Made by a program: the position numbers and the translations under genes. A DNA stretch of 33,962 nt from the NCBI GenBank assembly GCA_021815695.1, contig JAKAZT010000011.1, positions 1 through 33,962 of the forward strand, given 5' to 3'. The first letter of the stretch is position 1. Every line of letters begins with the position of its first letter. This DNA comes from Pseudomonadota bacterium. GTDB lineage: Bacteria > Pseudomonadota > Gammaproteobacteria > Xanthomonadales > Rhodanobacteraceae. A model generated the notes under the pieces. The model had not been told where the DNA came from. It ran no database searches and saw nothing but the letters and a program-made list of their open reading frames with translations. This document shows, in pieces, positions 1 through 33,962 of the stretch.

Positions 1-739
1 CCAGCGCGTGGAAGGTTTCGCCGCGGACCTGGTAGCGGCCCTTGCACACGGTCGGATAGCCGGCCGCCTCGCCGTCGGCGAAGCGGTCGATCAGCACGTC
101 GTTGAGGCGCACGCTGCGGCCGTCCGGCGTTTCGTCCCAGCGCACGAATTTCGCCGGCGAGCAGACGCCGTGGCGGTTGGGCGAGGCGCCGGTGACGTAG
201 CTCGACAGCTGGCAACGGCCCTCGACCATGATGCACAGGCTGCCGAAGGCGAAAGTCTCCAGCGGCACCGGCGACTTCTCCGCCAGGCGTTCGACCTGCT
301 GCATCGCCAGCACCCGCGGCAGCACCGCGCGGCTGATGCCGAACTCCTCGACGTAGTAGCGCAGCGCAGCGTGGGTGGTGGCCGAACTCTGCACCGACAG
401 GTGCCGCGGCAGCGCGGGATAATGCCGCGCGGCGTAGTCCAGTACCGCCAGCTCGGCGATGATCAGGGCGTCGACGCCGAGATCCGCGGCGCGCTCGACC
501 GCGGTCTCCCAGTGCCCCAGCTGCGCCGGGGTCGGATAGGTGTTCAGCGCGACGTAGACCTTGCGGCCGCGTGCGTGGGCATAGGCAATGCCGCGGCGCA
601 GGTCGGCCTCGTCGAAGTTGAGGCCGGGAAAGGCGCGCGCATTGGTGGCGTCGCGAAAGCCCGCGTACACCGCATCGGCGCCGTGATCCACGGCCGCCTG
701 CAGCGAGGGCAGGCTGCCGGCGGGGCAGACGAGTTGCAT
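1..739 (-). CDS. ubiU: UbiU, O2-independent ubiquinone hydroxylation protein (U32 peptidase family), 3' end cut by window
   Basis: The 246 visible codons read as the N-terminal part of UbiU, a U32-family protein. UbiU works with UbiV as an Fe-S heterodimer in O2-independent hydroxylation during ubiquinone synthesis. The N-terminus (MQLVCPAGSLPSLQ, then GADAVYAG) is typical. Four cysteines fall at residues 169, 176, 193 and 232, in the contexts GSLC, EGRC, HGVC and TVCKGR. These are the same numbers I recall for the [4Fe-4S] ligands of E. coli UbiU, so the cluster is probably intact. The ATG at 739 follows a GAGGAGG-like ribosome site. ubiD lies 58 bp upstream on the same strand, which suggests shared transcription. 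The C-terminus lies outside the window, and no ubiV or ubiT is visible. A generic U32 peptidase is the alternative, but the cysteine spacing makes UbiU much more likely. Confidence 0.9.
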   Translation of the reverse strand, partial: MQLVCPAGSLPSLQAAVDHGADAVYAGFRDATNARAFPGLNFDEADLRRGIAYAHARGRKVYVALNTYPTPAQLGHWETAVERAADLGVDALIIAELAVLDYAARHYPALPRHLSVQSSATTHAALRYYVEEFGISRAVLPRVLAMQQVERLAEKSPVPLETFAFGSLCIMVEGRCQLSSYVTGASPNRHGVCSPAKFVRWDETPDGRSVRLNDVLIDRFADGEAAGYPTVCKGRYQVRGETFHAL

Positions 740-797
740 GCATCCTCCTCGGGCGATGGGGCGGCAGGCGCGAGCGTGAGCGCACCGCCGCGCGGGG

Positions 798-2285
798 TCA
801 CTGATCTGGATCAGACGCGGCGTCGAACACCTGGGTCCACAGCGCATCGACGCGGCGCTCGACGGCGGGGTCGGGACGGATCGGGCGGCCCCAGGTGCGC
901 GTGGTTTCGCCCGGCCACTTGTTGGTGGCATCGATGCCGAGCTTGCCGCCGAGGTTGGGCTGCGGACTGGCGAAGTCGAGATAGTCCACCGGCGTGTTTT
1001 CGCTGATCATGCAGTCGCGCGCCGGGTCGACACGCGTCGACACCGCCCACAACACGTCATCCCAGTTGCGCACGTCGATGTCGTCGTCGGTGATGATCAC
1101 GAACTTGGTGTAGGTGAACTGGCGCAGGTACGACCAGACCGCAAACATCATGCGCCGCGCGTGGCCCGGGTAGCGCTTGCGGATGCTGACCACGGCCAGC
1201 CGGTAGGAGCACGCCGCCGGCGGCAGATGGAAATCGACGACCTCGGGAAAGATCCGGCGCAGGATCGGCACGAACAGGTCGTTCAGCGCCATCGCCAGCA
1301 TCGACGGTTCGTCGTGCGGCGAGCGGCCCATCCAGCTGCCCTGGTAGATCGCGTCCTCGCGCCGGCAGATGCGCTCGATGGTGAATACCGGAAAGCGGTC
1401 GACGGCGTTGTAGTAGCCGGTGTGGTCGCCGAACGGACCTTCCAGCGCGGTGTCGCCGGGCTGAATGTGGCCCTCGAGCACGATCTCGGCGCTGGCCGGA
1501 AGATCCAGTCCGGTCAGCCGGCTGCGCAACACGTGCCCGCGCGCGCCACGCAGCAGTCCGGCGAACTCGAACTCCGACAGGGTGTCGGGCAGCGGTGCCA
1601 CCGCCGCCAGCGTGGTCGCCGGATCGGCGCCGATCGCGACCGCAAGCGGAAACGGTTCGCGCGGGTGCAGTTCGCACCACTCGGCGTAGTCCTGCGCGCC
1701 GCCGCGATGCGCCAGCCAGCGCATGATCACGCGGTTGCGGCCGATCACCTGCATGCGGTACACGCCGATGTTCTGGCGATCCAGCCGCTGGCTGCGCGTG
1801 ATCACCAGGCCGAGCGTGATCAGCGGGCCGGCATCCTCGGGCCAGCAGGTCTGGATCGGCAGCTCGCCGAGATCGACCTCGTCGCCCTGCCGGCAATCGG
1901 CGAGAAACGGCGCCGAGGCCACCGTGCGCGGCGCCACCAGCGCGAGCTGGCCGTAGGCGGGCAGGGCCGACACGGCTTCGCGCAGCGAGCCCGGCCAGCG
2001 CGGTTCCTTGAGCGCCGCGAGCAGTTCGCCCAGTTCGCGCATCGAGGCTACCGGCCGGCGACCCAGCGCCAGCTGGATGCGCCCGGCGCTGCCGAACACG
2101 TTGCCGAGGAAACGGTGCCGGCTCGCACCGGCCCGGTCGAACAGCAGGGCAGGGCCGCCGTTGCGCTGCGCGCGCTGGCAGAACGCGGTGATTTCGAGAT
2201 GCGGGTCCACCGGAGCAGCGACGCGACGCAGCTCGCCAGATGCCTCCAGCGCCTCGATGAACTCGCGCAGATCGTGGTAACTCAT
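798..2285 (-). CDS. ubiD: UbiD, 3-polyprenyl-4-hydroxybenzoate decarboxylase
   Basis: UbiD removes the carboxyl group of 3-polyprenyl-4-hydroxybenzoate in ubiquinone synthesis, using the prenylated flavin made by UbiX. The protein is 495 residues; E. coli UbiD is about 497. Family signatures visible include the start [22 protein letters not shown] followed by RVIMRW in the prFMN-binding region, [11 protein letters not shown] with an active-site glutamate, and the [22 protein letters not shown] block near the C-terminus. The frame stays open 128 codons further upstream, but homology begins at the ATG at 2285, so I start there; the ribosome site is weak. ubiU follows 58 bp downstream on the same strand and the E1 gene is divergent upstream. 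Having ubiD beside ubiU fits a small quinone-synthesis group. Confidence 0.95.
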
Positions 2286-2424
2286 GCCGGCATCCGCTGC
2301 GGATCTGGCGGCATCTTCCCCGGCACCCGCCTGCGCTGCCCTGTCCCAGGTCAAGCCGGCGCCTTTTGGCGGTGACGGCGCGGCGCTATCCTTGCCGGCT
2401 CGCCCGCCGCAGCGCCCGCCGCCC

Positions 2425-4704
2425 ATGAACGCCATCCCCGCGCCGATCCCCGCCCGCCACAAGGGCTTCAACCGCGCCGAGATCGTCGACCGGAACTTCA
2501 TCGAGTTCGTGCGCGGGTGGCCGCAGCGGTCGCATCGCGCACCGGCCGCGGATGCGCCGGTACTGCCCGGCAGCGCGCTGGATGCGCAGGGCTTTCGCGA
2601 GCTGTTCGAGTCGCAGCTGATCAGCCGCCATCTCGACCTGATGGCGCGCGTGCTGCGCGTGCAGAACAAGGTCTTCTACACCATCGGCTCCAGCGGCCAC
2701 GAGGGCAACGCCATGCTGGCGCGGCTGACGCGGCACACCGATCCGGCTTTCCTGCACTACCGCTCCGGGGCCTTCATGGCCGAGCGCTTCCGCAAGCTGC
2801 CGCGCCGTGACGGGCGCAATCCGGACCCGGTGATGGACTCGGCGCTGTCGTTCGCGGCCGGCAAGGACGATCCGGCCTCGGGCGGCCGTCACAAGGTCTG
2901 GGGCAGCAAGCCGCTGTGGGTGCTGCCGCAAACCTCGACCATCGCCTCGCACCTGCCCAAGGCGCTGGGCACCGCCATCGCCATCGAGCAGGCGCGGCGC
3001 ATCGGCCATGCATTGCCGATCCCAGACGACAGCATCGCGATCTGCTCCTTCGGCGACGCCTCGGCCAACCACGCCACGGCGCAGACGGCCTTCAACACCG
3101 CCGCCTGGACTGCCTACCAGAAGCTGCCGGCGCCGGTGCTGTTCGTGTGCGAGGACAACGGCATCGGCATCTCGGTGAAGACGCCGGCCGACTGGATCCG
3201 CGCCAGCTTCGAGCATCGCCGCGATCTCGACTACTTCCGTGCCGACGGCCTTGATCTGGCCGCCGGCTATGCCGATGTCGCGCGTGCCGTCGAGCACTGC
3301 CGGCGCACGCGCCGGCCGACCTTCCTGCACCTGCGCACCACGCGCGTGATGGGCCACGCCGGCACCGACTTCGAGATCGAGTGGCGCAGCGTCGAGGAAC
3401 TGGTGGCGGTGGAGGCCGGCGACCCGCTGCTGCGCTCGGCGGCCATCGCGCTGGAGTCCGGCCTGTACACGCCCGATGCGCTGCTGGCCGCATACGAGGC
3501 GATCCGCGCGCGCTGCTTCGCCGCCGCCGAGGAGGCCGACCGCCGGCCCAAGCTGACCACGCTGGCCGAGGTCGTCGCGCCGCTGGCGCCGTACACGCCC
3601 GATGCCGTTGCCGCCGAGGCCGCACGCGCGCCGGACGCCGCGCAGCGCGAGGCGGTGTTCGGCGGCGCCGACAAGCTGCCCGAGAAACAGCCGCCGCGGC
3701 ATCTGGCGATCCAGATCAACCAGGCGCTGCACGATCTGCTGATCAAGTACCCCGAGGCGCTGCTGTTCGGCGAGGACGTGGCGCAGAAGGGCGGCGTCTA
3801 TACCGTTACCAAGGGTCTGCACAAGGCGTTCCGGAGCGCGCGCGTGTTCAACACCCTGCTCGACGAGACGATGATCCTCGGCCTCGCCCAGGGCTACGCC
3901 AACATGGGCCTGCTGCCGATCCCCGAGATCCAGTACCTGGCCTACTTCCACAACGCCTGCGACCAGATCCGCGGCGAAGCCGCCAGTCTGCAGTTCTTCA
4001 GCAACGACCAGTACCGCAATCCGATGCTGCTGCGCATCGCCGGACTCGGTTATCAGCGCGGCTTCGGCGGCCATTTCCACAACGACAACTCGATCACCGC
4101 ACTGCGCGACATTCCCGGCCTGGTCGTCGGTTGCCCCTCGCGCGGCGACGATGCCGCGCTGATGCTGCGCACGCTGATGGCGCTGGCGCGGGTCGATGGC
4201 CGCGTGTGCGTGTTCCTTGAGCCGATCGCGCTGTACATGGCCAAGGACTTGTACGCGCCCGGCGACGGCGAATGGCAGTTTGCCTATCCGGCGCCCGGCG
4301 AGGCCATGAGCCTGGGTGAGGGTCGCGTCCACGGCGCCGGCGATGATCTGCTGATCATCACCTACGGCAACGGCGTGCCGATGAGCCTGCGCGCCGCGCG
4401 CGAACTCGAAAAACGGCGCGGCTGGAAGATCCGTGTGGTCGATCTGCGCTGGCTGGTGCCGCTGAACGCGGCATACGTCGCCGCGCAGGCGAAAACGGCC
4501 CGGCGCATCGTGCTGGTCGACGAGGGCCGCCACAGCGCCGGCGTGGGCGAGGGCATCGTCACCGCACTGGTCGAGGCCGGGCTGGGCGCCACGCCGCTCA
4601 GGCGGGTGGTCGGCGCCGATACCTACACCCCGCTGGCGGCAGCGGCATTCCTGGTGCTGCCTGGCGAGGCCGACATCGTCGCGGCGGCGGACGCTCTCGC
4701 CTGA
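2425..4704 (+). CDS. 2-oxoacid dehydrogenase E1 component, alpha and beta subunits fused in one chain
   Basis: This 759-residue protein carries both halves of a heterotetrameric-type E1, the thiamine diphosphate enzyme that decarboxylates a 2-oxoacid and acylates the E2 lipoyl group. Residues about 60-410 match an E1-alpha subunit, with the ThDP/Mg motif from GD at 210-211 to EDN at 243-245. Residues about 425-759 match E1-beta, with [41 protein letters not shown] and the C-terminal [14 protein letters not shown] block. It most resembles branched-chain (2-oxoisovalerate) E1, but the substrate cannot be read from sequence. No E2 or E3 gene is near, so the partner must be encoded elsewhere. The frame is open 47 codons upstream; I chose the ATG at 2425 because the preceding stretch looks non-conserved. 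The stop lies 4 bp from the convergent cfa stop. Confidence 0.88.
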
Positions 4705-4708
4705 ACGC

Positions 4709-5827
4709 TCAGCGCGGCACGCGATAGCCGCCGCGCACGCCACCCGGACTGAGCGTCAGCTGCCAGAGCTGGTCGCGGCGCGCGCGAAACACCGCCGCCG
4801 AACCGGACAGGTAGTACCGCCACATGCGCCTGAAGCGCTCGTCGTAGCGTGCCGCGAGTTGCGGCCAGGCTGCGTCGAAGTTGGCACGCCATGCCATCAG
4901 CGTGCGGTCGTAGTCGGCACCGAAATTGTGCCAGTCCTCGATCACGAACAATCCCTCCAGGGCCGCCGCCATCTGGCTGGCGGCGGGCACCATGGAGTTC
5001 GGGAAGATGTACCTCTCGATCCACGGGTCGGGGCGGCTGGGCTCCTCGTTGCTGCCGATGGTGTGCAGCAGGCTGAGGCCGTCCGCGCGCAGGCAGCGCC
5101 GCACGGTCTCGAAGTAGGTGCGGTAGTTCCGGGCACCGACGTGCTCGAACATGCCGATCGAGAAGATCGCGTCGAACGGTTCGTCGATCTCGCGGTAGTC
5201 CTGCAGGCGGATCTCGATCGGCAGGCCGGCGCAGAGCGTACGCGCGAATTCGGCCTGCTCCTGCGACACGGTGATGCCGACGCCGCTCGCGCCGTGGCGT
5301 TCGGCGGCGAACTTCAGCGCCTCGCCCCAGCCGCAGCCGATGTCGAGCACGCGCATGCCCGGCTGCAGGCGCAGCTTGCGGCAGACCAGATCCAGCTTGG
5401 CCTCCTGCGCGGCATCGAGATCGTTGGCGTCCTTCCAGTAGCCGCAGCTGTAGACCAGACGGCGGCCCAGCATCGCGCGAAACAGATCGTTGCCGAGGTC
5501 GTAATGGGCCTTGCCGATCGTCCAGGCGCGTTCGCCGCGCTGCAGGTTGATGAAACGCGCCTTGAGGTGCGCGAGCAGGGTGTCGAGCGTCTTCAGGTGA
5601 TCGTCGAGATGTGCACCGATGACCTTGAACAGGAATCCGTCGAGGTCGTCGGCATCCCAGCCGCCATCCATGTAGGCCTCGCCGAAGCCGAGCGTGCCGT
5701 GCGCGAACACGCGCGCGTACACCTGCGGGTCGTGCACGCGCAGATCGGTGGCCGCGTCGCCGCCGATGCGGATGCCTGCGTGCATCAGCAGCTCGGCGGC
5801 GCGGGCGCGCAGTCCGTCCTCGCTCAC
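4709..5827 (-). CDS. cfa: Cyclopropane-fatty-acyl-phospholipid synthase
   Basis: Cfa transfers a methylene group from S-adenosylmethionine to double bonds of membrane phospholipid acyl chains, forming cyclopropane fatty acids. The 372-residue protein is near the 382 of E. coli. Visible features are VYSCGYWKDA, holding the equivalent of E. coli Cys139, the SAM-binding loop VLDIGCGWGEALKFAAE, GMFEHVGARNYRTYF, LLHTIGS, and EDWHNFGADYDRTLMAW. Near the C-terminus YYLSGSAAVFRAR stands where E. coli has YYLNACAGAFRAR, so the Cys354 equivalent is Ser. The GTG start overlaps the DUF190 stop as GTGA, and a GGAG site lies inside the end of the upstream gene. The upstream order DUF190, crcB, fluoride riboswitch implies cotranscription. 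A longer open frame upstream is only the DUF190 region in another phase. Confidence 0.94.
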   Translation of the reverse strand: MSEDGLRARAAELLMHAGIRIGGDAATDLRVHDPQVYARVFAHGTLGFGEAYMDGGWDADDLDGFLFKVIGAHLDDHLKTLDTLLAHLKARFINLQRGERAWTIGKAHYDLGNDLFRAMLGRRLVYSCGYWKDANDLDAAQEAKLDLVCRKLRLQPGMRVLDIGCGWGEALKFAAERHGASGVGITVSQEQAEFARTLCAGLPIEIRLQDYREIDEPFDAIFSIGMFEHVGARNYRTYFETVRRCLRADGLSLLHTIGSNEEPSRPDPWIERYIFPNSMVPAASQMAAALEGLFVIEDWHNFGADYDRTLMAWRANFDAAWPQLAARYDERFRRMWRYYLSGSAAVFRARRDQLWQLTLSPGGVRGGYRVPR

Positions 5828-6195
5828 CTCGCGCCTCCGGACTCGCGGGGTGGCGCGGCCTCCAGCACGCCGTAGGCGACCGGCGAGCGCGCGTAGACCA
5901 GCGCCGCGCCGGATGCGCGCACGAGCGCCAGCAGGCGTTCGGTTTCGGCCTCGCCGAGGATGAACTCGACCTTCAGCGGCAGGTCTCCGGCCAGTTCGAA
6001 GAAGCTCTCCTCGTGCAGGATGCCGTGGCGCCCGAAACCGGCGATGGCACGGAACACCGAGCCGCCGGCGAGGCCTTCGCCCTTGGCCTGCTCGAGGATC
6101 CACTCGTAAAGCAGCATGCCGCGATGCTTGGCATTGGCGTGCATGAAAAATCGCAGATAGACGCCGGTGTGCATGATTTCGCGGGTGGCACTCAT
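5824..6195 (-). CDS. DUF190 family protein
   Basis: This 123-residue protein matches DUF190, a small soluble PII-like-fold family often encoded beside crcB; its biochemical role is not established. Typical blocks are VYLRFFMHANAKHRGMLLYEWIL, AIAGFGRHGILH, FELAGDLPLKVEFI and a final segment leading to SPVAYGVLE. The ATG at 6195 (MSATREIMHTG) lies 14 bp after the crcB stop; a second in-frame ATG eight codons later (MHTGVYLRFF) is a possible alternative. The 3' end overlaps the cfa start by four bases, which suggests translational coupling. From context it may modulate the fluoride channel or sense a small ligand. That is inference only. Confidence 0.86.
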   Translation of the reverse strand: MSATREIMHTGVYLRFFMHANAKHRGMLLYEWILEQAKGEGLAGGSVFRAIAGFGRHGILHEESFFELAGDLPLKVEFILGEAETERLLALVRASGAALVYARSPVAYGVLEAAPPRESGGAR

Positions 6196-6209
6196 GGCGG
6201 CGTTCCCAT

Positions 6210-6596
6210 TCAAGCGCGCAGCAGCGCGCGGATCAAGGCGATGCCGGCGAGCGTCGCCGTCAGCGAGCCGGCGACATGCAACAGCACGTGTGCGGCGAAC
6301 CAGGCGTACTGCTGGCGCAGCAGCAGGGTGCTGGCTTCGGCAGAGAAGGTCGAAAACGTGGTCAGGCCGCCGAGAAAGCCGGTGGTGATGAACAGCCGGA
6401 TGTCCGGCGACAGCGCCTGATAATGGGCGAACGCGCCCATCGCCAGCCCCATCAGCAGGCCGCCGGTCAGATTGGCGGCCAGCGTGCCCAGCGGCAAGGT
6501 CGGAAACAGCGGATTGAGCAAGACGCCCAGTCCCCAGCGCAGCCAGGCACCGAGCGCGGCGCCGACGCCGACGGACAGGAATGCGGACGGACCCAT
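6210..6596 (-). CDS. crcB: CrcB/Fluc fluoride ion channel
   Basis: CrcB (Fluc) forms dimeric membrane channels that export fluoride down its gradient and protect enzymes such as enolase. The 128-residue protein has four predicted membrane helices and the family's strongest signatures: PLGTLAANLTGG in helix 2 and TTGFLGGLTTFSTFSAE, containing the phenylalanine/serine fluoride-pathway motif, in helix 3. It aligns nearly end to end with E. coli CrcB from memory. The ATG at 6596 follows a strong GAGGAGG ribosome site. A fluoride riboswitch lies about 75 bp upstream on the same strand, which independently supports the function. DUF190 and cfa genes follow with little or no spacing. Confidence 0.96.
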   Translation of the reverse strand: MGPSAFLSVGVGAALGAWLRWGLGVLLNPLFPTLPLGTLAANLTGGLLMGLAMGAFAHYQALSPDIRLFITTGFLGGLTTFSTFSAEASTLLLRQQYAWFAAHVLLHVAGSLTATLAGIALIRALLRA

Positions 6597-6648
6597 GGAG
6601 CCTCCTCTTGGATGCGGTCGAGGCGGACCGGCGCACGTGCGCGCAGGG

Positions 6649-6676
6649 CCTGCCCCGCCGTGACCGGGGGTGCAGG
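6649..6676 (-). promoter_or_regulatory. Hairpin overlapping the 3' end of the fluoride riboswitch (candidate expression platform)
   Basis: On the minus strand CCTGCACCCC pairs with GGGGCAGG across a GC-rich loop, with a two-base bulge. The left arm (6676-6667) reuses the CCTGCA bases at the end of the riboswitch aptamer. The hairpin and the ligand-bound aptamer should therefore compete. No T-run follows, so a classical intrinsic terminator is not evident. Rho action or control of translation is possible. Confidence 0.4.
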
Positions 6677-6731
6677 CATCATCAGCCGGAAGGCGGTTTG
6701 CCCGTCACGGGCAGGAGGCATGCCATCTCCC
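6671..6731 (-). ncRNA. Fluoride riboswitch (crcB RNA motif)
   Basis: Read on the minus strand, this stretch has the conserved parts of the fluoride aptamer in order. First comes GGAGATGGCATGCCTCC at the 5' side, then a short variable hairpin (GCCCGTGACGGGC), then AACCGCC, and finally GGCTGATGATGCCTGCA at the 3' side. GGNGATGG, ACCGCC and CTGATGA..CCT are the consensus elements I recall for this class. It lies in the leader of crcB, the standard target, so fluoride binding should raise expression of crcB. DUF190 and cfa are probably included, because they follow in the same operon. Confidence 0.93.
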
Positions 6732-6743
6732 TGGTGCGGCCCT

Positions 6744-6774
6744 AGGGTAGGCGATGCCCCCGGGTGTGCGTCAA
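6744..6774 (-). promoter_or_regulatory. Candidate sigma-70 promoter for the riboswitch-crcB operon
   Basis: On the minus strand a TTGACG hexamer (6774-6769) is followed after 19 bp by TACCCT (6749-6744). The -35 is close to consensus, but the -10 is weak and the spacing long. Transcription starting about seven bases on would begin just before the aptamer at 6731, as expected for a riboswitch leader. Confidence 0.4.
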
Positions 6775-6793
6775 GCCGGAAGCCGGGCCGGGC

Positions 6794-7027
6794 TCAGCCG
6801 GCATCGGGGCCCAGCAGCGCCTGCACCAGGGCCATGATCTCCGCGTGCGTACCGGTGATGGAGAGCTGTTGCTCGCGGGGGAGGTCGGTGCCGATGGAGA
6901 CGACGTAGCCGGCGCCGAGATCGTTGCCCTCCTCATCCAGACGCGGGTAACTCTCCACCTTGCCCACATAGGCAATGCGATTGGCGTCGATGGAGCGGCC
7001 GTCGGGTAGCTTGATCCAGCGCTGCAT
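6794..7027 (-). CDS. Small hypothetical protein, 77 aa
   Basis: I do not recognise this 77-residue protein. It is acidic and soluble, with no signal peptide or membrane segment. It begins MQRWIKLPDGRSIDANRIAYVGKV, continues with a probable beta-rich stretch (GYVVSIGTDLP, QQLSITG), and ends in a short helix (HAEIMALVQALLG). The ATG at 7027 has a weak GAGGA-like ribosome site. Codon use matches the neighbours, and the gene sits in a tidy gap on the same strand, 67 bp from the HEXXH gene upstream and about 20 bp before the crcB promoter. These support a real gene. A small sensor or binding domain is conceivable but unproven. Confidence 0.6.
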   Translation of the reverse strand: MQRWIKLPDGRSIDANRIAYVGKVESYPRLDEEGNDLGAGYVVSIGTDLPREQQLSITGTHAEIMALVQALLGPDAG

Positions 7028-7094
7028 GGCGGGTCCTCGTGGGCGCGGTGGGGGCAGTCTAGCCGCAGGCGCGGATCCGGTCTGCGGCGCGGGC

Positions 7095-7574
7095 TCAGGC
7101 CGGCAGCAATCCGCGCGCGACCAGCAGCGCACGGGCTTCCTCGGCGTCGCGCTCGAACCAGGCGCGCGCCGAGCCCAGACGGAACGAATAGCCCCAGGCA
7201 TCCATGTCGGCCAGCAGGCGTTCGCGGCCGACGCCAGGCAGGGCGTCGGCGAGGACGATCTGCAAATAGCAGGTGGCGTCCTCCTCCTCGATCGAGTCGG
7301 TGGCGTCGGTATGCACCGTGGCACGCCGGTCCGCTGGCAGCACCAGCAGATGGCAGGCCTCGTGAAGCAGCGAGTGCACCGGCGTGTCCTTGCGCGCATG
7401 CACGCAGTGGCCGATCACCCCTGCCTCGTCGTCGCCCCAGTAGCTGCCGGGGATTGGCGCACCGTCGGGCGCCGGGATCAGTTCGAGGCCGTGGCGCGCG
7501 AGCAGGGCGGTCGCGTCAGCAAAGCCGATGTCGGCGAGGCGCAGAACTTCGGCGGCGGGCGGTGTGGAGGGCAT
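7095..7574 (-). CDS. Hypothetical protein with HEXXH motif, possible IrrE/ImmA-like zinc peptidase fold
   Basis: The 159-residue protein contains LLHEACHLLVLP with a perfect HEXXH motif at residues 71-75. About 20 residues later comes an acidic helix, SIEEEDATCYLQIVLADAL. This spacing resembles IrrE/ImmA-type gluzincin domains, where a glutamate in a downstream helix is the third zinc ligand. The N-terminal part (ALLARHGLELIPAPDG) could form the strand leading into the active site. There is no signal peptide, so it is probably cytoplasmic. I start at the ATG at 7574; the frame opens 12 codons earlier but those look non-coding. No antitoxin-like or helix-turn-helix partner is adjacent. Peptidase activity is an inference from the motif alone. 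Confidence 0.65.
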   Translation of the reverse strand: MPSTPPAAEVLRLADIGFADATALLARHGLELIPAPDGAPIPGSYWGDDEAGVIGHCVHARKDTPVHSLLHEACHLLVLPADRRATVHTDATDSIEEEDATCYLQIVLADALPGVGRERLLADMDAWGYSFRLGSARAWFERDAEEARALLVARGLLPA

Positions 7575-7649
7575 GGGGGATGCGGATGCTGCAATGGATC
7601 GGCCTTGCACACCGGCTGCAGATATTTGCTGCTGTTCCCGGGCCGCTGC

Positions 7650-7913
7650 CTACTCTCCGCCCTTGCCCTCGGGCAGGGCCACCGACAGCTCGAGCACGTC
7701 ATGCTCGCCGTCGCGTTCGAGGTGGATGTCGATGGCATCGAGATCGACGTGGACGTACTTGCGGATCACCGCCAGCAGTTCGTTGCGCATCAGCGGCAGG
7801 TAGTCGGGGCCGCCGCGATGGGCTCGCTCCTGCGCGACGATGATGCGCAGGCGCTCCTTGGCCATGGCGGCGGGCGGTTCGCGGCGGTTGCGCAGAAAAT
7901 CGAGGATACCCAT
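7650..7913 (-). CDS. minE: MinE, cell division topological specificity factor
   Basis: MinE stimulates the ATPase of membrane-bound MinD and drives the pole-to-pole oscillation that keeps MinC away from midcell. The protein is 87 residues (88 in E. coli). It begins [11 protein letters not shown], the amphipathic membrane-targeting helix. The anti-MinCD segment [13 protein letters not shown] follows, then the dimerisation domain with [17 protein letters not shown] and [10 protein letters not shown]. The ATG at 7913 lies 7 bp after the minD stop, in the conserved order minC-minD-minE, so the three are almost certainly cotranscribed. Confidence 0.96.
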
Positions 7914-7920
7914 GGCGGCA

Positions 7921-8733
7921 TCAGCCTCCGAACACGCGCTTGAGGAATCCCTTCTTCGGCGCGTCCAGGAAGCGGATCGGCCGCACTTCGCCCAGCAGTC
8001 GCGCCACCGTGTCCGTGTAGGCCTGGCCGGCGTTGGAGGACTCGTCGAGGATCACCGGCACGCCGGTGTTGGAAGCGGTGAGCACGCCATCGGATTCCGG
8101 AATCACGCCGACCACCGGGATGCCGAGCAGCTCCTCGACGTCCTGCAGGCTGAGCATTTCGCCGGCTTCCACGCGCGCCGGGTGGTAGCGCGTCAGCAGC
8201 AGATGCCCCGGCACGCCGCCCTCGCCGCGCTCGCTGCGGCGGGTTTTGCTGGCCAGCAGACCGAGGATGCGGTCGGAATCGCGCACGCTGGACACTTCGG
8301 GATTGACCACCACCACCGCGCGATCGGCGAAGTACATCGCCAGATGCGCGCCCTTCTCGATGCCGGCCGGCGAGTCGCAGATCACGTAGTCGAAGCCGTC
8401 CTTCGCCAGTTCGTCGAGCACGCGCTCGACGCCTTCCTGGGTCAGTGCGTCCTTGTCGCGCGTCTGCGAGGCGGCCAGCACGAACAGCGTCTCGACGCGC
8501 TTGTCCTTGATCAGCGCCTGCTTGAGCGAGGCCTCGCCGTGGATGACGTTGACGAAGTCGTACACCACGCGCCGTTCGCAGCCCATGATCAGGTCGAGGT
8601 TGCGCAGGCCGACGTCGAAGTCGATCACGGCGACCTTCTTGCCCAGCTGGGCGATGCCGGTCGCCAGCGAGGCGCTGCTGGTGGTCTTGCCGACGCCGCC
8701 CTTGCCGGAGGTGACGACGATGATTTCGGTCAA
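7921..8733 (-). CDS. minD: MinD, septum site-determining ATPase
   Basis: MinD is the membrane-associated ParA/Mrp-family ATPase that recruits MinC and is released by MinE. At 270 residues it equals the E. coli protein. The deviant Walker [17 protein letters not shown] is at the N-terminus. [56 protein letters not shown] and the C-terminal membrane-targeting helix [11 protein letters not shown] follow. The start appears to be a TTG at 8733 (then [12 protein letters not shown]), preceded by GGAG eight bases upstream. No ATG is available near the expected N-terminus, so the rare codon is probably genuine. It lies 31 bp after minC and 7 bp before minE. Confidence 0.97.
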
Positions 8734-8764
8734 GGCGTGATGCTCCCTGGGTGAGTGGACGGGC

Positions 8765-9529
8765 CTAGCGGTCGAGTGCGGCGATCAGCAGCGCATCACC
8801 CTGCAGCCAGCAGTGTACGGGTTGTCCGTCGAATTCGGACGGCATCTGCTCGAACACGCGGTAGCGGCCGGCGATCGATACCAGCTCGGCGCGAAATTCG
8901 CTGCAATAGATGCGCGCGCTTTCGTCGCCGAGTGCGCCGGCCAGGGCGCGGCCGCGCAGCGCTCCGTACACGTGGATCGAGCCATCGGCGATCACCTCGG
9001 CGCCGTTGGCGACTGCGGCCGCCACCACCAGGTCGCGACCGCGGGCATAGACCTGCTGGCCGGAGCGCACCGCCTTGGCGTGATGCAGGCCGGGCAGGGT
9101 GGCTGCAGCGGGCGGTGGCGCGCGCTCCGCTGGCGGATCGGCCGCGATCGCCGGCGCACCCGGGGCGGCCGCGGCGCTGTCCTCGCGCTCGTAGGCGGTG
9201 CGGAATTTCGCGATCAGCGGCAGATCGAGGTGTTCGGAGAGCGCCTCGGTCGCGCGCGTGCCGTAAGCCAGGCCGACCGGCAGCATCCCGGCTGCGCGCA
9301 CCGCGGCGAGCAGCGCCCGCGTGGTGGCTTCGTCGGCCGCATCCGGCAGGCGGCTGAGATCGAGTACGACCGCCGCGCGCGCAAACAGCTGCGGCGCCTG
9401 GCGCACGCGTTGGGCCAGTTCCGCGCGCAGCGCTTCGGCATCGGCGCGGTGGACGCGGACATTGGCGATGCCGACCTGGCCAAAGCGCAGCTCGCAGGCC
9501 GCGGTGGCGGCTTCGATGCGGGCGCTCAT
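8765..9529 (-). CDS. minC: MinC, septum site-determining inhibitor of FtsZ
   Basis: MinC blocks FtsZ assembly and is localised by MinD. The 254-residue protein has an N-terminal FtsZ-inhibiting domain (about 1-115). An Ala/Pro-rich linker (about 120-150) follows, longer than in E. coli. The C-terminal beta-helix MinD-binding domain has SGQQVYARGRDLVVAAAVANGAEVIADGSIHVYGALRGRALAG. It ends close to the usual C-terminus. The ATG at 9529 overlaps the stop of the upstream GNAT gene as ATGA, so minC may depend on translational coupling to that gene. minD and minE follow on the same strand. Confidence 0.94.
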   Translation of the reverse strand: MSARIEAATAACELRFGQVGIANVRVHRADAEALRAELAQRVRQAPQLFARAAVVLDLSRLPDAADEATTRALLAAVRAAGMLPVGLAYGTRATEALSEHLDLPLIAKFRTAYEREDSAAAAPGAPAIAADPPAERAPPPAAATLPGLHHAKAVRSGQQVYARGRDLVVAAAVANGAEVIADGSIHVYGALRGRALAGALGDESARIYCSEFRAELVSIAGRYRVFEQMPSEFDGQPVHCWLQGDALLIAALDR

Positions 9530-10134
9530 GCGCCGCCGGCCGCGCTGCGCTGCGGCGTCGGGGCCGGACGCGCGCGTCCGGCCAGCCACGGCTGCGGCGG
9601 CAGACCGCCGTGGACGAGGTAGGTGTCGCGCACGAAAGCGTAACTGCACAGGTCCTTCGAAAGCATCGCCACGCGGCGATCCACGCCGGACATCATCTGC
9701 TGGCCGATCTCGCGGAAACCGTAGGTGCCGTGAAACAGCACCGCGACGTCGTCGCGCGGCTCCAGAAACACCTCGCAGGCGAGCAGTGGCACGCGTACTT
9801 CGGCGTAGCTCTGCACGTCGGCGTAGAACACGCGGCCGAGCCCGTGGCCGCGTGCCGCGCTGGCGATCACGATGCGGTCGATGTAGACGAACGCCGGCTG
9901 GCGCTGGCGAAACCAATCGAAATTGGGGCTGTCGTGATCGACGTCATGGCCCATGGCGATCAGGAAGCCGGCCACGCGGCCGTCCACTTCGGCGATGCGA
10001 AAGTAGTCCGCGATGGCGTGCAGGCGGGCGAGGCGCACGCCGTCGAGGGGCAGAATGCCCTCGCCCGCGGCGTTGTTGATGGCCTGCACGCTGTCGAGGT
10101 CGCTTGCGCGCACGTCGCGGATGATCAACGACAT
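9526..10134 (-). CDS. GNAT family N-acetyltransferase
   Basis: The 202-residue protein has the GCN5-related acetyltransferase fold. It begins LIIRDVRASDLDSVQAINNAA. VAGFLIAMGHDVDH forms the central strands. The acetyl-CoA motif is VIASAARGHGLGRVFYADVQ, with the R-x-x-G-x-G loop, and FHGTYGFREIGQQ is the C-terminal motif B region. The last 30 residues are Pro/Ala-rich and probably disordered. The substrate cannot be predicted. The stop overlaps the minC start by four bases, placing this gene first in a GNAT-minC-minD-minE transcript. The 147-bp gap to the divergent histidine kinase gene should hold both promoters, but I could not assign clear hexamers. Confidence 0.85.
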   Translation of the reverse strand: MSLIIRDVRASDLDSVQAINNAAGEGILPLDGVRLARLHAIADYFRIAEVDGRVAGFLIAMGHDVDHDSPNFDWFRQRQPAFVYIDRIVIASAARGHGLGRVFYADVQSYAEVRVPLLACEVFLEPRDDVAVLFHGTYGFREIGQQMMSGVDRRVAMLSKDLCSYAFVRDTYLVHGGLPPQPWLAGRARPAPTPQRSAAGGA

Positions 10135-10281
10135 TCCGGTCTCCGCTCGGATGCTGGTCCCGGCATTCCCGAGCCGGGTCGATGGCGGCGATTATCGCAT
10201 GGTGATCGCGGCGACCGCACGCCCGCGACCGTGACTTCGGTCCGGGTTGCCCGGCGCATCCGTCGCGCCCATCATGCCGGC

Positions 10282-11457
10282 ATGCGCGCGATCGCCCTCG
10301 ACCATGTCCGCCTGCTGCGTTATGCGGGCCTGTTCACCTACCTGTGCGCGGGGACTCCGCTGCTGCGGGTGGACTGGGCACGCGAGCGCCTGAGCCTGCT
10401 CGACCATCCCCATCTCGGCCTGCTGCTGCTGGCCACCAGCTACATCACCTTCGGCGTGGTGTACTGGCTGCTGACCTGGCGCTTCGACGCGCGCCGGCAC
10501 CTGCCGCTGAAGATTCTCGGCCTGGTAGTGCTGACGCTGGCGGCCATCGGGGTCGGCTGGCTCAGCAAGAGCGGCCTGTCGGGATTGCTGCTGGTGGTCG
10601 TCGCCGTGGTCCTGCCGTGGCTGCTGCCGGTCAAGCAGGGCCTGGCGTGGCTGGTGCTGCAGAATCTGGCCCTGGTGCCGATGTTTCACAGCTTCCCCGA
10701 TTTCCACATGAGCTACTTCGCGGCCTTCCTGCAGGCCAGCCTGTATCTCGGTTTCGCCGTGCTGACCTTCGTCGCCTCGATGGTCGCCAGCCAGCAGGTC
10801 GAGGCGCGCGAGGAGCAACGGCGACTGAATTCGGAACTGCGTGCGACCCGCGCGCTGCTGGCCGATTCCAGCCGCATCGCCGAACGCATGCGCATTGCCC
10901 GCGAGCTGCATGATCTGGTCGGCCATCATCTGACCGCGCTCAGTCTCAACCTCGAGGTCGCCAGCCACCTCGTCGCCAGCCCGGCCGGCGGGCCGGTGCG
11001 CCAGGCGCAGGCGATCGCCAAGCAGTTGCTGGTCGACGTGCGCGAAGTGGTCAGCGAGCTGCGCGAGGACGATTCGCTGGACCTGACGCTGGCACTGCAG
11101 ACCCTGATCGAGGGCGTGCCCGGGCTGGAGGTGCACCTCGATCTGCCGCCGCGCTTCAGCGTCGAGGACCCGCGCCGCGCCCAGGTGATCGTGCGCTGCG
11201 TGCAGGAGATCCTGACCAACACCGCACGCCATTCCGGAGCGCGCAACCTGTGGCTGGCCTTTGCCCGCACCGCCGAAGGCGAGCTGCGGCTGGAGGCGCA
11301 CGACGATGGCCGCGGCGCAGTCGGATTCCGCCCCGGCAACGGCCTCAGCGGCATGCGCGAACGGCTGGCCGAATATGGCGGACGTCTGAGCGTCGACGCC
11401 GCGTGCGAGCGCGGTTTCGCGCTGGCGGCCTGGTTGCCCCTGGAGAAGCCCGCATGA
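10282..11457 (+). CDS. Sensor histidine kinase, NarL/DesK type (HisKA_3)
   Basis: The 391-residue protein begins with about six hydrophobic helices (residues 10-165), a membrane sensor region without a periplasmic domain. A coiled stretch (VEAREEQRRLNSELRATRALL) follows, then the dimerisation domain RELHDLVGHHLTALSLNLEVA with phospho-accepting His210. The ATPase domain has an N box (EILTNTARHSGA), a G1 box (AHDDGRGA) and a G2 box (GNGLSGMRERLAEYGG). This architecture is that of DesK/LiaS-like kinases that sense the membrane state. I chose the ATG at 10282; a longer open frame upstream runs into the divergent gene's promoter region. The 3' end overlaps the response regulator start as ATGA, so the two form a pair. 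The signal is unknown. Confidence 0.92.
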   Translation: MRAIALDHVRLLRYAGLFTYLCAGTPLLRVDWARERLSLLDHPHLGLLLLATSYITFGVVYWLLTWRFDARRHLPLKILGLVVLTLAAIGVGWLSKSGLSGLLLVVVAVVLPWLLPVKQGLAWLVLQNLALVPMFHSFPDFHMSYFAAFLQASLYLGFAVLTFVASMVASQQVEAREEQRRLNSELRATRALLADSSRIAERMRIARELHDLVGHHLTALSLNLEVASHLVASPAGGPVRQAQAIAKQLLVDVREVVSELREDDSLDLTLALQTLIEGVPGLEVHLDLPPRFSVEDPRRAQVIVRCVQEILTNTARHSGARNLWLAFARTAEGELRLEAHDDGRGAVGFRPGNGLSGMRERLAEYGGRLSVDAACERGFALAAWLPLEKPA

Positions 11458-12095
11458 TCAACGTCTGCCTGGTGGACGACCAGACCCTGGTGCGCCAGGG
11501 CATCCGCTCGCTGCTGGATCTGGCCGAGGACATCCGCGTGGTCGCCGAATGCGTCGACGGCGCCCAGGCGGTGGCGACGATCCCGCGACTGAAACCCGAT
11601 GTGGTGCTGCTGGACATGCGCATGCCGGGAATGAACGGCATCGAGGTACTGCAGGCGCTGGCGCAGCAGGAGGCACTGCCGCCGACCGTGATCCTGACCA
11701 CCTTCGACGACGACCAGCTGGTACTGGCCGGGCTGAAGGCCGGCGCGCGCGGCTATCTGCTCAAGGACGTCTCCCTGGATCAGCTGGTCGAGGCGGTGCG
11801 CACGGTGGCCGCCGGCGGCTCGCTGGTGGCGCCGGCGGTGACCCAGCGCCTGCTGGCAGGCGTCGAGCGCATGCAGAACCAGTTCACCAGCCTCGACCAG
11901 CCCGATCCGCTGACCGAGCGCGAGACCGAGATCCTGCGCCTGATGGCCAGCGGCTACAGCAACAAGGAAATCGCCAATTCGCTGCGTGTCGCCGAAGGTA
12001 CGGTCAAGAACCACGTGTCCAACATCCTGTCCAAGCTGGGCGTGCGTGATCGCACCCGCGCGGTGCTCAAGGCGCTCGAGATCGGCATCGTCTGA
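11454..12095 (+). CDS. Response regulator, NarL/FixJ (LuxR-type output)
   Basis: This 213-residue regulator is the cognate partner of the overlapping histidine kinase. The receiver domain (1-120) has the acidic pair in VCLVDDQTLVRQGI, the phospho-acceptor Asp54 in VVLLDMRMPGMNG, a Thr in ILTTFDDD and a Lys in YLLKDVS. The LuxR-type helix-turn-helix (about 148-213) reads LTERETEILRLMASGYSNKEIANSLRVAEGTVKNHVSNILSKLGVRDRTRA, essentially the family consensus. The targets are unknown. The nearest gene downstream, the SRPBCC protein, begins 212 bp later and might be regulated by it, but no operator was recognised. Confidence 0.95.
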   Translation: MINVCLVDDQTLVRQGIRSLLDLAEDIRVVAECVDGAQAVATIPRLKPDVVLLDMRMPGMNGIEVLQALAQQEALPPTVILTTFDDDQLVLAGLKAGARGYLLKDVSLDQLVEAVRTVAAGGSLVAPAVTQRLLAGVERMQNQFTSLDQPDPLTERETEILRLMASGYSNKEIANSLRVAEGTVKNHVSNILSKLGVRDRTRAVLKALEIGIV

Positions 12096-12307
12096 GGTGG
12101 CACGACTGCGGCGGCGGCGAGCCTCGAACGCGCCGGCTGGCAGCTGATTCCGGCGGCCACTCCGCGACGGCGGCGGGTCGTGGCGCTCGCGCAGGCGAGT
12201 CGCTACCATGAACGCTTCGGCCCGCGCCCGCGGGGCAGATGGCCGTGCAGGGGGTTCCTGCCCCACGGTGCTACCCGGCACCGGTCCCCAGGTCTGGAGA
12301 ATCGTTA

Positions 12308-13639
12308 ATGACGCGTGTTATCGAAGTGATCGTTGCCGTGCTGATGGTCATGGTGCTCGGCCTGGTGGTCGCCCTGCTGCTGCCCGATGAAGGCAGCACC
12401 TCGCGTTCGATCGAGGTCAGTCATGACCTGCGCCACGTTTACGACATCCTCAACAATTACCGTCGTTTCCCCGATTACGGCGTGCTGCGCGCCTATGATC
12501 CGAATACCCAGTTCACCTTTTCCGGTCCTGCCTATGGCCCGGGAGCCGCGGTCAGCTGGAAGAGCAGCAACCCGAAGGTGCTGGATGGCTCGCTGGACAT
12601 CGTCTCGGCCCAGCCGGCGGCGAGCGACGTCAGCACCCAGGGCAGCGCCACCATCGTCTGGAAGCTCAGGCATCGGGGTGGTTTCCTCAACGGGTGGTAC
12701 GGCCATGACCAGCGCATCGAGATCGACCTCGAGCGTGCCGGCAGCAGCCAGAAGCTGGTGCGCGTCACCATGCGCTACAAGGTCAATTACGGCTGGAACC
12801 TGATCGACCGCCTGTCGCAGCTGTACATCCACGGCGAACCCGCGGCCTTCATCCAGTACACGCTGAACAACCTGCAGAACACCCTGGCTTCGATTCCCAA
12901 CATCAGCTACGACGGGGTCAGGCCGCAACTGGTGCATACACCCCGGCAGCCGGTCCTGTTCGTTTCGACCAAGGCCAAGCGCACCCTGGATGATGTCGAT
13001 GCGGCGACCGCCAAGGCGATGACCGAAATCGATGCGGCGATGAAAAAGCTCGGTGTCAGTGCCGCCGGGCAGCCCACCACTTTCACCACCGACTGGGGCG
13101 ACGAGTATTACCGCTTCGACGTCGCCGTGCCGATCAACAGCAGCACGCTGACGGTCGCCGGCCAGAGCGACGACCTGAGCCAGCCGGGGGCGCCCGCCGC
13201 CGCGACTGCTGCTGCCGATCAGGCCGGCGACAGCACGGCGGCTCCGGGCACCTGGCTCGCCAAGGGCGCACTCGAGGTCGAGGGCCCGGTCCAGGCACGC
13301 ATGGCCTTCGGCGGCCATGCGCTCACGGCGACCTGGAACGGTTCGCCCGCCGGCGTGCCGCTGACGCGCCTGCAGCTCAAGGCCTATGCGCTGACCCACG
13401 GTTATGCCTTCGATGACGGTGCGCACCGCTTCTACGACGTGCTGATGACCGATCCGGCCACCACCGCCTACGACCAGCAGACCTTCAACGTCTATCTGCC
13501 GGTCTTCGGCGCACCGGCGCAGACGCCGGAGCAGGCGCCCGCCGCGGCACCCGCCACGGCCTCCAGTGCGCCGGCTTCTTCCGCTTCGGCCCCGGCGTCG
13601 GCGGGCTCGGTCCCTGCGGCCGCGACCAGCGCCGGCTGA
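12308..13639 (+). CDS. Membrane-anchored SRPBCC (START-like) protein with GyrI-like effector-binding half
   Basis: The 443-residue protein starts with one hydrophobic segment (VIEVIVAVLMVMVLGLVVALLL), a signal anchor. Next is a SRPBCC/polyketide-cyclase-like domain (about 30-200), recognisable by STSRSIEVSHDLRHVYDILNNYRRFPDYGVL and the repeated beta strands. From about residue 215 a second region resembles effector-binding (GyrI-like) domains: VSTKAKRTLDDVDAATAKAMTEIDAAMKKLG, then GDEYYRFDVAVPI. The C-terminal 35 residues are Ala/Ser/Pro-rich. The soluble part is probably periplasmic. Both domain types bind hydrophobic small molecules, so a lipid or small-ligand binding role is plausible but unproven. 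The ATG at 12308 follows GGAG. A strong terminator comes 24 bp after the stop, so this is a single-gene unit. Confidence 0.75.
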   Translation: MTRVIEVIVAVLMVMVLGLVVALLLPDEGSTSRSIEVSHDLRHVYDILNNYRRFPDYGVLRAYDPNTQFTFSGPAYGPGAAVSWKSSNPKVLDGSLDIVSAQPAASDVSTQGSATIVWKLRHRGGFLNGWYGHDQRIEIDLERAGSSQKLVRVTMRYKVNYGWNLIDRLSQLYIHGEPAAFIQYTLNNLQNTLASIPNISYDGVRPQLVHTPRQPVLFVSTKAKRTLDDVDAATAKAMTEIDAAMKKLGVSAAGQPTTFTTDWGDEYYRFDVAVPINSSTLTVAGQSDDLSQPGAPAAATAAADQAGDSTAAPGTWLAKGALEVEGPVQARMAFGGHALTATWNGSPAGVPLTRLQLKAYALTHGYAFDDGAHRFYDVLMTDPATTAYDQQTFNVYLPVFGAPAQTPEQAPAAAPATASSAPASSASAPASAGSVPAAATSAG

Positions 13640-13663
13640 AACCCGCGCGCCGAGGTCGTCCAG

Positions 13664-13700
13664 CAAGCCCTTCCCGGTGAGTCGGGAAGGGCTTGTCGTT
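13664..13700 (+). terminator. Intrinsic terminator after the SRPBCC gene
   Basis: A perfect 13-bp stem (CAAGCCCTTCCCG, 13664-13676, pairing with 13683-13695) with a six-base loop is followed by TCGTTT. It separates the SRPBCC gene from the ABC operon. Confidence 0.85.
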
Positions 13701-13764
13701 TCCGCACCCGGGAACTTCCGGACCGGCCTGCGGTAGATTGGCAAGCCGTCACCTGCGGGCCGCC

Positions 13765-14706
13765 ATGCGCGCCATGATCGAAGCCGAGAACCTTTCGCGT
13801 CACTACGGCGGGATGCTGGCGGTGGACGCACTGAACCTGCGCGTGCGTGCCGGCGAGGTGGTCGGCCTGCTGGGCCCCAATGGCGCCGGCAAGACCACCA
13901 GTCTGCGCATGCTGGCCGGTTTTCTGGCGCCCGGCAGCGGGCGCGCGCGCATCGCTGGCCACGACGTCGAGCGACAGCCGCACGCGGCCCGTCGCGCGCT
14001 GGGCTACCTGCCGGAGGGCGCGCCCAGCTACGGCGAGATGAGCGTACTGGGATTCCTGCAGTTCATCGCGCGGGTGCGCCGATTGTCCGGCGAGCGTCGG
14101 CGCAGCCGCCTCGATGCCGTGATCCAGCAGTTGGAGCTGGACGACGTGCTGGCGCTGCCGATCGAGACGCTGTCGAAGGGCTACCGGCGCCGGGTCGGGT
14201 TGGCACAGGCGATCCTGCACGATCCGCCGGTACTGATCCTCGACGAGCCGACCGACGGCCTCGATCCCAACCAGAAGCAGGCGGCGCGCGCGCTGATCCG
14301 CGGACTGGCCCGGGACCGCGCCATCCTGATCTCGACCCATCTGCTGGAAGAGGTGCCCACGGTCTGCAGCCGCGTCGCGGTGATCGCGCGCGGACGTCTG
14401 CTCGCCGACGCCACGCCGGCCGAGCTGGAACGCCGCTCGCGCTATCACGGCGCGGTGTCCTTCAGCGCGCCCGGCGCGGGGCCTGCGCGCGCCGCGATCA
14501 GCCTGCTGCCCGGGGTGGACACCGTCGAGGTGGAGCCGCTGGGCGGGCGGGTGACCGTCTTTCCCAAGCCGGGTCGCGCGATACTTGCCGAGGTGCAGGG
14601 CATCCTTGCCGCCCAGCGCGTCGCAATCAGCGAGCTGGCCCTCGAGCGCGGCCGTCTCGATGACGTGTTCCGCCGCCTGACAGCCGATCCCGCGGAGGCG
14701 GCATGA
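13765..14706 (+). CDS. ABC transporter ATP-binding protein, GldA-like
   Basis: This 313-residue ATPase has Walker A (GLLGPNGAGKTTSLRML), an LSKGYRRRVGLAQAI signature loop, Walker B (PVLILDEPTDGLDPNQ) and an H-loop (LISTHLLEEV). A C-terminal extension of about 95 residues (from ERRSRYHGAVSF) is typical of the GldA/drug-exporter subfamily. It energises the permease encoded next, whose ATG overlaps this stop as ATGA. Two ATGs, at 13765 and 13774, are possible starts; neither has a strong ribosome site, and I chose the first. Together with the permease, the GldG-like protein and the DUF4340 protein it forms one transport machine whose substrate is unknown. Confidence 0.9.
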   Translation: MRAMIEAENLSRHYGGMLAVDALNLRVRAGEVVGLLGPNGAGKTTSLRMLAGFLAPGSGRARIAGHDVERQPHAARRALGYLPEGAPSYGEMSVLGFLQFIARVRRLSGERRRSRLDAVIQQLELDDVLALPIETLSKGYRRRVGLAQAILHDPPVLILDEPTDGLDPNQKQAARALIRGLARDRAILISTHLLEEVPTVCSRVAVIARGRLLADATPAELERRSRYHGAVSFSAPGAGPARAAISLLPGVDTVEVEPLGGRVTVFPKPGRAILAEVQGILAAQRVAISELALERGRLDDVFRRLTADPAEAA

Positions 14707-15437
14707 GTGCCTTGCTGGCGGTCCTGCGACGCGAACTGGCGGCGTACCTGGTGACGCCGGTCGCCTATGTCTTCATCGTGATCTTTCTCGCCCTGGCCGG
14801 TGCGTTCACGTTTTATCTGGGTGATTTCTACCGCCGCGGCCAGGCCGACCTGACCCCGTTCTTCAGCTACCTCCCCTGGCTGTTCCTGGTTCTGGTGCCG
14901 GCAGTGGCGATGCGGCTGTGGGCCGAGGAGCGCCGCAGCGGCACGCTGGAGTTGCTGCTGACCTTGCCGATCGGTCGCGGCGCGGCGATGCTCGGCAAGT
15001 TCCTGGCGGCATGGGCCTTCATCGCGCTGGCGCTGGCCTTGACGTTTCCGCTCTGGCTGACGGTCAACTACCTCGGCCATCCGGACAACGGCGCGATCCT
15101 CGCCGCCTACTGCGGCAGCCTGCTGATGGCCGGCGCGCTGCTGGCGATCGGTACCGGGCTGTCCGCCGCGACCCGCAGTCAGGTGGTGGCCTTCATCCTG
15201 ACCGAGCTCGTCGGCTTGGGTTATCTGCTGGCCGGGCATCGGCTCGTGCTGGGTCTGGTACAGGGCTGGCTGCCACCCGGCGTGGCGGACGCACTGGCGG
15301 GATTCAGCTTCATCGACCATTACGAGGCGATCGCGCGCGGCGTGCTCAACGCCGATGACGTCATGTTTTTCGTGCTGACGATCGTCTGCTGGCTGGGCGC
15401 CGGGGTGCTGCTGCTCGAACTGACCGAGACCGGCTGA
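14703..15437 (+). CDS. ABC transporter permease, GldF-like (ABC-2 type)
   Basis: The 244-residue protein has six hydrophobic helices and ABC-2 permease features. It starts LLAVLRRELAAYLVTPVAYVF. The motif MRLWAEERRSGTLELLLTLPIGR, between helices 2 and 3, is the coupling region of this subfamily. FSFIDHYEAIARGVLNADDV follows near the end. These match the GldF-like permeases that pair with GldA ATPases and GldG-type auxiliary proteins. Its start overlaps the ATPase stop by four bases, and the next gene starts one base after its stop, so all are one operon. In Bacteroidetes the relatives are linked to gliding. Here nothing else suggests gliding and the cargo is unknown. Confidence 0.9.
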   Translation: MSALLAVLRRELAAYLVTPVAYVFIVIFLALAGAFTFYLGDFYRRGQADLTPFFSYLPWLFLVLVPAVAMRLWAEERRSGTLELLLTLPIGRGAAMLGKFLAAWAFIALALALTFPLWLTVNYLGHPDNGAILAAYCGSLLMAGALLAIGTGLSAATRSQVVAFILTELVGLGYLLAGHRLVLGLVQGWLPPGVADALAGFSFIDHYEAIARGVLNADDVMFFVLTIVCWLGAGVLLLELTETG

Positions 15438-15438
15438 G

Positions 15439-17280
15439 ATGCGCCTGTCGCGCCGCCTTGCCGCCCTGATCGCGCTGCTGACGCTGGCTGTCCTCTACGT
15501 CTCGCTGGTGCTGATCGACGCGCGCGTGCTGCGCGGCGTGCAGGTGGACCTGACCGCGGGCCATGTCTACACGTTGGCGCCGGGCACGTTGCGCATCGCC
15601 GGCTCGCTGCATGAGCCGGTGGACCTGTACCTGTATTTTTCGCGGCATGCCGCGCGGGATCTGCCGCAATTGCGCGCCTATGCCCAGCGCGTCGAGCTGC
15701 TGCTGCATGACATCGCCGAGCATGCGCACGGGCGCATCCGCATCCGGGTGATCGATCCGGCGCCCTATTCGGATGCCGAGGAGCGCGCGCAGGCGCTGGG
15801 GCTGACGCCGGCGCCCGGGGGCGTCAACGGAGGGCGCATCTTTTTCGGTATCGCCGGCACCAACACCACCGATGGCGTGCAGGTGATTCCGTTTCTGCAG
15901 CGTGACAAGGAGTCGTTTCTCGAATACGACGTCGCGCGCATGATCCAGCAGCTCGACCAGCGCCAGCGCCCGGTGATCGGGCTGATCAGCAGCCTGCCGG
16001 TGCAGGGTGGCGGCGCCGATGCGACGCCGCCGTGGACGGCATTCCGCCAGCTCGGCCAGCTGTTTCGCGTACGCCCGCTGGATGGGGCGACGCTGCGTGC
16101 GATACCCGCCGACGTCAAGGTGCTGCTGCTGGTTCAGCCGGCCGGGCTGACGCCCGTCGCGCAGCGTGCGATCGACCGCTATGTGCAGCAGGGCGGCCAT
16201 GTGGCGCTGTTCATGGATCCCGACCCCGAGAGCATTGCGCCGGCCGACGCGCAGGCCAGCGCGCAGGCCACGGCGACGGCCATGGCGCCGCTGCTGACCG
16301 CATGGGGGATCACCTGGAATCCGGATCGCGTGGTACTCGACAGCAGTCTGGCGCAGGCCATCAGCATCGATCCCGCCGGCGCACCGGTGCGCGATCCGGC
16401 GGTGCTCGGACTGGGCCGCGGCGAGCTGAATCGCGATGACGTGATTACCGCGGGGCTCAGCAGCATCAACGTCTCCACCGCCGGCAGCCTGGAGCTGAGC
16501 GAGCATGCGCACACCCGGCTGGAGCCGCTGCTGCAGTCCAGCGGCGAGTCGGAGCAGGTGCCGGTGGCGGCGGTGCTGGCCGCGGGCGATCCGTCGACCC
16601 TGCTGGACGGTTTTCAGCCCGGCGGCGAACGCTACGTGATCGCCGCCCGTCTGACCGGAGCACTGCCGGCGGCCTTTGCCGGCGATGCTCCCGTTGCAAA
16701 TGCGCCACCCCGACCCGGCGAGGTACTGCTGGTCGCCGACACCGACCTGCTCAGCGATCGTCTGTGGGTGCAGCTGATGCCGCTGCTCGGCCAGACGATC
16801 ACCAATCCGTTCGCCAACAATGGCGATTTCTTCCTCAATGCCATGGACAACCTGGCCGGATCATCGGCACTGATCTCGATTCGCGGTCGTGCGCTCGCGG
16901 CGCGTCCGTTCACCCGGGTCGAGGCCCTGCGTCGGCAAGCCGAGGCAGCCTTCAGCGCCAAGCAGTTCGAGCTGCAACAGCAGCTCAATGACACCGAGCG
17001 TCGGCTGGCCGATCTCGAGCAGGCGCGCAACTCGGGCGGCACGCCCATGCTGACCGCGGCCCAGCGCGGCGAGATCGCGTCCTTCACGCGTCGCCGTGCC
17101 GAGATCCGGCGCCAGTTGCGCGAGGTGCAGCGTTCGCTGGACGCGCGCATCGACCGCCTCGGGGAGCGCCTCAAGCTGATCAACATCGTGCTGATGCCGA
17201 TCCTGGTGAGCCTGTTCGCGATGGCCTGGGCACTGCTGCGGGCCTGGCGCCGCCGCCGCTGGCGGAGTGAGGGACGATGA
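15439..17280 (+). CDS. GldG-like ABC-associated auxiliary protein (large periplasmic domain)
   Basis: The 613-residue protein has an N-terminal membrane helix (about 7-27), a long extracytoplasmic domain, and a C-terminal coiled coil (about 490-575, rich in EAAFSAKQFELQQQLNDTERR and RRRAEIRRQLREVQRSLD) leading to a last helix near residues 580-605. The domain has the GldG/DUF4350-like (ABC_transp_aux) signatures VDLTAGHVYTLAPGTLRI, EPVDLYLYFSRH, RVIDPAPYSD and GHVALFMDPD. These proteins always accompany GldF-type permeases and resemble extracellular adaptor domains. The ATG is one base past the permease stop, and the stop overlaps the next ATG as ATGA. The molecular role is unknown. Confidence 0.85.
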   Translation: MRLSRRLAALIALLTLAVLYVSLVLIDARVLRGVQVDLTAGHVYTLAPGTLRIAGSLHEPVDLYLYFSRHAARDLPQLRAYAQRVELLLHDIAEHAHGRIRIRVIDPAPYSDAEERAQALGLTPAPGGVNGGRIFFGIAGTNTTDGVQVIPFLQRDKESFLEYDVARMIQQLDQRQRPVIGLISSLPVQGGGADATPPWTAFRQLGQLFRVRPLDGATLRAIPADVKVLLLVQPAGLTPVAQRAIDRYVQQGGHVALFMDPDPESIAPADAQASAQATATAMAPLLTAWGITWNPDRVVLDSSLAQAISIDPAGAPVRDPAVLGLGRGELNRDDVITAGLSSINVSTAGSLELSEHAHTRLEPLLQSSGESEQVPVAAVLAAGDPSTLLDGFQPGGERYVIAARLTGALPAAFAGDAPVANAPPRPGEVLLVADTDLLSDRLWVQLMPLLGQTITNPFANNGDFFLNAMDNLAGSSALISIRGRALAARPFTRVEALRRQAEAAFSAKQFELQQQLNDTERRLADLEQARNSGGTPMLTAAQRGEIASFTRRRAEIRRQLREVQRSLDARIDRLGERLKLINIVLMPILVSLFAMAWALLRAWRRRRWRSEGR

Positions 17281-18359
17281 GGCCGCGCGCCCTGCTGGCA
17301 CTGCTGGCCGTCACCCTGCTGGCGCTGATCGCCGTGGTGGTTCTCGAGCACGCGGCGTCGCAGCGCCGCCAGCCCGGGGTCGACGGTACCCGGCTGCTGC
17401 CGGGGCTGGAATCCTCGATCAATGCCGTCACCGGGCTGCAACTGGTGGGCGGCGACGCGCGGGCGCTGGTCACCCTGCAGCGCACCGCGGAAGGCTGGAA
17501 GGTGGCCGAGACCGCGGCGCCGGCCGACCCGGCACGGGTGCGCGCCTATCTGCTGCGGCTGGCACATGCGCGCATCATCGCCGGCAAGACTCGCGACCCG
17601 TCGCTGTATCCGCTGATCGGAGTGGCTGCCATCGATCATGCCGGTGCGAGCGGCGTGGAAGCGCGCTTGTCCGGCCTCATGCCGGAACCGGCACTGCTGA
17701 TCGGCCGCTACGACGCGCGTCTGGACGGCACCTTTGTCCGCCGCGCCGGCCATGCCGAGAGTCTGCTCGTCGCGGGTGATCTGACGCCGCCGCGCGCGCC
17801 AGCGGACTGGATGCCGCATCCGCTGCTCAGCATCGCGTCTGATGCAGTACAGGCGGTCGCCGTGAGTGATGCGAGCGGCACCCGCTATGTCGTCGCCCGC
17901 GAGGCCGACGGCCGCTTGCGGGTGCTGCATGCACCGCCCGGCGTGCAGGCCGCGGCGCGTCGCGATCTGGTGGCTGACGTGCTCGACGGCATCGATTACA
18001 GCGCCGTCGAACCGGGCACGACACCGCCTGCGAATGCGCTGCGGGCACGGGTCGCACTGCGCGACGGCATCATCATCGTGCTGCGTCTGTGGCAGCCGGC
18101 GGGAGCGGGGGCGCCAACCCGCGCCGTGCTGACGGTGCAGGCACCGCGTGGGGAACCGCCATCGCTCGCGGCGCGTGCTGTCGCACTGGCGGCGTGGCTG
18201 CAGGGACGCACCTGGGTGCTGGCACCCGGCACCTGGTCGCTGCTCAGCGGATCGCTGCAACCCGGCATGCCGATGCCCGCGTCGGCGGCGTCGGCGGCGT
18301 CGCCCGCCGCCAGCAGCAGCGTTGCGGAGCCATCGACCATCAACGACGGAGGACGCTGA
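17277..18359 (+). CDS. DUF4340 domain protein, membrane-anchored
   Basis: The 360-residue protein has one N-terminal hydrophobic segment (ALLALLAVTLLALIAVVVLE) and then repeated beta-rich modules typical of DUF4340. An example is ALVTLQRTAEGWKVAETAAPADPARVRAYLLRLAHARIIAGKTRDPSLYPLIGV. The C-terminal 20 residues are Ala/Ser-rich. DUF4340 genes regularly follow GldG-like genes, so the protein is probably a periplasmic subunit of the same transporter. The start overlaps the GldG-like stop (ATGA) and the stop shares one base with the DUF423 start (TGATG). No catalytic motif is visible. Confidence 0.82.
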   Translation: MRPRALLALLAVTLLALIAVVVLEHAASQRRQPGVDGTRLLPGLESSINAVTGLQLVGGDARALVTLQRTAEGWKVAETAAPADPARVRAYLLRLAHARIIAGKTRDPSLYPLIGVAAIDHAGASGVEARLSGLMPEPALLIGRYDARLDGTFVRRAGHAESLLVAGDLTPPRAPADWMPHPLLSIASDAVQAVAVSDASGTRYVVAREADGRLRVLHAPPGVQAAARRDLVADVLDGIDYSAVEPGTTPPANALRARVALRDGIIIVLRLWQPAGAGAPTRAVLTVQAPRGEPPSLAARAVALAAWLQGRTWVLAPGTWSLLSGSLQPGMPMPASAASAASPAASSSVAEPSTINDGGR

Positions 18360-18736
18360 TGAAAACCGCGAATGCCGGGCCTGCCGCTGTCGCTGCCGCG
18401 GGCGTCACGGCCGTTTTGCTCGGGGCATTCGGTGCGCATGCACTCAGCGGGCACCTCGCCGCGCAGGCCATGAGCGTCTGGCACACCGCGGTCGACTACC
18501 AGTTCTGGCATGCGCTGGCATTGGCCCTGACCGTGTCTGCGGCGCCGCCCGGGGGTGCCCGCGTGGTTGCCCTGCGAGCGTTCGGCATCGGCATCGTGCT
18601 TTTTTGCGGCAGCCTTTACGCGCTCGCGCTGGGCGCCCCGCACTGGATCGGCGTGATCACGCCACTGGGCGGGCTTGCCTTCATCATCGGCTGGATCGCA
18701 CTGGGATTGGCACTGCGCGCGCGCAAGGCCGCTTGA
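18359..18736 (+). CDS. DUF423 family small membrane protein (YgdD-like)
   Basis: The 125-residue protein has four hydrophobic helices and the DUF423 signatures VLLGAFGAHAL, VWHTAVDYQFWHALAL, GIVLFCGSLYALALG and ITPLGGLAFIIGWIALGLAL. The family is widespread in proteobacteria and its function is unknown. The start overlaps the DUF4340 stop as TGATG, with GGAGG just upstream, so it is read as the last gene of the ABC operon. It may nevertheless be only a passenger, since DUF423 genes occur in many other contexts. The AlkA gene begins 58 bp later. Confidence 0.9.
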   Translation: MKTANAGPAAVAAAGVTAVLLGAFGAHALSGHLAAQAMSVWHTAVDYQFWHALALALTVSAAPPGGARVVALRAFGIGIVLFCGSLYALALGAPHWIGVITPLGGLAFIIGWIALGLALRARKAA

Positions 18737-18794
18737 GCCGTCTGGCGGCGGCGCCGGTCCGCCGCCACAATCGCGCATCCACCGGGGGTCTGCC

Positions 18795-19469
18795 ATGCCT
18801 GCCCATGCCGTCATCACGCGCGGTTTCGATCTCGAAGCCGCGCGCGTCCATCTGGCGCGATGCGATCGCCGCCTGGCGCCATGGATGCGCCGCATCGGCC
18901 CGCTTGCATTCGATTTCCGCAAGCCGTTCGATCCGGTCGATGCGCTGGCGCGCTCGATCCTGCACCAGCAGCTGGCCGGCAAGGCGGCAGCGACGATCAC
19001 CGCGCGCGTGGTCGCGCTGATGCCGCGGCGCGGACGCATCGATCCGGACGGCATCATCAGGCTGACCGACGAGGCATTGCGCACGGCCGGTGTGTCGCGC
19101 AACAAGATCGCCGCCTTGCGCGACCTGGCGGCCAAGGCCGACGCCGGCATCGTGCCGACTCCGCGCCAGCTCGCGCGCATGTCCGACACCGCGATCATCG
19201 AACACCTGACCCAGGTGCGCGGCATCGGCCGCTGGACCGTGGAGATGATGCTGATGTTCCGCCTTGGTCGGCCGGACGTGCTGCCGGTCGACGATCTCGG
19301 CGTGCGCATGGGCGCGCAGATCGTGCACGGACTCGAGGAGCTGCCCGCGCCGCGCGCGCTGGCGGCGCTCGGCGAACGCTGGGCTCCGTATCGCACGCTG
19401 GCAGGCTTCTACCTTTGGCGGGTGGTCGAGGCGACCCGTGCCGCTGCGCGCGCCGGCGCGGGTGCATGA
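18795..19469 (+). CDS. DNA-3-methyladenine glycosylase II, AlkA-like
   Basis: This 224-residue base-excision enzyme belongs to the HhH-GPD superfamily, removing alkylated bases such as 3-methyladenine. It has SILHQQLAGKAAATITARV, the helix-hairpin-helix LTQVRGIGRWTVEMMLMF, and the LPVDD segment with Asp166/Asp167, one of which is the catalytic aspartate. It ends with RWAPYRTLAGFYLWRVVE. It is shorter than E. coli AlkA (282) because the N-terminal TBP-like domain is missing, as in yeast Mag1-type and many bacterial members. The ATG at 18795 is preceded by GGGGGT. Its stop overlaps the start of the TPR-sulfotransferase gene (ATGA). That coupling has no obvious functional logic. Confidence 0.92.
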   Translation: MPAHAVITRGFDLEAARVHLARCDRRLAPWMRRIGPLAFDFRKPFDPVDALARSILHQQLAGKAAATITARVVALMPRRGRIDPDGIIRLTDEALRTAGVSRNKIAALRDLAAKADAGIVPTPRQLARMSDTAIIEHLTQVRGIGRWTVEMMLMFRLGRPDVLPVDDLGVRMGAQIVHGLEELPAPRALAALGERWAPYRTLAGFYLWRVVEATRAAARAGAGA

Positions 19470-21076
19470 ACGTCGAGGCACTGCTCGATGATTTTCGCGC
19501 CCGTGCTGCCGGTGCCGGCGCGGCGGCCGCCTATGCCGGCCTGCAGCGCGCACTCGGGAGCGCGACGCTGACGGCTGCCGACTGGCTGCAGCTGGCTGAG
19601 GGCCTGATGCGCGCCGGCGTGCCGGGGATCGCGGCGACGGTCGCCGAACAGGGTCTCGATCAGCATGTCCATGCCCACGCCCTGCGCGTGCTGTTCGGCA
19701 ATGCGCTGCGCATGGTCGGCGAACGCACCGCCGCCGAGCGGGAACTGCGTGCCGTGCTGGCCGCCGAGCCGGGTCAGCGTCAGGCGGCGGTATCGCTGGC
19801 GCACCTGCTGCGCGAGCTGGGGCGGCATCAGGCGGCCGGCGAGGCGATGCTGTTGCCATGGCACGACGCAGCGCCGGCACGCGATGATGCGCTGGCGACG
19901 ATCGGCTTTCTGCGCGAATGCGGTCTGGCTGCGCGCGCCTTCGAGATTGCCGGAAAGGCGCTGAAAGCGCATCCGGGCGATGCGCCACTGCATGCGCAGA
20001 TGGGCGAGCTGGCGCTCGAGCTGGGCCGCTTCGAGCAGGCACGCGCGCATCTGCGGGCCAGTCTCGACATCGATCCTGCGCAGCCCGGGCTGTGGGTGCG
20101 GCTGGCGACGGCGCATCGCTTCCACCAGCGCGACGAGGTGGATGCCATGCGCGTCGCCGCCGTCGCGGCGCGGCGCGGGACCACCGACATGGTCGGTATC
20201 GCCGCGCATTTCGCGCTCGGCAAGATCGAGGCTGACCTCGGTGACATCGCCGGCGCCGTGCGCGCGCTGCGCGCCGGCAACGTCGCGCTGCGCGCGCGGC
20301 TGGGCTGGTCGCGCGCCGGGTGGCAGGCTTTCGTCGACCGCCAGCGCAGGCTGCCGCCGCCGCATCCGGTGGTGACGTCGCCGGAGCGCGGATTCATGCC
20401 GGTCCTGATCGTCGGCCTGCCGCGTTCGGGCACCACGCTGGCGGCGACCCTGCTCGCGCGACACCCGGCGGTGCGCGGGCGCGGCGAGTTGAACTGGCTG
20501 GCGCATCTGGCCACCTATGTCGATGGCGCGGGTGGCGCAAGCACGGCGCTGCATCACGCGGCATCGCTGTATGCGGCGCAGTTGCGCGGCGATGACGGGC
20601 CGGCACGCTGCTGCATCGACAAGAACCCGCTCAACTTCCGCCATCTCGGGCACGCCGTTGCGCTGCTGCCGGGCCTGCGCGTGATCCATTGCCGACGCGA
20701 CCTGCGCGACACCGCGCTGTCGCTGTGGCAGCAGATGTTCGCGCACGAGGACAACGCCTACGCCTACGACTTCGCCGATATCGCCGCCTACGCAGCGGGC
20801 TATCGGCAGCTGATGGATCACTGGCGCGGCGTGCTGGAGGTACCGTTGTTCGAACTCGACTACGAGGCCCTGGCTGGCGACAGCGAGGCCACCCTGGCGC
20901 GGCTGCACGCCTTCCTCGGGCTGGAGCCGGATGCGAGCGGCGCGTCGCCACCGCAGCCGATCCGGACCGCCAGCGTCTGGCAGGCGCGACAGAAGATCCA
21001 TACGGCCTCGATCGGCCGCTGGCGCACCTGGGCGCCGCACCTGCCCGAACTGGAAGCCGCCATCGCAGCGTCGTGA
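19466..21076 (+). CDS. TPR-repeat protein with C-terminal sulfotransferase domain
   Basis: The 536-residue protein joins N-terminal helical repeats to a sulfotransferase domain. Residues about 1-300 are TPR-like (for example HAQMGELALELGRFEQARAHLRASLDIDPAQPGLWVRLA). The sulfotransferase part starts with the 5'-phosphosulfate-binding loop VGLPRSGTTLAATLLARHP (about 316-334). KNPLNFRHLG and a 3'-phosphate-binding segment VIHCRRDLRDTALSLWQQMF (near 405-425) follow. This is the TPR-sulfotransferase family common in proteobacteria, expected to use PAPS to sulfate a protein, lipid or glycan. No signal peptide is seen. The start overlaps the glycosylase stop by four bases. The acceptor is unknown and no PAPS-synthesis genes are nearby. 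Confidence 0.85.
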   Translation: MNVEALLDDFRARAAGAGAAAAYAGLQRALGSATLTAADWLQLAEGLMRAGVPGIAATVAEQGLDQHVHAHALRVLFGNALRMVGERTAAERELRAVLAAEPGQRQAAVSLAHLLRELGRHQAAGEAMLLPWHDAAPARDDALATIGFLRECGLAARAFEIAGKALKAHPGDAPLHAQMGELALELGRFEQARAHLRASLDIDPAQPGLWVRLATAHRFHQRDEVDAMRVAAVAARRGTTDMVGIAAHFALGKIEADLGDIAGAVRALRAGNVALRARLGWSRAGWQAFVDRQRRLPPPHPVVTSPERGFMPVLIVGLPRSGTTLAATLLARHPAVRGRGELNWLAHLATYVDGAGGASTALHHAASLYAAQLRGDDGPARCCIDKNPLNFRHLGHAVALLPGLRVIHCRRDLRDTALSLWQQMFAHEDNAYAYDFADIAAYAAGYRQLMDHWRGVLEVPLFELDYEALAGDSEATLARLHAFLGLEPDASGASPPQPIRTASVWQARQKIHTASIGRWRTWAPHLPELEAAIAAS

Positions 21077-21087
21077 GCGATCCCCCG

Positions 21088-21197
21088 GTCATCCCCGGGG
21101 GCAAAGCCCGCAAGACCTGGAGGGCGACGGGCAGCCCTGCTGCATTGCCGGCCGGGATGGCTCGGCAGGTCAGATGCTTCGCTGCGCTCGGCATGAC
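21088..21197. repeat. Candidate short interspersed element with inverted ends (GTCATcCC ... GGcATGAC)
   Basis: The stretch begins GTCATCCCCGGGGGC and ends CTTCGCTGCGCTCGGCATGAC, with imperfect 9-bp inverted termini (7 of 9 matching). The closing phrase TTCGCTGCGCTCGG.ATGAC is one I recognise from interspersed intergenic repeats in many proteobacterial genomes. Only one copy is in this window, so repetition elsewhere is inferred. Confidence 0.45.
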
Positions 21198-21321
21198 AAG
21201 ACCGTTGCCGCGGCCCGCCCGCCGGGAAACCTTGCTGCTTGCGGTGGCGAAACGGGGTGGTGGCAGGTCATGCCCGGCCTGCACTGCCCTTGCGAACAGG
21301 AGCCGGCATCACGCAACGGGA

Positions 21322-21365
21322 AAGGTTCGGGCCAGACGTCAGCGCGCGTGCCAGCACCAGTGCCA
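21322..21365. repeat. Direct repeat copy 1, duplicate of the 3' end of the VanY-like gene
   Basis: These 44 bp are identical to 21462-21505. A further 23 bp to the left match at about 18 of 23 positions. Read on the minus strand, this copy would encode the same final residues, HWCWHAR and stop, as the intact gene. It is a partial duplication with a 140-bp period. Confidence 0.9.
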
Positions 21366-21384
21366 CGGGCGAGCCGGGAACTGA

Positions 21385-21412
21385 CGCGAGATGCGTTGAA
21401 GCGCATCTCGCG
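21385..21412. repeat. Perfect 11-bp-stem inverted repeat between convergent genes
   Basis: CGCGAGATGCG (21385-21395) pairs with 21402-21412 across a six-base loop (TTGAAG). It lies between convergent genes and could act as a bidirectional terminator, but neither side has a T-run. A protein-binding site or repetitive extragenic palindrome is equally possible. Confidence 0.5.
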
Positions 21413-21461
21413 CCGGCGAGCGCACGCACAAGGATGTGCGGGCCGGTACCACGCACCAGGG

Positions 21462-21505
21462 AAGGTTCGGGCCAGACGTCAGCGCGCGTGCCAGCACCAG
21501 TGCCA
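21462..21505. repeat. Direct repeat copy 2, overlapping the 3' end of the VanY-like gene
   Basis: This copy is identical to 21322-21365 and includes the last codons and stop of the VanY-like gene (stop at 21479-21481). Confidence 0.9.
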
Positions 21506-22057
21506 TGGCTCATGCGCGATCCCGTGTGCGTTGCCGCGCGGGTACGACATCCGGAAGCCGAAGTCCGCCGCGTGCCGCTGCAGCCATGCGAACGCCGGCG
21601 AGTGCTCGAAGACCTCTTCCAGTGGCACGTATCCGGGGGTGGTCAGGTCGACGGCGCGGCCCGAATGGTGCTCGCTGTAACCCGGTGCGGCACTGACGCG
21701 CAGGATCTCGTCGATCGATTGTCCGCGCGCGCATTTGCGTTCGAGGATTTCGAGCTGGTACTCGATGGTGCGAAACGCCGACACCAGGTCGATCGTGACC
21801 CGGTCCGCAGCCGAGGCCCGGAGCAGGCGGCGCAGCGCCGTGGCCGCGCGCGGTGCGAGCCATTGCGGACGGCCGTGGACATCATGGCCGATGAAGCTCA
21901 ATCGCTGCGGTTCGCGCATCGGCGGCAGTCCGCGCACACGACCGTAGTCGGCCGGCACGCCGAGTGCACGCGCGCGTCGCAGCAGCACTGTTCGCTCGGC
22001 GCTGCGCGGCGGCGGGGCCGGGTGGGGATGGTCCATGGATCGCGGTGAATCCGCCAT
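21479..22057 (-). CDS. D-alanyl-D-alanine carboxypeptidase / VanY-like peptidase (M15 family)
   Basis: The 192-residue protein carries M15B signatures: VSAFRTIEYQLEILERK, SEHHSGRAVDL with zinc-binding His and Asp, and HEPWHWCWH with the catalytic Glu and last zinc His. Such enzymes trim the terminal D-Ala from peptidoglycan stem peptides. Unusually, no signal peptide is seen; the N-terminus is Pro-rich and polar (PHPAPPPRSAERTVLL). It may act on cytoplasmic peptides, be exported another way, or have lost export. ATGs at 22057 and 22036 are both possible starts; the first follows the upstream stop by 11 bp. The last codons lie inside a direct repeat that is duplicated 140 bp downstream. Confidence 0.85.
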   Translation of the reverse strand: MADSPRSMDHPHPAPPPRSAERTVLLRRARALGVPADYGRVRGLPPMREPQRLSFIGHDVHGRPQWLAPRAATALRRLLRASAADRVTIDLVSAFRTIEYQLEILERKCARGQSIDEILRVSAAPGYSEHHSGRAVDLTTPGYVPLEEVFEHSPAFAWLQRHAADFGFRMSYPRGNAHGIAHEPWHWCWHAR

Positions 22058-22068
22058 CAGCCGGGAAC

Positions 22069-22521
22069 TCAGGTTGGCGGCGGGACCAGATGCAGGCCGG
22101 CGACCGCGCCCTGCGCGCCATAGCTGAACTGCATGCCGACCACCTGTTTGCCGAAGGTCACCGGCACGACCACGTTGCGGTAGGGCGCCGGTGCCGGCAG
22201 GTCGCTGGCGGCGCCGTGGCCCCGGTAGGGTCCGTACTGCGCGACCAACTGCTGCCAGATTTTCTCCACTGCGGCGGGCGGGGCCGCTTGCTGCATGGCG
22301 GCGTCGAACCCGTGTGAGGCATCGGTCCAGCGACCTGCGGCCATCGCATCCACGGCCGCAGTCGCGGCGCCGTGTTCGGCGGCCATGCTGCCGGCGACCG
22401 CCGCGGGGGCAGTGGCGGGCATCACGGGTCGATTCGCCACCTTGGACGCCAGTACGGGAGCGCCCGCCAGCAGCGCTGCGCCGAGACCGAGCGCGGGTAT
22501 CAGCATGGATCGTGCGTTCAT
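22069..22521 (-). CDS. Secreted DUF3887-like protein
   Basis: The 150-residue protein begins with a clear signal peptide (MNARSMLIPALGLGAALLAGAPVLAS), so it is probably periplasmic. The mature part has a helix (AVDAMAAGRWTDASHGFDAAMQQAAPPAAVEKIWQQLVAQYG) followed by strands (NVVVPVTFGKQVVGMQFSYGAQGAVAGLHLVPP). That helix-then-sheet pattern is typical of DUF3887 domains, often found fused to or beside hydrolases. It may help a nearby enzyme, perhaps the VanY-like peptidase that follows 11 bp downstream; this is inference. The ATG at 22521 has a strong GGAGGAAA ribosome site. Confidence 0.75.
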   Translation of the reverse strand: MNARSMLIPALGLGAALLAGAPVLASKVANRPVMPATAPAAVAGSMAAEHGAATAAVDAMAAGRWTDASHGFDAAMQQAAPPAAVEKIWQQLVAQYGPYRGHGAASDLPAPAPYRNVVVPVTFGKQVVGMQFSYGAQGAVAGLHLVPPPT

Positions 22522-22567
22522 TGTCTTTCCTCCGTGGCGGGACCCGCAGCGGGCCGTGGGCGCCCGC

Positions 22568-22774
22568 TCAGCGCGGGCGCTTGAAGAACAGGGTAACGCC
22601 AATATACGGCGGTTCGTTGTGCACGCCGACCAGCTCCCAGCCCAGAGTACCGAGGTCACGCATTTCCCTGACCATGGGGTCGTCGTCGGGAAGCGCACCC
22701 GGTTCCAGTCGACCCATCAACGAGCACTTCTTCACCAGCACCAGATTGACGACTTTGTAGTCCCATGCAGCCAC
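22568..22774 (-). CDS. DUF4177 family small protein
   Basis: The 68-residue protein starts with GTG at 22774 (AAWDYKVVNLVLVKK), preceded by AGGAG seven bases upstream. DUF4177 features are WDYKVV at the start, LNTLGxEGWELV-like GTLGWELVGVH in the middle, and a final hydrophobic strand with basic end (TLFFKRPR). The family is small and soluble with unknown function, and often lies near membrane-associated or regulatory genes. It sits 37 bp downstream of the ribbon-helix-helix gene and 46 bp before the DUF3887-like gene. No ATG start is available in the conserved region. Confidence 0.82.
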   Translation of the reverse strand: MAAWDYKVVNLVLVKKCSLMGRLEPGALPDDDPMVREMRDLGTLGWELVGVHNEPPYIGVTLFFKRPR

Positions 22775-22811
22775 GGTCGGTCTCCTGTTCGAAGGGCGGG
22801 CGCTGGCCGGA

Positions 22812-22994
22812 TCATTCGCTGCCGCGCTTGCGCGATGCACTGGCCGGCAAGCGGCCGGCCTTGCGCAACGCCTCGCGCAGCACGTATTCGATCTGCGCGT
22901 TGAGGCTGCGCAGCTCGTCGTCGGCCCAGCGCTGCATGGCGGCCAGTACATCGGCATTGACGCGCAGCGGATAGGCTTTCTTGTCGGCACTCAT
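22812..22994 (-). CDS. Arc-family ribbon-helix-helix DNA-binding protein
   Basis: The 60-residue protein reads as a single ribbon-helix-helix domain: KAYPLRVNADVLAAMQRWADDELRSLNAQIEYVLREALRKAGR, followed by a basic tail. Residues KAYPLRV form the DNA-contacting strand, and the two helices that follow dimerise. Such proteins are often called Arc-like or antitoxin-like, and usually repress their own operon by binding short tandem operators. The ATG at 22994 has GGAG five bases upstream. It lies between the SPFH gene and the DUF4177 gene on the same strand. The tandem 11-bp repeat upstream of the SPFH gene is a good candidate binding site. No toxin partner is evident. Confidence 0.87.
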   Translation of the reverse strand: MSADKKAYPLRVNADVLAAMQRWADDELRSLNAQIEYVLREALRKAGRLPASASRKRGSE

Positions 22995-23116
22995 GCGGAC
23001 TCCGGAGGCGATCGCGGCAGCACCCGCACGGAGTGGCCGGCACGCGCAGCGGAAGACCGCAGTCCGCGGCCGGACGTACCTGACGCAGGTTGTCGGAAGC
23101 GATCCGGCACCGGTGC

Positions 23117-23986
23117 TCAACCGTTGTACAGCGTGCCGGTATTGACTACCGGCTGGGTGCCGCGTTCGCCGCACAGCACGACCAGCAGGTTGGACACCAT
23201 CGACGCCTTGCGCTCCTCGTCCAGCTTGACCTGGCCGCCCTGCTCGAGGCGTTGCAGGGCCATCTCGACCATGCTGACCGCACCTTCGACGATCAGCATG
23301 CGCGCGGCGATGATCGCGCCGGCCTGCTGGCGCTGGAGCATCGCCTGGGCGATCTCCTGCGCATAGGCGAGGTGGCTGATGCGCGCCTCGACCACCTGCA
23401 CGCCGGCTTTGCCGAGGCGGGTCTGGATCTCGTCGCGCAGGTGCGTATTGATCACCTCGCCGTGGCTGCGCAACGAGGGCTTGCTGTCGTCGTGGGCGTC
23501 GTAGGGATAGCTCTGCGCCATCTGCCGCAGCGCGGATTCGGACTGGATCTGCACGTAGTTTTCGTAGTTGTCGACCTGGAACACCGCCTCGTAGGTATCG
23601 ACCACCTGCCAGACCACCACGGCGGCGATCTCGATCGGGTTGCCGTCGAAGTCGTTGACCTTGAGCTTGGACGACTCGAAGTTGCGCACGCGCAGACTCA
23701 AGCTGCGCTTGGCGTAGAACGGATTGGTCCAGCGCAGGCCCTCGTCGCGCGCGGTGCCGGCGTAGCGTCCGAACAGCTGCAGCACCTGGCCCTGGTTCGG
23801 CTGCACCTGGAAGAAACCCTTGTTGAGGAACATCCACAGCGCGAACAGCACCACCGCCGTGATGCCGGCGCCCGCGTCCTGGCGGTCGAGCCCGTCGAGG
23901 AACAGCGCGGCGATGCCGGACAGGGCGAGCAGCGACACCAGCAGCATCGGGATGCCGGACAGCGAAAGACCCTTGCGTTCGTTCAT
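23117..23986 (-). CDS. SPFH (Band 7 / prohibitin-flotillin) domain membrane protein
   Basis: The 289-residue protein has two hydrophobic N-terminal segments (about 10-30 and 42-56). An SPFH domain (about 58-235) follows: FQVQPNQGQVLQLFGRYAGTARDEGLRWTNPFY, SLRVRNFESSKLKVNDFDGNPIEIAAVVVWQVVDTYEAVFQVDNY. It continues with a helical region ending LAYAQEIAQAMLQRQQAGAIIAAR. SPFH proteins form ring-like oligomers on membranes, often with proteases or lipid domains. The stop is 122 bp before the ribbon-helix-helix gene. The ATG at 23986 lies 23 bp downstream of a tandem 11-bp repeat that probably controls the operon. The exact role is unknown. Confidence 0.92.
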   Translation of the reverse strand: MNERKGLSLSGIPMLLVSLLALSGIAALFLDGLDRQDAGAGITAVVLFALWMFLNKGFFQVQPNQGQVLQLFGRYAGTARDEGLRWTNPFYAKRSLSLRVRNFESSKLKVNDFDGNPIEIAAVVVWQVVDTYEAVFQVDNYENYVQIQSESALRQMAQSYPYDAHDDSKPSLRSHGEVINTHLRDEIQTRLGKAGVQVVEARISHLAYAQEIAQAMLQRQQAGAIIAARMLIVEGAVSMVEMALQRLEQGGQVKLDEERKASMVSNLLVVLCGERGTQPVVNTGTLYNG

Positions 23987-24009
23987 GGCAGACCCCCGGA
24001 TCGTGGGTG

Positions 24010-24031
24010 AAAGATATCATAAAGATATCAT
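24010..24031 (-). promoter_or_regulatory. Tandem 11-bp operator-like repeat upstream of the SPFH gene
   Basis: Two perfect copies of AAAGATATCAT (plus strand) stand head to tail, each with the palindrome GATATC, spaced about one helical turn. On the minus strand the junction also reads TATGAT, a possible -10 hexamer, but no good -35 was found. Tandem half-sites spaced this way suit a ribbon-helix-helix regulator, and such a protein is encoded in this operon. Confidence 0.6.
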
Positions 24032-24113
24032 CACGCGAGTGCGATCCGGTTCCGGACTCGCCGAAGAGCCCGGGCATCGCCAGCCGCCGTCGGTCGGGAG
24101 CGGGGACGCCGCT

Positions 24114-24473
24114 TCAGGGTTTGCCGTAGCGCTTTTCGTACTGGCCGCCGCTGAATCCGAGGCCGATCCGGCCAGGGCCGGACCACGCCACCGGATGCCG
24201 CAGCACGCCGGGGTGTTCGCGGATCAGCAGGGTCCACTCGGGGTCGCTGGCGGGGTCACGACGCACCGAAAGCAGGCGTTGCCAGGCTGCGCCGCCGCGA
24301 TCCACCAGTGCCTCCCAGCCGCCCGCGGCAGCGGCCCAGGCGCGCAGGGTGTCGGCATCCGGCCGCGACAGCTGCAGATCGACGAAGTCATGCACATGCC
24401 CGAAACGCTGCAGCCAGCGTCGCGCCTTGCCACAGGTGTCGCAGGAGGCGAGCCCGTACAGGGTCAGTCCCAC
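24114..24473 (-). CDS. Spx/ArsC-family protein, second (diverged) copy
   Basis: The 119-residue protein is an ArsC/Spx/YffB-family thioredoxin-fold protein. The N-terminus LTLYGLASCDTCGKARRWLQ has a CXXC, followed by FVDLQL and a middle helix rich in Trp/Ala (LRAWAAAAGGWEALVDRGG). It is paralogous to the gene just upstream, but the C-terminal RPVV motif (used in substrate or thiol chemistry in the family) is changed to HPVAW. I start at the GTG at 24473, which aligns with the start of the upstream copy; a TTG 27 bp earlier is possible. The start is 4 bp after the upstream stop. Neither arsenic genes nor an RNA-polymerase-binding role is indicated. The function is unknown. Confidence 0.8.
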   Translation of the reverse strand: MGLTLYGLASCDTCGKARRWLQRFGHVHDFVDLQLSRPDADTLRAWAAAAGGWEALVDRGGAAWQRLLSVRRDPASDPEWTLLIREHPGVLRHPVAWSGPGRIGLGFSGGQYEKRYGKP

Positions 24474-24477
24474 GCGC

Positions 24478-24828
24478 TCAGGCCCCGAACCGTTCGGCAA
24501 AAGTCTTTTCGCTGAAGCCGACGCTCACCCTGCCGTCGCGGACCACGACCGGGCGCTTGACCAGCGTCGGAAAGGCCGCGATCAGCGCCAGCCACTCGGC
24601 GTCGCTCGTCGCCGCCTTCTGCGCGCCGCCGAGGCTGCGCCAGGTGGTGCCGGCGCGGTTGACGAGCTTTTCCCAGCCCAGCGTCTGCGCCCAGACTGCG
24701 AGCGTGGCCGGCGCGATGGGCTGTGCGCGATAGTCCGTGAAGCGGTAGTCGATCCTGCGCGAGTTCAGCCAGTCGCGGGCCCTGATGCAGGTGCTGCAGC
24801 GCTCCAGTCCGTACAGTTGCGTGACCAT
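24478..24828 (-). CDS. Spx/ArsC-family protein (YffB-like), first copy
   Basis: The 116-residue protein is an ArsC/Spx/YffB-family protein with N-terminal VTQLYGLERCSTCIRARDWLNSRRIDYRFTDYR containing a CXXC. Other motifs are LGWEKLVNRAGTTWRSL and the conserved KRPVVVRDGRVSVGFSEKTFAERFG C-terminus. YffB-like genes are often next to dapD in gammaproteobacteria, and here the gene lies 47 bp after dapD. The family is annotated as arsenate reductase-like, but no ars genes are near and such a role is unproven; a redox or glutathione-linked role is more likely. The ATG at 24828 is the first conserved start. Confidence 0.9.
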   Translation of the reverse strand: MVTQLYGLERCSTCIRARDWLNSRRIDYRFTDYRAQPIAPATLAVWAQTLGWEKLVNRAGTTWRSLGGAQKAATSDAEWLALIAAFPTLVKRPVVVRDGRVSVGFSEKTFAERFGA

Positions 24829-24875
24829 GGCTGGTGCCGCGGCGGGTGTCGGGATCTGCCGCTGACGACGCATGC

Positions 24876-25686
<811 letters not shown>

Positions 25687-25700
<14 letters not shown>

Positions 25701-28365
25701 GGCGATGGCTCGGGTTCGGGGCGGCGGACGGATCGAGGCGTTCGTGCAGCGCTGTATTCAAAGCCTGCTGCCGGGCGCCGTCGAGGGCGCGGTCGGCAGC
25801 GTCGGTCAGCTCGAAGAAATCTTCCGCACGCTCGCCGAACGTGGCGATGCGCGCATCATGCACGCGCACACCGGCGGTGCGAAAGGCTTGGGCGATGTCC
25901 GCCAGCAAGCCCGGGCGGTCGGTGCAGACCAGCGCCAGCCGGGTGCGGCCATTCGGGTTCTGATCGAACTCGATGCGCGGCGCGCGCTGGAAGTGGCGCA
26001 GTCGTCGCTGCGGCGCGTGTCGCGGCGCGCGCACCCGCAGCGGATCGGCGAGCGCGGCCAGCAGTCGCCGGCGCAGCTCCTCGGCGCGCTCGGGACTGGC
26101 TGCGGCCTGGGTGTCGGCCTCGAGCAGCAGAAAGCTGTCCAGCGCCAGCCCGTCGCGAGTGCCGAGCACGCGCGCTTCCAGGACGCCGAAGCGCAGGCGC
26201 TCGAAGGTGGCGGTGATCGCCGCGAACAGGCCGTCGCGGTCGGGTGCACAGACAAAGACCTCGCTGGCGCCGCGCAGCGAGTGCGGCAGGACCGCCACCA
26301 CCGGCAACGAACCCCCGGCGTGCAGCAGCGCCTGCGTCTGCCAGGCGATCTGCGCCGGTCGCTGGCGCAGGAAGCTCGCCGCAGGCCATTGCGCCCAGAT
26401 GTCGGCCACGGCCGCCTCGGTGACGCCCGCGGTGGCCAGCAGGGCGCGCGCCTGCGCCTGCGCCGCGCGCGCGCTGACCTCGTCACCGGCGGGTTCCGCT
26501 TCCTCGCCCAGCAGGCGTTGGCGTGTGGCGCGGTAGAGATCGGCCAGCAGGCGATCCTTCCAGGCGTTCCACAATTTCGGGCTGGTGCCGATGATGTCGG
26601 CGACGGTCAGCAGGTACAGATCATCCAGGCGTCCGGGGTCGCCGACCTGGGCGGCGAAGCGGCGCACCACGTCGGGGTCGCCGATGTCCTGGCGCTGCGC
26701 GGTGACGCTGAGGAGCAGGTGATGGCGCACCAGCCAGGCGGCACGTTCGATGTCGGTGACCGGCAGCCCCAGGCGGGCGCCGAAGGCGCGCATCTCGTCG
26801 GCGCCCAGTTCGCTGTGATCGCCGCCGCGTCCCTTGGCGATGTCGTGGAACAGTGCCGCGAGCAGCAGCAGATCTACGCGCTCCAGCGCGGCGTAGCGCT
26901 CGCAGGCGAGCGGAAACTCCGCGCGCGCGTCCGTTTCGGCGAAGCGGGCGAGATTGCGCAGCACGCGCAGCGTGTGCTCGTCGACGGTGTAGACGTGAAA
27001 AAGGTCGTACTGCATGCGCCCGGCGACGCGCGCGAACGCCGGCAGCAGGGCGCCGAGCACGCGCTGGCGGTTCATCTCGATCAGGGCCGGCACGGCGACC
27101 GCGCCGCGCGCCAGCAGGGCGCGGAACGCCGCCAGCGCGCCGGCATGGGTGGCCAGCGCGGCGCCGTGCATCGCCAGTGCGCGCTGCACGGCGCGCATGG
27201 CAACCGCGCTGCAGCCGTCGATGGACTGGTATTCGGTTGCGACGGCGAACAGACGCACCAGCGCCGACGGATCGCGTTCGAACAGTGCCGGATCGAGCGG
27301 CTCGAGGCGCGAGCCGCGGCGCTGGAATTCGGCATCCACCGGTTGCGCGGGCGGCAGCGGGTGCAGGCGTTCGTCCATGCGCGCGATGATCTGTGCGCCC
27401 AGCCGCTCGATGCTGCCGGCGGCGCGATAGTAGGCCTGCATGAACTGCTCGACGGCCAGGTTGCCGGCATGCTCCTCGCGAAAACCGAGACGCTCCGCCA
27501 GCGCGCGCTGATGATCGAACAGCAGACGTTCCTCGGCGCGTCCGGCGGCGAGATGCAGCGCGGTGCGATCGCGGCGCAGGACCGCCTCGGCCGCTTCCAG
27601 CGCAGCGCCCTCGGCCGGATCGAGCAGGCCCGCCGTGATCATCGCGGTGAAGTCCGGCGCGCCGGCGAGGCGTCCGCCCAGCCAGCGCAGCAGGTCCAGC
27701 GTGCGAAGTCCGCCCGGGCCATCCTTCAGATCGGGCTCGAGGTTCTGCACCGTGTCACCGCGGCGTGCGTGGCGGCCGGCCTGTTCGGCGCGCTTGGCGG
27801 CGAGAAAGGTCGTGGGTGGCCACAGCGCAGGATCGTCGCGCAGCGCCTGCAGGACCGCATCGAGAGCCGCATCGCCGGCGATGCGCCGCGCATCCAGCAG
27901 GCTGGTGTACACGCTGAGGTCGGCGGCCGCCAGCGCGCGACACTGGGCCGGATCGCGCAGGGCGTGGCCGGGCTTGAGGCCGATGTCCCACAGGCAGGCG
28001 ACCAGGGCCTCGATGCCACGCGCATGGGGTGCGACGGCATCGCCGGCCAGCGCCAGCAGATCGACGTCGGAGCAGGGAAACAGCAGGCCGCGGCCAAAGC
28101 CGCCCACCGCATACAGGGCCAGTGAGGCCGGCTCGCCGAGACAGGCGGTCCACGCATGCGCGACCACCTGTTCGATCAGCCGGGCGCGGCGTGCCGCCAA
28201 AGCCGTGGCATCGGCACCCTGATCGAAGCAGGCCGCCAGATCGCGCGCATCGTCAGCCAGCAACTGGCGCAGCGCGAGACGCGCCTGCGTCGAGACGCCC
28301 GAGCGCGGAACCGCGGCCGGCAGGCGCGGCAGGGGCGGCAGCGTCACGCGTGCCGCGGGGGCCAT
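25687..28365 (-). CDS. glnD: GlnD, bifunctional PII uridylyltransferase/uridylyl-removing enzyme
   Basis: GlnD senses glutamine and adds or removes UMP on PII proteins, controlling nitrogen assimilation. The 892-residue protein (E. coli 890) has a nucleotidyltransferase domain with [17 protein letters not shown] at residues 88-104. An HD phosphohydrolase domain ([19 protein letters not shown], around residue 505) follows, then two ACT domains near 690-780 and 805-880 ([32 protein letters not shown]). All key motifs are intact. The ATG at 28365 lies 5 bp after the map stop and the 3' end overlaps dapD by 14 bp, giving a map-glnD-dapD operon. An open frame continues upstream, but it is map in another phase. 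Confidence 0.97.
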
Positions 28366-28370
28366 CGCCG

Positions 28371-29138
28371 TCAGGCCGCGTCGGGCCAGGGTGTGAGGAT
28401 CTCGAAGCCGGTGTCGGTGACCGCCACGGTGTGCTCCCACTGCGCCGACAGCGAGTGGTCCCTGGTGACCACGGTCCAGCCGTCGGGCAGCAGGCGCGTG
28501 TGCGGCTTGCCGGCGTTGATCATCGGCTCGACCGTGAACACCATGCCCTTCTCGATGCGCATGCCGGTGCCGGGCTTGCCGTAGTGCAGCACCTGCGGAT
28601 CCTCGTGATAGACGCGGCCGATGCCGTGGCCGCAGTACTCGCGCACCACCGAGAAGCCGGCGCCCTCGGCGTGCTTCTGGATCGCATGACCGATGTCCCC
28701 CAGGGTCGCGCCCGGGCGCACTTCGGCGATGCCCAGCATCATCGCCTCGTAGGCATTGTCCATCAGCCGTCGGGCGAGGGTCGGCGGCTGGCCGACGCTG
28801 TACATGCGGCTGGTGTCGCCGTGGTATCCGTCCTTGATCACGGTGACATCGATGTTGACGATGTCTCCATCGCGGAGCGTCTTGCCCGGGCTGGGAATGC
28901 CGTGGCAGATCACGTGATTGACCGAGGTGCACAGGGTCTTGGGGAAGCCGCGGTAGCCGACGTTGGCCGGCACCGCGCCCTGCACGTTGACGATATGGTC
29001 GTGGGCGATGCGGTCGAGTTCCTCGGTGGTCGCGCCGGCGCGCACGTGCGGCACCAGCAGCGCCAGCACCTCGGCGGCGAGGCGTCCGGCGACGCGCATC
29101 CTTTCGATCTCTTCGGCGGTCTTGAAGGTGACGGGCAT
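28371..29138 (-). CDS. map: Methionine aminopeptidase, type I
   Basis: Map removes the initiator methionine from new proteins whose second residue is small. The 255-residue protein matches E. coli Map (264) nearly end to end. The five metal ligands are in VNIDVT (Asp97 equivalent), GDTSR (Asp108), GHGIG (His171), TVEPMI (Glu204) and QWEHT (Glu235). The catalytic His is in CHGIP. The start [24 protein letters not shown] is typical, at the ATG at 29138. glnD starts 5 bp downstream. The gene is divergent from rpsB, the usual arrangement in gammaproteobacteria, with a 312-bp gap between them. Confidence 0.97.
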
Positions 29139-29450
29139 GAGCGGGGTTTCCGTTGCGGCAGCTTGTCCGGACTGGGTCCGGCAGGCTATCATTTCAAGGA
29201 TTTGCGAAGGCGGGGCGATGCCCGTGATCGCAAAGCACACGCGATTGTAACCGCGCCGCGGCACGATCGCGGGGGCATTCCGCCCCAATCCGCACACGCA
29301 TCGGCACCGTTTCCGGGGTGCCTTGCCGCCGTTCCGGTTCGCCCTGCCTCGCCCCGCGAGCAGGGTACCCGGATGCCGCGGCGGGGTCGGCGACGGGGAT
29401 GCGTGGAGGTCCCAACCCCCGGATCCCATGGATCCAGCAAGGAGTTCACC
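29139..29450. other. Intergenic region between divergent map and rpsB, 312 bp
   Basis: No gene is seen. The gap should hold the divergent promoters and the long untranslated leader of rpsB. A candidate plus-strand promoter (29163-29192) is listed separately. A hairpin GGCACC...GGTGCC (29303-29322) lies within the putative leader. In gammaproteobacteria S2 is known to repress its own mRNA through a leader structure, so this leader is a candidate. I could not match it to a known structure by eye. Confidence 0.5.
29163..29192 (+). promoter_or_regulatory. Candidate promoter for rpsB-tsf
   Basis: TTGTCC (29163-29168) is followed after 18 bp by TATCAT (29187-29192), five of six -10 bases matching. 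The leader would be about 250 nucleotides. The short inverted repeat CCGGAC/GTCCGG (29167-29181) overlaps the -35 and spacer. Confidence 0.4.
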
Positions 29451-30368
29451 ATGCCTCAGGTCACCATGCGTCAGATGCTCGAAGCGGGCGTCCATTTCGG
29501 TCACCAGACCCGTTACTGGAATCCGAAGATGGCACCGTACATCTTCGGTGCGCGCGGCAGGATTCACATCATCAATCTGGAAAAGACGCTGCCGCTGTTC
29601 GGCGACGCCATGAACTATCTCTCCGGTCTGGCGCAGAAGCGCGGGTCGGTGCTGTTCGTCGGTACCAAGCGCTCGGCGCGCGAGGCGATCGAGGTCGAGG
29701 CGCAGCGCTGCGGCATGCCCTATGTCTCGCAGCGCTGGTTGGGCGGCATGCTCACCAATTTCCGTACCGTCAAGCAGTCGGTGTCGCGGCTGAAGGAACT
29801 CGAGGCCGCAGAGACCGACGGCAGCTTCGAAAAGCTGGTCAAGCACGAGGTGCTGGCGCGTCGCCGCGAGCGCGACAAACTGCAGAAATCCCTGGGTGGC
29901 ATCAAGAACATGAATCGGCTGCCGGATGCCCTGTTCGTGATCGACATCGGGCACGAGAACATCGCCGTGCTGGAAGCCAAGAAGCTGGGCATTCCGGTGG
30001 TGGCGGTGGTCGACACCAATTACGACCCGGCGCTGGTGGACTACGCCATTCCGGGCAACGATGACGCCATCCGTGCCGTGCAGCTTTATGCCCGTGCCGC
30101 CGCCGATGCCGTGCTCGAGGGCAAGGCCGCTTCGCCGGCCGCTGCCCAGGGTGACGGCGACGAGTTCGTCGAGCTCGACGCCGAAGGCAACCCGGTCGCC
30201 AGGGACGAGGAGGGTTCGCGTCGCAAGGCGCCTGCGCGGCGTGCGCCGGGCAAGAAGGACGCTCCGCGCGGCGCCCGCCCGCCGCGTGCCGGTGGTGGCA
30301 GCAGCCACGGTCGTGATGCCGCGGCTACCGGCCCGGGCGTCAGCACGGGCTCCGAAGCGAGCGAATAA
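29451..30368 (+). CDS. rpsB: 30S ribosomal protein S2, with extended C-terminus
   Basis: S2 is a late-assembling 30S protein that helps anchor S1. Residues 1-237 are canonical: [69 protein letters not shown]-like [46 protein letters not shown]. From about residue 238 comes a tail of nearly 70 residues, first acidic ([10 protein letters not shown]) then Arg/Lys/Pro/Gly-rich ([16 protein letters not shown]). Total length is 305, against 241 in E. coli. The ATG at 29451 follows AAGGAG. tsf follows after 57 bp. The map gene is divergent upstream. Confidence 0.97.
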
Positions 30369-30382
30369 GCATCCGCATCCGG

Positions 30383-30401
30383 CGCGCCGCACGGCGGCGC
30401 G
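30383..30401 (+). promoter_or_regulatory. Perfect 8-bp hairpin between rpsB and tsf
   Basis: CGCGCCGC (30383-30390) pairs with GCGGCGCG (30394-30401) around an ACG loop, between the rpsB stop and the tsf ribosome site. It lacks a T-run, so full termination is unlikely. It could set the relative amounts of S2 and EF-Ts by mRNA stability or partial termination. Confidence 0.5.
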
Positions 30402-30425
30402 TCGTCACGCAGGAGGATTCACGCA

Positions 30426-31304
30426 ATGCAGATTTCCGCACCAATGGTCAAAGAACTGCGCGAGCGCTCCGGCGCCGGCATGATGGAATGCAAGAAGGCG
30501 CTGACCGAGGTCGGTGGCGAGATGGACGCCGCGATCGAGTGGCTGCGCAAGCAGGGCCTGGCCAAGGCCGACAAGAAGGCCGGTCGCATCGCCGCCGAGG
30601 GCCGCATCGTGGTTGCCGCCGCGGGTGGTCGCGCGGTGCTGGTCGAGATCAACTCCGAGACCGACTTCGTCGCCAAGGATGACAACTTCCTCGCTTTCGC
30701 CGCGGCTGTCGCCCAGGCAGCCCTGGCTGCGGGCGCCGCGGATGCCGAGGCGCTCAAGGCGGTCAGGCTTGCCTCCGGCGAAACCGTCGAGGAAGCGCGT
30801 GCCGCGGTGATCGCCAAGGTCGGCGAGAACGTGCAGGTGCGGCGCCTGGCGCGCATCGACAGCCCGGACACCGTGGCTGCCTATGTGCACGGCGGACGCA
30901 TCGGCGTGCTGGTCGAACTCAAGGGCGGCAGCGAGGAACTGGCGCGCGGCGTGGCGATGCATGTTGCAGCGATGAATCCGCCGTACAACAAGGCTGCCGA
31001 CGTGCCGGCAGCGTTTGTCGCCAAGGAAAAGGAAATCGAACTGGCCAAGATGTCGGAAAAGGACAAGGCCAAGCCGGCCGCGATCCTCGAGAAGATCATC
31101 GCCGGCAAGATCGCCAAGATCGTCAACGAGAACACGCTTTACGGTCAGCCTTATGTCCTCAACACCGAGCAGACGGTCGAGGTGGCGGTGAAGGCCGCCG
31201 GCGCCGAGGTGATCGGATTCCAGCGGCTCGCGGTCGGCGAGGGCATCGAGAAAAAGGAAGAGGATTTCGCCGCCGAGGTGATGAAGCAGGCTGGCCTGGC
31301 CTGA
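30426..31304 (+). CDS. tsf: Elongation factor Ts
   Basis: EF-Ts exchanges GDP for GTP on EF-Tu. The 292-residue protein (283 in E. coli) has the N-terminal UBA-like domain with the signature [52 protein letters not shown]. The [14 protein letters not shown] core loop contacts EF-Tu, and the C-terminal [36 protein letters not shown] block completes the match. The ATG at 30426 follows a perfect AGGAGG site. It is cotranscribed with rpsB and ends before an intrinsic terminator 22 bp downstream. pyrH, which usually follows tsf, is not next here. Confidence 0.98.
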
Positions 31305-31325
31305 GCTTCACTGACACGGAATCGG

Positions 31326-31352
31326 GAGGCCGCGCATCGTCGCGGCCTTTGC
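31326..31352 (+). terminator. Intrinsic terminator of rpsB-tsf
   Basis: AGGCCGCG (31327-31334) pairs with CGCGGCCT (31341-31348) around a six-base loop and is followed by TTTGCGTTT. It begins 22 bp after the tsf stop. Confidence 0.85.
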
Positions 31353-31501
31353 GTTTCCGGTGCGGTCGATGTAGGCATCGGATGACGCGCTCCGTCGATT
31401 ATCGCCGGCAGACCCGGGCCGGCATGTCCGCCATGGTGTCGAGGCCACGCGCAGCGCGCCGCAGGATGCGGCAGGCAGGATGCCCCGCCGCGCGAGGTTC
31501 G

Positions 31502-31527
31502 TCGGGCCGCACGGGGTTGCGGCCCGA
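31502..31527. terminator. Second hairpin between convergent genes, possible bidirectional terminator
   Basis: TCGGGCCGCA (31502-31511) pairs perfectly with TGCGGCCCGA (31518-31527) across a six-base loop. On the plus strand TTTCGTT follows; on the minus strand, where it lies 48 bp past the SUMF1-domain gene, there is no T-run. It may still stop transcripts from either side. Confidence 0.55.
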
Positions 31528-31575
31528 TTTCGTTCCGACCCAGGGGTTTGTTGTCGCGCGCGCCGTGCCCGCGGG

Positions 31576-33519
31576 TCAGAGCTGGCGCACGACACGGAAG
31601 CCGACGCGCGCGCTGCGGGTCGCCGCCGAGGCATCGATGCGATAGGCCGAGCGGTCCTGCTCCGGCGAGCTGGCCCAGGAGCCGCCACGCACGACATGCT
31701 GCGTGCATCCGGGGTTGATCCAGGCGGTACCGTCGCGCGGTGCCCGCACGTAGTTATCGTGCCAGCAATCCGCGGTCCACTCCGAGACGTTGCCATCGAT
31801 GTCGTACAGCCCGAACGGGTTGGGCTGGAAATGCATCACCGGCGCCGGCCCCCAGTAACCGTCGCCGTAACCCTTGAAGGCATTGGCCCAGGACCGGCCC
31901 GTCGGCGAGTGGTCGCGCGAGCCGGCCAGATTCTCGACCACCCGGGCGGGGCTTGCGTTGCCCCACCAGTAGGCGCTGCTGGTACCGCCGCGCATCGCGT
32001 ACTCGTACTCGGCCTCGCTGGGCAGGCGATAGGCCTTGCCGGTGACCTGCGAGAGCCAGTGCACATAGGCTTCGGCGTCGTTCCAGGACACGTTGATCAC
32101 GGGCAGGTCGGCGGCCGCGGGCCGGCCCTGGTAGTCGTCGCGCCAGCTGGCATGCGTGTCGTCGTGCATGCGTCCACTGGCATCGTCGTAGATGTTGGCG
32201 CCACCCAGACGCTCGGAATCGGTGACATAGCCGGTCGCGCGCACGAACTGGCGGAATTGACCCACGGTGATCTCGCTGCGGCTGAGCGCGAAGCCGGTGG
32301 CGAATCGGACCTCGTGCTGCGGCGCCTCGGTGCTGCGGAATCCGCTGCTGCCGTCGCGCGCGCCCATCTCGAAGCTGCCGGCGGGGATCACCACCATCGC
32401 CGGTGCGCTGCCGGAGGTGTCGAGGAAGTTGTCGGCAAACAGCTGACCCGGCTTGTAGCTGGCGTACAGGCGCGCGTCGCGCAGGCGCCGGGCGAGGTCA
32501 GCCAGTCCCGGCGCATCCGCACTGATGGACTGCGCCTGCTGCGCCAGCCGCTGGGCCAGCGCCGTGTCGCCGGCATCGATCGCCGAATTCGCCCGTGTCA
32601 GCAGCGTCTGCGCCCGCTGCTGACGCAGGCCCTCGATCTGGCCCTGCACGTTCTGCAGCTGCTGTGAACCGGGAAGGATCGCCGCAGCCTGCGCCAGCAC
32701 ACTGCCGGCGGTTGCAAAATCGTCCTGTGCCACCGCGGAAAGCGTGCGGTCCAGCAGGCCGCGCTGGATGCGCTCGAGGCCGCGTCGCGCCACGCTGTTT
32801 CGCGGATCGATCCCGAGCACCTGGCGATAGAGGTCGAGCGCGCTGCTGCCGGCAGGCGTGGTGCTGTCGCCGAGCTTGCTGCGTTCGGCAGCGGCGACCA
32901 GCAGCGGTCGCACCTTTTGCAGCAGAGCCAGGCGCTGCAGCAGCCGCGCGACATCGGCGGACGTGTCGGGAATCTGGCGCAGCGCGTTGATATTGGCCAG
33001 CGCGGCATCGCTGTCGCCCGCATCGAGGGCGCTGCCGGCATCGCTGGCCAGGCGATCGGCCAGCGCATCAAGGCCGGCCTGGGCGGTGGCATCGTGCGGA
33101 GCCAGCTTCAGCACATCGAGAAAATACGCCGCTGCACTGTCGGTGCCGGTGACACGGCCGGCACGTCGGGCCCGTTCGGCACGATCGAGCAGTGCCTTGA
33201 CCTGCGGCGTCTCGGCGCCGGACTTGGCGCCGCCGAGTTGCGCGAGGCGTTCGGCGGCGATCACCTGCTCGGGCGCCAGCGACAGCGGCGGCCCGGCATT
33301 GATCTGGCCGCTGTCGGAGCGGTCGGGGCGGCGATCAAAACCGAGTGGTGCGCCGGCGATCGCGTTTGCCGCTGCGTTGCCGGCGTCGCGAACCGGCGTG
33401 GCGGGATGCAGGTACAGCAGCTCGGGATAGAAGCGATAGACCAGCGCAAACAGCAGCAGTGCGATGCCCAGCATGCCGCCGAAGGCGCGTTGGCGGCTGA
33501 CGGTGTCGGAACTCGGCAT
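31576..33519 (-). CDS. Membrane-anchored protein with helical-repeat region and C-terminal SUMF1 (FGE-sulfatase) domain
   Basis: The 647-residue protein has one N-terminal membrane helix (about 12-31). A long Ala/Leu-rich helical or TPR-like region (about 85-360) follows, probably periplasmic. The C-terminal SUMF1 domain (about 375-647) has VVIPAGSFEMGARDG, ALSRSEITVGQFRQFVRATGY, PVINVSWNDAEAYVHWLSQVTGKAYRLPSEAEYEYAMRGG, NPFGLYDIDGNVSEWTADCW, HVVRGGSWASSP and VGFRVVR. The segment after RGGSW has no cysteine pair (SSPEQDRSAYR), which true formylglycine-generating enzymes require, so it probably has another role. No sulfatase gene is near. It is convergent with tsf and divergent from rnd. The ATG at 33519 directly precedes the membrane segment. 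Confidence 0.85.
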   Translation of the reverse strand: MPSSDTVSRQRAFGGMLGIALLLFALVYRFYPELLYLHPATPVRDAGNAAANAIAGAPLGFDRRPDRSDSGQINAGPPLSLAPEQVIAAERLAQLGGAKSGAETPQVKALLDRAERARRAGRVTGTDSAAAYFLDVLKLAPHDATAQAGLDALADRLASDAGSALDAGDSDAALANINALRQIPDTSADVARLLQRLALLQKVRPLLVAAAERSKLGDSTTPAGSSALDLYRQVLGIDPRNSVARRGLERIQRGLLDRTLSAVAQDDFATAGSVLAQAAAILPGSQQLQNVQGQIEGLRQQRAQTLLTRANSAIDAGDTALAQRLAQQAQSISADAPGLADLARRLRDARLYASYKPGQLFADNFLDTSGSAPAMVVIPAGSFEMGARDGSSGFRSTEAPQHEVRFATGFALSRSEITVGQFRQFVRATGYVTDSERLGGANIYDDASGRMHDDTHASWRDDYQGRPAAADLPVINVSWNDAEAYVHWLSQVTGKAYRLPSEAEYEYAMRGGTSSAYWWGNASPARVVENLAGSRDHSPTGRSWANAFKGYGDGYWGPAPVMHFQPNPFGLYDIDGNVSEWTADCWHDNYVRAPRDGTAWINPGCTQHVVRGGSWASSPEQDRSAYRIDASAATRSARVGFRVVRQL

Positions 33520-33610
33520 GCTCGGGGCTCGTGGCGGTCGCTGCTATTGTGCGCGTCCACCATAGGCAAACGCGCGCGGCGGAGCAACGTCGACGCGGGA
33601 GATTCCCGGC

Positions 33611-33962
33611 ATGACCCCCTCCGACGCGGCGACCTGGATCGCCGACGCGCCCTCGCTGCAGCGTTGGCTGGATGCCTGCGCGGGCGCCAGCGTGATCGGC
33701 CTCGACACCGAGTTCATGCGCCGCGACACCTTTCATGCACGACTGGCGCTGGTTCAGCTGGCCGCAGCCGGGCACAGTGCGCTGCTTGATCCGCTGACCT
33801 TCGACGCCGGGCCGGCCTTGCGTGCGCGCCTCGGATCGGCGGCCGTCATCTGCGTGATGCACAGCCCCGGCGAGGACATCGAAGTGCTGGCTCCGCTGCT
33901 GCCGCAAGGCCCGGCGTGCCTGTTCGACACCCAGCTGGCCGCTGCCTATGTTGGCCTCGGCG
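33611..33962 (+). CDS. rnd: Ribonuclease D, 5' part (cut by window end)
   Basis: The 117 visible codons read as the N-terminal part of the DEDD exonuclease domain of RNase D, which trims tRNA and other RNA 3' ends. The first catalytic motif VIGLDTEFMRRDTFHARLALVQLA has Asp32 and Glu34. The second, MHSPGEDIEVL, has Asp89. FDTQLAAAYVGLG then runs to the window end. The ATG at 33611 follows GGGAG. The gene is divergent from the SUMF1-domain gene, with 91 bp between. The HRDC domains expected at the C-terminus lie outside the window. Confidence 0.93.
   Translation, partial: MTPSDAATWIADAPSLQRWLDACAGASVIGLDTEFMRRDTFHARLALVQLAAAGHSALLDPLTFDAGPALRARLGSAAVICVMHSPGEDIEVLAPLLPQGPACLFDTQLAAAYVGLG

Follow-up and report, generated by a model that had tools for sequence, protein, structure and literature searches.

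Twin GATATC boxes upstream of a bacterial SPFH gene form a putative operator for the ribbon-helix-helix protein of the same operon

Just upstream of an SPFH (Band_7) gene in the 33,962-nucleotide stretch of DNA analysed here (the window), two GATATC boxes separated by five bases form a repeat that recurs at the corresponding place in relatives and is, with two exceptions among 139 loci, found wherever a small gene for an Arc-like ribbon-helix-helix (RHH) protein follows the SPFH gene. We put at roughly 0.8 the probability that this RHH protein binds the twin box as two neighbouring dimers that cover the core promoter, and that it represses the SPFH-RHH operon in which it is encoded, a reading built on sequence comparison. 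According to the mechanism we propose, the RHH protein, encoded directly downstream of SPFH, would bind both GATATC boxes; two adjacent dimers would sit one helical turn apart, cover the -35/-10 spacer and the -10 region and shut the promoter; and such negative autoregulation of one dedicated promoter would hold SPFH and RHH at a set level. Contact between protein and DNA, cooperativity of the dimers and repression rather than activation are the parts of this mechanism that we infer. The main proposal of a preliminary description of this DNA, that the repeat would be the operator of the SPFH operon, is well supported as a prediction.

Both units of the repeat, at 24010-24020 and 24021-24031, read AAAGATATCAT in the window (together AAAGATATCATAAAGATATCAT), confirming the perfect tandem pair with GATATC cores that the preliminary description had reported; on the coding strand they give GATATC-TTTAT-GATATC, with boxes that step by 11 bp around a 5 bp spacer. 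The placement just upstream of the SPFH start also stands, 23 bp separating the repeat from the ATG of the Band_7 open reading frame (Table 1). The RHH gene had been placed two genes on, but it is the very next gene, following SPFH on the same strand after a gap of 122 bp. As to the tandem (direct) arrangement, the units are indeed identical, but their symmetry is ambiguous, because GATATC is self-palindromic and direct and inverted orders of the boxes are indistinguishable. Relatives partly show TTAGATATCA..TGATATCTAA-like outer flanks, and we rejected the direct repeat as the functional symmetry. The open reading frames upstream lie on the same strand (24114-25700, -) and include an ArsC-family protein, a second frame ending at 24478 that is similar by eye, and one at 24876-25700 (-) that we take to resemble DapD; read-through from these genes into SPFH is possible. 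Downstream (22069-22750, -) are a small protein with a weak, below-cut-off match to the Sp36 family and a DUF3887 protein.

Table 1. Positions of the features of the SPFH-RHH locus in the window.
Feature	Position	Strand	Basis or remark
Twin-box operator (putative), 2 x AAAGATATCAT	24010..24031		Coding strand ATGATATCTTTATGATATCTTT; kept in 85/85 family loci
Box 1, GATATC, promoter-distal, self-palindromic	24024..24029		Window sequence and relatives
Box 2, GATATC, promoter-proximal	24013..24018		Centre 11 bp from box 1, 5 bp spacer
SPFH (Band_7) protein, 289 aa, first operon gene	23117..23986	-	PF01145, E 1.6e-25
Arc-like ribbon-helix-helix (RHH) protein, 60 aa, proposed twin-box binder	22812..22994	-	Profile matches Arc structures
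Inferred core promoter of the SPFH operon	24009..24038	-	Family column analysis; inference
Weak inverted repeat, ACCC/GGGT, 4 bp	23992..24008	-	Marginal in the window's genome

Within the window's family, an SPFH orthologue (E<1e-100) occurs in 84 of 97 genomes, giving 85 loci (G037 has two), and the RHH gene (E <= 0.001) is found in the identical 84 genomes and at all 85 SPFH loci; the remaining 13 genomes show no RHH gene, no strict motif and at most weak SPFH paralogues. We searched from -250 to +60 of each SPFH start for GATATC-N5-GATATC, scoring the matching bases out of 12. The best score was 12 at 64 of the family loci, 11 at 20 and 10 at one, against 0 of 170 windows reaching 10 inside the loci downstream of the start, and 10 of 1700 Markov shuffles reaching at least 10. 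These nulls replace a wrong-spacing control (8-11), because such a control can share one true box. Position is conserved as well: of 84 placed sites, 80 leave 26-34 bp to the ATG; at three sites this distance is 64-65 bp, and at the last 179 bp. In the majority sequence of the family the spacer reads ATTTT, box 2 is followed by TAAT, and a TTG-like -35 precedes box 1 by a few bases. A set of 80 named contigs, including Xanthomonas, Stenotrophomonas, Lysobacter, Rhodanobacter and Dyella, scored 12 in 77 cases and 11 in three; these rank as the best 80 of at least 586 relatives and are therefore close, and their taxa overlap the family and are not independent of it. One locus from the window's own genus (L116, genome G071) keeps SPFH and RHH with a decayed box 2 (GATATC-AGTAT-GGTATT); a further GATATC lies 11 bp on, and the array there may have shifted.

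Beyond the family, 10 of the 369 genomes searched in the class and 43 of the 398 in the phylum have the RHH gene (E <= 1e-8); the 398 include 46 with SPFH (E<=1e-30) and none with RHH lacking SPFH. Every one of the 44 RHH loci outside the family lies beside an SPFH gene, and all 44 score at least 10 (19 at 12, 17 at 11, 8 at 10), a score reached by 1 of 88 internal windows and 7 of 880 Markov shuffles. In a plasmid collection, where the SPFH search returned 28 records of which 20 were examined (the other 8 being Vibrio), 8 of 10 SPFH-RHH loci score 10-12, and the loci span five phyla. The eight come from Acetoanaerobium (12/12), Phocaeicola (11), Prevotella, Parabacteroides, two Deinococcus and Nonomuraea (10 each, the last with a poor box 2, GCTAGC), and Qipengyuania. 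In the 5 kb stretches around these loci, six show no second place scoring at least 10, barring a further box 11 bp away; second places scoring 10 lie inside the SPFH gene of Deinococcus QL22 and elsewhere in the Phocaeicola stretch, so that a 10 says little about any single locus. The two RHH-bearing loci that deviate, both Rhizobiales, have no proper twin box (L278, Bosea, 9; L279, Rhizobium, 8). Both carry GATATCAGAAATC upstream, which is perhaps a changed operator.

Over all RHH-bearing loci, 137 of 139 score at least 10 of 12 (85+44+8 of 85+44+10), the loci not being independent of one another. In this count L161 and L183 are one locus, entered once, and L127, L129, L137 and L138 are family loci, entered only there. 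Three further records were left uncounted: L273 and L274, 'phage' records from faeces, end before the SPFH promoter, and L275 scores 11/12. A wide RHH alignment gave 8 pattern matches and no relatives among viral contigs. A related RHH gene on a Thermus thermophilus plasmid (L269, 1559-2683) follows an ABC transporter ATPase gene; this RHH, from one of two Thermus records, adjoins neither SPFH nor a box (best score 9/12, off site) and was also left uncounted. The preliminary description had held that lack of conservation upstream of orthologues would speak against an operator, and the repeat withstands that test at 85/85 family loci, 44/44 loci outside the family and 80/80 named contigs.

The box is absent where the RHH gene is absent. 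None of 13 SPFH homologues without RHH reaches 10, the best scores being 6-8: three from the 398 phylum genomes (G793, G515, G476) score 7 each and show no RHH by a wider profile either, and the plasmid collection adds ten for which the profile finds no RHH at E <= 0.01, with scores of 6-8. Deinococcus contains both states, with two RHH-less SPFH loci without a box and two RHH-bearing loci scoring 10. Presence of the box with RHH and absence without it support RHH as the binder, tempered by the fact that box and RHH share one locus and joint inheritance alone gives some correlation. On an SPFH tree of 51 proteins (36 of the 137 box-bearing, the 2 Rhizobiales and the 13 RHH-less), RHH changes three times and the box four times. 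Independent contrasts number two on supported branches and three on all branches, and across 200 pairings the box follows RHH in 1.9, runs counter to it in 0.0 and shows no difference in 0.1. With the RHH-less cases coming down to two or three independent losses, 0.05 is out of reach for a sign test. Long branches of this tree carry several of the RHH-less rows; the clearest single case is G793, which has starred support and is nested among RHH-bearing relatives.

The same distribution bears on whether the RHH protein might be the antitoxin of a toxin-antitoxin module, as the annotation of Qipengyuania NCF85_RS15410 as a HicB-family antitoxin (one plasmid record) would have it. The partner that all loci share is a Band_7 membrane protein (PF01145, E 1.6e-25) and not a small toxin, and SPFH without RHH in two Deinococcus species is unexpected for an addiction toxin; we consider such a module highly improbable.

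The preliminary description had also called AT-rich 22-mers rare in this DNA. The adjacent pair is rare, but the single 11-mer is not, 0.83 matches being expected in the window when two mismatches are allowed. The strict motif TGATATCNNNNTGATATC occurs once in the window's 2,184,086-base genome, at 24010-24031, and in 29 of the 97 family genomes, with one site in each, and comparison of coordinates places all 29 directly upstream of the SPFH gene; its reversed-control pattern has no match in the 97 genomes. Loosely spaced pairs are common, so the signal lies in the fixed 5 bp spacing and the position: GATAT-N(0-16)-GATATC has hits in 94 of 97 family genomes, frequently in large numbers (up to 98 in one), and was discarded as a search pattern. 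Among the matches listed, correctly spaced pairs away from SPFH are those of G072 C1, G013 C1 and G085 C59, with G/C in the spacer. A looser pattern, GATATNNNNNTGATATCA, matches 35 of 47 genomes, 33 of them at the SPFH promoter (33 of the 44 RHH-bearing genomes outside the family), and has three sites away from SPFH over the 47 (an extra one in G763; G728 and G476 have theirs elsewhere only). Strict and looser patterns both miss more degenerate sites.

Several sites per genome, as a global regulator would have, are thus not what the 29 strict-motif genomes or the three stray sites over 47 genomes display, and a dedicated regulator would fit this uniqueness better. The twin box could still be the site of a different, trans-encoded regulator, with RHH acting elsewhere, and the two RHH-bearing Rhizobiales loci without a twin box point that way. 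Against such a regulator with multiple targets stand the single site per genome under the strict motif and, under the looser one, the 33 of 44 RHH-bearing genomes with a site at the SPFH promoter, one of which has an extra site; and the box was not found where RHH is absent (0/13). We judge a trans-acting binder quite unlikely, and return to the RHH protein as the probable one.

Candidate -10 elements in the window are TATCTT at 24016-24011 and the hexamer at 24014-24009, with a weak -35 at 24038-24033. When -10 and -35 were scored together by column over 85 relatives (a consensus score without a null), column 15 was best in 42 and column 13 in 24, positions in and just behind box 2. The TATGAT that the preliminary description took for an embedded -10 is present in the window but is not what relatives conserve, its column 8 being best in only 5 of 85, and we dropped it. 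With either -10 reading, the operator would overlap the core promoter, and this overlap favours repression. The RHH protein might nonetheless bind the box and activate, or merely fine-tune, the promoter: NikR is an activating RHH protein, and the window's promoter is weak, a consensus scan of the window finding none at the repeat. AmrZ is an RHH protein that acts as both activator and repressor, but most RHH proteins are repressors, according to the available part of PMC3325190, and the boxes occupy the spacer/-10 region of the inferred promoter, where bound protein normally obstructs RNA polymerase, so that activation appears unlikely.

The conserved AT-rich block could also be a promoter element alone, with no regulator, and it does overlap the inferred -35/-10 layout. 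GATATC twice at a fixed 5 bp spacing is, however, not a sigma-70 consensus; four loci keep the box although its end lies 64-179 bp ahead of the start; and the 13 RHH-less SPFH homologues show no such box upstream. We regard a bare promoter element as a very improbable account of the block.

An inverted repeat lies between box 2 and the ATG in a number of relatives (L031, L073, L075, L087, L099 and others), with up to 10 perfect pairs and sequences that differ between genera. Stems of at least 7 occur in 34 of 155 leaders, compared with a mean of 13.3 and a maximum of 20 over 200 rounds in which halves were swapped between genomes, and the right arm often covers the Shine-Dalgarno sequence (44 of 59 leaders with stems of at least 6). 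Because the left arm precedes the inferred start site, any masking of the Shine-Dalgarno sequence would be confined to read-through transcripts.

The RHH protein itself resembles Arc. Its profile matches Arc structures (best E 2.6e-7), which establishes the homology at profile level; the single sequence remains below Pfam cut-offs (RHH_5 18.8 vs 26; Arc 16.9 vs 20.4). An AlphaFold (AF2) model of the monomer showed a helix without a strand and was set aside. The motif RS-x-N-(A/G/S)-Q is kept in 16/16 aligned RHH rows from five phyla, and the position matching Arc S35, a residue reported at the dimer-dimer interface in the available text of PMC2812701, is always A, G or S. The geometry of the DNA agrees as well, two half-sites one turn apart with a 5 bp spacer being found at 137/139 RHH-bearing loci. 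Arc half-sites stand five bases (GTGCT) apart, with a narrowed minor groove over this stretch, and in AmrZ a G/C-rich linker between half sites changes binding most (PMC3325190, in part); the spacer here likewise has five bases, mostly A/T. The preliminary description's suggestion that the spacing would suit two RHH dimers is in keeping with this match of the 11 bp step and 5 bp spacer to Arc, as the available text of PMC3325190 presents it.

Outside the family, 15 of 44 loci have a third box at +11 (scoring 4 or more of 6), compared with 10 of 264 control offsets; 11 of the 15 come from outside the window's class, and one group clusters with the alphaproteobacterium Qipengyuania in the SPFH tree. 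Three-box operators with an 11 bp step are seen at L158, L171, L181 and L170, as well as L264, L265 and L267, an example being GATATA-N5-GATATC-N5-TATATC. Such third boxes would fit an array of dimers stepping one helical turn.

SPFH proteins organise membranes, and to our knowledge little has been established on how bacteria set their amount. Here one SPFH subfamily comes with a very small putative regulator and an easily read operator, making the pair recognisable from sequence alone, and deletion of the RHH gene or mutation of the operator would offer a clean route to over-producing the scaffold and learning the role of SPFH. We see a slightly better than even chance that this is an ancient regulator-operator pair, confined to one promoter per genome across at least five phyla (Pseudomonadota, Bacteroidota, Deinococcota, Bacillota and Actinomycetota, the last two with one locus each), whose sole role is to adjust how much of one SPFH scaffold is made. 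Operator sequences, as far as we know, rarely survive such evolutionary distances, and a cross-phyla operator, if true, would be a rare example of a regulator and its operator conserved so deeply. The RHH protein would be an autoregulator of the known Arc type; what is unusual is how far across phyla a single dedicated operator extends. Among the matches listed by our literature search, outside which most subscription papers fall, there is no paper on the SPFH-RHH pair or on a TGATATCA operator; PMC8656257 mentions SPFH and ribbon-helix-helix and, in its available part, concerns other SPFH proteins.

The system shares with the Arc repressor of phage P22, as far as the available sources describe the latter, homology of the RHH core, a 5 bp separation of half-sites and a small residue at the dimer-dimer interface. 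It differs in its strand residues (YPLR here, FNLR in Arc), in its box (GATATC, where the Arc half-site is TAGA), in a partner that is a chromosomal SPFH gene and in the third box of some operators outside the family. AmrZ of Pseudomonas has a wide set of target genes, unlike the single promoter per genome found here, and carries an additional C-terminal segment. It too is an RHH protein closest to Arc/Mnt, with two sites at its own promoter (PMC3325190, in part). RelB on relO likewise places RHH dimers on one face of the DNA with essential spacing, according to the available text of PMC2812701, but uses 6 bp repeats in 12 bp half-sites and a co-repressor toxin, RelE, whereas no toxin partner is known here. 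The whole words 'Arc', 'DNA-binding' and 'repressor' are absent from the available main text of PMC2636767, which deals with NfeD-linked SPFH operons. Those operons are, as ours are, conserved two-gene SPFH units (PMC2636767, PMC13086221, both in part), but the partner of SPFH here is a predicted DNA-binding protein.
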